A program made the translations under genes and the position numbers. Shown piece by piece: positions 1-64,000 of a stretch of DNA of 64,000 nt (position 1 is the first letter of the stretch; every line of letters begins with the position of its first letter). The stretch is from NCBI GenBank assembly GCA_944393175.1, contig CALXZH010000030.1, forward strand, positions 1 to 64,000. Reading direction: 5' to 3'. The stretch is from an uncultured Alphaproteobacteria bacterium. GTDB taxonomy: Bacteria; Pseudomonadota; Alphaproteobacteria; RF32; CAG-239. The notes below the pieces were generated by a model. The model worked only from the letters and a program-made list of their open reading frames with translations, had not been told where the DNA came from and made no database searches.

Positions 1-1388
1 CCTGTAAAACTTATACCCGCTTAACGGTTAGTGATGGTTTGTTCTCCCAAGTTCCGTCCTTAATTATCTCTTTTGCTGCCGGTATTTTGTTTTCCAAAGC
101 CGGTATGACCGATTCTACCGATAAAGTTTTGTTTGAACAAGTCGCCAATTATCCGAAGGCCTTAGGTATGAGTGCTTTCTTGGCCTTTGCGTTGGGAATG
201 CTGCCGGGCACGCCTGCCATACCATTTATGTTGTTGGCAACGCTGACCGGCGCCACGGCTTATTATTTGGATAAGCAGCAAAAAATAGCCCAGCAAAAAG
301 CAGCCGAAGTTATGGAGCAAGAGAAGAAACAAGGCGCCCTCACCAAAGCTGCCGACGAGCCGATAGCCAATGTTTTGCGCATAGACCTTATCCGGCTTGA
401 AATCGGCTATGGTTTGCTTCCGCTCATCAATGAAGAAACCAACCGTAAATTAACCGACCAAATCAAAGCCCTGCGCCGAGCTCTGGCAGCGGAATTGGGC
501 TTTGTGATGCCCTCAATCCGCATTCAAGATAATATGCAGTTAGAGGCCAATGAGTATAATATTTACATCAAGGAAGTTAAAGCCGGCAGAGGCGAGCTGA
601 GGCCGACCCAATTATTGGTTATGGACCCGAGAGGCGAGCCGATAACCTTGCCCGGCGAAGCCACCACCGAACCGACCTTTGGCTTGAAAGCCATGTGGGT
701 TGACCAGTCCTACCGTGAAGAGGCCATGTTTAGGGGCTATACTGTGGTGGATCCGGCGACGGTTGTCACCACGCATATCACGGAACTTGTAAAAGATAAT
801 ATGCCTGAGCTCTTATCTTATGCCGAAACACAAAAACTCTTGGATGAATTGGATAAAGAGCATCAAAAACTCATTAAAGAGCTCATACCGAGCAAAGTCA
901 GCCTTGGCGCCGTACAAAGAATTTTACAAAATCTGTTGCAAGAAAGAGTATCTATTCGCGATTTGCCAACCATTTTGGAAGGCATTTCCGAGGCAGTTTC
1001 ATCTACCCATAGTTTAATGATGATAACCGAGCACGTTCGTACCCGCTTGGCCAGACAGTTATCAAATGCCAACGCCAATGAATTGGGAATTATTCCGCTT
1101 GTTACACTGTCGCCTGAATGGGAACATGCCTTTGCCGAGGCCATAGTCGGAGAGGGCGATGACCGCCAGTTGGCAATGGCTCCGAGTGCTCTGCAAGCCT
1201 TCATTACCAAAGTGCGTCATGTAATGGAAGATTTGGCCATTAAAGGCGAGACGGCGGTTTTGCTCACCAGTCCGGCAATACGTCCGTTTGTCCGTTCAAT
1301 TATTGAGCGTTTTCGTCCTTTAACGGTTGTCATGTCGCAAAACGAAATTCACCCCAAAGCCAAGATAAAAACGGTTGGCCAGATATAA
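1..1388 (+). CDS. flhA: Flagellar biosynthesis protein FlhA, 3' part (truncated by window edge)
   Basis: Inner-membrane core of the flagellar type III export apparatus; its cytoplasmic domain forms the nonameric ring that docks export substrates. The frame is open to the left edge, and the residues before TTG 39 read TYTRLTVSDGLFSQVP, the usual FlhA segment, so TTG 39 is an internal codon and the true start lies outside the window. Visible are the last membrane segments (residues about 5-20 and 40-75 counted from position 39) and the complete cytoplasmic domain with conserved stretches such as GLKAMWVDQSYREEA and LQERVSIRDLPTILE. The following genes flhF, flhG and a FliK-like gene run in the same direction. 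Identification is secure. Confidence 0.95.
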   Translation, partial: CKTYTRLTVSDGLFSQVPSLIISFAAGILFSKAGMTDSTDKVLFEQVANYPKALGMSAFLAFALGMLPGTPAIPFMLLATLTGATAYYLDKQQKIAQQKAAEVMEQEKKQGALTKAADEPIANVLRIDLIRLEIGYGLLPLINEETNRKLTDQIKALRRALAAELGFVMPSIRIQDNMQLEANEYNIYIKEVKAGRGELRPTQLLVMDPRGEPITLPGEATTEPTFGLKAMWVDQSYREEAMFRGYTVVDPATVVTTHITELVKDNMPELLSYAETQKLLDELDKEHQKLIKELIPSKVSLGAVQRILQNLLQERVSIRDLPTILEGISEAVSSTHSLMMITEHVRTRLARQLSNANANELGIIPLVTLSPEWEHAFAEAIVGEGDDRQLAMAPSALQAFITKVRHVMEDLAIKGETAVLLTSPAIRPFVRSIIERFRPLTVVMSQNEIHPKAKIKTVGQI

Positions 1389-1399
1389 GGAATTAAGCC

Positions 1400-2353
1400 A
1401 TGCGCCTAAAAAATTATGTCGCCGCCAATATCTCGGAAGCCATGCTCCTTATCAAAAATGAGCTGGGGCCGGATGCCATAATTATCTCGACCGAAAATGA
1501 AAATGGCCAGGTCAAGGTTGTTGCCGCACTTGATGAAAAAGAAAATATCGACTTTAATTCCGCCGACGAGCTAGAGATTATTCCCAGCCGACAACGGTTT
1601 GATGACACACATTTAAGAGATTGTTTAGACTATCACGGCGTCATACCAGTTGTAAGCGAACGCATTTTGGCCTATTGCCGCAATCAGAGCTTAGAACAAG
1701 GTATATCCGATGAGCAAAGGTTGGTCATGTCATGCTTTAGAGAGATGTTTAAGTTTGGTTCACTTTTGGATTTGACCTGTCCGGTCAAGATGTTTATGGG
1801 GGTTCCTGGGTCGGGAAAATCCACCACAATTGCCAAAGTTGCCACTCAGGCTCGCTTTGAAGGCTTAAGAAGTTGCATTATATCAACCGATAATGTCCGA
1901 GCGGGAGCAAATAATCAGTTAGAAGCCTTTGCCAAGATATTGGAAACAGACTTTTTCTTTTGCAAAGGAGAGAGGAGTTTATACGAGGCCGTTCGGTCAG
2001 CCAAAAGAACTTACCAGCTGATTTTGATTGATACGCCTGGGGTTAATCCTTTTATTCAAAGCGAGATTGATAATCTGCACAATCAAACAGAAGCCGTTAA
2101 AAGTGACGTGATTTTGACGGTAGATGCCGGAAAAAACTCTTTTGAGGCGGTGGAAATAGCTGAAATCTTTAAGCAATTCGGGGTAAAATATTTACTCCCC
2201 ACCAGGTTAGATTTAACCCGTCGCATAGGGTCGCTTTTATCCATAGCCGGTTGTTGCCGCATGGGCTTTTGTGCCGCGAGCGTCAGCTCCAGCATTGCCC
2301 GCGGTATGGCGCCAATAACTGCCAAAAATTTATCAAAATTAATCTTATCATGA
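1400..2353 (+). CDS. flhF: Flagellar biosynthesis SRP-type GTPase FlhF
   Basis: SRP-family GTPase that sets the position and number of flagella, working with FlhG at the cell pole. The N-terminus MRLKNYVAANISEAMLLIK is typical of FlhF. The NG domain has its P-loop GVPGSGKSTT near residue 135, followed by an IISTDNVRAGA segment and the DTPG G3 motif. At 317 residues it is shorter than many FlhF proteins because the N-terminal B domain is compact. The ATG follows AAGGAA, which overlaps the flhA stop, so translational coupling is likely. FlhG follows 13 bases downstream. Confidence 0.93.
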   Translation: MRLKNYVAANISEAMLLIKNELGPDAIIISTENENGQVKVVAALDEKENIDFNSADELEIIPSRQRFDDTHLRDCLDYHGVIPVVSERILAYCRNQSLEQGISDEQRLVMSCFREMFKFGSLLDLTCPVKMFMGVPGSGKSTTIAKVATQARFEGLRSCIISTDNVRAGANNQLEAFAKILETDFFFCKGERSLYEAVRSAKRTYQLILIDTPGVNPFIQSEIDNLHNQTEAVKSDVILTVDAGKNSFEAVEIAEIFKQFGVKYLLPTRLDLTRRIGSLLSIAGCCRMGFCAASVSSSIARGMAPITAKNLSKLILS

Positions 2354-2366
2354 TTGGGAACTCAAA

Positions 2367-3173
2367 ATGGAACAGATACAAGAAGAATTAAAAATCATGC
2401 CCAGAGGTTTAAGTCCGCGCAGCCTGCGCCGCGGGCGCAATATGATAGCTGTTGCCTCCGGCAAAGGAGGTGTAGGAAAGACTTGGTTTTCAATTACATT
2501 GGCGCAAGCGATGAGTGGCTTCAGGCAAAAGACCTTGCTTTTTGACGGTGACTTAGGCCTTGCCAATGTTGATATTCAGTTGGGGCTTTTGGTAAAAGAT
2601 GACTTAGGCAGTGTTGTGGCAGGCTCAAAAACACTCAATCAGGTTATTCAGCATTGCGACAAAACCCGTTTTGACATTATTGCCGGTCGTTCCGGTTCGG
2701 CAGGCTTGGCCTCTATGCCGATAGGCCGCCTGCAAATTTTGGGTGAGGATTTGTCTTTGCTGGCCTCATCTTATGATAAAGTCATTTTGGATATGGGAGC
2801 AGGCGTAGAAAAGCCAATCAGAATCTTGTCCAGCATGGCCGAAAAAATCATTGTATTATGCACCGATGAGCCCACATCTTTAACCGACGCTTATGCATTT
2901 ATCAAAATAATGTCCATGCAGTACCCAAAATCCAATATCAATGTGGTTATAAATCAGGCCAATTCATTGCGTGAGGGGCAAAGAACTTATGACACCTTGC
3001 TCAAAGCCTGCACCAATTTTTTGAAAATCAATCCGCCTTTGTTAGGCATCATCAGACGGGATGCCCGCGTACGTGACGCTATCCGTAACCAAACTCCGCT
3101 GATAAATCGTTTTCCGACCTCCGAAGCGGCCGAAGACGTGATTAACATAGCCCGCAAAATTTTGACCGAGTAA
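2367..3173 (+). CDS. flhG: Flagellar number regulator FlhG (MinD-like ATPase)
   Basis: MinD/ParA-type ATPase that restrains flagellar number and stimulates the FlhF GTPase. The deviant Walker A motif SGKGGVGKTWFS lies near residue 31 and is followed by LLFDGDLGLANVDIQLGL, which is diagnostic of the FlhG/MinD group. The 268-residue length is normal. An N-terminal basic segment (PRGLSPRSLRRGRN) precedes the ATPase domain, where FlhG proteins often carry a FlhF-activating helix. The gene sits between flhF and the FliK-like gene, with only three bases before the next start. Confidence 0.92.
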   Translation: MEQIQEELKIMPRGLSPRSLRRGRNMIAVASGKGGVGKTWFSITLAQAMSGFRQKTLLFDGDLGLANVDIQLGLLVKDDLGSVVAGSKTLNQVIQHCDKTRFDIIAGRSGSAGLASMPIGRLQILGEDLSLLASSYDKVILDMGAGVEKPIRILSSMAEKIIVLCTDEPTSLTDAYAFIKIMSMQYPKSNINVVINQANSLREGQRTYDTLLKACTNFLKINPPLLGIIRRDARVRDAIRNQTPLINRFPTSEAAEDVINIARKILTE

Positions 3174-3176
3174 GCG

Positions 3177-4781
3177 ATGAGCAGCATAATTCCCCCAATC
3201 ACCACGCCAGATATTTCCACCGGAACGGAGACGACGCTTCCCAATGGTTCAATCAATGGTTCTGGCACGGTTTTGGAGGGAATAAAACCGGGGACCAACC
3301 TGCAAATTTCCTTGCCCTCACTCTCGCAAGGAAATGTAAATCTTTCAGTCAAAATCGAGATTAATAATCAAACCTTAGAAATTCCCCTCAAATTAAATGC
3401 CAATCAAATGCCACTTCCCAATGCGTTAGACGCTGGAGAATTGCCGGCTGAAATCAAAGTCCTGAACAACCACCAAGGCGAACTTAGCTTTAAGTTTGTG
3501 AGCATTAATAACCAGTCGCCCGAAAAATTTATTGCCCCAAACAAAGTTCCAACCTCCGCTCCAGAGACTTTATCTAAGCCTCAAACCGCACCGATTATTA
3601 TGTCAGGGGCAGAAAATACCGTCCGCCCTGAAATCACCTTGCACGAAATGAGCTTGCCCAAGATACTCACTGCGCTGAGTGGAGAAAATAAATTGCCGCC
3701 GGAAGTACAAAATTTGCTTGCCGATGGCAAATTAGAATTTGCTTTTAGCAAAGTGGTGCAAACCCCCACACAATCCGCCCAACCTTTACCTTCCGACACC
3801 CAAACCGCGTTACTGAACTTAAAAACCGCACTTGCCTCGGGAGATGCTAAGGGTATCTTGTCAGCACTGCAATCTTTGCAAGGTAAAACTTTCCCGGCCA
3901 TCACCCAAACCAGAACTGATGTCGGGCTCACCTCTTTTCAAACCCCGTTAGGTGAGGTTGTAAGCCAAACTCCGCTCAAGTTAGAAAATAATTTGCCGAT
4001 TGAACTGGTGGTCAAAAATATCACGGTTAAAACTTTACCGGCAGAGGTGCTGGATACCTTATCGGCAAGTGCAAAACTATTAGAAGATATGGCCTCTCTT
4101 CCGGTCTTGAACAAAGAGCAACCGATTGTTTCCAAAAATATTTTAGAAACCCTCAAAACTCTTCCTTTGCCGCCGGATATTAAGCAAGAAGTTGTTTCTA
4201 AATTGCCGACCCCCAACAAACAACTCTTGTCCAACCTGAGCAATTTTGTAAAAGCAGCCGTTCATCAAGAAGTTAAAGAGTGGTTGGGTCCAAAACTTTC
4301 AGAGCTTATGCAAAATTCAGGTCCTGAGGGAAAAGAGGCCCTGCAACAACTAAGCCAAAGTCTAAATGCAACTCTTAAAGAGACGCCGACCTGGCGCATG
4401 GTAGAAATTCCTTTCTACACCGGAGAGAATATTGAAAAAATGCGCTTGGCTGTCAAAAAATATAATGATGACGAAGACGAAAGCCAAAATTCTTCTCGCC
4501 AAAAATACGGCACGCGGTTTTTAATCGATACCAATTTCACGCGTTTGGGGCGTTTTCAGTTCGACGGCTATTCGCTTGTCCGTGAGCGCCGTTTTGATTT
4601 GATAATTCGTACCGAAAAATTTATTGATAACGATTTATGTGCAAATTTGATGCGCATATATAAAAATACCTTACATGATTTGAATTATTCCGGAACAATC
4701 AAAATAAATGTTAAGGAAAATTTTATCAAAATCAGCGAATATGAAGAAAATAAGACTTTATCCGAAGGAATATTTATATGA
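3177..4781 (+). CDS. Putative flagellar hook-length control (FliK-like) protein
   Basis: Large 534-residue protein with a long, Pro/Thr/Asn/Gln-rich, poorly structured N-terminal part and a compact C-terminal domain. The C-terminal segment around residues 445-525 contains LGRFQFDGYSLVRERRFDL and resembles the Flg_hook domain of FliK, the secreted ruler that switches export from hook to filament. The low-complexity body and the position after flhFG fit that role. Homology is inferred from pattern and context, because FliK proteins diverge fast. The stop overlaps the next start (ATGA), which suggests co-translation with the J-domain gene. Confidence 0.6.
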   Translation: MSSIIPPITTPDISTGTETTLPNGSINGSGTVLEGIKPGTNLQISLPSLSQGNVNLSVKIEINNQTLEIPLKLNANQMPLPNALDAGELPAEIKVLNNHQGELSFKFVSINNQSPEKFIAPNKVPTSAPETLSKPQTAPIIMSGAENTVRPEITLHEMSLPKILTALSGENKLPPEVQNLLADGKLEFAFSKVVQTPTQSAQPLPSDTQTALLNLKTALASGDAKGILSALQSLQGKTFPAITQTRTDVGLTSFQTPLGEVVSQTPLKLENNLPIELVVKNITVKTLPAEVLDTLSASAKLLEDMASLPVLNKEQPIVSKNILETLKTLPLPPDIKQEVVSKLPTPNKQLLSNLSNFVKAAVHQEVKEWLGPKLSELMQNSGPEGKEALQQLSQSLNATLKETPTWRMVEIPFYTGENIEKMRLAVKKYNDDEDESQNSSRQKYGTRFLIDTNFTRLGRFQFDGYSLVRERRFDLIIRTEKFIDNDLCANLMRIYKNTLHDLNYSGTIKINVKENFIKISEYEENKTLSEGIFI

Positions 4782-5947
4782 TTGCGCAATCAACAGATCC
4801 GCTTGGATATTATGCCGTTTTGGGTGTGAGTTCCACAGCAAAAGAAGAAGACATCAAAAAGAGCTATCGCGATCAAGCCAAGAAATGGCATCCCGATTAC
4901 AATACGAGTCCTGAAGCGGTTGAGATATTTCAAAAACTATCCGTAGCCTATGATGTGATTAGTGATGAGCACCAACGGCTGGTATATGATTTGCTATCCC
5001 AAATTTATACCGCTGAGAATTTTCCGCCAATGAATGCGCTAAAAATATATACCAATCACAAAGGTAAGGAAGAAGTAAATTTAAGAACAATAAGGCTGCG
5101 TCAGGTCATAGGCAAATTTTTAAACTTTTCCGATAAGAGTATAAAAGAGGTCTGTGATTACGACGAAGCCAAAAAATATGTTTTGACCAATTCGTTGATT
5201 AGCTGGACGTTAGGCTGGTGGAATATTCCGGGCTTAGCACACAATATTCAGGCCATAATTGAAAATTATCATCGTTTGGGCGAAAATACGGCAGATAATT
5301 TAACGCTGCTTATCCATAATATGCTGGCCTATGCGCAAGAACACAAACCCGAAAAGTCTTTTTTGTCGGCACAAATGGCAATGCCTTATGCCTCACCTTA
5401 TCAAAAAGAATTAATTGAGCGCTTTGTACGCACTTTACCGCCGGTGCAAGTACATCCCGAAAAGGCATGGGACTATTCAAAACTAAAGAATTTACAATTA
5501 CTGATACCGGGATTGATAGCCCTATTATTGATGATGGGGGTTTCCACTCGAGTGATGAATTGGCAAGAATTTGCCAAGTACTTTGCCAGAAATGATGATA
5601 TAACTTATTATCAGCAAGTTCAGTTTAATGACGGCCGCGGTGTAGATGATGTTGTGGTTTCTAAAGTGGTTGATATACCGGTAGACACGACAGATTTGAA
5701 AAAACTATACTATGTTACTCAAGGCTGTGATGTTATGTATGGTCCGGACGAAGATTTTGATAAACTTGCAGAGCTCAAAGCACGTACAACCGTGCGTCTG
5801 ACGGGGTACACGCCAAATCAAGAATGGGCAAGAATAATGCTTGATAACGGCGAAATGGGATTTGTAAAAATGGAAATCCTAAAATCCGGTATAGGAAGAA
5901 CTATTCCTGAAGGGAGCAAAATTTATACGGGTCTCCAAGTTAATTGA
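4778..5947 (+). CDS. Membrane J-domain protein with C-terminal SH3-like domain
   Basis: Residues 8-70 form a J domain with an intact HPD motif (KKWHPDYN), so the protein should be able to stimulate a DnaK-type ATPase. A single hydrophobic segment near residues 240-258 (LLIPGLIALLLMMGV) anchors it. The last 65 residues resemble a bacterial SH3 module (VMYGPDEDFDKLAELKA). In a J-in topology the SH3 part would lie in the periplasm. It lacks the Gly/Phe and zinc-finger regions of DnaJ. The start overlaps the stop of the FliK-like gene, so it belongs to the flagellar transcription unit. Its specific client is unknown. The end overlaps the convergent ymdB-like gene by 8 bases. Confidence 0.7.
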   Translation: MIAQSTDPLGYYAVLGVSSTAKEEDIKKSYRDQAKKWHPDYNTSPEAVEIFQKLSVAYDVISDEHQRLVYDLLSQIYTAENFPPMNALKIYTNHKGKEEVNLRTIRLRQVIGKFLNFSDKSIKEVCDYDEAKKYVLTNSLISWTLGWWNIPGLAHNIQAIIENYHRLGENTADNLTLLIHNMLAYAQEHKPEKSFLSAQMAMPYASPYQKELIERFVRTLPPVQVHPEKAWDYSKLKNLQLLIPGLIALLLMMGVSTRVMNWQEFAKYFARNDDITYYQQVQFNDGRGVDDVVVSKVVDIPVDTTDLKKLYYVTQGCDVMYGPDEDFDKLAELKARTTVRLTGYTPNQEWARIMLDNGEMGFVKMEILKSGIGRTIPEGSKIYTGLQVN

Positions 5948-6740
5948 GTTTAATTTGTTCGATATTGAGAGCTTTGCCCGTTTTATCATCCACGTCAATA
6001 ACAACGCCAAAAAGCGTTCCCGAACCTTTAGCCGGAGTAAGACGTCCGCCGGTATATTTGCGAAGCAAACGGTTAATCGGTTCTGTCTTATCAAAGCCGA
6101 TAACCGAATTGTAGTCGCCGCACATTCCGACATCTGTCTGGTAGGCCGTTCCGCCGTCGCGAATACAAAAATCCGATGTCGGAACATGGGTATGTGAGCC
6201 GATAACGGCCGAAACGCGCCCGTCCAAATAATGGCCGACTTCTATTTTTTCAGCGGTGGCTTCTGCGTGAATATCAACAAAAATTGCGTTAATATTTTTG
6301 CCTAAAGTATAGTCTTTGAGAACTTTGTCCGCTGCTTGCGCCGGACAATCAACCGCTTCCATAAACAAGCGTCCCAAGAGTTGCATAATAAGAATTTTTT
6401 TGCCGTTTGCAAGCTCCAGTTCAATTGCGCCGCGCCCGGGCAATCCTTCCGGATAGTTGAGCGGACGAACGATTCTTTTGCACTCGTCCAAAAAGGGAAT
6501 AAGGTCTCTTTGCTGCCAAACATGATTTCCCGTAACCAAAGCATCAACCCCGGCCTCTAAAAATTGTTTGCAAATAGAGGGACTTGCGCCAAAACCATGA
6601 GCGGCATTTTCAATATTCACGATAATCACATCGGCCTTATAGTCATCCCTGAGTTTGCTTAGATTTTTTAAGACCACTTCTCTGCCGGCTCTTGCGACCA
6701 CATCACCGCAATAGATAATTCTCAAAACGCTGTCTTTCAA
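5940..6740 (-). CDS. YmdB/TIGR00282-family metallophosphoesterase
   Basis: Binuclear-metal phosphodiesterase family whose characterised members hydrolyse 2',3'-cyclic nucleotides. Metal-site motifs are all visible: GDVVARAGR at the N-terminus, NIENAAHGFG, TGNHVW, DIHAEATAEK and GSHTHVPTSD. The length of 266 residues is normal. It lies downstream of the 6S RNA terminator on the same strand and ends convergently with the J-domain gene. The physiological substrate in this organism cannot be read from the sequence. Confidence 0.88.
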   Translation of the reverse strand: MKDSVLRIIYCGDVVARAGREVVLKNLSKLRDDYKADVIIVNIENAAHGFGASPSICKQFLEAGVDALVTGNHVWQQRDLIPFLDECKRIVRPLNYPEGLPGRGAIELELANGKKILIMQLLGRLFMEAVDCPAQAADKVLKDYTLGKNINAIFVDIHAEATAEKIEVGHYLDGRVSAVIGSHTHVPTSDFCIRDGGTAYQTDVGMCGDYNSVIGFDKTEPINRLLRKYTGGRLTPAKGSGTLFGVVIDVDDKTGKALNIEQIKLN

Positions 6741-6753
6741 AAAAAAGGTTACA

Positions 6754-6784
6754 TAAAAAAACTCCGAAATAACGGAGTTTTATA
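6754..6784 (-). terminator. Rho-independent terminator after 6S RNA
   Basis: On the minus strand a 7-bp stem (AACTCCG/CGGAGTT at 6773-6779 and 6760-6766) with a 6-base loop is followed directly by a run of U at 6760-6755. It lies between the 6S RNA and the phosphoesterase start. Confidence 0.75.
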
Positions 6785-6789
6785 TAGGT

Positions 6790-6965
6790 TAATCACTCTT
6801 CGGAGGGGCCGTCTGATCGTATCAAAACATTCTTATCGAACCGCTTCTCAACAAGGTGGGTGCCATATAAAAAGACCAGGGTCAGTTCAGGGACAGCTCC
6901 CTATAAAATAATGTTGGCTCGGAAGATCTGCGGAAACACGCAACAGACAGCTTCCCCCCCCTATG
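6790..6965 (-). ncRNA. ssrS: 6S RNA
   Basis: 6S RNA mimics an open promoter and sequesters the housekeeping sigma factor-RNA polymerase complex in stationary phase. The minus strand carries landmarks of the alphaproteobacterial form in order: TTGCGTGTTTCCGCAG, CCGAGCCAACA, GGGAGCTGTCCCTGA, TATATGGCACCCACCTTG, GCGGTTCGATA and GACGGCCCCTCC. The position directly downstream of zapA is the classical location of this RNA in proteobacteria. Ends are approximate. The 3' end is fixed by the terminator at 6754-6784. Confidence 0.88.
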
Positions 6966-6973
6966 AGGATAGC

Positions 6974-7312
6974 TTACAATGATTCGATTTTATTTGCAAC
7001 AGAATTTATTTGTTGCGTCAGATTTTGCAAATTTTCGGCCAAAGACTTATCTAAATCAAGGAGTCTCGAGTTATCCACAGATTGAGGAGCAGCCGCAACC
7101 GGAGCTCCCTTTTTAAGCTCGGTTAACTCATCGGCCAAGAGCAATCCGACCATAGCAAGTAGCATATTTTCATTAACTTGCAGACTTCCTCCCGTAATCA
7201 TTCTGGCTTTTTCATCCAACAAACGGGAGAGTTGCAAAATGCGCACTTCTTGCCCATCTTCGCAAGCCACGGCATATTCGCGAGAGTTAATTGTTATCGT
7301 AACCTGAGCCAT
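6974..7312 (-). CDS. zapA: Cell division protein ZapA
   Basis: Small FtsZ-ring stabiliser that cross-links FtsZ filaments. The N-terminal beta-rich segment (VTITINSREYAVACEDGQE) and the helix (LLDEKARMITGG...NENMLLAMVGLLLADEL) are typical, followed by a coiled coil. The length of 112 residues is normal. It overlaps the upstream coiled-coil gene by 26 bases and is followed by 6S RNA, a conserved proteobacterial order. Confidence 0.88.
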   Translation of the reverse strand: MAQVTITINSREYAVACEDGQEVRILQLSRLLDEKARMITGGSLQVNENMLLAMVGLLLADELTELKKGAPVAAAPQSVDNSRLLDLDKSLAENLQNLTQQINSVANKIESL

Positions 7313-7556
7313 CGTTTTCCAATACTTTATCTAATCTTGATATAACCGAATTAATGTTATTCATAATATTTTGCGAAGAAGACTTGAGCAAATTTAATTG
7401 CTTTTCTCTTTCATCGATTTCTTTTTTATAGAGTTTTTGAGACTGAGCAATTTGCTGCGATTTATCGCTGAGCACACCGTTGAGTTTATCAAGAGCTTGG
7501 TGCAAACCTTCCAATGCGGAATTTGTCAGCGGGAGTTCGGAATTTTTTTCTGTCAT
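7287..7556 (-). CDS. Small coiled-coil protein upstream of zapA (DUF4164-like)
   Basis: An 89-residue, almost entirely helical protein with heptad-like spacing from about residue 15 to 80 (SDKSQQIAQSQKLYKKEIDE). Alphaproteobacteria commonly carry a DUF4164 coiled-coil gene overlapping the start of zapA, and this gene overlaps zapA by 26 bases. A role as ZapA partner or ZapB analogue is inference from context only. Confidence 0.65.
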   Translation of the reverse strand: MTEKNSELPLTNSALEGLHQALDKLNGVLSDKSQQIAQSQKLYKKEIDEREKQLNLLKSSSQNIMNNINSVISRLDKVLENDGSGYDNN

Positions 7557-7648
7557 AACAAAAATATACTTCCAATTTAGAGATTAATCTTTTAATATTC
7601 AAAGATAATACTTGTTCTACAAATTAATTCAAGCACCAAAGGCAGGTT

Positions 7649-8194
7649 ATGCAAAAGTTTATTGTCCGTCTGACGGAAGAAAATCAAAATTTGATAGAGA
7701 GTTCGCAAATCGAGTGCTTTGTCCTCGATTCGGAATTGCCCGCAGAATTAAATAAAAATTTGGCCAAACAATTACAAGCAAAAAACAAAATCGTGTTGAG
7801 TATGGGCATGGCCGCGGTTGAACTTTGCCAAGACTTGTCTTTGGACGGGGTGGTTATTGATATGAGCCAAACCCCGCGCCCCAAAGCGCTGATGGATGAG
7901 TTACACCAAAAGTTAGGCAAGGATGCCGTTATCGGGGCAATTACGCGCAATCGCCGACATGAAGCCATGATAATCAGCGAGGCTGAGCCGGACTTTCTGA
8001 TTTTTCAGGCTTGGAAAGACGGGCAGTCACAAGTTGCCGAGCTGGTGAAATGGTATAATGAGCTGTTTTTGATACAGTCAGCCGTACTTTTAAGGGATGA
8101 AAGCGTCTCTTTTACCGATTTTGAGTGCGATATTGTCATAATATCTGACAAAGACTATAACTTTTTTGTTGCTAAAAAACAAAGATTAGATTAA
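7649..8194 (+). CDS. ThiE/TenI-like TIM-barrel protein, probably degenerate
   Basis: 181 residues. Segments such as DGVVIDMSQTPRP and VIGAITRNRRHEAMIISEAEPDFLIF follow the beta-alpha rhythm of thiamine phosphate synthase (HLGQ and IG.S.H..EA...GADY regions). The substrate loops usual in ThiE (QLREK, IND, the TKT/THT loop) are not recognisable, so catalysis is doubtful. It precedes efp in the same direction with a 76-base gap and diverges from the zapA operon. It could instead be an unrelated barrel. Confidence 0.45.
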   Translation: MQKFIVRLTEENQNLIESSQIECFVLDSELPAELNKNLAKQLQAKNKIVLSMGMAAVELCQDLSLDGVVIDMSQTPRPKALMDELHQKLGKDAVIGAITRNRRHEAMIISEAEPDFLIFQAWKDGQSQVAELVKWYNELFLIQSAVLLRDESVSFTDFECDIVIISDKDYNFFVAKKQRLD

Positions 8195-8270
8195 GTTCTT
8201 GATAAACATTTCATTGAAAGTTTAAATCAAATAAAAATCAAAAATAAAATTGTAAATACGGAGATAATAA

Positions 8271-8834
8271 ATGAAACAACTCGCAGGTTCTATTCGCATC
8301 GGTTGGGTAATTGAATACAAAAACAAACCTTGGACCATCACCAAAGCAATGCACATCAAACCGGGTAAAGGCGGTGCATTTATGCAAGTTGAAATGAAGT
8401 CGGTTGAAGAAGGTACCAAAACCAACGAGCGTTTTCGTACGGAAGATACCGTAGAAAAATTAATGGTAGAAGAAAAAGATTGCCAATTCTTGTTTGAAGA
8501 TTCTACCGGCTTAACCTTTATGGATAGTGAAACTTTTGACCAATTTTCCATGCCTTCAGACATCTTGGGCGACAGCCGTCCGTTCATGACCGATGGTATG
8601 CAAGTTATCATCAGCTTTATTGACGGCAAACCGATTTCGGTAGAATTGCCGCAACAAGTTATTTGTGAAGTAGTTGAGACCGAACCGGTTGTTAAAGGAC
8701 AAACCGCCGCTTCTTCATACAAACCGGCAATTTTGGATAATGGCGTACGCACCACCGTTCCGCCGTTTATCGGAGTCGGTGACAAAATCGTTGTCGGAAC
8801 GGCTGAAGCCAACTATGTAGAGAGAGCAAAATAA
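8271..8834 (+). CDS. efp: Translation elongation factor P
   Basis: Relieves ribosome stalling at polyproline stretches. The 187-residue protein has the three expected beta domains. The tip loop reads HIKPGKGGAF, with Lys33 at the position beta-lysylated in enterobacteria. No epmA or epmB lies nearby, so its modification state cannot be judged. The stop codon shares one base with the start of the downstream IMPase-like gene (TAATG), suggesting coupled translation. Confidence 0.95.
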   Translation: MKQLAGSIRIGWVIEYKNKPWTITKAMHIKPGKGGAFMQVEMKSVEEGTKTNERFRTEDTVEKLMVEEKDCQFLFEDSTGLTFMDSETFDQFSMPSDILGDSRPFMTDGMQVIISFIDGKPISVELPQQVICEVVETEPVVKGQTAASSYKPAILDNGVRTTVPPFIGVGDKIVVGTAEANYVERAK

Positions 8835-9637
8835 TGTCTTATCTTTCCCCAAATCTGTCTTTGCTGATAAATGCGGTTAAGAAAGCCTCCGGCTCGCTTA
8901 ATCGCGATTTCAGCGAGATTGAGCAGCTGCAATCATCGGTTAAAGGCTACAAGGAATTTGTGGTTGCCTCTTACGGCAAAGTCTCAAAAGCACTTCAGGT
9001 CGAATTAGGCAAAATCCACCCGGACTATCCGATTATTGCCGATGCTGAAAAATTAAGCGGACGTAATTGCTATATTGTGTCCCCGATTGACGGTCTGAGC
9101 AACTTTTCAAGAGGAATTCCTTGCTTTGCCATCAGTGTTGCCGTTTATGAAAACAACACTATCACTGCGGCCATCGTGTATAATCCGGCAACGGATAATC
9201 TCTACTTTGCCGAAAAAGGCAAAGGCGCTTATAAGGAAGGTTTCCGCAATCATGAGCGCTTGAGGGTATCAGCTCGCAAAGACTTGCAAGATGCGTTGAT
9301 AGCAACACTCGTTAGCTATCAAAAGGATGTTAAAGAATACGATTCTTTACAGAAAAAAATCGTTGCTGCCACTGACAACTTGCGCATTTCAGGCTGTTGC
9401 TCATTAGACTTGGCTTATGTTGCCTCCGGCAAATTTGACGGAGCCGTTAGCCGTGGCAATAAATTGGCCGACTATGCCGCAGGTATTTTGCTGGTTAAAG
9501 AAGCCGGTGGGTATGTTTTTGACATTGAGCAAGCCGATAAAAGAACCGAGAATTTAAACCTGGTTTTGAATTCAGGTAACTTGTTGGCGGTCAACAGTGA
9601 ACTTAGCCGTAAACTGGATGAATTATTATCCAAATAA
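8834..9637 (+). CDS. Inositol monophosphatase-family protein with degenerate active site
   Basis: The fold is clearly that of SuhB/IMPase (267 residues; the late motif LADYAAGILLVKEAGGYVFD corresponds to WD..AG). The metal-binding motif normally D-P-I-D-G-T-T-N-F reads SPIDGLSNF at residues 83-91: the first metal Asp is Ser83 and the catalytic Thr is Leu88. The upstream GEE-type motif reads IADAEKLSG. Asp86 and the late Asp are kept. Phosphatase activity is therefore unlikely, while the scaffold is intact and translation is coupled to efp. A non-enzymatic role, comparable to SuhB in rRNA antitermination, is a possibility only. Confidence 0.75.
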   Translation: MSYLSPNLSLLINAVKKASGSLNRDFSEIEQLQSSVKGYKEFVVASYGKVSKALQVELGKIHPDYPIIADAEKLSGRNCYIVSPIDGLSNFSRGIPCFAISVAVYENNTITAAIVYNPATDNLYFAEKGKGAYKEGFRNHERLRVSARKDLQDALIATLVSYQKDVKEYDSLQKKIVAATDNLRISGCCSLDLAYVASGKFDGAVSRGNKLADYAAGILLVKEAGGYVFDIEQADKRTENLNLVLNSGNLLAVNSELSRKLDELLSK

Positions 9638-9651
9638 TTAAGGGGGAGAAG

Positions 9652-10773
9652 ATGCGAGTAAAACAAATAGTAAGCGTATCGGTTTGCACGCTGATGCTGA
9701 TGGGAGCCTTAGAAGTAAAAGCCTCTGAGGATGCTTATGTCGATTTGTCGGTATTAAATGATTTGCAGCCGGGCGATTCTTTATTTGTTGAAACGCAGCC
9801 TCTCTTCCCGATTGTTCAAAAGGATACATCTTCTGCTCAAAAAATTAAAAAGGCCAAAAAGAAGAGTACCAAAAAACAAACTAAAAAAACGCAAAAACAA
9901 GAGACCGCAAAAGCGCAAGAACTCAAAAAAGAAGTGAAAACGCAAGAACTCAAAAAAGAAGTGAAAACGCAGGAAATCAAAAAGCCTGAAGAAAAAATTG
10001 AAATACTGCCGCAAACGCCCGAAATTCCGCAACCGTTGCAAGAGGTAAAGAAAACAACTGATGCTGCGCTAACAAACATTTCGCAAACGGAAACTCAAGC
10101 CCCGTCTACGGCAGAGATAACCGCACCGACGGTTGCCCCCGGCCAAACAACAACCGATATGAATGGTGAGCCTCAAACGGGAACTCAAGCCCCGTCTACG
10201 GCAGAGATAACCGCACCGACGGTTGCCCCCGGCCAAACAACAACCGATATGAAAGGTGAGTCTCAAACTGTAGCGCCGACTCTTCCTGCAGCGTCTGTTC
10301 AAAATTCCGAGGACACACAACAAGCAAATGCTACGGTCCCGTCTCAAGTTTCGGCTCCGGAGAAAACAGACCAATCTTCTGCGGATATGACAATGCCCTC
10401 CACGGAAAATAAGACAACCGAAAATAAAGTTCAGCCCTTAATTCCGCAGGCAAGCGTTGCAGAAAATGTTGCCCCGCAAGAAGAAATACGTTTTGCTGAA
10501 GGCTCTTATGAGATTTCGGAAGAAAATAAGCAAAAAATTCTTTCCCTCATAGAAACTTTTGAAAATCCGAAAAAGAATAAAATCGCCATTTATGCATATA
10601 ATTATGATAATGGAGAAAATTCATTTAAGAAAAAGAAGCTTAGCCTGGACAGAGCCACGGAAATTCGTTCGCTTTTACTCAATCAAGGCTACAAAAATTT
10701 CAGCATTAAAGTAATTAATGTTACGGATAGCCCAAGTAAGAGTAATTTGGTAGAAATTGAAGAAATTAAATAA
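9652..10773 (+). CDS. Secreted repeat protein with OmpA-like C-terminal domain
   Basis: A signal peptide (residues 1-24, ending VKA) leads into a Lys/Gln-rich region (residues 60-125) with TQELKKEVK repeats. A Pro/Thr-rich linker follows with two 30-residue repeats containing APSTAEITAPTVAPGQ. A C-terminal domain of about 95 residues (FAEGSYEISEENKQKIL ... LSLDRATEIRSLLLNQG) follows the OmpA/MotB peptidoglycan-binding pattern. It probably tethers an envelope structure to the wall. It follows the IMPase gene by 14 bases with a strong GGGGGAG site. Confidence 0.6.
   Translation: MRVKQIVSVSVCTLMLMGALEVKASEDAYVDLSVLNDLQPGDSLFVETQPLFPIVQKDTSSAQKIKKAKKKSTKKQTKKTQKQETAKAQELKKEVKTQELKKEVKTQEIKKPEEKIEILPQTPEIPQPLQEVKKTTDAALTNISQTETQAPSTAEITAPTVAPGQTTTDMNGEPQTGTQAPSTAEITAPTVAPGQTTTDMKGESQTVAPTLPAASVQNSEDTQQANATVPSQVSAPEKTDQSSADMTMPSTENKTTENKVQPLIPQASVAENVAPQEEIRFAEGSYEISEENKQKILSLIETFENPKKNKIAIYAYNYDNGENSFKKKKLSLDRATEIRSLLLNQGYKNFSIKVINVTDSPSKSNLVEIEEIK
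9914..9984 (+). repeat. 27-bp tandem repeat in the Lys/Gln-rich region
   Basis: Two identical 27-base units start at 9914 and 9941, and a partial diverged third starts at 9968. They encode TQELKKEVK-type nonapeptides and are in frame. Confidence 0.8.
10084..10263 (+). repeat. 90-bp tandem direct repeat in the Pro/Thr linker
   Basis: Two 90-base units (10084-10173 and 10174-10263) differ at only a few bases, so the duplication is recent or homogenised. Each encodes 30 residues and the period keeps the frame. Copy number may vary between strains. Confidence 0.9.
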
Positions 10774-10800
10774 AAAAATTAAAAAAATGTAAATTAATGC

Positions 10801-10829
10801 TTGCGTAATTAAAGAGTCTAATGTATAAG
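10801..10829 (+). promoter_or_regulatory. Sigma-70-type promoter of rpmE
   Basis: TTGCGT (10801-10806), a 17-base spacer and TATAAG (10824-10829) lie about 45 bases upstream of the rpmE start. The match to the housekeeping consensus is good. Confidence 0.55.
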
Positions 10830-10875
10830 AGCACTAAATTTATGAGTCTTTAAATAAAGTTTTGGAGAAAAAGCA

Positions 10876-11118
10876 ATGAAAAAAGGGATTCACCCGGAAT
10901 ATCATGAAATCACCTATGTGATGACAGATGGCACAGAAATGAAAACCAAAAGTACTTGGGGCAAAGCTGGCGATAAAATGACTTTGGAAATTGATCCGAA
11001 ATCACATCCGGCTTGGACAGGTATTCACCGTATGGTAGACAGTGGCGGTCAAGTATCTAAATTTAATTCTAAATTTGGTGCTTTTGGCTTAAAACCTGAT
11101 ACGAGTGTAAACAAATAA
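10876..11118 (+). CDS. rpmE: 50S ribosomal protein L31
   Basis: bL31, a large-subunit protein bridging to the small subunit. [18 protein letters not shown] and HPAWTG are the family signatures. The 80-residue protein has no CxxC zinc motif, so it is the zinc-independent form. Monocistronic: its own promoter lies upstream and a terminator follows. Confidence 0.95.
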
Positions 11119-11146
11119 GCTCTAACAAGTAATTTAGCTTTTTATT

Positions 11147-11180
11147 AACCTGCGTTATGTAATAATAATGCAGGTTTTTT
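11147..11180 (+). terminator. Terminator of rpmE
   Basis: AACCTGC (11147-11153) pairs with GCAGGTT (11170-11176) around a 16-base AT-rich loop, followed by T-rich sequence. The loop is long, so efficiency may be moderate. Confidence 0.6.
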
Positions 11181-11204
11181 ATATTTCAGGCAAAGTGTCA
11201 AACA

Positions 11205-12818
11205 ATGGTCAGAATAATACATTATGAAGTTTATGCCAATAGGGGAGAAGGTTGGAAGTTGGTTGATCAATTTTCAAGTGACCAACGGCATGAAGCTGTC
11301 AATTTAGCCAAAGAATTGGAGCGAGATGATAGGGTAGCGGTAAAAATAATTCGAGAAATTTTTGACGTTCAAGACAATTCATATCAAGAAAGTGTTGAAT
11401 ATGTAAGTGGTTTGAATAAAAAATCCAAATCCAAGTCGAGTGATTTTTTAAAATTCGGTCGGAATTATGACGGAGAATATGACGTTGAGTATGAAAAGAC
11501 AGAAAACGCCAAGAATTCGTCAAATTCAATAATATTTGCTCTTCTCAAATTGTTTGGCATAGTCTTTTTATGTTTAGCCTTTGCAAATTTATTGGTAAGT
11601 TTGTTAGAGCCGTTAATTGAAGTTTTTATTCCCGAAGATCAACGTAAAAAAGTTCTGTTTATAGTATTTTTCTCGATTTTTATGTTGGTTACGATACCTC
11701 TTATATTAAAGAAAGTACCTTGGTCAGCGTTTTACGGTCGTAACAAAAGAAAAAAAGTCATCAACGAGAGTCGATTTTTTGATAAGGCAGAAGCAATCAT
11801 TCGTCGTTACAATATGAATGACGAATTTGACGATAACATCACGCCTGTTTTTCCGGAGGCGCCTATAGAGCATAAACGCTACATTGTAGATTTTCTAACC
11901 GAAATCTTAGGAAGTTTGGATGCAGAAATATCATTGCATGACCGTTTTACCAAGTTAGGTATAAAATTAGTAGTCTACGGCGGTTGTATGGAGCTGGCGC
12001 GTTATTGCGGATTAATTATTTCGCAAGCCAATTCGCTTTTATACGAAGCTTATAAAATCTTAGATGGAGACAACCCGGATTTGGCAGCTTTTTATGAAGC
12101 CAAGAGAAGTTACAAAGACAATAAAGTTGCGGTATTCTTAACCGGTGTCGGAGCATATTTAATGTCTCAAGTAATAAAAGGGGAAAATATGGATTCTTCC
12201 GTCCTCAAGATAACCATGAAGAGATGGATGCAGCAAAATACGCAGCCGGAACCGGAGCCTAAAATTTCTTTATCCACATCTGAAACTGCTGAAGAAATGC
12301 CCAAAAAAGTTTTGGAGAAAGGCGGCAGCTTTAAGTGTATGGTAGGTATCAAGACCGGCATCAATTTTTATGATGATGAAAAAGAAATTTCAGCCGAAAA
12401 CGGCAGTGTTGTAAAAGGAGAGGTCAGAAATATTATTGCCAATTTGGTTGCAAAGCTAAATGGCGGCACCGTTTTGGAAGAAGACAGCATTACCACGATA
12501 AATTTTGATAAGCTTAGCAACGCGGTAAAATTTACGATAGATTTTCTAAATGATGTTGAAGCCTACAAAGATCAGTCTGAGGAAGAAGGGCTCTTGCTGG
12601 ATAACAAATGTTGTATCGTTGAATTGCCGACGACGGAAGAAGTAAATCTAAATCCTTATATGGAAGATATTTTTGAGCAAACCTATAACAATGAGATTAT
12701 AGTCAACGATACAATTAAAGATGAATTGACAGGCAGCAAATATGAATTTGAATTTTTAGGAGAGAAGCGTTTAAGCCGCAGCAATAAAACAGAAGGACTA
12801 TATAAATTACTGCACTAA
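11205..12818 (+). CDS. Membrane protein with degenerate class III cyclase-like C-terminal domain
   Basis: 537 residues. The N-terminal 80 residues are soluble (begins MVRIIHYEVYANRGEGWKLV). Two hydrophobic segments follow near residues 105-135 and 145-166. A helical middle part (210-330) precedes a C-terminal region of about 160 residues. Its last strand-helix pattern (EIIVNDTIKDEL, FEFLGEKRLSRSN, GLYKLL) resembles the end of class III nucleotide cyclases. The metal-binding Asp motifs are not recognisable, so it is probably a pseudo-cyclase or only cyclase-like. No functional partner is adjacent. The domain assignment is inference. Confidence 0.45.
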   Translation: MVRIIHYEVYANRGEGWKLVDQFSSDQRHEAVNLAKELERDDRVAVKIIREIFDVQDNSYQESVEYVSGLNKKSKSKSSDFLKFGRNYDGEYDVEYEKTENAKNSSNSIIFALLKLFGIVFLCLAFANLLVSLLEPLIEVFIPEDQRKKVLFIVFFSIFMLVTIPLILKKVPWSAFYGRNKRKKVINESRFFDKAEAIIRRYNMNDEFDDNITPVFPEAPIEHKRYIVDFLTEILGSLDAEISLHDRFTKLGIKLVVYGGCMELARYCGLIISQANSLLYEAYKILDGDNPDLAAFYEAKRSYKDNKVAVFLTGVGAYLMSQVIKGENMDSSVLKITMKRWMQQNTQPEPEPKISLSTSETAEEMPKKVLEKGGSFKCMVGIKTGINFYDDEKEISAENGSVVKGEVRNIIANLVAKLNGGTVLEEDSITTINFDKLSNAVKFTIDFLNDVEAYKDQSEEEGLLLDNKCCIVELPTTEEVNLNPYMEDIFEQTYNNEIIVNDTIKDELTGSKYEFEFLGEKRLSRSNKTEGLYKLLH

Positions 12819-12831
12819 AAAGATAAAACAA

Positions 12832-12860
12832 TTGCTTAATCAAGAAAAATATGCTAAAAT
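12832..12860 (+). promoter_or_regulatory. Extended -10 promoter before the PPC-like gene
   Basis: TTGCTT (12832-12837), a 17-base spacer ending in TGC, and TAAAAT (12855-12860). The TG before the -10 makes this an extended -10 promoter. The gene starts 32 bases downstream. Confidence 0.55.
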
Positions 12861-12891
12861 AAACAATGTGTTGTAACAGGGAGTGAAGCTG

Positions 12892-13749
12892 ATGGTTAGT
12901 TCAATTTCTTCAACGACCAATAAAGATGAAAACGGTGTAAGCAGCTGGGAAAAGACTGTCCAAGATGTTAATGACATTGATGAAAAATTAGCCAATGCCA
13001 GAGACATGGGCTATACACGTTTAAACTATGCCCGAGTTACGACAGTTGGAAAATTAGCTAAATACGATTCGGTCGACTACTATAAAATTCAAGTTCAATC
13101 TAATGGTAAACTTGCGGTTTCTCTAAGGAGTACGGAAGGAGACGATGAAAAAGTTTTGGACTTGTCCGAATATGATGCCAAATTAGAAGAACTTAGAAAA
13201 ATTACGGATCCCGAAGGCTGGGCCAAAGAGCAAGAAGAAAAGAAAGCACAAGAAGAAAATGCTCGTTTGTTGGATTTAACGGCAAAGGGATTACAGTTAC
13301 AAGTCTATACAATCAAAAACGGTAAAGAAGTTTTAATAGGCGATAGTAATGCCGAAAAGGGCAGTGATGAATATGAGGCAATGAGCCAAATTCTTTCCGG
13401 CGACTACAAAGCCAAAAAAGGCACTTATTATTTCAAAGTATCCAGAGACGAGACCGTAGACAGTGATAAAGAAATGCCCTATGCACTTCAGGTTTTACAG
13501 GGAAAGAACTATAAGCATGACTATGTTATGACGGAAACAGTATCTGAAGATACCACCAATAAAAAGAATTCCACGGTTCCGACCAGTTCTACGGATGGAA
13601 CATTGTCAGGAGCCAATGCCATGTTAATACAAGCCGCGCGTTATGAGGCTACGGCTCAAATGTTAGCGGTAGGCTACCAAAATATGGCCAGTATTTATAG
13701 CAAGAACTCCACAATGACGGTTGGTTCTTTAACAGTCAGCAAATTATAA
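12892..13749 (+). CDS. Unknown protein with PPC-like beta domains
   Basis: Start placed at ATG 12892, eight bases after GGGAG; an in-frame GTG at 12883 overlaps that site. The 285 residues have no signal peptide or membrane segment. Two stretches, VDYYKIQVQSNGKLAVSL and KGTYYFKVSRDE...PYALQV, look like halves of the bacterial pre-peptidase (PPC) beta-sandwich usually found in secreted proteins. A Glu/Lys-rich helix lies between them. The last 50 residues (ANAMLIQAARYEATAQMLAV) are helical. Function unknown; the lack of a signal suggests cytoplasmic location or a non-Sec export route. Confidence 0.5.
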   Translation: MVSSISSTTNKDENGVSSWEKTVQDVNDIDEKLANARDMGYTRLNYARVTTVGKLAKYDSVDYYKIQVQSNGKLAVSLRSTEGDDEKVLDLSEYDAKLEELRKITDPEGWAKEQEEKKAQEENARLLDLTAKGLQLQVYTIKNGKEVLIGDSNAEKGSDEYEAMSQILSGDYKAKKGTYYFKVSRDETVDSDKEMPYALQVLQGKNYKHDYVMTETVSEDTTNKKNSTVPTSSTDGTLSGANAMLIQAARYEATAQMLAVGYQNMASIYSKNSTMTVGSLTVSKL

Positions 13750-13783
13750 TAAAAACTAAAAAAAGACTTGTATATTAAAGAAA

Positions 13784-13812
13784 GAAAAACTATCCTAAGG
13801 ATAGTTTTTCTG
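13784..13812 (+). terminator. Terminator after the PPC-like gene
   Basis: A perfect 12-bp stem (13784-13795 with 13799-13810) around a 3-base loop. The stem's own right arm ends in TTTTTC. It separates the PPC-like gene from trcR. Confidence 0.75.
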
Positions 13813-13843
13813 TTATTGAAGTAAAAAAGAAAGGAATAAGAAT

Positions 13844-14440
13844 ATGACAGCTCCATTAATGCCGAGAGCTACAGCGGTATGGTTGGTAGAAAATACTACC
13901 TTAACATTTAAGCAAATTGCAGACTTTTGTGAGCTCCATGAATTGGAAGTACAAGCCATAGCAGACGGAGATGTATCATTTAACATAATGGGGCTAAACC
14001 CAATTGAAACCAATCAGTTGACGGCAGAAGAAATTAAACGTTGCGAAGCCGACAAGAGAGCCGCTCTTCAAGCCAACAAATTGGAATTAAATGTTCGTGA
14101 AAAGAACGCCAAAGCCAAAAAACTTTTGTCACCGACTCAAAGAAGTGATAAACCGAGTGCCATTTTATGGATAATCAAAAATTGTCCTGAAATTATAGAT
14201 TCGCAAATTTGCAAATTAGTTGGCACCACCAAACCGACAATTGAGAGCATTCGCAGCGGTACGCATAAAGATATGGCCAATATCCGCCCGAAAAATCCGG
14301 TAGCAATCGGCTTATGTTCGGAAAAAGATTTAGAGGCCTCTCTGGCATTTTGTAAGGCAAGAGCAGAAAAAGCGGCTGCCCCGAAAAAAACAAAAAAGAA
14401 AACCAAGACAGCCAAAAAAGAAAAAAGCTCAAAAAAATAA
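13844..14440 (+). CDS. trcR: Cell-cycle transcriptional regulator TrcR (DUF1013)
   Basis: Alphaproteobacteria-specific DNA-binding protein linked to cell-cycle control. The N-terminus MTAPLMPRATAVWLVENTTL and the segments FKQIADFCELHELEVQAIADG and SAILWIIKNCPEI are characteristic. Two helix-turn-helix-like units are visible (residues 23-45 and 105-130). The tail (about residues 180-198) is almost pure Lys/Ala/Thr and probably adds nonspecific DNA affinity. The 198-residue length is normal. Own transcription unit between two terminators. Confidence 0.88.
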   Translation: MTAPLMPRATAVWLVENTTLTFKQIADFCELHELEVQAIADGDVSFNIMGLNPIETNQLTAEEIKRCEADKRAALQANKLELNVREKNAKAKKLLSPTQRSDKPSAILWIIKNCPEIIDSQICKLVGTTKPTIESIRSGTHKDMANIRPKNPVAIGLCSEKDLEASLAFCKARAEKAAAPKKTKKKTKTAKKEKSSKK

Positions 14441-14456
14441 TTGCAAAACAAAATCG

Positions 14457-14486
14457 AGCCGCCTGAAAAAAAAGGCGGCTTTTTAG
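14457..14486 (+). terminator. Terminator of trcR
   Basis: AGCCGCCT (14457-14464) pairs with AGGCGGCT (14473-14480) around an A-rich 8-base loop, followed by TTTTT. Confidence 0.85.
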
Positions 14487-14499
14487 TGTGGATACAAGA

Positions 14500-15630
14500 A
14501 TGAATACAAACACTCTGCTTCAACAATTGATACAATATTCACCGTCTCAGGAAAACAACCTCCGTTTAAGAGATTTTTTAAGCCGATATTTATCATCATT
14601 GGGATTAAGCTTTCAAATTATAGATAAAGATTACATATATGCCGGCATCGGGCAAGGCTCTCCGCATTTAATGTTTGTAAGCTATTATGATACCTTACCC
14701 ATACGCACCGAAAATTGGAGCATTCCGCCTTACCAAGGCACCATAAAAGAGGGAAAAATATATGGCAGGGGAAGTATCTCTAAAGGTTGTCTCGCTTGTG
14801 CCCTAAAGGCGGTGGAAAGCATTTTAAGCGAAAAAAGTTTTTCATATCCGCATATAAGCTTTTTGCTTTCCGCCCAAGGGACAAAAACGTTAAGTTCGCT
14901 AAAATCATCATCCCTAAAATCCATATTCAAAGAGAATAACATTCCAACATTGTGCGTATCGGCAACACCGCAAAACCAAAATTATATTGGCGAAAAAATC
15001 TCTATCGGTGCCAAGGGATGCGTCATCTTTTGCATTAAATCTTTTTCCCTCTCTGGACATCCGGCGCTCCAAGCAGAAAAACAAAATTCCTTACATAACA
15101 TGATAGATTTCCTTGCAAAAATAAAAACTTATCCCCTTGATAGCGGAAATGAGTATTTTGAGCCGAGCCGCATACAAATTTTATCCATAGAAAGTAAAAA
15201 CGGCCAAGATACGAATATCCCCGAAGAAACGCAGGCATTGGTCGGACTATACTATAATTCAGACCATCATCAGGCAGAAATTGTGGAGTGGATGAAAAAA
15301 AACATAGTATTTTCCAAAGGGGAATTTGAATTATCTTATCGTTTCGGCGCCGAAAGTTATATAAATAAACCATCATCCATGAGTGCATTACTGCAATCCT
15401 CAGTCCAAAACATTATTGGGAGCAGTCCACGCTTAAGTGGAAATGATATTCCTAATTTTGCATGGAAAATAAGTAGCTTTTGTCCGCTATTGGGGTGTGG
15501 GCTTCCCTCATATAAATTGATGAGTCGCAATGAATATATATTACAAGAAGACGCTGTAACCTTGGAGGCAATTTATCGAGAGCTGATAAAAAATTTTTTT
15601 ACTAACGCACCATATTTGGGCCAAGATTAA
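14500..15630 (+). CDS. DapE/M20-family pseudoenzyme (all metal ligands lost)
   Basis: The whole protein (376 residues from ATG 14500; an in-frame GTG at 14488 is possible) follows succinyl-diaminopimelate desuccinylase (DapE). Matching landmarks are P-HLMFVSYYDTLP, KIYGRGSISKG, IGAKGCVIFCIKSFSLSGH, DSGNEYFEPSRIQI and the C-terminal LEAIYRELIKNFF. Every catalytic landmark is altered. GHTD reads SYYD (Tyr62 for His), the GRG..DMKG Asp is absent (GRGSISKG), DEE reads AQGTK (126-129), the GEP Glu is lost (VSATPQ), and the late MH..[DN]E His is absent. The frame is undisturbed, which argues for a conserved non-catalytic role. The 3' end overlaps a convergent gene by 29 bases. Confidence 0.72.
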   Translation: MNTNTLLQQLIQYSPSQENNLRLRDFLSRYLSSLGLSFQIIDKDYIYAGIGQGSPHLMFVSYYDTLPIRTENWSIPPYQGTIKEGKIYGRGSISKGCLACALKAVESILSEKSFSYPHISFLLSAQGTKTLSSLKSSSLKSIFKENNIPTLCVSATPQNQNYIGEKISIGAKGCVIFCIKSFSLSGHPALQAEKQNSLHNMIDFLAKIKTYPLDSGNEYFEPSRIQILSIESKNGQDTNIPEETQALVGLYYNSDHHQAEIVEWMKKNIVFSKGEFELSYRFGAESYINKPSSMSALLQSSVQNIIGSSPRLSGNDIPNFAWKISSFCPLLGCGLPSYKLMSRNEYILQEDAVTLEAIYRELIKNFFTNAPYLGQD

Positions 15631-16771
15631 ATCCACTAACGCCGCCGGAGCCGCTAGAAGAACTTGTATGTTTGCGCTTATTTTCTTGTGCGGCATTTTT
15701 CATATTATCCATGGAAGTTTGATGTAATTTATCCAGTTCGGCAGCAAAATTATTTGCCTCTTTTTCATCCGATAGTTCTTCTGGCGAATTTTCTTCCGAT
15801 GGAGCACTATAAGCAGGAAAATTTTGGGCCGCGCTGTCTGTTGGCGATGCCTCAGAAGACAAAAAAGGATTTGTTAAGCTAAAATCTGTGGCCGCATCTG
15901 GTGCCGTTTCAGTCTCAACAGGTAAAATATTATTTTGTTGAGGCTCGTCTTTTTCCACTGTGTCGGCAACTGTTTGAGGAGAAGTTTCTTGAGTCTTGTC
16001 TTCAAGAGCAGAGAGCAGAGCATTAGCATCCACTCCCTCAGCTATATCATCAGCAAAGGGATTTTCTGCTGTTTCAGGGTTTTTGGAAACCACCATTCTT
16101 TTGTGGGCTGGTTTTTCAGCTTTCTGAGTTGAGGTGGTTTGCAAATTTTTCGGCATTCTTATAATTTCCACACTGTCGATAATTTCAGCAGAAGTTGCCT
16201 CGTCTCCGGCAGATGGTTTAGGAGCAAGTTGTGCCAGCACAAGCGCATTATTTGAATTTTGATTAAGTGACTGAGTTTTCAGATTTCCATCTAAATCAAG
16301 CTCAATTTTATCTTCACTGTCCATTGCAGATAAATCTTTTTCCAAATCAAGACGATAAGGAGCCTTGCCGGATTGTGCGATAGCATTTAAATCTTGCAGA
16401 TAAGCGTCATATTCTTTTTGGTAGGTAGGTGTATTGTTAGACTGATTATTTTCATTTGAAGTCGATGATGATAAATCCACGTCAAGAGTTGGATCAAATT
16501 CAGGTTCTTGAGGTATAGGGGCTTGTTTTTCTTCTACCGGATGAAAAGTAGGTTCGTTAACTTTCTCAATAGATTGAGGAGAAGTTGTGTCTTCTTGTTT
16601 TGGCAGATTGAACGGGGGCAGCTTTTCTCGATATTCCACATCTTGCTTAGGCACAAAAAAATCTGGAGCAGGCAAGGGTTTTCTGACATATCTTTCTTGA
16701 GCATAAGTCATTGTTGAACAGTGTAAGCAAATCCCAAACAGCGCAACGGAAATAAGAAGAGATTTTTTCAT
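15602..16771 (-). CDS. Secreted low-complexity protein, unknown
   Basis: A signal peptide (residues 1-24, ending TYAQ) is followed by about 350 residues rich in Glu, Pro, Asn, Ser and Thr without recognisable domains. Acidic and Pro-rich tracts suggest an extended periplasmic or surface protein. The C-terminus has a short Ser/Gly stretch (SSSSGSGGVSGFNLGPN). It diverges from the HExxH gene with 56 bases between starts and overlaps the DapE-like gene at its 3' end. No function can be assigned. Confidence 0.6.
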   Translation of the reverse strand: MKKSLLISVALFGICLHCSTMTYAQERYVRKPLPAPDFFVPKQDVEYREKLPPFNLPKQEDTTSPQSIEKVNEPTFHPVEEKQAPIPQEPEFDPTLDVDLSSSTSNENNQSNNTPTYQKEYDAYLQDLNAIAQSGKAPYRLDLEKDLSAMDSEDKIELDLDGNLKTQSLNQNSNNALVLAQLAPKPSAGDEATSAEIIDSVEIIRMPKNLQTTSTQKAEKPAHKRMVVSKNPETAENPFADDIAEGVDANALLSALEDKTQETSPQTVADTVEKDEPQQNNILPVETETAPDAATDFSLTNPFLSSEASPTDSAAQNFPAYSAPSEENSPEELSDEKEANNFAAELDKLHQTSMDNMKNAAQENKRKHTSSSSGSGGVSGFNLGPNMVR

Positions 16772-16827
16772 TTTTTACCTTCCTGCATTCTAACGTAAAA
16801 TTAACAAATTCTCGCTATGATATTAAT

Positions 16828-17532
16828 ATGAAAAAGCTTTTTTTTATATTAATATCTGCAATTTTTTTATCATCATCCACGGCCTTTGGATATGAGGAAG
16901 AAGACTATCGTCAGGTTTGTGAAAATCAAAAAAATAATCTGCAAATAAATTTTTATACTTCTTACGGCAAATTAATTTATGACAGAAGTTTGAACAAAGA
17001 AGATCTCAGTAAAATAGCCCAACAAGCCGGAATATTTGAAAAAGGCGTATTTGCGGCAGGTTTAGCGCTTGTGAACATTAATTCGGAATATGAGTTAAAT
17101 ACAATTACCAAAACCATGAAAAACAATGCACACTGCTTGTTGCCATATCAATTAAACCTATATATAGGCTACAGTCGTCCGATAATTTATTTGGCCAAGG
17201 ATTTAGTTGAAGGAAGCTGTACTTATAATTTGGTTTTGCGCCATGAACAAGTCCATCAACAAATCAATAAACAGGCCTTAGAATATTTTATTCCGAAAAT
17301 TTACCACATCATCAAGCAACAATCATCCATCATAAAGCCGATATACATACCTTCCCAAGCCTCTGAAGAAAAGGCCAATCAAAGTCTGACACAAGCTTAC
17401 CATAATCTTATTACCCCGTTGGTAGATGAATTTAGAGACCAAATCTTGGCAGAGCAAAGCAAGCTTGACAATCAGCAACACTATCAATTAGAAGGAGACA
17501 TATGCCGGTATTTTAACGGCAAATCCCGCTAG
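16828..17532 (+). CDS. Putative secreted HExxH metalloprotease-like protein
   Basis: Signal peptide in residues 1-21 (ending TAFG). A zinc-binding motif HEQVH lies at about residue 139 within LVLRHEQVHQQINKQALEY, giving an HExxH helix as in gluzincin- or DUF922-type proteases. Only 234 residues, with three Cys that could form disulfides. The third zinc ligand is not obvious, so activity is unproven. The last 20 bases overlap the convergent HAD gene. The gene ends in TAG. Confidence 0.55.
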   Translation: MKKLFFILISAIFLSSSTAFGYEEEDYRQVCENQKNNLQINFYTSYGKLIYDRSLNKEDLSKIAQQAGIFEKGVFAAGLALVNINSEYELNTITKTMKNNAHCLLPYQLNLYIGYSRPIIYLAKDLVEGSCTYNLVLRHEQVHQQINKQALEYFIPKIYHIIKQQSSIIKPIYIPSQASEEKANQSLTQAYHNLITPLVDEFRDQILAEQSKLDNQQHYQLEGDICRYFNGKSR

Positions 17533-18193
17533 AGGGATTAAGGCATTCTTCCAAGAAAGAGTTTATACCCTTATAAGCGTAATCAATATAAGTTTTATCT
17601 TTTGTGGAATTTCCGTTATAATAAATGCGAACAGTAGTCATACCGATTTCTTTGGCAAATTCCAGATTTGAATAGCTGTCATCAACAAAGACGCAGTCCT
17701 TAGGATTGATATTAAGGCGTTTGCAGAGAAGAGAATAAACTTCTGAGCTCTCGTTTTTCTTAAAGGCGTCAAAGTCTTCAACGGAATAGAATTTTCCCTT
17801 AAAAAAGTCAAACAACCCAATGTGTTTTAAAATTTTTTCACAAACTTCTCGGGTGCTGGTAGAAAAAATATATTGATTGCAGGGCAGTTTTTCGAGTTTT
17901 TCGAGCAAATTTTCATATGGCACGATAGGCTCAATCGGTTTCCGTTTGTGATACGCCAAAAATATATCTTTAGGACTAATTCCATATTCTCTTACAAAGA
18001 TTTCACCGCCGTCTCTGTAAATTTTATAAGATTCTTTAACTTTAGCTTTAGCCGTTTCAAAATCAAGAGGTACGCCTAAATCTTCAATTGCGGCAATAGC
18101 GGTAGCTTCATCCAGAATATCGGCGAATTCGGGTGTAATTCGATATAAAGTATTATCCAAATCCCAGATAACGTTATTTTTGCCAAATATCAC
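17513..18193 (-). CDS. HAD-superfamily pyrimidine 5'-nucleotidase-like protein
   Basis: Cytoplasmic HAD hydrolase, 226 residues. Motif I DLDNTLY (nucleophile and acid/base Asp), motif II STS, motif III Lys in FKKNESSEVY and motif IV VDDSYSNL are all present. Cap type and length fit the TIGR01993 pyrimidine nucleotidase group, which dephosphorylates UMP/CMP-like substrates. The start is GTG at 18193, seven bases after GGAG. Specificity is inferred from family only. Confidence 0.75.
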   Translation of the reverse strand: MIFGKNNVIWDLDNTLYRITPEFADILDEATAIAAIEDLGVPLDFETAKAKVKESYKIYRDGGEIFVREYGISPKDIFLAYHKRKPIEPIVPYENLLEKLEKLPCNQYIFSTSTREVCEKILKHIGLFDFFKGKFYSVEDFDAFKKNESSEVYSLLCKRLNINPKDCVFVDDSYSNLEFAKEIGMTTVRIYYNGNSTKDKTYIDYAYKGINSFLEECLNPSSGICR

Positions 18194-18290
18194 TTTAATA
18201 CTCCACTAAACATTTAACAAACCTAGTAATAGTAACAGATAAAGAAAATTCGTCAACCTCAAATCACACAAAAAACGCAAAGGAGCGGAA

Positions 18291-18359
18291 TTGAAAAAAC
18301 AAAAAGAGTGTTTACATCCAATACTGTTTAAGCAACCAAAAGAGAGGGAAATAGAATGA
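18291..18359 (+). CDS. Candidate 22-residue leader ORF overlapping the lipoprotein start
   Basis: AGGAG (18281-18285) stands five bases before TTG 18291, opening MKKQKECLHPILFKQPKERE-IE. The stop TGA overlaps the start of the next gene as ATGA. The geometry is that of a translationally coupled leader peptide. TTG start, short length and lack of comparative data make this tentative. Confidence 0.3.
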   Translation: MKKQKECLHPILFKQPKEREIE

Positions 18360-18703
18360 AAAAAATATTTTATGTTTTAGGTCTTTGTACTTTGGTGCTT
18401 GGAGCTTGTGATGGCAAGGAAGCCAATGCGCAAATGCAGCAAGAAATAGATGCAGGCTCTCCCAATGGTACAAATATGCTCATGTTGGAAGAAAGCTATA
18501 CCGTATCAACACCGGCCGCCACCCCCACACCACAAACCAATAATCAGATGGAGCCTCTGCCGGGAGACCCTGGAGTAGAAGTTGCCCCGCAACCGGAAAC
18601 GGCGGCTAATACCACGCCAAGTGTTCCCTCACAATCAAACAATCAAGATAATATGGAAGAAGTGATTGACGAAACCATCACGACAACCACTCAAGGAATG
18701 TAG
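18356..18703 (+). CDS. Small Pro/Asn/Thr-rich lipoprotein, unknown
   Basis: Signal peptide with lipobox LGAC (Cys18 predicted lipidated), then about 95 residues of low complexity rich in Pro, Thr, Asn and Gln. No domain visible. A terminator follows immediately, so it is a short unit that may include the small upstream ORF. Confidence 0.65.
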   Translation: MKKIFYVLGLCTLVLGACDGKEANAQMQQEIDAGSPNGTNMLMLEESYTVSTPAATPTPQTNNQMEPLPGDPGVEVAPQPETAANTTPSVPSQSNNQDNMEEVIDETITTTTQGM

Positions 18704-18716
18704 AGAATAATCTCTA

Positions 18717-18752
18717 AAAAAACACCGCCTATAAAGGCGGTGTTTTTTTTCT
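18717..18752. terminator. Bidirectional terminator
   Basis: AACACCGCC (18721-18729) pairs with GGCGGTGTT (18736-18744) around TATAAA, with T-runs on both strands. It serves the lipoprotein gene and the convergent Cys-rich gene. Confidence 0.85.
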
Positions 18753-18759
18753 GGGATTC

Positions 18760-19677
18760 TCAGAAAGAAGCAACGCACACAACTTTGTGAAAAGCGTCTT
18801 CTGCACATTGAGAATAGCTTTCGGGATAGTTTTGACACTCTCTAGTGAAATCCGAACAAGGACCATATCCATCTGTCGTAAATACCCAATACCCTGTTGT
18901 GGGAGTGGAATTACATATATTTGAATATAAACTTGAGGTTCTAGAGGCGAGGTTTTTTACTTGATACATAGAAGCCAAAGTCCAATTAAGTCCGCCGACT
19001 TTGTAATTTTGGCAAAGCTCTGAAGCCTTCTCTTTTGTTGTCATACCGGCTAGAGTTGCAACCTTGCCTGATGAAGCACTTGTCAGCTCAATTATAGTTC
19101 CGACAACAACATCGTCCACATAGTAAGAACCTCCTAAAGTAATCGGATGCACTATTTCGGTTGCCCCAAACATTGGTGGGAGCAAATTTGTAATTTTACC
19201 TGAAGAATCACAACATCCAACCACACCGTAATTTGCGGCAAATTGCCATGCGGATTGACAAGTTAAGCTATCGGAATATGATATAGAGCTAGTAATACCA
19301 CTGACAGGTCGTGCATGTGTTGCACGACAAGTAAGAGCTGCCACATTAAATCTTATCTTATATGACCCGATAACATTAGTATTATAATTACAATTATTAA
19401 CCATATTCGAACCTGGATCGGAAATAGTGATGTAATATCCACTTGTGCAAGGATATTCTACCTTTTTATAAGTTAATTGAGGACAATAAACTTTCGTTTT
19501 ATCAAACGGGCATTTTAAATACTTTGTCGTATCGTCACAATCATCTTCTGTCATATCATATCCTAATTCTTCGCAAGTCGGTGGCACGACGCAGGTTTGC
19601 GCTCTGACTTGTTCAACGGAGAAAGCTGTCAATAAAAACAGCATTGCTCCTGCAACTATCAAATTCCTTTTATTCAT
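18760..19677 (-). CDS. Cys-rich secreted protein with FGE/DUF1566-like C-terminal region
   Basis: Signal peptide residues 1-26 (ending VRAQ). The N-terminal part has paired cysteines (CEELGYDMTEDDCDD, YLKCPFDKTKVYC). The C-terminal part (about residues 215-305: GLNWTLASMYQVKNL, TGYWVFTTDGYG) resembles the DUF1566/lectin-like fold of surface proteins. Even spacing of about 18 Cys implies periplasmic or extracellular disulfides. It lies 18 bases downstream of a second Cys-rich gene on the same strand, so the two form an operon. Function unknown; surface adhesion is a guess. Confidence 0.6.
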   Translation of the reverse strand: MNKRNLIVAGAMLFLLTAFSVEQVRAQTCVVPPTCEELGYDMTEDDCDDTTKYLKCPFDKTKVYCPQLTYKKVEYPCTSGYYITISDPGSNMVNNCNYNTNVIGSYKIRFNVAALTCRATHARPVSGITSSISYSDSLTCQSAWQFAANYGVVGCCDSSGKITNLLPPMFGATEIVHPITLGGSYYVDDVVVGTIIELTSASSGKVATLAGMTTKEKASELCQNYKVGGLNWTLASMYQVKNLASRTSSLYSNICNSTPTTGYWVFTTDGYGPCSDFTRECQNYPESYSQCAEDAFHKVVCVASF

Positions 19678-19695
19678 TAGCTTTCTCCTTTTAAG

Positions 19696-20622
19696 TTATT
19701 GAAACCAGCACCTTAAGGCACCGTCACACCAATAATTATCCAAATCAACCGCGCCGACCGCGCAACCTGTCGCGCAATATTTTTGTGAACATTCTTCCAA
19801 TGTACAGGTGACACCGGACGGACAAACATCCAGCGTGCATTTGTTTTCACAAGTTTTGCAGTTATTGTAATATTTAATACCGTCTTTTAAGCAGTAATCC
19901 GTCGGTGCAACCGGCCCGAGGTCGTCGCAGGTCATATTGTAACCTGATTTACATTGACAAGAGGTATAGTAGGTTACGCCGTTTTGAGTGCACCCCGTTC
20001 CGACACCTTGTTGATTTAAGCCGTCGCAAGTCTGATTATAGTTACTTGGACAAACACATTTTCCGTAATAAGTTTTTCCCTCTTCCGTACAGCTTCCTCC
20101 TGATGTTACTTGCGGTGAAGGACAACTGGTCACCGAATATAAACTTTTATCGCAATAACACATATATTTACCGCCGCAACTGTCACCACTCACGGTATTA
20201 GGATAAGAACATTCGCTTTTACTATATTTGTAGCGCGCATCACAGCACTCCTTAAAATAAGTACTGTTGTAAGGACAGGGCGATGTCGGGGTACCGCTGG
20301 AACAAGATGTTAAAGAATAACCTAAATTTTTACAGGTCTGCGGGGATTCATCGGTAAATACCGGCTGAGAAGTTTCAAAAGTGAGCCCGCCATCACTGGC
20401 AATAAAAGAAACATTTGCGGTTTGAAAAGAAACACGATTGGGCAAGTCTGCAAACAGACTTGCCCCGACAAAAGGTTCAAAGGTTTGGCTTTGACTGGTT
20501 TCTACGAGGTGCGTGTATTTCTGATGAGCCTCTTGAGAATGAACCGAAACAAAATTTTTATTTACGCCGCCCAATCCGGTAAGCGCAAACAACGATAATC
20601 CTATCGCAAGCTGCTTTCTCAT
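19696..20622 (-). CDS. Secreted protein with tandem Cys-rich repeats
   Basis: Signal-like N-terminus (residues 1-25), a stretch to about 100 without Cys, then roughly four repeats of about 32 residues. Repeat cores are SGGSCTEEGKTYYGKCVCPS, GTGCTQNGVTYYTSCQCKSG and TDYCLKDGIKYYNNCKTC; each carries the pattern C...G..YY..C.C....Y..TC. The last 45 residues are also Cys-dense. It probably forms a disulfide-stabilised rod. A good ribosome site (GGAG, six bases) marks the start. No characterised family is recognised. Confidence 0.6.
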   Translation of the reverse strand: MRKQLAIGLSLFALTGLGGVNKNFVSVHSQEAHQKYTHLVETSQSQTFEPFVGASLFADLPNRVSFQTANVSFIASDGGLTFETSQPVFTDESPQTCKNLGYSLTSCSSGTPTSPCPYNSTYFKECCDARYKYSKSECSYPNTVSGDSCGGKYMCYCDKSLYSVTSCPSPQVTSGGSCTEEGKTYYGKCVCPSNYNQTCDGLNQQGVGTGCTQNGVTYYTSCQCKSGYNMTCDDLGPVAPTDYCLKDGIKYYNNCKTCENKCTLDVCPSGVTCTLEECSQKYCATGCAVGAVDLDNYWCDGALRCWFQ

Positions 20623-20739
20623 AATACACTCCGTTATAACTGAACCTTGTCAATTATTAACTTAGCATATTATTTTCAGTGTGTCAAATATTATTATCGC
20701 ATTATTTTTATTTTGGCTATAGTGAATATAATTAAGAGT

Positions 20740-22518
20740 TTAGTTCTTTGATTTTTTTTCGTAAGTTGCTTCAATTATTCGACTCTGACGTAGCTCATCT
20801 AAATCATAGTTAGCTTTTAGGTTAAGTTGCGGCGCAATTTCCGAAATGATTTTGCCGGCAGTAGGTACGGCGTTCCAGCCCGAAGTTACAAATCCCCAAG
20901 TTTCTTTTAGAGGTTTGGGCTCATCCATCATCATAAAGAAAGCATATTTCGGATTAGAGGCAGGAAAAGTTGCCAAGAAAGAGGTCATAACTTTTTTATC
21001 AACATATTTACCGTTCATAAGTTTGTTTGCAGTTCCTGTTTTTCCGGCTACTTCATAACCCAACACATTAGCTCTTTTACCGGAACCTTTGGTAACCACG
21101 CCGCGCAGGAGCTTGCGCATTTGCAGCGATGTATTAAACGAAACCACTCTTTTGCTCTCTTTGGCCGAACCGTTTTTAACCAAAGTCGGTGCATGATAAA
21201 TACCGCCGTTAACAATAGCCGAAAAGGCACTGATGAGGTGTAACGGCGTGATAGAAATACCATATCCGTAACCAACCGTAGCGGTTGTTTCTTCACCCCA
21301 GCGTTTTTCAGATGGAATGAGGGGCACGCCTTTTTCAGCAACTTCAATACTGTGAACGGGAGTAAAGAATCCAAGATTACTCAAAAACTTACGTTGTTCA
21401 CTCTTGCCGACGGTCAAAGCAATTCGGGCCGAGCCGATATTGGAAGAATAAATTAAAATTTCGGGCAAATCGAGCCAACGATTCTCACCTCTATAATCTT
21501 TAATGGTGTTATAGCGGAGTTTGAAGGGCTTTGTTGCATCCCATTTATCGGTAACTTTAACTTTCCCGCTTTCCAAACCCATTGCGGCATTAAAAATTTT
21601 CAGAACAGACCCCGGTTCATAGACGCCTTTGGTTGCAAAGTTAAACAAGGCTCTGTCAGGAACATTGTTCATCATATTCGGATCATAATCAGGTAAAGAA
21701 AGCATAGAAATAATTTCGCCGGTATTCACATCCATTAGGATAGCGGCAGCTCCTTCGGCATGAAATTTATCAATTGCAGCTTTAAGCTCCTCACGAATGG
21801 TATCTTGAATACCGGAATCAATGGTCAGAGCTAAGGGAATATCAGATTGAGTGAGGCGTTCGTCCAACTCTTTTTCCATACCGGCGATACCTTTGTTGTC
21901 AATATTTGTAGACCCCAGCAGCTGGGCAAAGAGTTCTTTGTGCGGATAGATACGCTTTTCACCGTTTTCAAAATCTAACCCCGGAATACCCAAAGCATTT
22001 ATTTGATATTGTTGTGAAGGGGTCAGATTTCGTTTAATATAAACGAAAGTACTTCTTCTCTGGAGTTTATCTAAAATATCTTCATATCTGATGTCTGGCA
22101 AAATAGCGCTGAGCTTAGCGGCAGCTTTTACTTTGTTTGGCACTTTTTTAGGGTTGGCATAAAGATTAACCGTGGGCAAAGATGTGGCAATAATAGTTCC
22201 GTTTCTATCTAAAATATCGGCACGTTTAATAGGGTTTTCAGCGTATGTAAAGAGATGTTGCGATTCTTCGTCCTCTTCCAGAGCGGCTGTTTTGTGTATT
22301 CCGCCGGATAAGCAAACGTCAAACAAACGAATACTGATAACCAGATAAGCAAAAATAAAGAGCAAAGTGGCGAAAGCGACACGATTTTTAACGGTAGTTA
22401 AAGGATCCCCGTCAAAAATATGGTTGCTGAACATATCATCTCTATCGATTCTTATTTCTTCCCCCGGAAGATAGAAATGAGAGTTCTTCTTTTTGGAAAA
22501 ATACTTCCCCAATAACAT
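20740..22518 (-). CDS. ftsI: Division-specific peptidoglycan transpeptidase FtsI (PBP3)
   Basis: Septal cross-linking enzyme, 592 residues. One N-terminal membrane segment near residues 47-67 and a PBP dimerisation domain are followed by the transpeptidase domain: SVLK (in GVYEPGSVLKIF), SSN (YSSNIGSARIA) and KTG (VAGKTGTANK). It is the last dcw gene here; murE, which commonly follows, is absent. Transcribed with ftsL, rsmH and mraZ. Confidence 0.93.
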   Translation of the reverse strand: MLLGKYFSKKKNSHFYLPGEEIRIDRDDMFSNHIFDGDPLTTVKNRVAFATLLFIFAYLVISIRLFDVCLSGGIHKTAALEEDEESQHLFTYAENPIKRADILDRNGTIIATSLPTVNLYANPKKVPNKVKAAAKLSAILPDIRYEDILDKLQRRSTFVYIKRNLTPSQQYQINALGIPGLDFENGEKRIYPHKELFAQLLGSTNIDNKGIAGMEKELDERLTQSDIPLALTIDSGIQDTIREELKAAIDKFHAEGAAAILMDVNTGEIISMLSLPDYDPNMMNNVPDRALFNFATKGVYEPGSVLKIFNAAMGLESGKVKVTDKWDATKPFKLRYNTIKDYRGENRWLDLPEILIYSSNIGSARIALTVGKSEQRKFLSNLGFFTPVHSIEVAEKGVPLIPSEKRWGEETTATVGYGYGISITPLHLISAFSAIVNGGIYHAPTLVKNGSAKESKRVVSFNTSLQMRKLLRGVVTKGSGKRANVLGYEVAGKTGTANKLMNGKYVDKKVMTSFLATFPASNPKYAFFMMMDEPKPLKETWGFVTSGWNAVPTAGKIISEIAPQLNLKANYDLDELRQSRIIEATYEKKSKN

Positions 22519-22554
22519 TTTGTGCTTCTGCCTTACTTATTTCAAATTTAATAA

Positions 22555-22941
22555 CTAGCGTTGTGCTTTAACCAATTTCTTTAGTTCTTTATTGCGCGCC
22601 GCTTGGTTGTTAATGTTTCTCTGAGCCAATAATCTTTTATTATTGGATTCGGATTGATACTCAAATGGTAACGCAGAATAGTTAATAATTTGTTCAGGCT
22701 TGACCGGATTTAGAGAAATATGTTTTGAGGCTAAAGTTCTAAGTCTTGCCGGAGAGTTCAAATGGCTCCATTCGGCTTTCAAAACATGAATTGATTTCAC
22801 ATCGTCTTGAATACTTTGATTAATACGACTGAGCTCATTTTCAAGTGCTTGTACTTGATTTTTCATAACAAACATTCCAAATCCAACCAAGCAGGTGAGG
22901 GTGACCCAGAGGCTTAAAGTGGCTGTTTTTGTACTATTCAT
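22555..22941 (-). CDS. ftsL: Cell division protein FtsL
   Basis: Small bitopic divisome protein, 128 residues. One membrane helix (residues 8-25, LSLWVTLTCLVGFGMFV), then a coiled coil (MKNQVQALENELSRINQSIQ) and the characteristic LRTLASKHISLNPVKPEQI. Position between rsmH and ftsI confirms the assignment despite low sequence conservation. Confidence 0.82.
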   Translation of the reverse strand: MNSTKTATLSLWVTLTCLVGFGMFVMKNQVQALENELSRINQSIQDDVKSIHVLKAEWSHLNSPARLRTLASKHISLNPVKPEQIINYSALPFEYQSESNNKRLLAQRNINNQAARNKELKKLVKAQR

Positions 22942-22964
22942 ATCGCGTATCCTTTCTGGTAGCG

Positions 22965-23882
22965 TTATTTTTTGACGGCATAGCGTAATTTTGCCGAACG
23001 AGCGCGAATATTTGTTTCCAGCTCTTTCTGAGAGGGAACAATCGCTTTAGAACATTCGGCAAGGCTAAAGCCGTCATCTTGGGGGTTAACATCTTTCCGG
23101 TAGCGTGAGACATGCACGTTTTTACCGGTATTTTCTCTAAAAAAGGTTTTAACAATGCGGTCTTCCAGTGAGTGGAAACTGACCACAACGATTCGCCCTT
23201 TTGGTAGGCACAAATCAAGAGCACCTTTCAAGCCGTCTTCCAGCTCGCCGAGTTCATTATTAACGACAATGCGTAAGGCTTGAAAAGTTCTGGTTGCGGG
23301 GTCAATGGCATTAGGGGTTTTGTGCACCACGCTGTAAATTATTTCAGCGAGTTCTTTAGTGGTGGAAATAGCTTGTTTTTTGCGATATTCCACAATTTTA
23401 GCGGCAATTTGGCGGGATTTGCGTTCTTCACCGTATTTATAGATAAGGTCAGCCAGGTCTTTTTCAGAGGTGTTATTGACAATATCTGCAGCGGTTTCGC
23501 CCTCGCAAGACATTCTCATATCCAAAGGCGCATCTTTAGAAAAAGAAAACCCACGCTCAGCTTGGTCAAGCTGCATGGATGACACGCCAATATCAAAGAC
23601 CACACCGTTAACCGGGTGTTTGATTAATTCTTTGATTGAGCCAAAAGTTCCTTGGCAAAAATCAAATCTCTCGCCAAAAGCCTCTTTGAGTTCTTTAACT
23701 CTTGACAAAACCGTCGGGTCGCGGTCAATGGCAATTACTTTGCAGTTGGCTGATTTTAAAATTGCTTCGCTGTATCCGCCGTTGCCGAAGGTGGCATCAA
23801 CATAAACTTCGCCGTCTTGCGGGTTGAGATATTCAAGCACCTCTTGGAGCATAACCGGAATATGTTTGGCTTTTTGCATCAT
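22965..23882 (-). CDS. rsmH: 16S rRNA (cytosine-1402-N4)-methyltransferase RsmH
   Basis: SAM-dependent enzyme that methylates N4 of C1402 in the ribosomal P site. HIPVMLQEVLEYL, the SAM-binding DATFGNGGYSEAIL and VVSFHSLEDRIVK are family signatures. 305 residues, normal. The start overlaps the mraZ stop. Confidence 0.95.
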   Translation of the reverse strand: MMQKAKHIPVMLQEVLEYLNPQDGEVYVDATFGNGGYSEAILKSANCKVIAIDRDPTVLSRVKELKEAFGERFDFCQGTFGSIKELIKHPVNGVVFDIGVSSMQLDQAERGFSFSKDAPLDMRMSCEGETAADIVNNTSEKDLADLIYKYGEERKSRQIAAKIVEYRKKQAISTTKELAEIIYSVVHKTPNAIDPATRTFQALRIVVNNELGELEDGLKGALDLCLPKGRIVVVSFHSLEDRIVKTFFRENTGKNVHVSRYRKDVNPQDDGFSLAECSKAIVPSQKELETNIRARSAKLRYAVKK

Positions 23883-24349
23883 GCTTGTGCTCCAGCGGGA
23901 AGTTTGAGAGACGGGCGTTTTTTCAACACTTCGGCCCGAATGCGAGCTTCTTCTTTTGCCCAGTTTTCAGGATTCCAAATTTGGAACTTGCGACCTTTGC
24001 CGACAAAAACGGCAGTATCGGTAATTTCGGCGTGTTTCAGGAGCTTTTCGGTCAAAACAATGCGTCCCGTGCTGTCAAAGGCAAATCTTTTGGCATCACC
24101 GAAAATCAAATTGGTTAAATCATCTTGTTCTTGGGAGAAAAAGTCGAGGCTGTTTTCCATATCTGAGGCCAGCTTTTCCAAAAGTTCTTCGGGGCAGCCT
24201 TCAATACAAGGCGAGGTCAAACTGCGGTAACAAACAATCTCGGTTGATAATTCTTTAACGATTGAGCGGTAATCTGAGGGCAAGGAAACACGGCCTTTGC
24301 TATCGACCTTGTTTACCACTGTGTCCATAAACAGAAAAGTTTTGCTCAA
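23879..24349 (-). CDS. mraZ: Transcriptional regulator MraZ
   Basis: AbrB-like dimeric repressor of its own dcw operon. Two DSKGRVSLP-type motifs (VDSKGRVSLPSDYR and FDSTGRIVL) mark the tandem swapped-hairpin domains; 156 residues. The start is set at TTG 24349 because GGAG stands eight bases upstream; the in-frame ATG at 24328 has no ribosome site. MraZ-box-like repeats lie upstream at 24391-24425. Confidence 0.93.
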   Translation of the reverse strand: MSKTFLFMDTVVNKVDSKGRVSLPSDYRSIVKELSTEIVCYRSLTSPCIEGCPEELLEKLASDMENSLDFFSQEQDDLTNLIFGDAKRFAFDSTGRIVLTEKLLKHAEITDTAVFVGKGRKFQIWNPENWAKEEARIRAEVLKKRPSLKLPAGAQA

Positions 24350-24390
24350 CTTTTTGACTCCGGATTAACCATAAATTGCCCTAATGCTTA

Positions 24391-24425
24391 TGGTATATCA
24401 TGGGAATTTATGGGAATCAATGGGA
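24391..24425. promoter_or_regulatory. MraZ-box repeats overlapping the mraZ promoter
   Basis: TGGGA occurs at 24401, 24411 and 24421, with a degenerate TGGTA at 24391, a strict 10-base period. MraZ is known to bind TGGGN repeats separated by 5 bases. On the minus strand, TTGATT (24420-24415), a 17-base spacer and TATACC (24397-24392) form a plausible mraZ promoter inside the repeats. The repeats read TGGGA on the strand opposite to mraZ. Confidence 0.7.
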
Positions 24426-24591
24426 ATTTTTAGTATTTTATTAACTGTTCTATTAATGTTCTGGTAATATTTCAAGCGATTCGCATCAATCCCTTGCAGG
24501 CTTTGGCTCGCAGAAAAATAAAAAATATGGGGATATTTTAAAAAAATTTTTTAGTCTTGTTTAAATCTTGTTTTGGACTCAATTTTGTCTA
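24426..24591. other. AT-rich intergenic stretch, nothing recognised
   Basis: Between the MraZ repeats and the next promoter lies an AT-rich stretch with T-runs. I see no ORF with a ribosome site, no tRNA and no strong hairpin. Confidence 0.5.
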
Positions 24592-24620
24592 TTTACGTGC
24601 CTTTAATTTTGTGCTATTAT
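24592..24620 (+). promoter_or_regulatory. Extended -10 promoter of the gene at 24706
   Basis: TTTACG (24592-24597), a 17-base spacer ending TGC, and TATTAT (24615-24620). Spacing is optimal. Confidence 0.55.
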
Positions 24621-24705
24621 CAATGCTAGTGAATTTTATTATTATTAAAAACTTCTTTGCAAATTGGGCACTTGTGAAGAAGAAACCTTAAGCCCGTTAT
24701 TTATT

Positions 24706-25722
24706 ATGGATGCAAAAAAATTCCCGGTGCTTAGCACTGGTTTCGGTTTGAAGGTTATGACCGAAGAGGGTGAAATTTTTAGCCGCGTAAACAACAGTGA
24801 TGAAAACAACGATAACGGCAACTTGCTTGTTTACGGCACAACCATTGATACAGTCCTCTGTATCAAAGATGGCAAACCACAGTTAATGCCGGTGTTCGTG
24901 CCGAACAACATCTTCTCTGATGCCGAAGGCCGCTCTTTCCTGCTTGCCAATGAAAAAAAAGAGGCTGAAGTGGCTCTGAAGGCTGAAGAGGCCGGTTGCG
25001 GTTACATTATTGCTCGCAAACAGGTGGATGGTAGCTTCAAGGCAGAGGCGTACTTTGGAGGACACCTCATCGACTTCCCGCAAACTTTGTGGAACGAGCT
25101 GGGTGTAGCCTACAAATTTGTGGATTATGCCAAATATGGTGAGGTTTGCAAAAGAGTGCACGGCTATTACTTGGCCAAAAAGGTTGAGCCGATTTACGTG
25201 CTTGACGCCAAGGCGGGAGATTACGTGAAGGCTGTCCTCAACGGGGTCAAGGAACACGAGACCTTTGTTGAAGAGGGCGAAACCGTGGTACAAAATGCCT
25301 ACCATGGCGAGACATACAAAATGAAGCTTAAAAAGCTCAAAAAATTGTATGTCTACGCCGAAACCACGGCGGAAGGCTATCAGCTCTGGAAGCCAAAGGA
25401 AGAGATACAGACCTGGACTTTCACCACGGAGAATATCTTTGGTATTCTTTGGGGCGGGTTTGAGTTCTTGGCAAAAGCCATGATTAATCTGACAGACCCG
25501 TCAGATGTTTACGGTTGTAATTACACCGTATTCAACGGTGACGATACGGCCAATGGCTCGCACCAGAAATTAAAACTCTTCTTGCCGGCCAATCCACTGC
25601 CGGAAAGTTGGCTCCAAACGCCGGAAATTGCCGAGGGACAACATCTCACGTTGGAGGCTGTCCCGAAAACAGATTACATCGAATGTCCGTTCCCACTTAT
25701 CTTGTGGCAAAAACTGGCATAA
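24706..25722 (+). CDS. Unrecognised conserved-looking cytoplasmic protein
   Basis: 338 residues from ATG 24706; an in-frame TTG at 24664 would add 14 residues, and neither has a clear ribosome site. No signal peptide or membrane helix. Notable stretches are LLVYGTTIDTVLCIKDGKP, VEPIYVLDAKAGDYVKAVLNG and EEIQTWTFTTENIFGILWGG. Acidic, Lys/Glu-rich and compact. The codon pattern seems somewhat more GC-rich than its neighbours, so acquisition is possible. It has its own promoter and terminator between mraZ and rnpB. I do not recognise the family. Confidence 0.6.
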   Translation: MDAKKFPVLSTGFGLKVMTEEGEIFSRVNNSDENNDNGNLLVYGTTIDTVLCIKDGKPQLMPVFVPNNIFSDAEGRSFLLANEKKEAEVALKAEEAGCGYIIARKQVDGSFKAEAYFGGHLIDFPQTLWNELGVAYKFVDYAKYGEVCKRVHGYYLAKKVEPIYVLDAKAGDYVKAVLNGVKEHETFVEEGETVVQNAYHGETYKMKLKKLKKLYVYAETTAEGYQLWKPKEEIQTWTFTTENIFGILWGGFEFLAKAMINLTDPSDVYGCNYTVFNGDDTANGSHQKLKLFLPANPLPESWLQTPEIAEGQHLTLEAVPKTDYIECPFPLILWQKLA

Positions 25723-25743
25723 GATGTATAATCTCAAAAAAAG

Positions 25744-25775
25744 AGAGTGCTCCCCAAAGGGCACTCTTTTTTTTT
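25744..25775 (+). terminator. Terminator of the gene at 24706
   Basis: AGAGTGC (25744-25750) pairs with GCACTCT (25761-25767), followed by a long T-run to 25775. Confidence 0.85.
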
Positions 25776-25807
25776 GATGTAAACTTAGCAAAAACTGCAT
25801 AAAATCC

Positions 25808-25836
25808 TTGCAAAAATGGGAGCGAACGTTTAACCT
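25808..25836 (+). promoter_or_regulatory. Promoter of rnpB
   Basis: TTGCAA (25808-25813), a 17-base spacer and TAACCT (25831-25836). The predicted start falls at about 25843, matching the first paired base of RNase P helix P1. Confidence 0.5.
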
Positions 25837-25841
25837 ACAAA

Positions 25842-26232
25842 ACGCAGGTGGTCGGATAGCTGCGCTCAGGAAAGGAAAATCCATGAGTGAGGAAAGTCCG
25901 GGCTTCAAGGAAACAGAATACCAGATAACGTCTGGCTGGAGCAATCCAAGGGAAAGTGCCACAGAAAATTACCGCCGAAAAATTTTTTCGGTAAGGTTGA
26001 AAAGGTGAGGTAAGAGCTCACCGCGAGGGCAGTAATGTCATTCGGTCAAGGTAAACCCTGTTCGAAGCAAGACCAAGTTAGGAGAGCCGTGATTTTTTAC
26101 GGTTTATGGAGAGTTTCCAATCCACTCCAGAGGTAGGTCGCGACGAGCACTTTGGCGACAAAGTGCCAAGATGAATAGCTATCCCCCGTTTTTCGGGGAC
26201 AGAACCCGGCTTACAGACTGCCTGCCGAATTT
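25842..26232 (+). ncRNA. rnpB: RNase P RNA (type A)
   Basis: Catalytic RNA that matures tRNA 5' ends. Conserved segments in order: GAGGAAAGTCCGGGCT, GGGCAGTAATG, GGTAAACCC, AGAGGTAGGTCGC, AGATGAAT and ACAGAACCCGGCTTACAG. Helix P1 closes the molecule: GCAGGTGGTC (25844-25853) pairs with GACTGCCTGC (26216-26225) with two G-U pairs. A U-run at 26230-26237 ends the transcript, just before the lpxC ribosome site. Confidence 0.96.
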
Positions 26233-26250
26233 TTTTTGAAAGGACCAAAG

Positions 26251-27105
26251 ATGCAACATACGCTAAAACATGCCGTCACCATTGAGGGAATAGGTTTGCA
26301 CTCCGGCTGCCAAACTAAGTTAACGCTTCATCCGGCGCCAATTAACAGCGGTATTGTTTTTTGCAGGAGTGATATGGCCGGCAAACCAACCGTCCCGGCA
26401 CTTTATTCCAATGTGGTTGACACGCGCAACTGCACTTGCCTGAGCAGCTCGCAAGGGGCGGTGGTCAGCACGATTGAGCATCTTATGGCCGCATTATATA
26501 TCTTGGGCATTGATAATGCTTTAATCGAGGTTGATAATCAGGAATTGCCGATTATGGACGGCAGTGCTTTGCCTTTTTATGAGATTTTATCTCAAGCCGA
26601 ACTCCAAGAGCAAAATGCCAAAAGAAAATACCTCCGTGTTAAAAAGACTATTAAGTTTGAGGATGGTAAAGGCGGCTCCGTTGTCTTAGAGCCAAGCGAG
26701 AATTTTGCTATTCATTTTGAAATTGAGTTTCCCTCAAAAATCGTCGGTCATCAAACTTTTGATGCCCCGATAACTCAAGACATCTTTGCTCAAAAAATTG
26801 CGCCTTGCCGCACTTTTTGTGAAAAATACCAAGTCGATTATTTGCGCTCCATCGGGCTGATTAAGGGCGGAAGTCTTGACAACGCCATTGTTTTGGATGG
26901 CGAAACCTTGCTCAACCCTGAGGGCTTTAGAGTTGATAATGAATGTGTCAACCACAAAACCTTAGATGCCGTTGGCGATATGTACACTTCGGGCTATCCC
27001 GTTTTGGGCAAATTAACTGCCCAAAGAAGCGGACATTATCACAACAACGAGCTCTTAAAACAACTTTTTGCCGATAGTTCCAATTATGAAATTGTGGAGA
27101 AATAA
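26251..27105 (+). CDS. lpxC: UDP-3-O-acyl-GlcNAc deacetylase LpxC
   Basis: Zinc amidase catalysing the committed step of lipid A synthesis. ATG 26251 follows AAGGA by seven bases. Zinc ligands and catalytic residues are visible in TIEHLMAAL, NHKTLDAVGD and SGHYHNNEL. 284 residues; MQHTLKHAVTIEGIGLHSG is the standard N-terminus. It shows that the organism makes lipid A. It lies immediately downstream of rnpB and upstream of bamD. Confidence 0.96.
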   Translation: MQHTLKHAVTIEGIGLHSGCQTKLTLHPAPINSGIVFCRSDMAGKPTVPALYSNVVDTRNCTCLSSSQGAVVSTIEHLMAALYILGIDNALIEVDNQELPIMDGSALPFYEILSQAELQEQNAKRKYLRVKKTIKFEDGKGGSVVLEPSENFAIHFEIEFPSKIVGHQTFDAPITQDIFAQKIAPCRTFCEKYQVDYLRSIGLIKGGSLDNAIVLDGETLLNPEGFRVDNECVNHKTLDAVGDMYTSGYPVLGKLTAQRSGHYHNNELLKQLFADSSNYEIVEK

Positions 27106-27106
27106 A

Positions 27107-27856
27107 ATGTTCCCAATCAAAAAAATCTTTGTATTTGGCTTTGCGTTATTTCTGCTTTCGGCTTGTTCGACCTCAAAGGAGGAGCCCTTAAATCCTTCGG
27201 CCGAATATTTATACAATAAAGCCTATGACTATTTGCAACAAACCTCTTACAAAAAAGCCGCCGAAACTTTTGAAAAACTGGAATTAGAGCATCCTTATTC
27301 CAAATGGGCGGTTAAAGCCAAATTAATGGGGGCTTATGCTTATTATAAAGATAAAGATTACGATGACGCCATCATCAGTTTAGACCGCTTTATCAAATAT
27401 CACCCCGGCAATAAGGATATTGCTTATGCATATTATATGCGAGCAATTTGCTATTATGATCAAATCACCGAGGTTACCAAAGACCAAAGCAACACCGCAA
27501 AGGCCATGGCTGCCTTAGAGCAGGTGATTATTCGCTTCCCCGGCACCGCTTATGCCAAAGACGCCTCAATGAAAATAGCCCTTACCAATGACCACTTGGC
27601 CGGCAAAGAGATGGAAGTCGGACGTTATTATCTTTCACAAAAGAACTATCTCTCGGCACTCAATCGTTTTTCAACCGTGGTCAATCACTACCAAACCACC
27701 ACCCATATTGAAGAGGCACTCTATCGCCAAGTTGAGATGTATACGATTCTGGGGCTAAATGATGAGGCTCTCAAAGCCTACAAAGTTTTGGAATATAACT
27801 ATCCCAAGAGCAAATGGACCAAAGATGCCGCCCGCATTGTGGGAGCGAAAGGATAA
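27107..27856 (+). CDS. bamD: Outer membrane assembly lipoprotein BamD
   Basis: Essential lipoprotein of the BAM complex that inserts beta-barrel proteins. Signal peptide with lipobox LSAC; ATG 27107 is preceded by GGAGA with six bases. Tandem TPR helices follow (YLYNKAYDYLQQTSYKKAAE, KDKDYDDAIISLDRFI, YYLSQKNYLSALNRF). 249 residues, normal. Confidence 0.9.
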   Translation: MFPIKKIFVFGFALFLLSACSTSKEEPLNPSAEYLYNKAYDYLQQTSYKKAAETFEKLELEHPYSKWAVKAKLMGAYAYYKDKDYDDAIISLDRFIKYHPGNKDIAYAYYMRAICYYDQITEVTKDQSNTAKAMAALEQVIIRFPGTAYAKDASMKIALTNDHLAGKEMEVGRYYLSQKNYLSALNRFSTVVNHYQTTTHIEEALYRQVEMYTILGLNDEALKAYKVLEYNYPKSKWTKDAARIVGAKG

Positions 27857-27865
27857 CTTTTCAAA

Positions 27866-29539
27866 ATGTTGGATTTTCTTTCCATCCGTAATGTTGTGTT
27901 AATTGATAAGCTGGACTTAGACTTTAAGCCCGGCTTAAGTGTGTTAACGGGTGAAACCGGCGCCGGTAAATCCATCTTGTTGGATTCTTTAGGTCTGGTA
28001 TTAGGCAACCGTGCCGAAACCTCACTCATCCGCCAAGGCGAAGATAAGTTAAGTGTTATGGCAACTTTTCACCTTGATAAGCCAAATCAAGGGCTCAAAG
28101 CCTTGCTTGATGAATATGAGATTGAGGCCGAAGATGAGATTCAAATCAAAAGGAGCCTCAGCTGCGACGGTAAGGGCAAAATCTTTGTCAACGACCAAGC
28201 CATCAGCGCCAAATTGCTCAAAGAAATCGGCAAATATTTGGTTGAGGTCCATGGCCAGTTTGACAATCAAGGTTTGCTCAATCCGGCCAATCATCTGGAT
28301 ATTTTAGATTCTTACGGCAACTATAAAAACTTGCTGGAAAATACCAAACAAGCCTATGCAAATTATAAGTCCGCCAAATCGGCACGCCTTCAGGCCGAAG
28401 AAAACATCACAAAAGCCAAGACGGATGAAGAAAATTTGCGCCATTGGGTAGAAGAATTGCAAAGACTGGATCCACACCTTGGCGAAGAGGAAGAATTGAG
28501 CAAAAAGCGCCTTGAGATGATGAACGCCGAAAAAATCATCTCCGGCCTAAACTATGCTTATGGCGCCATAAGCGAGGGAGCCGATGTTCAAGGCGCGATC
28601 CGTTCGGCCCAATCGGCCATGGACAAGGTCAATACTTTGGTTGACGGCAAATATCAACCAATTATTGAGATGCTCGACCAAGCCCTCATCGACATTTCTG
28701 AAGTGCTGAACGAACTGGAAGAAAATTCCCAAAACGTCAGCCTCAATCAGCAAGAACTCGAAAATATTGAAGAGCGCCTTTATGCCCTGCGCGGCCTTGC
28801 CCGTAAACACAATGTTACGGTGGATGAGTTAGAGGGAACCCTACAAAATTTCCAATCCCAATTAGCCAGTATTGAGCATGGCGAGGAGGGCTTAAACCAA
28901 CTCCGTCTTTTGGAAGAAAAAGCCAAGTTGGAATATGTTAAAGCCGCCCAAGAGCTAAGCTCTGCCCGCCAAGCCGCAGCCTTGGAACTTGACCGTCAAG
29001 TTATGGCCGAACTCCCGCCTCTCAAGATGGAAAAAGCTAAATTTATCACTTTGGTTGATAAGCTAACCGAGGCGCAGTGGGGTGAAAAAGGCTTTAACAC
29101 GGTCGCATTCAGTGTTGCCACCAACCCCAATTCGCCGCAAGGCCCGCTCAACAAAATTGCCTCAGGCGGTGAGTTGGCAAGGTTTATGTTAGCCCTTAAA
29201 GTCAATTTGGCGCAAAGCTCAAGCGTCGGCACCATGATTTTTGATGAGGTTGATGCCGGTGTCGGTGGCGCAACCGCCCAAGCCGTCGGTGAGAGATTAT
29301 CTCGCCTTGCCAAAGATGTTCAGGTAATGGTGGTAACCCACTCTCCGCAAGTCGCCGCCCAAGGAGACAACCACTTTAAGGTTGAAAAGAAAACGATTGA
29401 TAACATCACCACCACCACGGTGCGCGAACTAAATCAGGAAGAAAAATCCGAAGAAATCGCCCGTATGCTGGCCGGAGAAGTCATCACCGATGCCGCGCGC
29501 GCGGCAGCCAAGGTTCTCATCCACAAAGCGGCAGATTAA
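27866..29539 (+). CDS. recN: DNA repair ATPase RecN
   Basis: SMC-like protein for double-strand break repair. Walker A TGETGAGKS near residue 35, a coiled-coil centre (residues 155-390), signature ASGGELARFMLAL and Walker B MIFDEVDAGVGG. 557 residues, normal. Starts nine bases after bamD; bamD-recN is a common alphaproteobacterial pair. Confidence 0.95.
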   Translation: MLDFLSIRNVVLIDKLDLDFKPGLSVLTGETGAGKSILLDSLGLVLGNRAETSLIRQGEDKLSVMATFHLDKPNQGLKALLDEYEIEAEDEIQIKRSLSCDGKGKIFVNDQAISAKLLKEIGKYLVEVHGQFDNQGLLNPANHLDILDSYGNYKNLLENTKQAYANYKSAKSARLQAEENITKAKTDEENLRHWVEELQRLDPHLGEEEELSKKRLEMMNAEKIISGLNYAYGAISEGADVQGAIRSAQSAMDKVNTLVDGKYQPIIEMLDQALIDISEVLNELEENSQNVSLNQQELENIEERLYALRGLARKHNVTVDELEGTLQNFQSQLASIEHGEEGLNQLRLLEEKAKLEYVKAAQELSSARQAAALELDRQVMAELPPLKMEKAKFITLVDKLTEAQWGEKGFNTVAFSVATNPNSPQGPLNKIASGGELARFMLALKVNLAQSSSVGTMIFDEVDAGVGGATAQAVGERLSRLAKDVQVMVVTHSPQVAAQGDNHFKVEKKTIDNITTTTVRELNQEEKSEEIARMLAGEVITDAARAAAKVLIHKAAD

Positions 29540-29625
29540 AGCAGAAAATCATGTAAGCCCTCTTGCGAAAAATTTTTTTTGCGTTATGTTGAAGACAATG
29601 TTTAAATAAAATAAAAGGTGTAAAA

Positions 29626-31059
29626 ATGAAAACTCGTACCCGTTTTGCTCCGAGCCCGACCGGATATATGCACATTGGCAACCTCCGTACGGCTCTTTAT
29701 GAATATTTGATAGCCAAAGCCAACAATGGCGATTTTATTTTGCGTATTGAAGATACCGACCAAAAACGCTACGTTGAAGGAGCAACGGAAATCATCTATG
29801 CCACCCTCAAACGCGTTGGCATGAACTGGGACGAAGGCCCGGACATCGGCGGAAATTATGGCCCCTATGTTCAGTCTGAACGCAAACCCATCTATGCCGA
29901 ATATGCTCACAAATTGGTAGAATTGGGCGGTGCGCACTATTGTTTTTGTGCTCAACAAGAAAATGATGATGCCGATGAAGAAAATTCTATCCCGACCAAG
30001 TTCCAAGACCCCTGCAAACACCTTTCTTTGGAAGAAGCCAAAGCCCGCATTGCAAGGGGTGACAAATATGTTGTCCGCCAAACCATTAACAAAACCGGAA
30101 AATCCAAATTCCACGATGTTGTCTATGGCGATATCGAGATTGACTATGATGACTTGGATGAAGGTGTATTGTTAAAATCAGATGGTTTCCCGACCTATAA
30201 CTTTGCCAATGTGGTTGATGACCATTTAATGGCAATTACACACGTTGTCCGCGGCAATGAGTACATTTCTTCTACTCCGAAATATAATCTGATTTATGAA
30301 TCTTTTGGTTGGACGCCGCCGATTTATGTTCACGTTCCGCAAGTTATGAAAGACGCGCAACACAAATTGAGCAAACGCAACGGCGATGCCTCTTTCCAAG
30401 ACTTGGTTGCCAAAGGCTATCTGCCGGAAGCCATCTTAAACTACATTGCCTTGCTTGGTTGGAACCCCGGAACCGATCAAGAAATCTTTTCTTTAGGTGA
30501 GCTCAAACAAGCCTTTACGGCAGAGCGCCTCAACAAATCTCCGGCCATTTTTGATATTGCCAAATTGACCTGGATGAACGGCTGCTACATTCGTGCTTTG
30601 CCTTTTGCCGAGTTCCACAAATTGGCACAACCTTTTTATGCTCAAACTTTAACCCGCTCGGTTAATGAGGAAGAGTTAAGCCGTGTTCTCCAATCTCGTA
30701 TTGAGGTACTAAATGACATTCCTGCACAAATTGACTTTGTGGAAAAAGTCTTAGACTTCTCTCCGGAACTCTATACCAACAAGAAGATGAAGTCGGATGC
30801 TGAGGTTGCCAAACAAGCTCTCGCTTATGCAATAGAGACTTTGGAAAAGCAAACCAACTGGAGCAATGAAGCCTTGTTTGAAACGCTAAAAACCTTAGCT
30901 CAAGACAAAGGCTTAAAGAACGGACAGATTTTGTATCCGATACGTATTGCTTTGAGCGGTAAAGAAACCACCCCGGGTGGTGCAACCGAAATTGCCGTTA
31001 TCTTAGGCAAGGAGGAAACACTGCACCGCTTAAAAGAAGCACTAGCAAAGTTAAATTAA
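29626..31059 (+). CDS. gltX: Glutamyl-tRNA synthetase
   Basis: Class I aminoacyl-tRNA synthetase. FAPSPTGYMHIGNLRTALYE carries the HIGH-type motif and HKLSKRNGDA the KMSKS-type loop. 477 residues. Whether it is discriminating for tRNA-Glu or also charges tRNA-Gln cannot be decided here. A strong terminator follows. Confidence 0.96.
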   Translation: MKTRTRFAPSPTGYMHIGNLRTALYEYLIAKANNGDFILRIEDTDQKRYVEGATEIIYATLKRVGMNWDEGPDIGGNYGPYVQSERKPIYAEYAHKLVELGGAHYCFCAQQENDDADEENSIPTKFQDPCKHLSLEEAKARIARGDKYVVRQTINKTGKSKFHDVVYGDIEIDYDDLDEGVLLKSDGFPTYNFANVVDDHLMAITHVVRGNEYISSTPKYNLIYESFGWTPPIYVHVPQVMKDAQHKLSKRNGDASFQDLVAKGYLPEAILNYIALLGWNPGTDQEIFSLGELKQAFTAERLNKSPAIFDIAKLTWMNGCYIRALPFAEFHKLAQPFYAQTLTRSVNEEELSRVLQSRIEVLNDIPAQIDFVEKVLDFSPELYTNKKMKSDAEVAKQALAYAIETLEKQTNWSNEALFETLKTLAQDKGLKNGQILYPIRIALSGKETTPGGATEIAVILGKEETLHRLKEALAKLN

Positions 31060-31065
31060 AGCAAT

Positions 31066-31096
31066 AAAAAAAGCTCCTCAAAAGGAGCTTTTTTTA
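31066..31096. terminator. Bidirectional terminator between gltX and the MFS genes
   Basis: AAGCTCCT (31071-31078) pairs with AGGAGCTT (31083-31090), flanked by A-run and T-run. Serves both convergent units. Confidence 0.85.
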
Positions 31097-32356
31097 TTAT
31101 TTATCATCATCACTGGTGAGATTATTAAATTCACTGGTTGGCACAGTCGGAATAGGTTGGGTCGGCGTAACATTAAGATAATTAATATCGGGTTTTTTCT
31201 TGATATGCTGAATTGTGAAAACAACAAATAAAGCCGGAATTAAAGCAAATGCAGCCAAAAAGAACCAGTTACCGAAAACTTGCATTCCGGCAGAAATTAG
31301 GATAGGGCCGAGCACAAGTCCGACATGTTGGGCCAAAATGAGCATACCACTGGCCGAAACGCGTTCTTCCTCAGAAACCAAATCATTCACGTGAGAAACC
31401 GAAATCGGGTAAAGCGTAAAAGTTCCGGCACCGATAAGGATGGTAGAGATAATAAGAGCTGTTCCGCCTTGAGTAACTAAAAAGTTAGCCAAAGGAGCAA
31501 CAATAATCAGCATAATCGAAATGCCGACCAGTACATAACGTCTGTCCATTTTATCGGATAATCTGCCGAAAGGAATTTGCGCGGCCATTCCGCCCATAAC
31601 GCCCCAAAACATAAATAGAGATACTTCTTTCAAATTAAGCCCTAAAGAAGTAGCATAAATTGTACCCAACATATAAAAAGTACCGACTAAAACCCCGCTG
31701 GCAATACAACAAACAAATCCCACCGGCGAAACTTCATACGCACGTTTGATAGGCATATTGGCATGTGTTTCAATTGTCGGAGCCGAAAGTTGCGTCAAAG
31801 AAATCGGAATCATTGCCAAAGAAAAGATAATGGAAATGATGATATACATCAACATACCTGACGGGTCTGGTACTGAAATTAAGAGCTGTCCCAAAGCAGC
31901 CCCCAGATAAGATGTCACCATATAAAATGACACCACCAAACCTCTGTTGGCATTTGTAGCTTTTGAGTTAAGCCAGCTCTCCAAACACAGCGATGTTCCG
32001 CCGACGCAATAGCCTTCCAAAAAGCGAAGCATAGCCCAATAGTACAGGTTAGTTGAAAAAGAGTGAATCAAAACAAAGACGGACAACAGTGAGGCAAATA
32101 CGCCAAAAGCTCGGATATGTCCGACTTTATTTACGATTTTTGAGGCAGTAAAAGAAGCAACCACACAGCCCAGATAATACATGGACAAGATAATACCCGA
32201 AATTTGGGTAGGCGTATCAAGTTGAGTAAGTTTAAGCGCAAAAACCGAACTCAATGCGGCATATCCGCCGCAAATAAACATTGTGGCTGCAAGCAATGCC
32301 GTCAAAGGCAGCACAAATTTTTGTAAAGAAGAAGTAATTTTTTGAATTTGCAACAT
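31097..32356 (-). CDS. MFS transporter (YcaD-like), copy 2
   Basis: Twelve-helix major facilitator protein, 419 residues from ATG 32356, six bases after GAGG. The 2-3 loop motif reads GRLSDKMDRR late in the protein, and the helix 4-5 segment GGTSLCLESWLNSKATNANRG is typical of the YcaD/UMF-type exporters. It is a clear paralogue of the upstream gene: shared YCVGG/YCLGS, ESWLN and a common tail motif (YLNVTPTQPIP versus YLRVTPTHPMP). Substrate unknown. Confidence 0.8.
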   Translation of the reverse strand: MLQIQKITSSLQKFVLPLTALLAATMFICGGYAALSSVFALKLTQLDTPTQISGIILSMYYLGCVVASFTASKIVNKVGHIRAFGVFASLLSVFVLIHSFSTNLYYWAMLRFLEGYCVGGTSLCLESWLNSKATNANRGLVVSFYMVTSYLGAALGQLLISVPDPSGMLMYIIISIIFSLAMIPISLTQLSAPTIETHANMPIKRAYEVSPVGFVCCIASGVLVGTFYMLGTIYATSLGLNLKEVSLFMFWGVMGGMAAQIPFGRLSDKMDRRYVLVGISIMLIIVAPLANFLVTQGGTALIISTILIGAGTFTLYPISVSHVNDLVSEEERVSASGMLILAQHVGLVLGPILISAGMQVFGNWFFLAAFALIPALFVVFTIQHIKKKPDINYLNVTPTQPIPTVPTSEFNNLTSDDDK

Positions 32357-32380
32357 ATTCATCCTCAAACGCGAAATTGT

Positions 32381-33676
32381 TTAGTGCTTTTTGTTTTGCA
32401 ATAAAGATTTTGCTTTGTCAATCAAAGAAACTTTTTTGGTAACCTCATGAAACACATGGGTTAGTGTCGCAGGCATAGGGTGAGTAGGGGTAACGCGCAG
32501 ATAATGGACGTTTGGACGGAAGGTAATAAAGTGAAAAACAAAAATCACAAACCCTCCGCCAAAAATCGAATAAGCCAACACAAAGCAAATCGGCCCCCAG
32601 AGTTCAATCAACGCGGACACCAAAATCGGACCGCCAATCATGCCCAAACTCTGTAACAAGATGAGCAATCCGCTGGCACGAACGCGTTCGGTATCGGCAA
32701 TTTTATCATTAACGTGCGACACGCAAATCGGATACAAAGCAAAGGTGCCGCACCCCAAAGCAAAAGCAGAAAGCCCCAGAGCAATTTTTCCGTCATCAAG
32801 CCAAAAATTCACCCACGGCGCAATCAAGAATAAGCCGCAACAAATCCACATCATCACAAACCGCCGATCCATCATGTCCGAGAGTTTGCCAAGCGGTAGT
32901 TGTGCCGTCATTCCGCCCAACACACCGCAAAACATAAAAATGGAGGTCAGTTCAGTTGAAAGCCCCTTATAGGTGCAATACATTGGCCCCAAAATGTAGA
33001 ACACGCCGACAAACACCCCGCTGACAATACATCCGATAAAACCTTCAGGACTGACTTTATACAGCCGTTTTAAGGACATGGATTGGTAAACCGAAATATC
33101 AGGAGCAGGTAAAGCCGTGAGAGAAACAGGAACAAGTGCCAAAGAAAAAATAACCGAAACGATAATATAAATTGTCACGCTGGAAGAAGTCGGAATATTA
33201 AGCAGAATTTGCCCTAAAGAAGATCCAAGATAAGTTGTAATCATATAAAGCGACATTAATGTTCCGCGATTGGCGTTGTTGGCACGCGTATTGAGCCAGC
33301 TTTCCAAACACATCATCGCCGAGCCGAGGCAGTATCCTTCCAACAAACGCAATCCACCCCAAATAAAAGGATTATAAGAAAAATAATGCCCCAAAGCTAA
33401 AGCCGAAAAAACAGAAATATAACTGGAAAAGGCTCTGATATGCCCAACTTTGTTAATGACACGAAAAGCACTTTCCGCCGCCAATACATAGCCGACATAA
33501 TACATTGCCAATACAAGACCGGCTATTGAGGTTGAGACCTGATGCTGCGCTAAAGTCAGCGATAAAAAGGAGGTCAACAAGGCATAGGCGCAACAGGTTA
33601 AAGCTGTTCCGGCAAAAAAAGCACTCAAGGGAGAAATAAGGGTTTTAAAATGTTCCAAACGCAAAAAGAATTTCAT
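32381..33676 (-). CDS. MFS transporter (YcaD-like), copy 1
   Basis: 431 residues from ATG 33676 with a weak GAGA site; TTG 33688 is a less likely start. Twelve predicted helices, with LGKLSDMMDRRF and LESWLNTRANNANRG. It ends 24 bases before the start of its tandem paralogue, so the pair arose by duplication and is probably co-transcribed. Substrate cannot be read from the sequence. Confidence 0.8.
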   Translation of the reverse strand: MKFFLRLEHFKTLISPLSAFFAGTALTCCAYALLTSFLSLTLAQHQVSTSIAGLVLAMYYVGYVLAAESAFRVINKVGHIRAFSSYISVFSALALGHYFSYNPFIWGGLRLLEGYCLGSAMMCLESWLNTRANNANRGTLMSLYMITTYLGSSLGQILLNIPTSSSVTIYIIVSVIFSLALVPVSLTALPAPDISVYQSMSLKRLYKVSPEGFIGCIVSGVFVGVFYILGPMYCTYKGLSTELTSIFMFCGVLGGMTAQLPLGKLSDMMDRRFVMMWICCGLFLIAPWVNFWLDDGKIALGLSAFALGCGTFALYPICVSHVNDKIADTERVRASGLLILLQSLGMIGGPILVSALIELWGPICFVLAYSIFGGGFVIFVFHFITFRPNVHYLRVTPTHPMPATLTHVFHEVTKKVSLIDKAKSLLQNKKH

Positions 33677-33737
33677 AAAATTTCTCAATAGTTATGTTGA
33701 ATAGATGCATAATATGCCAAGAGGTTTAAAAAAGAGA

Positions 33738-33774
33738 TAAAAAAATCGGCCGAAAATTTATTTCAGCCGATTTA
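33738..33774 (-). terminator. Terminator of the small coiled-coil gene
   Basis: On the minus strand AAATCGGC (33773-33766) pairs with GCCGATTT (33750-33743), and the T-run continues to 33739. It lies between the coiled-coil gene and the MFS pair. Confidence 0.75.
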
Positions 33775-33790
33775 TAACATTTCAATATTT

Positions 33791-34093
33791 TTATTTTACG
33801 CTGAGAGCGTCTTTGAGTCCGTTAAGGTTATTTTTAATTTGTTCTTTTTTTGCATTTTTCTCAGCTTCTCTTTCTTTTTTCTTAGCTTCAAGCTCTTCCT
33901 TCTTTTGTTGTTGTTTGAGTTTTTGTTCTTCTTGTTTAGCTTTAATGTCAGCCTTTTTTTGTTCAATTTTGGCTTGAGTTTCTTCTAAAGAAGAATTGAC
34001 TTTCGTCAGAGCATCGCTTAATTTTGTTTGTGCTTGAGCAGAAGCGATTCCCAAAAAGCTAACCCCAAGTATTAATGCAAAAAATTTCTTCAT
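33791..34093 (-). CDS. Small secreted Lys/Glu/Gln-rich coiled-coil protein
   Basis: 100 residues: signal peptide 1-21 (ending AQAQ), then an uninterrupted charged helix from about 25 to 90 (KQEEQKLKQQQKKEELEAKK). It resembles small periplasmic coiled-coil proteins in shape only. Own terminator. Function unknown. Confidence 0.6.
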   Translation of the reverse strand: MKKFFALILGVSFLGIASAQAQTKLSDALTKVNSSLEETQAKIEQKKADIKAKQEEQKLKQQQKKEELEAKKKEREAEKNAKKEQIKNNLNGLKDALSVK

Positions 34094-34220
34094 CTTACCC
34101 TCCTGTTAAATCATTAGGCTTTTATCCAAGCATAAATTTTATAAAAACACAACCCCATAAGATAGCTGTTGCCAAAAAAAGAACAAGTGCTAGATTAAAT
34201 CATCTATAAGGAGACAAAAC

Positions 34221-34628
34221 ATGAAAAGAGTAGCTGCCGGCATAATCGTATGTGAAAATAAAATTTTGGTCGCACAAAGAAAGCGGGGCAAAGATTTAGC
34301 CTATTTTTGGGAATTTCCCGGCGGAAAAATTGAAGCAGGAGAAACCGCACCCGAATGTCTGCACCGCGAGATTTTAGAAGAATTTAACATGGAAATCCGT
34401 GTGGGCAAATTTTTTATGGAAAGCGAATATGACTACAGCTTTGGCACCTTCAAGCTGGAAGTCTATTTTGCCACTTGTACATCTTTGGTTATTCCCGATT
34501 TGTTTGAGCACGAGCAAACCCGTTGGGTAGATGTTCAATCTCTCAAAGACTTTAATTTTTCACCGGCCGATATTCCCGTTGCTGAGGCATTGCTTAAACT
34601 TAATGATTTAAGCTCCATGCTACTCTAG
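34221..34628 (+). CDS. Nudix hydrolase, MutT-like
   Basis: 135-residue Nudix protein. The Nudix box reads GGKIEAGETAPECLHREILE-EFNM: the REXXEE core is intact and the late Gly is Asn. The FPGG start and the RTRW-like HEQTRWVDVQSL segment fit MutT, which removes 8-oxo-dGTP. The last 29 bases overlap the convergent opgH gene. A promoter candidate TTGCCA-16-TAGATT precedes it at 34169-34196. Confidence 0.82.
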   Translation: MKRVAAGIIVCENKILVAQRKRGKDLAYFWEFPGGKIEAGETAPECLHREILEEFNMEIRVGKFFMESEYDYSFGTFKLEVYFATCTSLVIPDLFEHEQTRWVDVQSLKDFNFSPADIPVAEALLKLNDLSSMLL

Positions 34629-36660
34629 CTTTACTCAAAATATCTGCATTGTACAGCAAAGCGATTTCTTCATCTTTGGTAAAGTCCGGCTCAATTTCGT
34701 GATTAATAAAGTTTTCGAGCTTTATTTGCGCTTTTGCCAAGTCGGTTTGTTTGAAATCGGGTGCCGGTCCGTTAATCGGCAGCATCAAAATGTGCAAAGC
34801 GTTCATTTCGCCGTTTTTAAGGAGTAAAATCACACCTCCGTCAGCCGCCAAATGTTGTAGCAAAATATCTTTATATTTTTTGGCTTGCACAATAATTTCC
34901 GGCACGTTTATCTCCTCAGGAATCACAAAGTAATTATGTTTTTTGAACCATAGACCGGTTTTTTCCAGCGAGGTGAACATTGAAATCGGAATAGAAAACA
35001 TCAATCCGACCGTAATCGGCAGCATCCACCAAAAGAGCGATTTGGCATACATTGCCACCACAATCGTGGTAATGATACCGAGAATTGTGTGCCAAATATG
35101 GCGTCTGAAGGCATCATGGAAAGATGTCCCGTCATCATCTCTGTTTTGCGTATTCCAACTTACCGAATGTCCGGTAAAAATATCGAACACAAACTTGCTT
35201 TGAAACATCATCATAATCGGGGCTTGCAGGGCGCTAAACACAATTTCCACCAAAACGCTTTTAAGAGCCCCTTTGGTTTGAGACTTAGCCTTTTTTCCTT
35301 TGGTGTGGTATTGTATCAAATAAATGATTAAACCTAAGAACTTCGGAAAAATCAGCATAAACATAGAGAGCACAAATAAAGCAATCGTTCCGACCTTATC
35401 AAAAATCGGCCAAGTCGGGAACAATGTCCTAACCTCGGGGAAATAAACGGGCGGAAAGAACTCTCTGCCCAAGGCAATCATAAGGCCGACCAACAAGAAG
35501 CACAACCAAATCGGGGAAGACAGGTAAGACATAATTCCAATCGTAAAATGCACGCGGCTGACAGGGTGCAAACCCTTAGAAATCAAAATTTTAATATGTT
35601 GCATGTTTCCCTGACACCAACGTCTGTCACGTGCAGCAAAGTCAATCATGGTCGGCGGGCATTCTTCATAAGAGCCTTTGAGCTCCGGCAGCAACCAAGC
35701 CGACCAACCGCCTCTGCGAATAAGAGCTGCCTCCACAAAGTCATGGCTTAAAATATGTCCGCCAAACGGTGCCTTTCCGGGCAAAACCGGCAAACCGCAG
35801 CATTGAATAAAAGCACTCGTGCGAATAATGGCATTGTGCCCCCAGTAGTTACTGTCTCCGACTTGCCAATAGGCCAATCCGGCCGAGACAATCGGACCAT
35901 ATACTTTGCCGGCAAATTGTTGCATTCTTGCAAAAAGAGAATTTTTGTTTACAGTCATTGGTGGGGCTTGAATAATACCGGCACTTGGATTGGCCTCCAT
36001 GAGCTGTGCCATACGAACGATTGTTTTCCCGCACATAAGACTATCGGCATCCAACACCAGCATATTTTCAAAGGCTTTGCCCCATTTGTTGCAGAAATCT
36101 TCAATATTTCCGCTTTTGCGAGCCGTATTTTTCACTCTTCTTCGATAGTAGAGATGAATTTCTTTAGGCATTGCTTTTTGAGCCTCAAGCCAAGTATGCT
36201 CTTCTTCCACCCAAACTTTAGGATCGGTGGTATCGCTTAACACAAAAATATCAAAGGCAGAGGCTTGCCCTGTATTTTTCAGGTCATGCGCTATTGCCAG
36301 CAGGTTGGCAAACACACTTTGCGGAGATTCATTATATATCGGCATTAAAATAGCGGTACGCTTGGTTAAGTGTGTATCTTCTGGCACCCAAATGATGCCT
36401 GGCACTTTGCGCTTTGCCAACAACTCAAAAAAGCCAAAAATACTTGACCAGAAAAACAAAGCAATCCACGCAAAGGTCAAAATAAATAAACCTATCATCA
36501 AAATTTTTGTGATAAGCAATGAATCTGTAGGAATAACACTTACCCATTTCAGCGTGGCCAACAGGGTTGAAAGCACCATCAAGCCAAAAACTTTAATGCG
36601 GCGATTACGAATACGCTTAGGGTTAAGGTTATAAATATTAGGAAAAGAAGTTTCACTCAT
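34600..36660 (-). CDS. opgH: Glucans biosynthesis glucosyltransferase OpgH
   Basis: Inner-membrane glycosyltransferase family 2 enzyme that makes the glucan backbone of osmoregulated periplasmic glucans. ILMPIYNES, the DADS motif (LVLDADSLM), SHDFVEAALIRRGGW and RDRRWCQGNMQH give the catalytic set. Membrane segments flank the domain at residues 24-75 and about 370-600. 686 residues, shorter at the N-terminus than E. coli OpgH. Third gene of an opgG-orf-opgH unit. Confidence 0.92.
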   Translation of the reverse strand: MSETSFPNIYNLNPKRIRNRRIKVFGLMVLSTLLATLKWVSVIPTDSLLITKILMIGLFILTFAWIALFFWSSIFGFFELLAKRKVPGIIWVPEDTHLTKRTAILMPIYNESPQSVFANLLAIAHDLKNTGQASAFDIFVLSDTTDPKVWVEEEHTWLEAQKAMPKEIHLYYRRRVKNTARKSGNIEDFCNKWGKAFENMLVLDADSLMCGKTIVRMAQLMEANPSAGIIQAPPMTVNKNSLFARMQQFAGKVYGPIVSAGLAYWQVGDSNYWGHNAIIRTSAFIQCCGLPVLPGKAPFGGHILSHDFVEAALIRRGGWSAWLLPELKGSYEECPPTMIDFAARDRRWCQGNMQHIKILISKGLHPVSRVHFTIGIMSYLSSPIWLCFLLVGLMIALGREFFPPVYFPEVRTLFPTWPIFDKVGTIALFVLSMFMLIFPKFLGLIIYLIQYHTKGKKAKSQTKGALKSVLVEIVFSALQAPIMMMFQSKFVFDIFTGHSVSWNTQNRDDDGTSFHDAFRRHIWHTILGIITTIVVAMYAKSLFWWMLPITVGLMFSIPISMFTSLEKTGLWFKKHNYFVIPEEINVPEIIVQAKKYKDILLQHLAADGGVILLLKNGEMNALHILMLPINGPAPDFKQTDLAKAQIKLENFINHEIEPDFTKDEEIALLYNADILSKARVAWSLNH

Positions 36661-36675
36661 GGCTTTTAGCTTTTT

Positions 36676-37119
36676 TTATTTTTTATGTTTAAATATTTTC
36701 TTCAACAGATTTGAGGGATGCGGAATAGTAATTTCTTGCGGCTTCATTTGCGAGAAGACATAGTTTGGCGCCACATGTATCACCTCTCGCCGTAAGGCTT
36801 GAGCAATAGCCTCATCACTGTTTTTGAGTGCAAAAATTTTATCTCCCCACTTAGAGGCACCCTTTGTCTCTAACAAACAAAATTTAAAAAGTGCCACTAC
36901 TTGCTCATCATCAAGAGCACTGTCATGAAACACTTTCTTGGCGGCGGATAAAACAAGTTTATCCAGTGCGTCAATAACCTTGTCGCCGCTTTCTTGAGTA
37001 AGGGGCAATTTTCTTTTTAACTCAGGCACAATTTTACTTGCCGCATCAGCGGAAAAACCGAGCCCTTTCAAATATGCCCCTATAATGTCATCAATACTTT
37101 GAATTTTTATGGTAACCAT
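36676..37119 (-). CDS. Unknown protein encoded between opgG and opgH
   Basis: 147 residues from ATG 37119, six bases after GGAG; the start overlaps the opgG stop by 13 bases and opgH begins 15 bases downstream. Predicted soluble, helical and basic at the C-terminus (NLLKKIFKHKK). No known domain recognised. Tight coupling on both sides suggests a role in glucan synthesis or its control. Confidence 0.6.
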   Translation of the reverse strand: MVTIKIQSIDDIIGAYLKGLGFSADAASKIVPELKRKLPLTQESGDKVIDALDKLVLSAAKKVFHDSALDDEQVVALFKFCLLETKGASKWGDKIFALKNSDEAIAQALRREVIHVAPNYVFSQMKPQEITIPHPSNLLKKIFKHKK

Positions 37120-38705
37120 TGGTAGCTCCAAGTTTCAGAAATTGTCTTACCGTCTTTTTTGAGCAAGATTCTGAGTTCGGCAGTCTTATCGTTAGGTTCA
37201 AAATCGGCATACACCGTTGCTCCGCCTGTAACGGGGTTATAAACCAAATAGGTACCGATAATTTTTCCCTCAGAGGTAGAAACTTCAGGAACAATTTTGC
37301 CGCTTTTAATGTCTTGACGAATTTGTTTTCTCTTACCTGGTAAGTCAAAATCGACCACAAACTTGCGTTTGTTTGTTTCCAACATGCCCGATACACCGCC
37401 GATGCCGGTATAAGTTGAGGTAACTTTAGCTAACTTTGTGTCAACGGGAATAGTGTTGCTCCAATAAAGTCTATAGCTATACTGCAAAGGCTTTCCGGCT
37501 TCAACTTCCTCATCGGGTATCCAATAAGCCACAATGTTATCATGAATTTCTTGAATCGAAGGAATCTCAACCAGCTGAACCGTACCTTTCCCCCAATCTC
37601 CCTTAGGCTCAACCCAAGCACTTGGGCGCAACTCATAATTTGCCTCAAAGTCAAGATAATGCTCCGGATTTCTGTCTCTTTGCATCAAACCGAAACCTTT
37701 GGGATTGTTATCCAAAAACGAGCTGATGCGCAAGTACTTTGAGTTATCTAAGGGCCGCCACAAAACTTCGTCGTTTCCGTTCCAAATCAGCAAGCCGTCG
37801 CTGTCGTGTACTTCGGGTCTGTGGTCATCAAACCGATTTTTGGTGTTTTCTCCGAATAAGAACATTGATGTCAGCGGCGCAATGCCGAGTTTATTAATTT
37901 TCTTTCTTGGAATCAATACGGAGTCAATATCCATAACCGTCTGCTTGCCTGGCGTAATCACAAAGGTATAAGCTCCAACGATGCTTGGACTGTCAAGCAA
38001 GGCATAAACGGTGACGGATTTGTCACCTCTTTTGGAGCGTTGCAACCAAAATTCTCTGAAAATCGGAAATTCTTCACCGGTTTGTACTGCCGTATCAATC
38101 GCCAGCCCGCGAGCGGAAAGACCGTATTTTTGCCCTTTACCGAGTCCTCTGAAATAGCTGGCGCCCAAGAAAGAGACCAACTCATCATAATAAGTCGGTG
38201 AGTTTAAGGGATAGTGCAAACGAAAGCCGGCATAACCTAAATGATTGTCGGTAATGTTAAGCTTATTTTTGCCGTAATTAAAAAATTGCGGGGAATAGTT
38301 AATCGGTTTTGCCACGCCGTCAACCACTTCATTGATGGGAACCGGCACTTGAAAAATAGAGCCTAAGTGAAAGAATTGCATTTCAAAGGGGAGGCGTTTG
38401 CCATACCATGGCCCGTTCTCTCTTACAAAACGAATATCTCTGTGTTGATCATAGCTTAAATCTTTTAACTCTTGAGGAAGATTATTTTCAGGAGCCTTGA
38501 AATCTTTTTTTGAGAGTTTAACAGCTTTAGCCAAAAGAACATCTTTGTTAAAAGCTTCCCCATCACGAGTCTGAGAGTGAAAAGCCTCACTTTTTTCACT
38601 TATAACCGAATTCTTATATTTATAAAAGAAATAACCGCCACCGATTGCACCCAACAATACTAAGCCACAGCCAAGAGCCGCCCAACGTTTCAACATATCA
38701 CTCAT
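37107..38705 (-). CDS. opgG: Glucans biosynthesis protein OpgG/OpgD family
   Basis: Periplasmic glucan-modifying protein (MdoG family). IRFVRENGPWYG, FEMQFFHLG, FLGASYFRGLGKGQKYGLSARGLAI (in part) and FRGLGKGQ-type motifs are typical, followed by an Ig-like C-terminal domain. Residues 8-27 form a hydrophobic helix without a clear cleavage site, so the protein may stay anchored to the inner membrane instead of being released. 532 residues. Confidence 0.9.
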   Translation of the reverse strand: MSDMLKRWAALGCGLVLLGAIGGGYFFYKYKNSVISEKSEAFHSQTRDGEAFNKDVLLAKAVKLSKKDFKAPENNLPQELKDLSYDQHRDIRFVRENGPWYGKRLPFEMQFFHLGSIFQVPVPINEVVDGVAKPINYSPQFFNYGKNKLNITDNHLGYAGFRLHYPLNSPTYYDELVSFLGASYFRGLGKGQKYGLSARGLAIDTAVQTGEEFPIFREFWLQRSKRGDKSVTVYALLDSPSIVGAYTFVITPGKQTVMDIDSVLIPRKKINKLGIAPLTSMFLFGENTKNRFDDHRPEVHDSDGLLIWNGNDEVLWRPLDNSKYLRISSFLDNNPKGFGLMQRDRNPEHYLDFEANYELRPSAWVEPKGDWGKGTVQLVEIPSIQEIHDNIVAYWIPDEEVEAGKPLQYSYRLYWSNTIPVDTKLAKVTSTYTGIGGVSGMLETNKRKFVVDFDLPGKRKQIRQDIKSGKIVPEVSTSEGKIIGTYLVYNPVTGGATVYADFEPNDKTAELRILLKKDGKTISETWSYQWLP

Positions 38706-38826
38706 TCCAATACATAAGAAAAGGTTATAATTAGCTCAATTATATTTTCTTTACTATCAATATCTTTACGCCAAAAGTCAAGCCGAAAAGAAAGAACGCT
38801 CAAGGTTAGTAACAAATAAATGAATA

Positions 38827-38862
38827 TTGACATTAAAAAAATAAAATGTTATAAATAAACAT
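38827..38862 (+). promoter_or_regulatory. Strong promoter with overlapping dyad before the metal ATPase operon
   Basis: TTGACA (38827-38832), a 17-base spacer and TATAAA (38850-38855). The inverted repeat ATGTT-ATAAATA-AACAT (38846-38862) covers the -10 box, a typical position for an ArsR/SmtB operator. The ArsR gene at 40974-41363 is the natural candidate regulator; that link is inference. Confidence 0.6.
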
Positions 38863-38897
38863 ATAAACAATTAAACAATCGTTGAAATGAGGTCGCC

Positions 38898-39116
38898 ATG
38901 AAAAAGACTTATCAGTTAGAAGATTTGGATTGCGCCAATTGCGCCGCCAAAATAGAACAAGCAATTCAGTCCATGGAGCATGTAATGAGTGCATCGGTTT
39001 CGTTTATGACTCAAAAGTTGGTCTTGGAAGCTGCCGATGACCATTTTAAAGAGGTTTTGCAAGCCGTTAAAAAAGTCATCAAAAAAGTCGATTCTGATGT
39101 CACGCTAAAGGACTAA
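38898..39116 (+). CDS. Heavy-metal-associated (HMA) domain protein
   Basis: 72-residue ferredoxin-like metal carrier. The metal loop reads DLDCANCAAKIE (CxxC), as in the N-terminal domain of ZntA/CadA. The downstream ATPase lacks this domain, so the two genes look like a split ZntA-type pump, 16 bases apart. Confidence 0.88.
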   Translation: MKKTYQLEDLDCANCAAKIEQAIQSMEHVMSASVSFMTQKLVLEAADDHFKEVLQAVKKVIKKVDSDVTLKD

Positions 39117-39132
39117 AATCAAGGAGCCGGAC

Positions 39133-40971
39133 ATGAAACAAAAACGTCGCCTGATAAAAATAATTATCTCCGCCATTCTGTTTACTTTGGGCTTGTCTTT
39201 GCCGGAATATGCCAAGTTAGCTCTTTTGGGCTTGTCTTATGCGTTGGTGGGCTGGGAAATTATCGTCAAGGCGGCAAAAAATATTGTGTACGGCCAAGTT
39301 TTTGATGAAAACTTTTTAATGACGGTGGCCACACTCGGTGCCGTCGGCTTGGGTGAATATTCCGAAGCGGTTGCGGTTATGTTGTTTTACCAGGTTGGGG
39401 AGTATTTTCAAGGCTATGCCGTTGCCAAATCTCGTAAATCCATTGCCGGCTTAATGAATATTCGTCCTGATTATGCCAACTTGTGCGAGGGCGAACAAAC
39501 CAAGCAAGTTTCTCCGGAAGAAGTGCATGTCGGGGACCTTATCTTAGTAAAACCGGGTGAAAAAATTCCGCTTGACGGTAAAGTCATCGAAGGCACATCA
39601 TCGCTTGATACTTCATCTCTGACCGGAGAGAGCCTGCCAAGAGAGGTTGAGGTAGGCAGTGAAGTCCTGAGTGGTTGCATTAACTTGACCGGCGTGCTCA
39701 AAATTCAAGTCGTAAAAGAATATGGCGAGTCAACGGTTGTAAAAATTTTAGACTTGGTTGAAAACGCCTCCTCCAACAAGGCCAAGGTTGAGCAGTTTAT
39801 CACCAAATTTGCCCGTTGGTACACGCCGATAGTTGTTTTTGCCGCACTTATAATTGCCGTTATTCCGCCTTTAGTAATGACGGATGCCGCTTTTTCAAGT
39901 TGGATATATAGAGCGCTCACGTTTTTAGTCATTTCTTGCCCTTGTGCGCTGGTAATTTCTGTTCCTTTGAGCTTTTTCGGCGGTATCGGTGCGGCTTCCA
40001 AACAAGGAATATTGGTCAAAGGCAGCAACTATTTGCAAGCCTTGAGTGAAACCAAGGTCGTCGTTTTTGACAAAACCGGAACTTTAACCAAAGGCACATT
40101 TTCTGTTGTACAAGTAGAAGGGTGCAATTTTCCGACTTCTGAGGTCTTGGAGTTGGCCGCCTATGCCGATGCTTATTCCAACCATCCGATTTCCCAATCA
40201 ATTCGCCAAGCCTATGCCCATCCGATTGATACGTCCAAAATTTCGGATTATCAGGAAATTGTCGGTCGCGGCGTCAGTGTCAAAATCAACGGTGTCTTGG
40301 TCCACTTAGGCAATGCGCGCTTAATGAAAGAGTTGGGCACCGCCAGCCATGAAGGAGACGGTGTCGGCACCATTATTAACTTAGCCGTAGATAAAAAGTT
40401 CAAAGGCTGGATAAAAATCTCTGATGAGGTCAAGTTAGATTCGGCTCAAGCCATTTCAGCCTTAAAAGCGGCCAATGTCCACAAAACCGTTATGTTGACC
40501 GGTGATAACAAAGCCTCCGGCGAAAAAATCGCCCAACAATTAGGCTTAGATAAAGTCTATTGTGAGCTCTTACCGGCACAAAAGGTAGAAAAACTGGAAG
40601 AATTATTGGCCGACAAAGATCCTAACACCAATGTTGCATTTGTAGGTGACGGCATAAACGATGCACCGGTTTTAGCGCGTGCCGACATAGGTATTGCCAT
40701 GGGTAAAATCGGCTCGGATGCTGCCATTGAGGCTGCTGACATTGTAATTATGACCGATGAGCCGCTCAAAATTGCCTCAGCCATAAAAATCTCCCACAAA
40801 ACGTTACGCATTGTCAGACAAAACATTGTCTTTGCGCTTGCTGTCAAAGGCTTGGTCTTGTTGTTGGGCGTCATGGGAATGGCCACCATGTGGGAGGCAG
40901 TATTTGCCGACGTAGGGGTTGCTGTTTTGGCAATTCTGAATTCTTTGCGCGCCTTAAGCATCAAACAATAA
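39133..40971 (+). CDS. P1B-type Zn/Cd/Pb-exporting ATPase
   Basis: 612-residue metal efflux pump. TGESLPREV (actuator), SCPCAL (membrane metal site), DKTGTLTKG (phosphorylated Asp), SNHPIS (HP motif) and GDGINDAP are all present. A Lys in AVKGLVLLLG and an Asp in FADVGVAVLAILN match the ZntA Lys/Asp pair of the last helices, which points to divalent Zn, Cd or Pb. No N-terminal HMA domain; the adjacent small HMA protein probably replaces it. Confidence 0.9.
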   Translation: MKQKRRLIKIIISAILFTLGLSLPEYAKLALLGLSYALVGWEIIVKAAKNIVYGQVFDENFLMTVATLGAVGLGEYSEAVAVMLFYQVGEYFQGYAVAKSRKSIAGLMNIRPDYANLCEGEQTKQVSPEEVHVGDLILVKPGEKIPLDGKVIEGTSSLDTSSLTGESLPREVEVGSEVLSGCINLTGVLKIQVVKEYGESTVVKILDLVENASSNKAKVEQFITKFARWYTPIVVFAALIIAVIPPLVMTDAAFSSWIYRALTFLVISCPCALVISVPLSFFGGIGAASKQGILVKGSNYLQALSETKVVVFDKTGTLTKGTFSVVQVEGCNFPTSEVLELAAYADAYSNHPISQSIRQAYAHPIDTSKISDYQEIVGRGVSVKINGVLVHLGNARLMKELGTASHEGDGVGTIINLAVDKKFKGWIKISDEVKLDSAQAISALKAANVHKTVMLTGDNKASGEKIAQQLGLDKVYCELLPAQKVEKLEELLADKDPNTNVAFVGDGINDAPVLARADIGIAMGKIGSDAAIEAADIVIMTDEPLKIASAIKISHKTLRIVRQNIVFALAVKGLVLLLGVMGMATMWEAVFADVGVAVLAILNSLRALSIKQ

Positions 40972-40973
40972 AG

Positions 40974-41363
40974 TTATTTATTTTCCTTGCAAGGGCAGCT
41001 AATTTCAAACACGTCATCAATCATCTTGTGAATCAGCACAGACATCTGATCTTGAGCGAGTTTGTAGTAAATTTCCTTGCCTTCGCGACGATTAACAATC
41101 AAATCAGCTTGTCGCAAAACGCGCAAATGGTGTGACACGGCCGAAGCACTCATCCCGATTGCCACGGAAATATTGTTAACACATTGTTCGCTATGCGCCA
41201 ACAACCACAAAATACGCAGACGGGTAGGGTCGCACAACTGCTGAAACACCTCCGAAGCCCGAACACATAACTTTTCATCAGGCATTGCGTCCAACACTTG
41301 CTGTAAATGGGCATCATGGTCATGTAAGGCTAAATGTTGTTCTGTATTTTGTTTGTTTGTCAT
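40974..41363 (-). CDS. ArsR/SmtB-family metal-sensing repressor
   Basis: Winged-helix repressor, 129 residues. ASAVSHHLRVLRQADLIVNRREGKEIYY is the recognition helix and wing. Potential metal ligands are a His/Asp-rich N-terminus (HLALHDHDAH), Cys in EQCVNNIS and a C-terminal CPC. It lies tail-to-tail with the ATPase, two bases apart, and is the likely regulator of that operon. Which metal it senses is not certain. Confidence 0.85.
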   Translation of the reverse strand: MTNKQNTEQHLALHDHDAHLQQVLDAMPDEKLCVRASEVFQQLCDPTRLRILWLLAHSEQCVNNISVAIGMSASAVSHHLRVLRQADLIVNRREGKEIYYKLAQDQMSVLIHKMIDDVFEISCPCKENK

Positions 41364-41385
41364 CTTTATTCCTCACTCAGACGCT

Positions 41386-41414
41386 ATGCTAAGATTAAAA
41401 ACCTAGCTTGTCAA
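41386..41414 (-). promoter_or_regulatory. Promoter of the ArsR gene
   Basis: On the minus strand TTGACA (41414-41409), a 17-base spacer and TAGCAT (41391-41386), 23 bases upstream of the start. Confidence 0.55.
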
Positions 41415-41445
41415 TAAGGCACACTTGTTAATTTAAGAGATTTCC

Positions 41446-41473
41446 TTGCAAAATACAATTTTAGTTTTATATT
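41446..41473 (+). promoter_or_regulatory. Candidate promoter of the Mla-like operon
   Basis: TTGCAA (41446-41451), a 16-base spacer and TATATT (41468-41473). Spacing is slightly short and the region is AT-rich, so the call is weak. Confidence 0.35.
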
Positions 41474-41514
41474 AAACAAATAATTCTAATATACTTCAAA
41501 AATTAGAGGAAAAT

Positions 41515-42621
41515 GTGTCGGCACAATTAAACTATAATATCCGCAATCAAGAGCTGGAAATAGTTTTAGCGGGAGATTTTATTCACAATAAAACCCCCCA
41601 TGCCGATTTGTTGTCGGCAATCCATAATGTTAAAAACATCACTTTTAACGCCGCCTCGCTTAAATCATGGGATTCCTCACTGGTGGTGATTTTGTTTGAA
41701 CTCGCCAAAACCGCCCAATCTCAAGACGTAAAAATTGATTGGTCAGGTCTGCCCGCCAATTTGCAAGAGATGATTTCTTTGGCGCTGACATCTTCCGCCA
41801 CGCCGCCGACAAGAGAGGTGCAAAAACAAGATTTTTTCACCACTTTGGGCGAAGACACACTCAATAATTATCATAGCCTCAAACAAGGCCTGTCTTTTAT
41901 TCGGTCGGCAATGAACTCTTTTGCGCGTCTTTTGGGCGGCAAAGCCATAATGCGCAAAATAGACTTTTTGTTTGCCCTTGAAGGGTGCGGCTATAAGGCC
42001 ATAGGGATTGTTTCGGTCGTGAGCTTTATGGTTGGGCTCATTTTGGCTTATGTCGGCTCAATTCAACTCAAAAATTTTGGGGCGCAAATCTATGTGGCCA
42101 GCCTGGTAGCCATTGGTATGACCCGCATCATGGGGGCAATAATGGCTGGAATTGTCATGGCCGGACGCACCGGTGCCGCCTATGCCGCCACCATTGGTAC
42201 CATGCAGGTAAATGAGGAAATTGATGCCCTCAAAACCATGGGGCTCTCCCCGATGGACTTTTTGGTTTTGCCCCGCATTTCGGCGCTCATTTTAGCCATG
42301 CCGGTGTTAACGCTTTTATCCGATATTATGGGAATTTTGGGCGGAGCGGTGGTCGGTATTTTCACCTTAGGCATCCCTTATGAAAGTTATTGGGACTATA
42401 CATGGGATGCGCTGTTCTTAAAAAACTTTTGGGTCGGAATTTTTCACGGCTTTGTCTATGGCTGGATAATCTCAATTTGCGGTGGCTATTATGGCATTAA
42501 CTGCGGACGCAATGCAGATTCTGTCGGCATTGCCACCACCAAAGCGGTTGTTTCTTCCATTGTTTGGATGATTGTCATCACCGGCGTGTTAACCGTTATT
42601 TTGCAGGAGTTTCACTTATGA
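41515..42621 (+). CDS. mlaE: MlaE-family ABC permease with N-terminal STAS-like domain
   Basis: Permease of an Mla/MCE lipid transporter between inner and outer membrane. Residues 1-95 form a STAS-like domain (fused here, separate as MlaB in E. coli). The permease part has five to six helices and the family signatures AGIVMAGRTGAAYAA and EIDALKTMGLSPMDFLVLPR. The GTG start is preceded by AGAGGA. The stop overlaps the next start (ATGA). Confidence 0.9.
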   Translation: MSAQLNYNIRNQELEIVLAGDFIHNKTPHADLLSAIHNVKNITFNAASLKSWDSSLVVILFELAKTAQSQDVKIDWSGLPANLQEMISLALTSSATPPTREVQKQDFFTTLGEDTLNNYHSLKQGLSFIRSAMNSFARLLGGKAIMRKIDFLFALEGCGYKAIGIVSVVSFMVGLILAYVGSIQLKNFGAQIYVASLVAIGMTRIMGAIMAGIVMAGRTGAAYAATIGTMQVNEEIDALKTMGLSPMDFLVLPRISALILAMPVLTLLSDIMGILGGAVVGIFTLGIPYESYWDYTWDALFLKNFWVGIFHGFVYGWIISICGGYYGINCGRNADSVGIATTKAVVSSIVWMIVITGVLTVILQEFHL

Positions 42622-43385
42622 GTACTCCCAATATAAAAATTGCGGCAAAAAATTTAACCGTCGGCTATGGCGATTACATCTTGCTCAAAGAGGCTGACTT
42701 TGAGGTTAGACAAGGAGACATATTTTTTGTAATGGGCTCAAGCGGTTGCGGCAAGAGTAGTTTGTTAAGGGTTTTAACCGGCTTGCTCCCGCCTCAAGCA
42801 GGACAAGTATTGATTAACGGCGAAGATTTTGCCGCCGCCACGCCTGAAAATAAACAACACATTATGCGCCACTGCGGCATTTTGTACCAAAGCGGAGCCT
42901 TGTTCAGTTCTATGACTTTGGGCGAGAATGTGGCACTGCCTTTGCAGCAATATAGCGACTATACGCCGGAGGAAATCGACGAACTGGTAGAACTTAAATT
43001 ATCTTATGTCGGACTAGGGGGCTTTAAGGATTTTTATCCCTCTGAAATCAGCGGCGGCATGAAAAAAAGAGCCGGCTTAGCCCGTGCAATGGCTTTAGAT
43101 CCGGATATTTTGTATTTTGATGAACCCTCGGCCGGACTAGATCCTGTCAGCTCCAAACACTTGGATGATTTAATCCGCCAAATCAATCATAGCCTAGGCA
43201 CCACCATTGTGATTGTCTCGCACGAGTTAGATTCGATTTATTCCATTGGCACCAATTCCATTTTTTTGGATGCGGCGAGCAAGAGCATAATTGCGCGCGG
43301 CAATCCGAACGAACTTGTAAAAAATCCGCCTAACGAGACGGTCTATAATTTTTTAACCAGAGGAGGGGAAAAACATGGTAAATAA
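42618..43385 (+). CDS. mlaF: MlaF-family ABC ATPase
   Basis: ATPase of the lipid transporter, 255 residues from ATG 42618, with GGAG eight bases upstream. Walker A GSSGCGKSS, Q-loop LYQSGALFSSMT (the MlaF form), signature ISGGMKKRAGLARA, Walker B ILYFDEPSAGLDP and a switch His in IVSHEL. Overlaps the mlaD-like start by 11 bases. Confidence 0.93.
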   Translation: MSTPNIKIAAKNLTVGYGDYILLKEADFEVRQGDIFFVMGSSGCGKSSLLRVLTGLLPPQAGQVLINGEDFAAATPENKQHIMRHCGILYQSGALFSSMTLGENVALPLQQYSDYTPEEIDELVELKLSYVGLGGFKDFYPSEISGGMKKRAGLARAMALDPDILYFDEPSAGLDPVSSKHLDDLIRQINHSLGTTIVIVSHELDSIYSIGTNSIFLDAASKSIIARGNPNELVKNPPNETVYNFLTRGGEKHGK

Positions 43386-44157
43386 ACCCGACGTCAGAAA
43401 AATAGGAATATTTGTAGCAACTGGTTTAGTTTGTTTTGCGCTGATATTGGGAAGTTACATAAAAAAAGTCTTTTTCCCTGATGACAGCAACACGGTTGTG
43501 ATGTATTTTCAAGAATCCATCAAAGGCTTAAACGTCGGCTCTTCGGTTGTGTTCCAAGGGGTTGAAATCGGAAAAGTCTCGCAAATTGACCTGGTAGCCA
43601 ATCTCAAAGATTTAACCTTCAGCATTCCGGTTTATGTCGAGTTGGATGTTTCAAAATCAATCGTGTCGGGCGATGACAAGCAAAGCCGCCAACAAATTTT
43701 GGATGCGTTGATTCATAAAGGCCTGCGCGCTCGTTTAACCGCTCAAAACTATCTGACCGGACAGTTAATGATAGAATTGGTCATGATGCCGGAAACCCCG
43801 GTAATAATGGAAAATCTTGCTCAAGATAAAGATTTGTTGCAAATTCCGACCATTTTATCACCGTTGCAAGAATTTTCGCGTGGCTTGCAAAACATACCGT
43901 TCCAAAAGATTGCCGACAAGTTAGGTCAAATGGCTGATTCGCTTAATAAACAAATACCGGTTGTCTTGCCGCAAATTTCAGAAGCCGCCACAAGCATAAG
44001 CAAAGTCTTTAGCACCAATGCCAGACTGTCAACCGAAGCTCTGGGCAATTTCAATCGTGCCTTGGTTAATGTCAGTGCGGCGGCGCAGTCGCTAAAAGAT
44101 TTAACAGACTATCTGGAGCGTCATCCGGAAGCACTCTTGCGAGGAAAGGAAAAATAA
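43375..44157 (+). CDS. mlaD: MlaD-family MCE-domain protein
   Basis: 260 residues: one N-terminal membrane helix (residues 10-28) and an MCE domain (about 40-120, FQESIKGLNVGSSVVFQGVEIGKV). A helical C-terminal tail follows. MCE rings bind lipids and form the periplasmic tunnel above the permease. Confidence 0.92.
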   Translation: MVNKPDVRKIGIFVATGLVCFALILGSYIKKVFFPDDSNTVVMYFQESIKGLNVGSSVVFQGVEIGKVSQIDLVANLKDLTFSIPVYVELDVSKSIVSGDDKQSRQQILDALIHKGLRARLTAQNYLTGQLMIELVMMPETPVIMENLAQDKDLLQIPTILSPLQEFSRGLQNIPFQKIADKLGQMADSLNKQIPVVLPQISEAATSISKVFSTNARLSTEALGNFNRALVNVSAAAQSLKDLTDYLERHPEALLRGKEK

Positions 44158-44158
44158 A

Positions 44159-44728
44159 ATGAAGAAACTGGCACTTTTAGGCGTCATTGTATTAGTTGCG
44201 GCTTGTTTTTATCGCACGCCGAATTCCATGTTTTATGGCTTGCGCGCCATTGCCCCGCAAACAATCTATAGCAAGCCCCGTATAAACGTTGCTCTTAATC
44301 GTGCGGTTATTCCGAGCTATCTTGATAAGCCGCAAATTGTCATGCGCGCTCCCGATGGCGTCGAGTGGCAAATCTCAGAATATAACCGTTGGGGCGAAAC
44401 GTTGAGCTCGCTTTTGCAACGCGTTTTGGCAGATGACTTGAGCTTAGCTCTGCCTAACTCAATTGTTAAGCCGCAAACGTTCAGTGCCGAAAGTTATGAC
44501 TACTATGTTTCTATCGAAATTAATCGTATGGACGGAACCTGGGGCAAAGAAGCGGTCTTAGATACCTGGTGGACCATAACCGATGATGCCAATCAAGTCA
44601 TCACTCGCAAAAAAACTAACTTAAGCGCGCCTTTAGGCAAAACTTATGAAGAATATGCCCAAATACAAAGCCAACAACTCTCAACTCTGGCAGCAGATAT
44701 TGCCGCCGAACTGGCAAGGCTCAAATAA
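44159..44728 (+). CDS. ABC-type transport auxiliary lipoprotein (PqiC-like)
   Basis: 189 residues with lipobox VAAC (Cys16). The fold pattern (SMFYGLRAI..., INVALNRAVIPSYLDKPQIV, TYEEYAQIQSQQLSTLAADI) fits the ABC_trans_aux/PqiC lipoproteins that accompany MCE systems at the outer membrane. It follows mlaD by one base. Confidence 0.8.
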   Translation: MKKLALLGVIVLVAACFYRTPNSMFYGLRAIAPQTIYSKPRINVALNRAVIPSYLDKPQIVMRAPDGVEWQISEYNRWGETLSSLLQRVLADDLSLALPNSIVKPQTFSAESYDYYVSIEINRMDGTWGKEAVLDTWWTITDDANQVITRKKTNLSAPLGKTYEEYAQIQSQQLSTLAADIAAELARLK

Positions 44729-44738
44729 GGGTGCGATA

Positions 44739-45041
44739 ATGACGAAGCAACACCAAAAATATTTATTGCGCGGCTTAGTTTTTGTCGCCGGCTTTATGGC
44801 CGTAGCTTACGCCGCACTTTATGTCTTAAATGCCGAGAAACCCTTGCCCGAAGTAACGCCTTTGCAGCAAGTTGTGCCCGGCCAAGCCCAACCGAGTGTC
44901 TATTTTGGCTTTTCGCGAGAAGAATGTCTGAAGCAAAATATGGCCTGGAATTTAGACGATAATAGTTGCCTGAACTTCTCTGATTTGAGCTTATGCTATT
45001 CTCTGGAAGGCAATTGGCAATACCCCGCCAAATGCAAATAA
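44739..45041 (+). CDS. Small membrane-anchored Cys-containing protein, unknown
   Basis: 100 residues from ATG 44739 (AAGG eight bases upstream). One membrane helix (residues 10-27), a Pro-rich linker and a periplasmic tail with four Cys (EECLKQNMAWNLDDNSC, LCYSLEGNWQYPAKC). Last gene of the Mla-like operon; the paired Cys suggest two disulfides. A role in the lipid-transport system is contextual inference. Confidence 0.55.
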   Translation: MTKQHQKYLLRGLVFVAGFMAVAYAALYVLNAEKPLPEVTPLQQVVPGQAQPSVYFGFSREECLKQNMAWNLDDNSCLNFSDLSLCYSLEGNWQYPAKCK

Positions 45042-45049
45042 TGAATAAA

Positions 45050-45080
45050 AAAAACGCCGATATTTAATCGGCGTTTTTTT
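45050..45080. terminator. Bidirectional terminator after the Mla-like operon
   Basis: AAAACGCCGAT (from 45051) pairs with ATCGGCGTTTT (ending about 45077), with A- and T-runs outside. Shared with the convergent membrane-protein gene. Confidence 0.85.
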
Positions 45081-45091
45081 CTACTCAGATT

Positions 45092-46063
45092 TTAGGCCTT
45101 AGGTTTTCTGCCTTTCTTTTTGGCAGGCACAACCTCTGAGGCAACTTCTCCTTTTGCTTTAGACTTTGACGCTGCTTTTTTAGATGATTTTGTTGTTTTT
45201 GCAGCAACGTTTTTTTTCTGAGCAACGGTCTTTTTCTTTGCTCTTGACACTGTCTTAGGAGCTGAGGAGGTTGATTCTTTAGAAGACTTTACAACCACAT
45301 CTTGAGGCAATTGTGGCGTTTGAACTCCAGAGGCGTCTGGTAATTCAAAACCTTTGAGGAGATGGATTAAATAAAATTGCAAAGCCACCACCACAATCAC
45401 CGAGGCCCACATGCCGACATTTAAGCCTGTAATAAATTTCAAAATTCCAAATAAAATTAGGGTCGTAACAAAAGCCACCATGCTCAAACGCATTTTTTTG
45501 TTAAAATCAAGATTAACTTTTGTAAGAGCGGCAATGATGGCGGCAACGGCCGAGTAGAGGAGCGTCATTAAAAAATAAAAGACAAACAGCCCTGCAAAAA
45601 CAAATATAGCAACACTAAAGGCCGTCCAATTAATGAAAGACGTGAAAGCGTCCGTATAATCTTTTTGTTCCAATTCGAAGTCACCGTCAAGTTTATATGT
45701 CCGCGCCTCATTTTCATTAATCAGGTAAAGAAAGGACTTTGTAATATAAACACCTTGTTCCAGTAAATTAATATCTAAAACATCGGAAGTTGTATCCAAA
45801 ACGATTGGAACAGGATAAAAATTGTCATCATCACTGTATCTGATATGAACAACTTTGTAAGTATCTTCCGGTTCAACAATTTGTCCGCCGATAACTTTAA
45901 TTGGTAAAAGTTGATCTGCTACTTGTTGAGCATAAGGAATTGCATCGGTTGTAATCATTTTGGTTGCAACGCCGCAGATAATACCCAGCACCAAAGCGAG
46001 CAAGGCTAAATACTTCAAACCGATACCTTGTCCGTTGGCAATATAATTAATAATTTTTTTCAT
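45092..46063 (-). CDS. Membrane protein (DUF1189-like) with Lys/Ala-rich tail
   Basis: 323 residues. Membrane helix at 18-36, an extracytoplasmic domain (40-145), three to four helices (150-245) and then a 75-residue tail made mostly of Lys, Ala, Ser and Thr ending KKKGRKPKA. The body resembles DUF1189 membrane proteins. The tail resembles histone H1-like or AT-hook sequences and may touch nucleic acid or acidic lipids from the cytoplasmic side. Family call is tentative. Confidence 0.5.
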   Translation of the reverse strand: MKKIINYIANGQGIGLKYLALLALVLGIICGVATKMITTDAIPYAQQVADQLLPIKVIGGQIVEPEDTYKVVHIRYSDDDNFYPVPIVLDTTSDVLDINLLEQGVYITKSFLYLINENEARTYKLDGDFELEQKDYTDAFTSFINWTAFSVAIFVFAGLFVFYFLMTLLYSAVAAIIAALTKVNLDFNKKMRLSMVAFVTTLILFGILKFITGLNVGMWASVIVVVALQFYLIHLLKGFELPDASGVQTPQLPQDVVVKSSKESTSSAPKTVSRAKKKTVAQKKNVAAKTTKSSKKAASKSKAKGEVASEVVPAKKKGRKPKA

Positions 46064-46229
46064 CTATTTACTCCTTAGCAAATATTCTTGTTTTTACTAA
46101 TATACTGTCTTTTCTAAAATAATCAAACGCAAAATCACAAAAATAAAAATTCTGTATGTATAAAAGAGGATAGAAATTATTTTATAAAATACTATATTAA
46201 GTAAGTGATAAATAAATAGGAGAATGACA

Positions 46230-46775
46230 ATGATAATCAGTGAAATAAAGGGAGATCAAGTCTATTCAACCGAAATCAAGCCCAGCCGTTGGCGCTTGGT
46301 CTCCGGGACAATAATGTTGTTTTTTGCTGCCTATATTTGGTTTCATCCGCTGGCCACAATGGTAGGACTGGCACTTTATTTAGGATTGGCTTTTATCGTT
46401 ATGGGCGTAGGCTACTTAGCGGTTTCTACCAAAGCCACGATTGGTCGCGATATGTTTGTAGGCATGTTGGACATTTTGGTTGGTATCATTTTGGTGTCTA
46501 ATTTAGGCATAACCGCCGCGACCATGCCGATAATTTTAGCTTTTTGGAGCTTGGCTGTAGGTATAGTTCAGTTGGTTGAAGCCTACCAATTAAAAAAATT
46601 GGGCTTTAGTTGGAGTATGCCGATTATTTCTGGCGTAGTAGGCGTTGTCTTTGCTTACCTGATTTTAGCCTATCCTTTACTTGGAATGCTAACCTTAAGC
46701 ACCTTAATAGGTGTTTATGTATTGCTGTATGGCATGTTTGAGATTATGTCCTATTTTATGCTCAAACGCCTTTAA
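46230..46775 (+). CDS. HdeD/DUF308-family membrane protein
   Basis: 181 residues, six hydrophobic helices in three pairs, the HdeD pattern; HdeD is linked to acid resistance in enterobacteria. ATG 46230 is chosen because AGGAG lies seven bases upstream, while ATG 46224 would leave one base. Single gene with its own terminator. Confidence 0.75.
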   Translation: MIISEIKGDQVYSTEIKPSRWRLVSGTIMLFFAAYIWFHPLATMVGLALYLGLAFIVMGVGYLAVSTKATIGRDMFVGMLDILVGIILVSNLGITAATMPIILAFWSLAVGIVQLVEAYQLKKLGFSWSMPIISGVVGVVFAYLILAYPLLGMLTLSTLIGVYVLLYGMFEIMSYFMLKRL

Positions 46776-46787
46776 TATGGTATAAAA

Positions 46788-46817
46788 AAATAAGCCCCGC
46801 AAAGGGGCTTGTTTTTT
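46788..46817. terminator. Bidirectional terminator
   Basis: AAGCCCC (46792-46798) pairs with GGGGCTT (46804-46810) around GCAAA, with an A-run before and a T-rich run after. Confidence 0.85.
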
Positions 46818-48138
46818 AGAGTTCTTCGTCTTCATCATTATGCTCTTTCACTTGAGCTTTGACTTTAGTAATTCGCATATTGTCGACATCAGTTACTTCA
46901 TAAACACAGTAGTTATCTTCGACTTTATCGCCTACTTTAGGCTCTCTTCCGAGCAACCCGAAGACATAACCGCCGATAGTGCTTTCCTCATACTCAATAT
47001 TAGGTAAGCCCATACACTCATATGCATCTTCAATCAGATAAGTCCCTTCAAACAGACAAGTATTGTCACTAATCATTTTCATGGGTTCTTCTTCGGCATC
47101 ATCGTGTTCATCCATAATGTCACCGACTAACTCTTCCAAAATATCTTCCATCGAGAGCATACCGGCAGTTCCGCCGTATTCATCTACCACGATTGCAATA
47201 TGAATATGTTTTGCCATCATTTGATGCAAGATTTCTGAAATAGACTTATTTTCGGGAACAAAAAGAATTTTGCGAGCAATTTTGCTCAAAATATCTTTAT
47301 CGTGCAGTTCGTCTTGATGTTCCAAAAGGTCGCGAATATGAATCATTCCGACAATGCTGTCTTTATCATCTTTACACAAAGGATAACGAGTATGTTTATT
47401 GCTTTTTACAAATTCCATAATTTCATTATATCCGTCATCAAGGAACAAACATTTCATATCTTGTCTCGGAATCATAATTTCATGAGCGCAGATTTCAGAG
47501 AAATCAATGGCATTTTGTATAATTTCGCCTTCTGTATCGTCAATTACACCGTCTTTTTGCGAGGCGTTAATAATGAGTTTGATTTCCTCTTCGGAGTGAG
47601 CATCATCAGTTTCGTTGGAAACTCTGGTCCCCATGAGGTGCAAGATAGCGTTGGTCACATGGTCAAACACCCAAATAAATGGGGCAAAGATTTTATTGAA
47701 GATATAGAGCGGTCTGGCAATTGCTAAGGCATAGCGTTCGGTGTGTTGAATAGCCAAAGACTTTGGCACCAACTCGCCCAAAACCACGTGCAATAAGGTA
47801 ATAAAAGCAAAGGCCACACCAAAGCTGACCGAGTGAAGCAAAATGGTATTTCCGTTAAAAAATCCGCCGAACCACAATTCCAGCAAGCGCGAAACGGCCG
47901 GCTCACCAATCCAACCTAAGCCAAGGGAGGCGAGGGTAATACCGAGCTGAATGGCACTCAGATAAGTATTGAGCCTTTCGGTAATTTTGAGGGCGATTTT
48001 TGCTTGTTTGCTGCCGCCGTGAGCTAATTCTTCCAGTTTAGTTCTTCTAATTTTAACGATAGCGAATTCAGAAACCACAAAAAAGGCATTAGTAAACACA
48101 AGAAACAACACTAACGCCATATAAAAAACGTACATCAT
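46816..48138 (-). CDS. HlyC/CorC-family CNNM transporter-like protein
   Basis: 440 residues from ATG 48138. An upstream in-frame extension exists but lacks a normal ribosome site; AAGG at 48161-48156 would place translation near an ATT codon. Order: CNNM/DUF21 membrane domain (1-190), CBS pair (about 205-330) and CorC_HlyC domain (350-430, STIGGYVFGLLGREPKVGD). Related proteins are linked to Mg or Co export. Confidence 0.85.
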   Translation of the reverse strand: MMYVFYMALVLFLVFTNAFFVVSEFAIVKIRRTKLEELAHGGSKQAKIALKITERLNTYLSAIQLGITLASLGLGWIGEPAVSRLLELWFGGFFNGNTILLHSVSFGVAFAFITLLHVVLGELVPKSLAIQHTERYALAIARPLYIFNKIFAPFIWVFDHVTNAILHLMGTRVSNETDDAHSEEEIKLIINASQKDGVIDDTEGEIIQNAIDFSEICAHEIMIPRQDMKCLFLDDGYNEIMEFVKSNKHTRYPLCKDDKDSIVGMIHIRDLLEHQDELHDKDILSKIARKILFVPENKSISEILHQMMAKHIHIAIVVDEYGGTAGMLSMEDILEELVGDIMDEHDDAEEEPMKMISDNTCLFEGTYLIEDAYECMGLPNIEYEESTIGGYVFGLLGREPKVGDKVEDNYCVYEVTDVDNMRITKVKAQVKEHNDEDEEL

Positions 48139-48284
48139 GATATTATAAATGATTACCTTATAAAAAATTACAATCAATTACTAATTATAATTATCCGATT
48201 GCAGATGTCAAGGGCTCCATCCATAAGACAGAATAACTACAATTATCATCTGAAGTTTAATATGAAAAGATTACTAATTGATTA

Positions 48285-50654
48285 CTAAGGATTATTTTTT
48301 TCATCATCCTTTTGAATTTTAATAACATGGAAGGACACGGGAAAATTAATGCCCAATTCGCGAAAACGATTTAATATTGTTTCTCTTATAGCATTGGTAA
48401 CATCATTTTTATTATACACATTAGCAACAAAACAATTAAGTTGCAGTTCAAGTCCGGTTGTTTTAAGGTCTTTAATATTCACCCAAGGCATCGGATTTTT
48501 TAAGACCAGGGAATTATCCAAAGCAATATCGACCAATGTTCTTCTGACCCTTTCCACCTCACAATCATAATCAACCGCCACATTAATTTCGATACGTCCG
48601 ATTTTATCGGCATAAGTCAAATTTACCAAAGAACTTGAGATAATCTCGGCATTAGGAATAATAATATTTGCTTTATTTGAGGCTTCAAGCGTTGTTGAGC
48701 GAATATTTATTTGTTTGACCACGCCTTCTTGTCCGTTGATAATGACCCAATCCCCGGGTTTAAGCGGTCGTTCAAACAAAATTGTAAGACCGGCCACAAG
48801 GTTGCTGACCATATTTTGCAAACCTAAACCGGCACCGAGAGACAACGCACCGGCAATAATGGCAATACTTCCGAAACTTCCGCCCATCACGGCAATAGCA
48901 ATTATAATTGAGATAAAGAACCCCAAAAAGCCAATTCCGGCCACCAAAGAATTTTTAATACCATCATCCATATCAATTTGGCTGAGAACACCGGTCGCAA
49001 AACTTCCTTTAATCAGCTTAAACACAAACAAGGAAATAAAAAATGCCACAATTCCCAACAAAATGGACACAATCGAAATATGAATACCGCCAAAATTAAA
49101 CCCAATCAGAAAACTTTTTAAGTTAAGCAGAAAAATATCGACCGACACGCCCCAACAGCTCAAAATACCAAGAATTGCCACCAAGCCGATAAGCGGTGTC
49201 AGAATAATTCGACACCAGAGTTCGATTTTTAAGAGATTTTTTTTGCTGACTTTGAGGCGCACCGTAAAAATTTTGAGCTTAAAAAGCAGATGCAGTAAAT
49301 ACAAAACGATTTTGTTCAACACGTAGAACCCGCAGGCAATCAACGCCGAACCGATAAATTTGTTAATGATAAATTCGGACAAGCTGACATAGCCGAGCAA
49401 GGATAAGCCAAAGGCAAACAAAATAAAAATCCCGATACTCAAACTGATTTTAGAAGATGTATCCAAACCCTGCTCGTCATTATCAGCATCATTTTCGATA
49501 GGGGAGGTATAAAGCGCTCTCAAGGCCAACCAAATAATGCAAAAGGCCTTAATGGCGTTTGCCAAAATACTCAAAGCATAAATAATGGTTGCATCATGTT
49601 GTACTTCCGAGGCCAACACCTGAAAAAAAGTCACGCTGCAAACAGCAATACTCGCCGGATGCAAACTCTGATAAATGGCCACGGCTTTGTCATTTGCCAA
49701 TTCCACAATGCGCCACTTGGCATGATACGGGGCCAAAACAATTTTAGCCACCGAAACAAACAGAATATAATATATGCCAAACCATGCCAAATTTTGCAAA
49801 AACACGCCGAAGTCCGAGGTAATGATGAGTTTTTCTTGCTTAATCCAAAGCAAAAAGAAGAGCAAAGCCAAAGTCGGCAAAGCGCCTCTTGCCACCCACT
49901 CCCAAAGCGCCACTTTGAGCTTCTGGCCATAAGTCGGTGCACTGATTTCTTGCCCATATCCGCAATGACGTTTAATAAACTTGCCGACAACGAAGGTAAA
50001 AACCCAAACCAAAAAGAGCAAAACAGCCGCTAAAATAAGATTATTTTTTTGCAGATTTTTCTCTTGTTGGGGGAGATTTTCAAACCACTTCACGGGAGAC
50101 AAAGCCAGTTCATACGTAAATTTGAAAAAACTCAATAACGAGGCGCCAAACTCTTGCGGGGCTAAAATGGAGCTTTCTTTAAGCATAATGTCATTAAACA
50201 GCTGAGAATTTCTCTGTTTAAGAATTAAACCGTTAATTTCATCAATTTTGGCATTGGCCAATTCGGCTGAGGCAATTTTGGTCTTGATTTTATCGGCCTG
50301 CAGGTTAAATTCTTGGCGTTGGGCACGAATTTCGGCCGGTTCTTTACCATCTTTTTCCAAGAGTCCATCAAGTGTTTTGAGTTTTTTTAATACAATTTCC
50401 AGATTTTCCAATTCCACCGATTTTTCTTTAATCAACAAACTTCTGGTCTCATCTAAGTTTTGCAAAACTTCCGATGTGTCGGCGGCATCAATTTTGCCCG
50501 ATGAAACTTGTTTTTCTATCAAATTAAGCGTTTGATTAATTTGCACAAAATCAATATTTTGCGTACTATCTGCCAAAACATCTTGTGCCAAAACCAAGTT
50601 ATTTTGCACAACTAAGCAAAAAAGCCCAACCAGACTTATTAAAAATTTTTTCAT
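48285..50654 (-). CDS. Large MscS-family mechanosensitive channel
   Basis: 789 residues from ATG 50654, seven bases after GCAGGAG. Signal peptide, a helical periplasmic coiled-coil region (30-165), around ten membrane helices and the MscS core. The pore helix is Gly/Ala-rich (IAGALSLGAGLGLQN), followed by LFERPLKPGDWVIING and the cytoplasmic beta domain. Architecture resembles YbdG/MscK-type large channels. Protects against hypo-osmotic shock, in keeping with the nearby glucan genes. Confidence 0.85.
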   Translation of the reverse strand: MKKFLISLVGLFCLVVQNNLVLAQDVLADSTQNIDFVQINQTLNLIEKQVSSGKIDAADTSEVLQNLDETRSLLIKEKSVELENLEIVLKKLKTLDGLLEKDGKEPAEIRAQRQEFNLQADKIKTKIASAELANAKIDEINGLILKQRNSQLFNDIMLKESSILAPQEFGASLLSFFKFTYELALSPVKWFENLPQQEKNLQKNNLILAAVLLFLVWVFTFVVGKFIKRHCGYGQEISAPTYGQKLKVALWEWVARGALPTLALLFFLLWIKQEKLIITSDFGVFLQNLAWFGIYYILFVSVAKIVLAPYHAKWRIVELANDKAVAIYQSLHPASIAVCSVTFFQVLASEVQHDATIIYALSILANAIKAFCIIWLALRALYTSPIENDADNDEQGLDTSSKISLSIGIFILFAFGLSLLGYVSLSEFIINKFIGSALIACGFYVLNKIVLYLLHLLFKLKIFTVRLKVSKKNLLKIELWCRIILTPLIGLVAILGILSCWGVSVDIFLLNLKSFLIGFNFGGIHISIVSILLGIVAFFISLFVFKLIKGSFATGVLSQIDMDDGIKNSLVAGIGFLGFFISIIIAIAVMGGSFGSIAIIAGALSLGAGLGLQNMVSNLVAGLTILFERPLKPGDWVIINGQEGVVKQINIRSTTLEASNKANIIIPNAEIISSSLVNLTYADKIGRIEINVAVDYDCEVERVRRTLVDIALDNSLVLKNPMPWVNIKDLKTTGLELQLNCFVANVYNKNDVTNAIRETILNRFRELGINFPVSFHVIKIQKDDEKNNP

Positions 50655-50734
50655 CGCCACACTCCTGCACATCAGCAAAAATATGGCGATGAAAATGTCA
50701 TCTTCAAGAGAGACGAGGCTTTTTTATTGTGTGT

Positions 50735-52078
50735 TTATTGCCCAATGGTGACGCAAAAACCGTTTTCAGTGTTGCTAAAGGTCACATTGCAGTCATAAAA
50801 TTTGGCAATTTTGCGCACAATGGAGAGCCCCAAACCGCTACCGGTTTCTTTTTGCCCTGCCGGACGGAAAAAGCGTTGCCCGAGCAAAGACAGATTTTTT
50901 TCAGCCACTAAGGTTTGCGAGTTCATCACTTGGAGCTTACCATTCGTCATTTCAACCCGAATGACCGCTCCTTGAGGGCTGTATTTTACCGCATTGTCCA
51001 CCAAATTGCGAATGAGTAGAGCCGCTAAAACCGAATTTCCCTTCTCAAACGGAGCTAAACCATCCAATTCAAGTTTAATGTGCAAAGATTTTTCTTTAAT
51101 CTTTTCGGCATAGTCTTCCAAAATTTGTGCAATCAAGTGCTTCCAATCAATTATATGGTCGTCACTTAATTGTGCCGCTGAGGTTGTGTCAATCTTTGAT
51201 AGGGCTAGGAGTTGCTCAACCAAACGGGCACAGCGGCTAATGCCTTGCTCCATCTTTTGCAGAGCTTTTGCGCGCTCTTGTTCATCACTCATTGACATTT
51301 CCAAAACCTCTAATTGCACTTTGAGAGCACTTAAAGGCGTTCTAAGCTCATGTGCGGAATCTGAGATAAAACTTCTCTCACGGTTAAGCATCTGCTCGGT
51401 TTGTTTGAGCAAAGCGTTCATTGCATTAATCAAGGGCAAAATCTCTTTGGGCAATTTTGTGTTGGGAATGGGGGACAAATCGCCTTCCTTGCGCCCTTGC
51501 ACCTCTTTGGCCAATTTTGCCAAAGGCGAGAGTTCATATGTTATTACTAAAATCATCACGATTAAGAGGAGGGCTAAACCAATTCCCCAAGGCGTAATAA
51601 ATTCTTCGGCCATGTCCCAGGCAATATCTTCGCGGTATTCAAGTTCTTGCCCGACGGCAATCACAAATTTATTATCTGCGGAATATACCCAAACAATCCG
51701 CCACCTTTCGCCATCAACGATTTGTTCAACATAGGAGCCGATAACCGGTGTATACGTAAAATCTTTACCGTTTTCGTCATCGTGAAAAACTTTTTGTCCG
51801 TCTGTGGTAAACACCGCAAAGCCGATTGCCTCATCTTCATCATCGGCATGAGCAATATGTTTGAGGTTTTGATTGGTTTGTTTTTGCACCAAAGGTGAGG
51901 AAAATTCCCAATCGGCGGCGGCTAGTTGTCTGGCCAAGGCAATTTGATAGGTATCAAAAAATTCATCGATTTTTTCTCTTGTTTCAAGCCAAGACATAGC
52001 GCCGGCGATTGCCCCGAACACACCGGCAATCAACACAAACAAGATAATGAGCCTGAGTTTAAGACTGAGTTTTTTCAT
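50735..52078 (-). CDS. qseC: Sensor histidine kinase, QseC-like
   Basis: 447 residues. Two membrane helices (8-27 and 166-188) enclose a periplasmic sensor with acidic clusters (HADDEDEAIG, HDDENGKD) that could bind cations. HAMP-like linker, H-box FISDSAHELRTPLSALK, N-box RNLVDNAVKYSP and G-box GSGLGLSIV. The start overlaps the regulator stop (TAATG). The ygiW-qseB-qseC order matches enterobacteria; the ligand is not inferable. Confidence 0.82.
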   Translation of the reverse strand: MKKLSLKLRLIILFVLIAGVFGAIAGAMSWLETREKIDEFFDTYQIALARQLAAADWEFSSPLVQKQTNQNLKHIAHADDEDEAIGFAVFTTDGQKVFHDDENGKDFTYTPVIGSYVEQIVDGERWRIVWVYSADNKFVIAVGQELEYREDIAWDMAEEFITPWGIGLALLLIVMILVITYELSPLAKLAKEVQGRKEGDLSPIPNTKLPKEILPLINAMNALLKQTEQMLNRERSFISDSAHELRTPLSALKVQLEVLEMSMSDEQERAKALQKMEQGISRCARLVEQLLALSKIDTTSAAQLSDDHIIDWKHLIAQILEDYAEKIKEKSLHIKLELDGLAPFEKGNSVLAALLIRNLVDNAVKYSPQGAVIRVEMTNGKLQVMNSQTLVAEKNLSLLGQRFFRPAGQKETGSGLGLSIVRKIAKFYDCNVTFSNTENGFCVTIGQ

Positions 52079-52734
52079 TAATCCTCCACAATATATCCTA
52101 TTTTGTTGATTGTTTTAATAAAGTCTTTGCCGAGCTTTTTGCGCAAATGGTGAACATGCACTTCCACGGCATTGCTTTGCACTTCGTCGCCCCAAGAATA
52201 GATTTTGTTTTCAATCACTTCTTTTGAGAGCACTTTGTTTTTGTTACGAAGCAGAAGTTCCAACACAATCAGCTCTTTGGGTGAAAAAGTAACTTCTTTT
52301 CCCATAAAACTAATACGTCTGGTTTGCGGGTCAAACACCACACCCTTGTGCTCCAGTTGCGGGCTGACTTGTCCGTTTTGGCGACGAATAAGGGCATTTA
52401 AGCGGGCTTGAACTTCTTTGAGCGAGAAGGGTTTTGCCAAATAATCATCTGCCCCGAGGTTAAGACCTAAAATGCGCTGGTCAATGTCGCCTCTGGCACT
52501 CAAAATTAACACCGGTTCTTTCTTGCCGGCATTTCGCCAGCTCTCCAAAATCTCCAATCCGTCTTTTTGCGGCAAACCCAGATCTAGAATAACCGCATCA
52601 TAAGGAGCTTGCAACAATGCTTCCTCGCCATCATCGCCGTCTTGAAACCAATCAACCGTAAAGCCCATTTTTTCAAGCCCGGTTTTGATACCATCACCGA
52701 TAAGTTCATCATCTTCAATTAACAACACCCGCAT
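52078..52734 (-). CDS. qseB: OmpR-family response regulator, QseB-like
   Basis: 218 residues. Receiver domain with acidic pocket EDD (7-9), phosphoacceptor Asp51 (AVILDLGLP) and Lys in YLAKPF; winged-helix DNA-binding domain with [13 protein letters not shown]. QseB and PmrA belong to the same subgroup, and a matching CTTAAG repeat lies upstream of ygiW. Confidence 0.88.
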
Positions 52735-52756
52735 GGAAAGCTCCTTATTCTTACGC

Positions 52757-52790
52757 CTGCAGCCCCGAGCTTTTTTCTCGGGGACTGCAG
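52757..52790 (-). other. Intergenic hairpin between ygiW and qseB
   Basis: CTGCAG-CCCCGAG (52757-52769) pairs with CTCGGGG-A-CTGCAG (52777-52790): 13 base pairs with one bulge and a T/C loop. On the minus strand no U-run follows, so it is more likely an mRNA processing or stability element, or a partial terminator that lowers qseBC relative to ygiW. Confidence 0.65.
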
Positions 52791-52808
52791 TTTCTTCCTA
52801 AAGTCAGA

Positions 52809-53183
52809 TTATTTTTTCAAAGCTACGCTGTCAACATCAATTTCGGTCTTAAAGAAGTCTTTGTCAACTTCACCTTGGATAACGATGGTGTCTTTCGGGG
52901 TAACGTTTACGCCTCTCCAGTCCTCGTTGTCGATTTCAACCGTAACGCTGCCTGTTGCATCTTTGAAGAGGTATTTTTCGCCGCCCAAACTTTTTTCGAT
53001 TTGTCCGACCAAAACAACCGGCGTATCGTCATTGAGCTTCAAAGCCTCGGAAACTGAACTTGGTTCTAATCCCGGACCTTGAAAACCGCCCATATTGGCT
53101 TGTCCCTGAAAACCTGCGGCAAATGCATTGACGCTCAATCCTAAAGCAACAACAAAAGCAGAAGCTGTGATAAATTTATTCAT
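52809..53183 (-). CDS. ygiW: YgiW/NirD-family periplasmic BOF-domain protein
   Basis: 124 residues with a signal peptide (1-22, ending AFA) and one BOF/OB-type domain: TPVVLVGQIEKSLGGEKYLFK and VTVEIDNEDWRG. YgiW-type proteins respond to stress and envelope signals and are QseBC partners in enterobacteria. First gene of the operon. Confidence 0.85.
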   Translation of the reverse strand: MNKFITASAFVVALGLSVNAFAAGFQGQANMGGFQGPGLEPSSVSEALKLNDDTPVVLVGQIEKSLGGEKYLFKDATGSVTVEIDNEDWRGVNVTPKDTIVIQGEVDKDFFKTEIDVDSVALKK

Positions 53184-53246
53184 GTTTTTTCTCCTTAAAA
53201 TAAAAGTGGTTTGTCCTTAACTACAAACTCACTTTTACATTGCCTC

Positions 53247-53263
53247 CTTAAGGAACGCTTAAG
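53247..53263. promoter_or_regulatory. QseB/PmrA-type operator
   Basis: CTTAAG (53247-53252), GAACG, CTTAAG (53258-53263): two perfect hexamers with an 11-base period, identical to the known PmrA-type box (C/T)TTAA(G/T)-N5-repeat. It lies 64-80 bases upstream of ygiW, where a QseB autoregulatory site is expected. Confidence 0.72.
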
Positions 53264-53320
53264 GGAAAATAATTTTTTCAACTTTTTTATAAAATCATTG
53301 AAAATCAAAGAGATAAAATT

Positions 53321-54514
53321 TTATAATTTACTTCCTTTGCTCCCCTTTGCGCCAAAACTTCCGGCCTGAGCCAGCACATTTGTATCAAAAGAGTACACAA
53401 TTTCAGATTCTTTGCGCTCTCTCTTAAGTGCTAAGTTGATAAGGTGCGTTAATAACTCTTTGTATTTAATACCCAAAGGCTCCCACAAATAAAATGAAAG
53501 TGAGCCCGGAATTGTATTAATCTCGTTAAAGTAAACTTTTCCCTCATCTTCATCAATCATAAAGTCGATTCTGGCAACGCCGTTGCAATCCAGATATTGA
53601 AAAGCCTTCACGGCCATTTCCTGAATATATTTCTTTTGTTCGAGAGAAATATCGGCCGGAATTTTGCGCTTCAAACTCTGCATACCCTTAGAGCCGGAGG
53701 ATTTTGCGCCGTCACCCATATATTTATCTTGGTAGCTGAGAATTTCATGCGAGGTGAGGGGCTCTTCACATTCTGAAGCTGATGCTTCATCACTGTCGCC
53801 CAAAACCGCACAGTTAATTTCTTTCAAATTGGTAATTGCGCGTTCAACCAACACCATATCGGCAAAACTAAAAGCCGTATCTAAAGATTTCACCAAAGCC
53901 TCTTTGTCATCGGCGCGAGAAATACCGATACTGGAACCAAGGTTAACGGGTTTCACAATCACCGGATAGGCAAATTTTTTCTCAATCTTTTCAATAACTT
54001 GTGTGGGCTCTTGATAATCGTGAGCATTAAAGCGCAAGCAATCCAACACCGGAAAACCTGCTTCTTTGAGCATAATTTTCATGGCAAATTTATCCATGCC
54101 CAAGCCGGAGGCAAAAACACCGCACCCCACAAAAGGAACATTAAGAGTTTTCAAAAATCCTTGCAAAGTACCGTCTTCAACATTTGTCCCGTGAACAATC
54201 GGGAAAGCCACGTCAAATTCATCCAAAACCTTTTTGCCAAACAGCTTAAAAGGATATTTAATGATTTTGTGCTTGATACCGTCATTGACCAAAATCACTC
54301 TTTGGCATTTTTCCAGCAAGGATTTGATGTTGCGATATTCATTAATATTACGCAGAGCCTCCCCAAAATAAAATTCATTATTTTTGGTTAAATAAAGCGG
54401 AATAATGTCATATTTCTCGGTATCCATATTATTCATGGCTTGAACGGCAGAAATAATGGAAATTTCATGTTCGGTGCTCTTACCGCCGAAAATAACCGCA
54501 ACTTTAATTTTCAT
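53321..54514 (-). CDS. ddl: D-alanine--D-alanine ligase (Ddl)
   Basis: ATP-grasp enzyme for the terminal dipeptide of peptidoglycan precursors. FGGKSTEHEISIISA, HGTNVEDGTLQG, VKPVNLGSSIGI and NEINTIPGSLSFYLWE are family motifs. The Lys-Tyr pair in YQDKY corresponds to the D-Ala-selective site of E. coli DdlB, so D-Ala-D-Ala is favoured over D-Ala-D-Lac. 397 residues is long; an insert near 250-290 and a Gly/Ser/Lys tail account for it. Diverges from the hydrolase-MurF pair. Confidence 0.88.
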   Translation of the reverse strand: MKIKVAVIFGGKSTEHEISIISAVQAMNNMDTEKYDIIPLYLTKNNEFYFGEALRNINEYRNIKSLLEKCQRVILVNDGIKHKIIKYPFKLFGKKVLDEFDVAFPIVHGTNVEDGTLQGFLKTLNVPFVGCGVFASGLGMDKFAMKIMLKEAGFPVLDCLRFNAHDYQEPTQVIEKIEKKFAYPVIVKPVNLGSSIGISRADDKEALVKSLDTAFSFADMVLVERAITNLKEINCAVLGDSDEASASECEEPLTSHEILSYQDKYMGDGAKSSGSKGMQSLKRKIPADISLEQKKYIQEMAVKAFQYLDCNGVARIDFMIDEDEGKVYFNEINTIPGSLSFYLWEPLGIKYKELLTHLINLALKRERKESEIVYSFDTNVLAQAGSFGAKGSKGSKL

Positions 54515-54608
54515 AATCTTTTTCCTTTTAAGGTTTATTTAATACAAAAAAGCTAACAATAAGAGAGCAATACAACGATTCTGTTTAATATAGAGTAAAG
54601 ATTTTATC

Positions 54609-55364
54609 GTGCGCACCACAATCAAAGGAATAAATATCAATTATCAAAGCCAAGGCTCGGGCGAACTGGTCTGTTTGCTCCATGGCTGGGGAGCCAATAT
54701 CAAGCTCTTTGAAAATATCATTAATATCATCTCTTGCCGGTATCATGTCGTGGCATTGGATATGCCCGGCTTTGGTGAGAGCGAAGAACCGCCGCAGGTT
54801 TGGTCGGTCGATGACTATGCCGATTTTGTGGTGGAGTTCATTAAACTTTTCAAAGCCGATAAGGTAATTTTGCTGGGGCATTCTTTTGGTGGCAGAGTTA
54901 TTATCAAACTCAATGCCAGGTCAAATTTACCTTTTAAGATAACCAAAAACATCTTGGTCGATTCGGCCGGAATTTTGCCCAAACGAGGCCTAAAATACAA
55001 ACTAAAGGTTGGACTTTATAAACTAGGCAAAAAGTTCATCAAGTGTTTTCCCTTTGCTTTGAATTATTTTCAAACCAAGTTTGGCTCGGCTGACTATGCG
55101 GCGGCATCACCCATCATGCGGGGTTGCTTGGTCAAAGCCGTTAATGAAGATTTAGAACCCTTATTGCCGCAAATCACGGCAGAAACCTTGTTAATCTGGG
55201 GCGATAAAGACACTGCCACACCTTTGTCTGATGCCAAAAAAATGGAAAGCCTTATCAAAGGCTCAGGTTTGGTGGTGTTTGAAGGCGCCGGGCACTATTC
55301 GTTTTTGGAGCAACCTTATCTTTTTGCGCGTGTTATCAAGTCTTTTTTGAATATTGGAGAATAA
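54609..55364 (+). CDS. Alpha/beta hydrolase between ddl and the MurF-like gene
   Basis: 251 residues, GTG start. Nucleophile elbow GHSFGG, acid GDKDTATP and His in GAGHYSF form the Ser-Asp-His triad. No signal peptide. The stop lies one base before the MurF-like ATG and the genes share the GGAG site region, so they are co-translated. The substrate is unknown; linkage to precursor ligases suggests peptidoglycan or envelope metabolism. Confidence 0.72.
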   Translation: MRTTIKGININYQSQGSGELVCLLHGWGANIKLFENIINIISCRYHVVALDMPGFGESEEPPQVWSVDDYADFVVEFIKLFKADKVILLGHSFGGRVIIKLNARSNLPFKITKNILVDSAGILPKRGLKYKLKVGLYKLGKKFIKCFPFALNYFQTKFGSADYAAASPIMRGCLVKAVNEDLEPLLPQITAETLLIWGDKDTATPLSDAKKMESLIKGSGLVVFEGAGHYSFLEQPYLFARVIKSFLNIGE

Positions 55365-55365
55365 A

Positions 55366-56889
55366 ATGTCAGCACCAATCATTTGTTTTGTTTTGGGAGC
55401 TTGTGCCACACTTTTGGCTCTGCGTTATTTTACCCACATGTTTCAGCTCAATGCTTATAAGCCCAAAGTCCAAACCAAATGGCTGGCTCATAATCTCCAT
55501 CGTTCTTGGAGTCAAATTTTAGCTCTTCTGCTGGGTCTCATAGGCTTAAAAATAACACTTAATCCTTGGGGAGTGAGTGCCTTGTTCGCTCTTTTTTGCT
55601 GGGCAATGTGGCCAAAATCAGCCAAAAAGCGCCTCGTCTATACCCACAGGGTTGATAGATTGCTCTTCACTGCCGTTGTCTTGCTGGGCTTAATGTTTTA
55701 TTGCGCTTGGGTCCAAAATATAGCTTGGTTGCCCTTGGCTTACGGTTTGGTCGGTATAGTCGTACTCGTTGCCAACTATATCAATATGCCTTTTGAAGCC
55801 TGGAGAAGACATTGCTATATCGTCAAAGCCAAAAAGATTTTGCGCTCATGTCCTAACTTGCTCACCATCGGCATCACCGGCAGCTATGGCAAAACCAGTG
55901 TAAAATACTATCTCAACACCTTACTGCATGCGTCTTTTAATTCTTTGATGACGCCCGAAAGTTACAATACCCCGATGGGAATTGTAAAAACCATAAGAGA
56001 ATACTTAAAATCCACCGATGAAGTCTTTGTCTGCGAAATGGGGGCGCAAAATGTCGGCGATATTAAGGAATTGTGCGATATTGTCCACCCCAAACACGGT
56101 ATTATCACAGCCTTGGGCGCACAACATCTGGAGAGTTTCAAAACCCAAGCCAACATCATCAAAACCAAATATGAATTGTCAGATGCTTTGCCCCAAGACG
56201 GATTTTTGCTCGTCAATGGTGATAATGAGCTTATTCGTAACAATCCGCCCAAACACAAGTATCAAACTTATGGCTTGGGCAAACATAATGACTACCAAGC
56301 AACAAATGTCAAAGTCTCTTCCCAGGGAACGAGCTTTACTTTTGTAACGCCAACGGGTGAAAAATGCGATTATCAAACCCGCCTGCTTGGAGAGCATAAT
56401 ATCATCAATCTGGCAGGGGCTCTGGCAATGTGTAGTTTACTGGGTATTCCGCTTGCCAAACTAAAACCCCAACTCCTAAAAATCAAAGCCGTTCCGCACC
56501 GCTTAGAATTAACCGAGCATGGTAAAATAACGATTATTGATGACGGCTTTAACTCTAACCCGAGCGGAACCAAAGCCGCCCTAAAAACTTTGTCTTTGTT
56601 TGATGACTACAAAATCATCATCACCCCGGGAATGGTTGAACTAGGCGAGCAAGAAAACAGCCTCAACCAAGCCTTTGGTGAGGATATTGCAAAAGTTTGC
56701 GACTATGTGATTTTGGTAGGCGAAAAACAAACCTTACCCATCAAGTCAGGACTGGAAAAAGCCAATTACCCCGAAAGTAAAATCTATATAGCCAAAAGCC
56801 TAAAAGATGGCTTGCAACATGCCTATGCGCTGAACTGCGAACGCAAAAAAATCATTTTGCTGGAAAACGACTTGCCGGATAACTACTAG
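55366..56889 (+). CDS. Membrane-anchored MurF-like Mur ligase
   Basis: 507 residues from ATG 55366 (GGAG six bases upstream). About four membrane helices in residues 1-145, then a Mur ligase: P-loop GITGSYGKTS, EMGAQNVGDIKELC, the LLGEHNIINLAGALAMC segment and a C-terminal domain with DDGFNSNPSGTKAAL. The catalytic core fits UDP-MurNAc-tripeptide:D-Ala-D-Ala ligase. Canonical MurF is soluble; the membrane part is unusual for this class. Could be the only MurF or a second, specialised one. Ends in TAG. Confidence 0.78.
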   Translation: MSAPIICFVLGACATLLALRYFTHMFQLNAYKPKVQTKWLAHNLHRSWSQILALLLGLIGLKITLNPWGVSALFALFCWAMWPKSAKKRLVYTHRVDRLLFTAVVLLGLMFYCAWVQNIAWLPLAYGLVGIVVLVANYINMPFEAWRRHCYIVKAKKILRSCPNLLTIGITGSYGKTSVKYYLNTLLHASFNSLMTPESYNTPMGIVKTIREYLKSTDEVFVCEMGAQNVGDIKELCDIVHPKHGIITALGAQHLESFKTQANIIKTKYELSDALPQDGFLLVNGDNELIRNNPPKHKYQTYGLGKHNDYQATNVKVSSQGTSFTFVTPTGEKCDYQTRLLGEHNIINLAGALAMCSLLGIPLAKLKPQLLKIKAVPHRLELTEHGKITIIDDGFNSNPSGTKAALKTLSLFDDYKIIITPGMVELGEQENSLNQAFGEDIAKVCDYVILVGEKQTLPIKSGLEKANYPESKIYIAKSLKDGLQHAYALNCERKKIILLENDLPDNY

Positions 56890-56933
56890 AAATTGATAAA
56901 ATTAATATAGAAGACTTTTTTACAAAAAAAGTC

Positions 56934-56964
56934 TTGACTTAGAGTCTACTCTAAAAGCTACACT
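56934..56964 (+). promoter_or_regulatory. MerR-type promoter/operator with 19-base spacer
   Basis: TTGACT (56934-56939) and TACACT (56959-56964) are 19 bases apart, too far for normal sigma-70 contact. Inside is the perfect dyad TTAGAGT-CT-ACTCTAA (56939-56954). This is the layout of MerR-family promoters, closest to the AdhR/NmlR type. No merR gene is in the window. Confidence 0.72.
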
Positions 56965-56993
56965 ATCCCAAACACAACAACGGGAGAAAGCTA

Positions 56994-58013
56994 ATGAAAA
57001 TTATTTCAATAGGAATTTTGGCGGTTTTGGTAGCCTTCGGCTTGTTCAAATACTATCAAACACACACTTGGGATAAAACTTTTGCCAAGAGTGATAAAGT
57101 CAAAGTTCAAAAGGTCAGTTTCAAAAATCGTTACGGTATCAAATTGGTCGGTGACTTATATTTACCCAAATCCGGAACACACCAAAATATGGCAGCAATT
57201 GCCGTCTCCGGTCCGTTTGGCGCGGTAAAAGAGCAAGCCTCAGGTCTATATGCACAAAAAATGGCCGAGCAGGGTTTTGTAGCACTTGCTTTTGACCCGT
57301 CTTATACCGGTGAAAGCGGTGGTCAACCGCGCAACGTGGCCTCTCCCGATATTAATACCGAAGATTTTAGTGTCGCGGTAGATTTTTTTAGCACTTTGCC
57401 TGAGGTAAATCCCGAAAAAGTTGGTATTATAGGCATTTGCGGCTTTGGTGGATTCGGATTAAATGCCGCAGCCATGGATACCCGTATCAAAGCCACCGTA
57501 ACTTCTACAATGTACGATATGAGCCGCGTTAATGCCAATGGCTATTTTGATGCCATGAGCAAAGAAGAACGCTATGCCCTGCGCCAAAAACTCAACGCAC
57601 AAAGAACGCAAGATGCCAAAGCCGGAACTTATGCTGTTGCCGCGGGATTGCCCGATAAATTAACCGGTGACGAACCGCAATTCGTTCAAGACTACTATGG
57701 CTATTATAAAACTCCACGGGGCTATCACAAGCGCTCGATTAATTCGACGGGCGGTTGGAATATGACATCATCTCTGTCCTTTATGAATATGCCTTTGCTG
57801 AGCTATAGTGACGAGATTAAAGGGGCAGTACTAATGCTTCATGGCGAAAAAGCACATAGCCGCTACTTTAGCGAAGATGTCTTCAAAAAATTGCAAGGTA
57901 AAAATAAGGAGTTAATGATTATTCCGGGCGCTAACCACGTCGATTTATATGATAATCTTGAAAAAATTCCTTTTGATAAGATAACCAAGTTCTTTCAAGA
58001 GAATTTGCAATAA
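56994..58013 (+). CDS. Alpha/beta hydrolase with Cys nucleophile, membrane-anchored or secreted
   Basis: 339 residues; hydrophobic N-terminal helix (3-20), then an alpha/beta hydrolase with VSGPFGAVKEQASG, elbow GICGFGG (Cys in the nucleophile position, as in dienelactone hydrolase relatives) and His in PGANHVDLYDN. YcjY-like family. Expressed from a MerR-type promoter, so a role in response to reactive aldehydes, thiol stress or a toxic compound is plausible. Confidence 0.72.
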   Translation: MKIISIGILAVLVAFGLFKYYQTHTWDKTFAKSDKVKVQKVSFKNRYGIKLVGDLYLPKSGTHQNMAAIAVSGPFGAVKEQASGLYAQKMAEQGFVALAFDPSYTGESGGQPRNVASPDINTEDFSVAVDFFSTLPEVNPEKVGIIGICGFGGFGLNAAAMDTRIKATVTSTMYDMSRVNANGYFDAMSKEERYALRQKLNAQRTQDAKAGTYAVAAGLPDKLTGDEPQFVQDYYGYYKTPRGYHKRSINSTGGWNMTSSLSFMNMPLLSYSDEIKGAVLMLHGEKAHSRYFSEDVFKKLQGKNKELMIIPGANHVDLYDNLEKIPFDKITKFFQENLQ

Positions 58014-58021
58014 TGCTTTAC

Positions 58022-58051
58022 GGTGCTGATGTACTTAGTCTCATCAGCACC
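58022..58051. terminator. Hairpin at convergent gene ends, weak terminator
   Basis: GGTGCTGATG (58022-58031) pairs perfectly with CATCAGCACC (58042-58051). No U-run on either strand. It covers the gpsA stop codon. Confidence 0.45.
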
Positions 58052-59039
58052 CTTCATCTTTATAAGGTCTTGACATTAACTTTTCCATAGCCGTCTGAAT
58101 AGACAGACCTTCAAACAAAATTTGGCTGACAATCTCACAAATCGGCATTTCAATCCCAAGTTCATGCGCCCGCTTGAGCACCGCTTGAGTGGTAAAAATC
58201 CCTTCAACTGTACGAGTGTTTTCTTGCAATATTTTTTGTGCTTTGCCGCAAACCCCGATTTCATAGCCGAAACTAAAGTTTCGAGATTGTGAACAGTTGG
58301 CCGTTAACACCAAATCACCCAAGCCGCACATGCCCATCATGGTGTTGACACTGCCACCGAGCACTTTTGCCAAACGGAGCATTTCTGCCAATCCTCTGGT
58401 AATCAGAGCGGCTCTGGCTCCGTCTCCGAGCTGAGCTCCTTCGACAATACCTGAAGCAATCGCAATCACGTTTTTAACACTGCCGCCGATTTGCGGAGAA
58501 ATAATGTCGGTCGTGGTATAAGGACGGAAAAAAGGCGTCCCTAATGTCTCGCACAAGAGCTTGGCAACCCCTTCTTTTTCTGAGGCAATCGTAACGGAGG
58601 CTAATTTTTTGTGAGCAATATCCACGGCAAACCCCGGTCCCGATAAAATGGCAAGAGTAGTCGAGGGAATAATTTCTTGCGCAATTTCGGAGAGCATTTT
58701 TCCGCTTTGTGCCTCAATCCCTTTGGCACAAAAAACCAAGATAGTATCCGCTTTGAGGAGAGGTTTAATCTTCTCTAAAATTTCTCGCGTTGCTTGGGCT
58801 GAGGTGGTGAGAAGCACAATTTGCGCTGTTTCAAAAACTTTTGCTAAGTCATTAGTGGCTCTAATGTCATCCGGAAGCGGAATATTGGGCAGATACCTTT
58901 GATTCGTGTGCTTTTGGTTGATGGAATCAGTAATATCTTGCTTTCTGTCCCAACACAAAACTTTGTTTCCGGCACGCACCGCGGTCAAAGCCAAGGCTGA
59001 GCCGAAAATCCCCGTACCGATAATTCCGATATTTTGCAT
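58044..59039 (-). CDS. gpsA: Glycerol-3-phosphate dehydrogenase (NAD(P)+)
   Basis: Makes sn-glycerol-3-phosphate for phospholipids. ATG 59039 follows GGAG by six bases. NAD-binding GIIGTGIFGSALAL, SGPGFAVDIA, the catalytic-region Lys in GGSVKNVIAIASGI and GLGDLVLTANCSQSRNF are present. 331 residues, normal. Confidence 0.94.
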   Translation of the reverse strand: MQNIGIIGTGIFGSALALTAVRAGNKVLCWDRKQDITDSINQKHTNQRYLPNIPLPDDIRATNDLAKVFETAQIVLLTTSAQATREILEKIKPLLKADTILVFCAKGIEAQSGKMLSEIAQEIIPSTTLAILSGPGFAVDIAHKKLASVTIASEKEGVAKLLCETLGTPFFRPYTTTDIISPQIGGSVKNVIAIASGIVEGAQLGDGARAALITRGLAEMLRLAKVLGGSVNTMMGMCGLGDLVLTANCSQSRNFSFGYEIGVCGKAQKILQENTRTVEGIFTTQAVLKRAHELGIEMPICEIVSQILFEGLSIQTAMEKLMSRPYKDEGC

Positions 59040-59168
59040 AATCATCTCCGTTTGCCAACCTTTTTTTCAACTATAAAATCATAAAAAAAAGAAGTCAAAC
59101 GCTAAAATTAATAAAAAAATTACCAGTCGAGAGGTACAATACACATAAATTTTATTAAGGATAAAAAC

Positions 59169-59822
59169 ATGATAGATATTGCGTTTGATGTACACGAAGG
59201 CAACACTTTTTGTAATAATGAATGCCCTGTCATTGTGATAGATAAAGCTCCTAATGATTGGTTGGAATATATGCGCAAGGCAGAGAAAGTAATAAATCAT
59301 TACGGAGAAAATAAAACCATTATTTTGCAAATTAATAATCCGCAGTTTTCAATAAATAAATTTTCGCTGGCCTTATTTGTCGCTTCAATCAAATTACCGT
59401 CAAAATTAGAGTTGGCCGTATTTAAGGTTAAGGATTTGGAAGAGGCCAGAGAAGCCTATAAGCCCTATCTTGCCTTAACCATAGCAGTTAAATATGTTTT
59501 ACAGCTTTTTAATGAAACACCGGAAGTTATCTATAAAAACATTTCCGGACTTGGCTATTTGGGACTATCTATAACAACTGATTATATAGAAAATACGATG
59601 ACATTGGTCTATGAGGGGGCTCAAGAACCCTCATATCATTTTGAAACGGACAATGCCTTTGATGCACTTGTCATGGCAGCTGTTCTAAAAACCGTATCTC
59701 TAGCACAAGTTAAAGCTAAGTTTGAGGTAAAAATGGTGCTAAATTCTACGCCTCAAAAAAGAACGATAGATGATTTAATGGCACAAATTTTGAAAATTGT
59801 ATCAGCTTGGATAGATGCATAA
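59169..59822 (+). CDS. Unknown cytoplasmic protein
   Basis: 217 residues with AAGGA upstream. No signal, membrane helix or recognised motif; mixed alpha/beta pattern with IVIDKAPNDWLEYMRKAEKV and ISGLGYLGLSITTDYIENTM. Its codon and AT content match the neighbours. Function unknown. Confidence 0.55.
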   Translation: MIDIAFDVHEGNTFCNNECPVIVIDKAPNDWLEYMRKAEKVINHYGENKTIILQINNPQFSINKFSLALFVASIKLPSKLELAVFKVKDLEEAREAYKPYLALTIAVKYVLQLFNETPEVIYKNISGLGYLGLSITTDYIENTMTLVYEGAQEPSYHFETDNAFDALVMAAVLKTVSLAQVKAKFEVKMVLNSTPQKRTIDDLMAQILKIVSAWIDA

Positions 59823-59828
59823 AGAATA

Positions 59829-59933
59829 CTAAGCAATACGGTTTAAGATTGTTTCGTCAAAGACCCGCAAAGGATTAGATAGAACGGATATAACATACTT
59901 CCCAAGCATTACGTCAAAATCAGTTTTTCCCAT
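59829..59933 (-). CDS. Candidate 34-residue small protein
   Basis: On the minus strand GGAGGG (59944-59939) stands five bases before ATG 59933. The ORF reads MGKTDFDVMLGKYVISVLSN and ends IA-TAG at 59829. Hydrophobic residues alternate with charged ones, so an amphipathic helix is possible. It lies tail-to-tail with the unknown gene at 59169. The near-perfect ribosome site is the main support. Confidence 0.4.
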   Translation of the reverse strand: MGKTDFDVMLGKYVISVLSNPLRVFDETILNRIA

Positions 59934-60078
59934 AAATTCCCTCCGTTAAACTTATGTCTAACACTACACAAATTTTCTAAATATATTATTAAATCAACAG
60001 ATAAATAATCTTGACAAGAAAAAATAGTGTATTAAGAATATGAATATATATTAAAAGTTGTCTTAAGGTAGGTGCTTC

Positions 60079-62085
60079 ATGAAGAAAAAAGTGTATTTTG
60101 CGTCTTTGGTAGTGATATTTTGTTTTGTAACTTTAGCACAAAGCAAAGAAATTAAAAGCTTTATGCAGCCTGGTGTTACGTATGGTGATGAGGGAGAACT
60201 CTATACCGGAACGGATAAAGGCACTTTTGAAGACGGTATTCAGTATGAAACCAGCTACAAGGACGGACGCGCCAACGGCAAAGCCACATTTGTAATGCCT
60301 AACGGAGACTATATATATGTTAATTTTATAAATGGTAAAGCCGAAGGAAATTTACAAAAATTTTATGCCTCAGGCAAACTTTATAATGATTTTTATTATA
60401 AAGACGGCCTTATGGAAGGCGAGCAAAAGGACTATTATGAAACAGGCCAACTAAAGAGCATAAGACATTATCATCAAGGATATGAAGACGGCCTCGCTCA
60501 ATATTTTTATGATACAGGCGTTTTACAAGAAGAAGCAACGCTCAAAGACGGTGAGTTAGATGGTTGGCGCAAAACATATCACCCTAACAAGCAGCTAAAA
60601 GAAGAAATGTTTTATGTTAACGGCAAGCAAGAAGGACCAATGACCGGCTATGATGAAAACGGCAAATTGGCCTATAAGGCAGAGTGGAAAAACGGAGAAA
60701 TAATCGGTTCTTTTAAGGAATATTACCCGGATGGAAAATTATATGCCGAAACACCGCACCACAACGGAAAGCGCAACGGTATAGCGGTTATGTATGATGA
60801 GCAAGGACGAAAAATTCGAGAAGTGCCGTATGTTAACGATGAGGAAAACGGGGTCTGGAAAGAATTTTACGAAGAAGGAACCCTATCGGCAGAAATAAAT
60901 GTTAAAGGAGATCAGCGTCAAGGTCCTTCAAAAAAATATTATCCGAACGGTAATTTGCAATCAGAATTTAATTATCTGGATGACGAAGTCCATGGCACGC
61001 TTAAAGAATATGATGAAAAAGGCAATCTGACATCAAAAGTCGTTGCTTTGACGGGGTATGTTGTTGAAGAAGAGGAAAATCCGCAAAAAGTTTTGGAACA
61101 AAAACGCTACTACGCGCTGGGTATAACCTTAGGTGCAATAATTTTGGGCATTTTGAGTGCAATTTTAGTATCAAAAATACGCCCAAAAGGAATATTGCTT
61201 GTCGCACTTTTGAGCTTGCTTCCCTCGGTTTCGCAAGCTATAGAAACGCTCAGCGATGAACAACTCAAAGCTCTACTCAGTCCTGATGCGCCGATAAAAC
61301 AAAATGAAGACCGAACACCTTTTACCGGCACGGTTCGCAAAAAAATCTCTCTTGGTTTTATCACAATTCCTTATCAAGAAGGTTTTGTCAGCGGAGTTAT
61401 CAGGGTAGATTATTATGATGGCTCTCGGCTTGAAAGTGAGGTACTTCAAGGGAAAGATAATGGCTACATGAGAGGATATTATCCCGACGGAACGCTTAAA
61501 TTATCTTGCGAATTTAAGGATGATAAATGCCAAACCTCCGAAAAACGTTATTATGAAACCGGTGAGTTGATGCAAGAAAAAACTTGCATTGACGGGCAGT
61601 TTGACGGTTTTCAAAGAACTTACTACAAAAATGGCAATCTGGATACCGAATTTAGCGTCAAGGGCGAAGTTCCGCATGGTCCCGCCAAACACTATTCCGA
61701 GGACGGAAAGTTAATTTCTGAAGTTACCTATGTTGCCGGTCAGAAAGAAGGTCTGGCCAAGACTTATTATCCGAGTGGTGTCTTAGAGAGTGAGGCCACG
61801 TTCAAGAGGGATAAACTCAACGGCCCGATGACAGAATATTATGAAAATGGCAACATATATAAAAAATACAAACACAAAGATGGCATAATTGTCGGCACCG
61901 TCAAAGAATATTATCCGAGTGGTAATTTATATACCAAGGCGAAGTTTAAAGACGGCAAAACTGCAGATATGAAATTTTACTATGATGAAACACCGGCCAA
62001 AACAATTTATCTGCTTTGTGGTCTGGCAGGATACTTGTTAGCATTTTTACTAACATACGGATTTTTGCGTTGGAAAAGGAAGTAA
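60079..62085 (+). CDS. Double YwqK/MORN_2-repeat secreted membrane protein
   Basis: 668 residues built from two similar halves. Half 1: signal peptide (1-22), about 12 YwqK-type repeats of 20-24 residues (pattern G...YY.NG.L......K.G...G), and a membrane helix (346-366). Half 2 begins with a second signal-peptide-like segment (GILLVALLSLLPSVSQA, about 371-390), then about eight repeats and a final helix (638-658). It looks like a fusion of two complete genes. Such repeats bind partners or lipids; function unknown. A -35-like TTGACA is at 60011. Confidence 0.65.
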   Translation: MKKKVYFASLVVIFCFVTLAQSKEIKSFMQPGVTYGDEGELYTGTDKGTFEDGIQYETSYKDGRANGKATFVMPNGDYIYVNFINGKAEGNLQKFYASGKLYNDFYYKDGLMEGEQKDYYETGQLKSIRHYHQGYEDGLAQYFYDTGVLQEEATLKDGELDGWRKTYHPNKQLKEEMFYVNGKQEGPMTGYDENGKLAYKAEWKNGEIIGSFKEYYPDGKLYAETPHHNGKRNGIAVMYDEQGRKIREVPYVNDEENGVWKEFYEEGTLSAEINVKGDQRQGPSKKYYPNGNLQSEFNYLDDEVHGTLKEYDEKGNLTSKVVALTGYVVEEEENPQKVLEQKRYYALGITLGAIILGILSAILVSKIRPKGILLVALLSLLPSVSQAIETLSDEQLKALLSPDAPIKQNEDRTPFTGTVRKKISLGFITIPYQEGFVSGVIRVDYYDGSRLESEVLQGKDNGYMRGYYPDGTLKLSCEFKDDKCQTSEKRYYETGELMQEKTCIDGQFDGFQRTYYKNGNLDTEFSVKGEVPHGPAKHYSEDGKLISEVTYVAGQKEGLAKTYYPSGVLESEATFKRDKLNGPMTEYYENGNIYKKYKHKDGIIVGTVKEYYPSGNLYTKAKFKDGKTADMKFYYDETPAKTIYLLCGLAGYLLAFLLTYGFLRWKRK

Positions 62086-62100
62086 AATTTTACTTCCTTT
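62075..62100. terminator. 26-base perfect palindrome holding both stop codons
   Basis: AAAGGAAGTAAAA at 62075-62087 is mirrored exactly by TTTTACTTCCTTT at 62088-62100. The TAA of the YwqK gene (62083-62085) and the TAA of the convergent PEBP gene (62092-62090) both lie in it, and both proteins end in RK. It can fold on either transcript. Confidence 0.7.
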
Positions 62101-62650
62101 CATATAATCCGGTCAGGGTTGCTTGCGCCAAAGCGTGTTGTTTGACCAGTTTTTCCACCTCAACCGGGGAAGTATTGGCCGCAACATCAAGTTTTTCGCA
62201 ATCCAAGGCATAGACGCTAAAATTATAGTGATGAATTCCGTGTCCGACGGGAGGGCAGGCGCCGCCATAGGCATTTTGCTTAAAGTCGGTGATGGTTTCT
62301 AAGGCCTCGTTAATTTTGGCGCCGGCGGCAATTTCCGAGATATTGGCGGGAATGTTCACCACCAACCAGTGATACCAGCCGGTTGCATGCGGGGCATCGG
62401 GATCATGGCAAATAATTGCAAAACTTTTTGTGCCTTCGGGGGCATTTGCCCAAGCCAGCTACGGAGAAATATTATCTCCCAATCCGGCACAGCCTCCGGC
62501 ATTATTAACCTGAGCCTTATTAAGCATCTGATGAGGCTTAATATCATTACTATAAACTTGAAAAGAAGATTGTTTCATCATTTTACCAGCTCCTAAGATA
62601 ACAGCCAAACCAACAACCATACTGGCGAATAAGAACGGCTTTTTAGTCAT
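62090..62650 (-). pseudogene. YbhB/YbcL-type PEBP gene interrupted by one amber codon
   Basis: One reading frame spans the region, broken only by TAG at 62461-62459. Before it: signal peptide and the PEBP start (FQVYSNDIKPHQMLNKAQ ... GLGDNISP). After it: LAWANAPEGTKSFAIICHDP-DAP, GWYHWLVVNIPA and GHGIHHYNFSVYALD, all in frame and well conserved. In relatives the stop position is the variable residue of ISP-x-LSW, often Gln or Glu, so one base change explains it. Without readthrough the product is an exported 63-residue fragment. TAG is a normal stop elsewhere in the window. Confidence 0.8.
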
Positions 62651-62685
62651 ATATTTTCTCCTTATGCTGAAAAGAAAATTATTTG

Positions 62686-63261
62686 CTATTTTGTGAGTTT
62701 CAAGTCTTTAAGTTTTTGCCGCAGGAGCAAAAGAGCCTCTTGGGGCGCCTGCACCTCCAAAACGGTTTGTTCCATAGGGCATAAGCCGCTTTTGTCACGG
62801 TTTAGAATTTGCGGAACTAATTTTTGATATGTTGCCGGCACATTATATCTTTGCAACAAGAGCAAGGCATCTTCGCTCATCAATTCGCCGTAAACGGAGC
62901 GAACTTTCCCGTCAATGGCAATAAACGCGGCAGCCCGGCCGATAACTTTATCAACCAAATCACCGCCTGCCAACTCGCCATCTGACAAATCATGCAGGGT
63001 CAGAAGAGGCAAAATCCCTTTACCCAGCTCTTGAGCCACAATCTTGTTGTCTTTGACCACTACGGCAGAGGCCTGATTATTTTTCACCAAAAGGAGCGCC
63101 TGCTCATAAGCCGTCTGCGGCACATTTGGCTCTGCGTTTTCTTGTGTCGCCGGCAACAAAGCGTCGGTCTCTTGCTCCGGTGTGCGCAAAAGGCTGATAA
63201 TCACTCCGCCAATCACCACGCAAGCCGCCATACTTCCCCATATAACACGCCGTCTAAACAT
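62686..63261 (-). CDS. Membrane-anchored DUF1893 protein
   Basis: 191 residues. Residues 5-24 form a membrane anchor. The domain AVVVKDNKIVAQELGKGILPL, VDKVIGRAAAFIAIDGKVRSVYGELMS (in part) and LVPQILNRDKSGLCPMEQTVLE is DUF1893, a deaminase-like fold of unknown activity. The CPME motif is intact. DUF1893 proteins are usually soluble; here the domain would face the periplasm if the anchor is N-in. Confidence 0.72.
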   Translation of the reverse strand: MFRRRVIWGSMAACVVIGGVIISLLRTPEQETDALLPATQENAEPNVPQTAYEQALLLVKNNQASAVVVKDNKIVAQELGKGILPLLTLHDLSDGELAGGDLVDKVIGRAAAFIAIDGKVRSVYGELMSEDALLLLQRYNVPATYQKLVPQILNRDKSGLCPMEQTVLEVQAPQEALLLLRQKLKDLKLTK

Positions 63262-63411
63262 GCCGTCATCTCCCTCTGAAAGTTAATTTGAAAATATTAG
63301 AAAATAAAGCCTCTGCCAAGTCAAGCATTATTTTAACTAAGCCCAAATTAGGAAAATCTTAAAAATCTTGTGCTAAAAATAAAAGCCAATTAACCAAACA
63401 GAGAGGCACTC

Positions 63412-64000
63412 ATGAACTTTACGTCAACCAAGCTGATTTGGACAAGACAGCCCAAAGATTTTTCTATCTCCGATAATAAAATTGAAATAATCACCGCCCC
63501 GCATACGGACTTGTGGCAAAGAACATATTACAATTTTCAAAATGACAATGCCCCGGTTTTGCAAACCCAAACCGATGAAAAATTTTTTTCTTTTGTTCTA
63601 AAAACCGAATTTGCGAGCAAACATCGCTTTGACCAATGCGGCGTAGTGGTCTATTTGGATAGCGAAAATTGGCTCAAGGCCTCGATTGAATACGAAAACG
63701 AAACCATGCAACACTTAGGAAGTGTTGTCACCAATGCCGGCTATTCGGACTGGGCCACCACCGAGATTCCTGCCGACATAAAATCAATGTGGTATCGCCT
63801 AAGCCGCCGCAACAATGATTTTTGCATCGAAAATTCGGCTGACGGCACACATTTCAAACAAATGCGTATCTGCCACCTCAACAAAGCCAACGCCGCAATC
63901 AACTTTGGCATATATGCCTGCAGTCCGGAAGAATCATCATTTCGCGCCACATTTAGCCACCTTGAGATTCAAGAATGCTGCTGGCAGGCACACGACGGCC
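63412..64000 (+). CDS. DUF1349-family protein, 5' part (truncated by window edge)
   Basis: Open from ATG 63412 (GAGAGG upstream) to the edge, 196 codons. FDQCGVVVYLDSENWLKASIEYEN (in part), GSVVTNAGYSDWATTEI, YRLSRRNNDFCIE, NSADGTHFKQMRICHL and FGIYACSPEESSFRATF are the concanavalin-like DUF1349 pattern (about 190-200 residues), so nearly all of the protein is here. Such proteins bind or process carbohydrates; the exact function is unknown. Confidence 0.8.
   Translation, partial: MNFTSTKLIWTRQPKDFSISDNKIEIITAPHTDLWQRTYYNFQNDNAPVLQTQTDEKFFSFVLKTEFASKHRFDQCGVVVYLDSENWLKASIEYENETMQHLGSVVTNAGYSDWATTEIPADIKSMWYRLSRRNNDFCIENSADGTHFKQMRICHLNKANAAINFGIYACSPEESSFRATFSHLEIQECCWQAHDG

Follow-up and report, generated by a model that had tools for sequence, protein, structure and literature searches.

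A former dapE gene kept under purifying selection after loss of its metal ligands, with constraint moved to the dimerization domain

What becomes of a gene whose product has lost the residues of its catalytic site, yet whose reading frame stays open? The question is raised by a locus in the window, as we call the whole 64,000-nucleotide stretch of DNA analyzed here, which derives from an uncultured alphaproteobacterium (host genome G000; 1.63 Mb in 36 contigs, 95% complete). A preliminary description had taken the encoded protein for a full-length relative of DapE, and its open reading frame, frame, and coordinates prove right (table 1), with an in-frame GTG at 14488, upstream of the start at 14500, that would lengthen the protein by four residues. 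Profile, PDB sequence, and fold searches agree on the assignment. Among curated models, those for DapE match best: NF009557 (171.4 bits; protein residues 3-368 against profile positions 5-376 of 377) and TIGR01246 (144.7 bits). Both scores are far under the respective equivalog cut-offs (284 and 361.8), so the protein does not score as an active DapE. Both M20 domains, PF01546 and PF07687, are over the gathering score in Pfam, and the PDB sequence search returned M20 deacylases and peptidases only, the top match being DapE 3ic1 (E 3e-27). A predicted model of the window protein finds its closest match, covering both domains, in DapE structures (Foldseek E 1e-22; VIA Z ~22 across ~330 residues). 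A second model, of the orthologue from G035 with three distant M20 proteins added to the alignment, agrees on a DapE-like fold; confidence in the models is low to moderate (mean pLDDT 61, a low value, and 69, respectively), which counts against the reading that we favor below. Thus, catalytic and dimerization domains in a predicted M20 fold support descent from DapE, and a fold outside M20 is ruled out, the top PDB sequence and fold matches being DapE and other M20 enzymes.

The dinuclear zinc site of DapE is formed by two His, two Glu, and one bridging Asp (PMC4012986). An alignment of the window protein to 14 intact DapEs from its bacterial family shows that all five ligands are replaced (by Tyr, Ser, Thr, Thr, and Met) and that the general base has become Gly. 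The preliminary description had recognized each of these losses: the HTD His (now Tyr), the DMKG Asp, the DEE and GEP glutamates, and the late His. Its wording that every ligand is replaced holds for the window copy and can be refined, since the HxD Asp is kept and the late His survives in three orthologues of the same genus. Counting ligands and general base together, six of six positions are replaced in the window copy and five of six in these orthologues; the late His was lost in the window species only, and every other ligand loss is common to all four proteins, hereafter the dead orthologues.

Table 1. Features of the dapE-derived locus and wall-gene loci (window positions unless a locus is named).
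Feature	Position	Strand	Basis or remark
trcR, syntenic upstream neighbor	13844..14440	+	
Terminator-like hairpin between trcR and pseudoenzyme gene	14456..14481	+	Equivalent in 4/4 genomes
dapE-derived pseudoenzyme gene (376 aa)	14500..15630	+	ORF call, Pfam, NCBIfam, PDB sequence search, fold
Catalytic domain, first part (residues 1-171), metal ligands lost	14500..15012	+	Alignment
Y62 instead of HxD metal-ligand His	14683..14685	+	Alignment
D64, second Asp of HxD, retained	14689-14691	+	Alignment
S94 instead of bridging DMKG Asp; adjacent one-residue motif deletion	14779..14781	+	Alignment
Q126-G127-T128 instead of D-E-E (general base, metal ligand)	14875..14883	+	Alignment
T156 instead of metal-ligand GEP Glu	14965..14967	+	Alignment
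Dimerization (lid) domain (residues 172-288)	15013..15363	+	Best-conserved part among dead orthologues; limits from HiDapE (PMC4012986)
Catalytic domain, second part (residues 289-376)	15364..15627	+	Alignment
M341 instead of late metal-ligand His	15520..15522	+	Alignment; His present in three congeneric orthologues
Convergent gene overlapping pseudoenzyme 3' end	15602..16771	-	Also adjoins intact DapEs of genera g2, g10, g11
Wall-gene locus	20740-22518	-	
Wall-gene locus	53321-54514	-	
Wall-gene locus	55354-56889	+	
Wall-gene loci, L090	1924-3291, 3261-4172		

The distribution of relatives provides clues on where the losses occurred. We surveyed 126 genomes of the bacterial family, seven of them from the genus of the window species. 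A DapE above the NF009557 cut-off is present in 16, and 14 of these belong to one close-knit type. Some M20 match occurs in about nine-tenths of the 126 genomes; the widespread one is an ArgE/DapE-like paralogue of ~370 residues, with ligand motifs intact in all 17 copies aligned (L025, L026, L030-L044). Targeted searches, from which the gene inventory of the window genome was compiled, returned the window protein as its sole M20 protein, and so no separate intact dapE was found there. A second M20 match was likewise not found in G045, and G035 and G076 carry the intact ArgE/DapE-like paralogue. Syntenic orthologues, 45-48% identical to the window protein, are carried by G035, G045, and G076 out of six further genomes of the genus, and the gene order around trcR is identical in all four. 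The changes shared with three separately assembled relatives rule out an assembly artefact. No orthologue was found in the other three genomes of the genus; on the corresponding side, trcR is flanked by other genes in G069 and by the contig end in G029. The trcR protein of G029 (L074:191-1174) and G069 (L075:5176-6120) is longer by a C-terminal extension (314-327 versus 198 aa). No relative that would deepen the alignment was found among viral contigs.

At the corresponding locus of G010 (genus g11), G024 (g10), and G016/G001 (g2) lies an intact DapE, followed by the same downstream genes, and in G010 and G024 trcR lies upstream of it. In the phylogenetic tree the four dead orthologues cluster together with support of 100/100, their stem measuring 3.7 changes per site; placement of this cluster with g10 and g2 has weak support (64/96). 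Given the same-locus intact DapE in three genera and the shared losses, the simplest course is a single loss of the ligands at this locus, along the branch leading to part of the genus.

The locus also differs in a neighbor. A divergent GNAT acetyltransferase gene lies upstream of the intact DapE in 12 of the 12 genomes with that flank assembled; outside this count stand G077, with both genes at the ends of different contigs, and G001, whose contig starts at dapE. The GNAT gene is missing from the dead locus. A GNAT paralogue is found elsewhere in G000, G035, and G045, but it is 45-47% identical to the query, whereas the dapE-linked ones are 63-76% identical among themselves; the linked gene was thus probably lost in the pseudoenzyme lineage. 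Divergent pairs of GNAT and intact DapE-like genes are also seen at different loci in eight genera (L076-L088; e.g., L079:1474-2247 and 2489-3634). Such a pair is a putative two-gene acylation/deacylation module, in a family whose genomes yielded no dapD.

Has the gene then simply been left to decay? The preliminary description argued that a randomly decaying gene would not have kept its frame. From one copy this argument is insufficient, but it holds once four orthologues are considered, whose frames are all open at synonymous divergence near saturation (dS ~1.8 or more); this also rules out a recent pseudogene. Overall dN/dS is 0.12-0.18 in those pairs that allow an estimate, the values being rough since dS is saturated in most pairs. 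For G035 and G045 it amounts to 0.12 overall (lid, 0.03; catalytic parts, 0.11-0.22), and in neutral simulations at the divergence of these two species ~17 in-frame stops are expected per lineage, with none of 200 simulated copies staying open. The gene thus encodes a conserved homologue under purifying selection that lacks the catalytic residues, that is, a pseudoenzyme whose inactivity is predicted from sequence.

The constraint has, in addition, moved. The ratio of catalytic to lid distances is 2.42 in the dead proteins (95% interval 1.77-3.43) versus 1.01 in the intact ones (0.78-1.32), and the ratio of the two ratios was never ≤1 in the bootstrap. The most conserved contiguous stretch among the dead orthologues is on the lid, which is 85-93% identical among three species despite near-saturated synonymous sites, a conservation measured on four sequences from few lineages. 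Moreover, 53 residues are shared by all dead orthologues and rare among the intact relatives; 30 of them lie in the lid, where they make up 25.6% of the sites versus ~9% elsewhere. Conservation is among the lowest in the stretches 136-150 and 286-315. The gene is the former dapE of this locus, kept under purifying selection with its constraint moved to the dimerization domain.

The main rival to a conserved new role is a slower decay, in which a dispensable former dapE persists under weak selection, its frame kept so far and no definite new role acquired. The gene does appear dispensable, being absent from three of the seven genomes of the genus (two of the three only 76-81% complete). It also evolves much faster than most, though not all, of its neighbors (~47% identity versus 91-93% for trcR and the gene at 12883), as weak selection would allow; many family-invariant residues of the catalytic domain are lost; the partner GNAT is gone; and the window copy additionally lacks the late His and any clear ribosome-binding site. 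Similarly, although the preliminary description correctly placed the gene next to trcR, a terminator-like hairpin separates the two in all four genomes, inside a spacer of 54-65 bp, and the pseudoenzyme gene starts only 13-24 nt past it. This position counts against the reading that we favor and, together with a promoter search at the gene that gave nothing above chance, makes its expression uncertain. Nevertheless, slow decay is difficult to reconcile with the failure of every simulated neutral copy to stay open, with the identity retained by the lid at near-saturated synonymous sites, and with 53 derived residues fixed in four of four orthologues, and we consider it rather unlikely. Fast evolution is seen in other genes beside the pseudoenzyme: those at 15602-16771 (-) and 18760-20622 (-) encode fast-evolving, exported-looking proteins, the latter two Cys-rich, and show ~35-60% identity between species in which trcR identity exceeds 90%.

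Is the substrate of DapE still made in these bacteria? By profile search, none of the 126 genomes surveyed has a dapD over the cut-off. The profiles for dapB, dapF, ddh, and one dapL model (TIGR03540) were under cut-off in nine genomes, including that of the window, where control profiles matched. The succinylase route (dapD, dapB, dapF) was thus not recovered from the window genome, and murE was under cut-off in the genomes tested. From these results, these bacteria probably do not make the old DapE substrate. Just two Mur ligases each turned up in seven of eight genomes (that of the window and six others of the family among them). Of the two in the window genome, the first resembles MurF and has an N-terminal hydrophobic region; the second is MurC-like (312.9 bits versus 335.1), its gene adjoining an LdcA-like gene. 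MurD and MurE were not found there, and Ddl and an FtsI-type transpeptidase are present. We infer that wall peptides are salvaged in this lineage. With the pathway genes under cut-off and such salvage likely, the intact DapEs of the family may themselves act on a substrate other than succinyl-DAP.

In this context, a role in binding DAP-containing or other muropeptides, as the preliminary description suggested, deserves attention, as handling imported wall peptides would be useful to a lineage apparently without DAP synthesis and MurE. The old pocket argues against it. The residues proposed to contact the substrate in HiDapE are H194, R179, R258, and T325 (PMC4012986). In this numbering, R258 is replaced by Tyr, T325 by Pro, R179 by Lys, and the neighboring R178 by Ala in all four orthologues, and H194 is retained in the window copy only. 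The pocket is not the conserved part of the protein, constraint having left it for the dimerization domain, and a signal peptide is not evident by eye. We regard muropeptide binding as improbable. A new enzyme, in which a metal-free or differently placed active site has replaced the zinc site within the same fold, seems less probable still. Possible catalytic residue types do occur among the derived invariants (H118, C152, C174, E193, D203, and E260), and the HxD Asp is retained; however, the derived residues are mostly in the lid and not the pocket, and the two poorly conserved stretches named above speak against a new site as well. We know of no metal-free M20 enzyme, which we also count against this possibility.

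The reading that we favor, with a probability of roughly 0.6, is that of a conserved pseudoenzyme, a (homo)dimer that serves through its lid for binding or as a scaffold. The ancestral dapE at the trcR locus lost its metal ligands in place, and the linked GNAT gene probably disappeared; the protein would have been kept as a DapE-like dimer without catalytic zinc, hydrolyzing nothing, whose lid surfaces bind a putative partner or ligand in the manner of a scaffold or regulator. Since G000 and G045 yielded no second M20 match, a heterodimer with another M20 protein is ruled against, and a homodimer or binding to an unrelated protein is expected rather than to a DapE paralogue. The conserved, noncatalytic, and not freely decaying protein envisaged in the preliminary description is thereby borne out by the open frames, the purifying selection, and the constraint on the lid. 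More tentatively, we put forward that the lid of the dead DapE might have become a new protein-binding module in a salvage-wall lineage without DAP synthesis, the losses of the GNAT gene and of the zinc site being one linked event; this we offer as a conjecture and hold to be doubtful.

Searches of open-licence full texts for DapE, pseudoenzyme, and M20 together found no such case, and those on M20 nonpeptidase homologues, nicastrin-type pseudoenzymes, and murein auxotrophy in the lineage gave nothing directly relevant. The locus offers a natural case in which a pathway that is usually essential was lost and one of its enzymes then became a conserved nonenzyme, with intact relatives in the same chromosomal place for comparison; it shows which domain selection kept, namely the dimerization domain, in alphaproteobacteria with small genomes. 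It also calls for caution, as automatic annotation as "succinyl-diaminopimelate desuccinylase" predicts a DAP pathway that these bacteria apparently lack.

Among known systems, the closest is DapE itself, the M20 N-succinyl-L,L-diaminopimelate desuccinylase (H. influenzae 3ic1, 5vo3). The window protein resembles it over the full length, in the two-domain fold, and in a locus shared with the intact DapE of neighboring genera, but differs in lacking the five metal ligands and the general base, in the replacement of the substrate Arg and Thr, and in a genome with DAP genes under cut-off. The GNAT-paired, intact DapE-like M20 enzymes of the same family are direct homologues, found in the same place in g2, g10, and g11, and, unlike the window protein, have kept all metal ligands and the GNAT partner. 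The transferrin receptor and nicastrin are noncatalytic members of clan MH, related to M28. They likewise use a zinc aminopeptidase-type fold without a metal site for binding; however, they are M28-type, eukaryotic, and membrane-anchored, whereas the window protein is a bacterial M20 member in which the dimerization domain is the part conserved.
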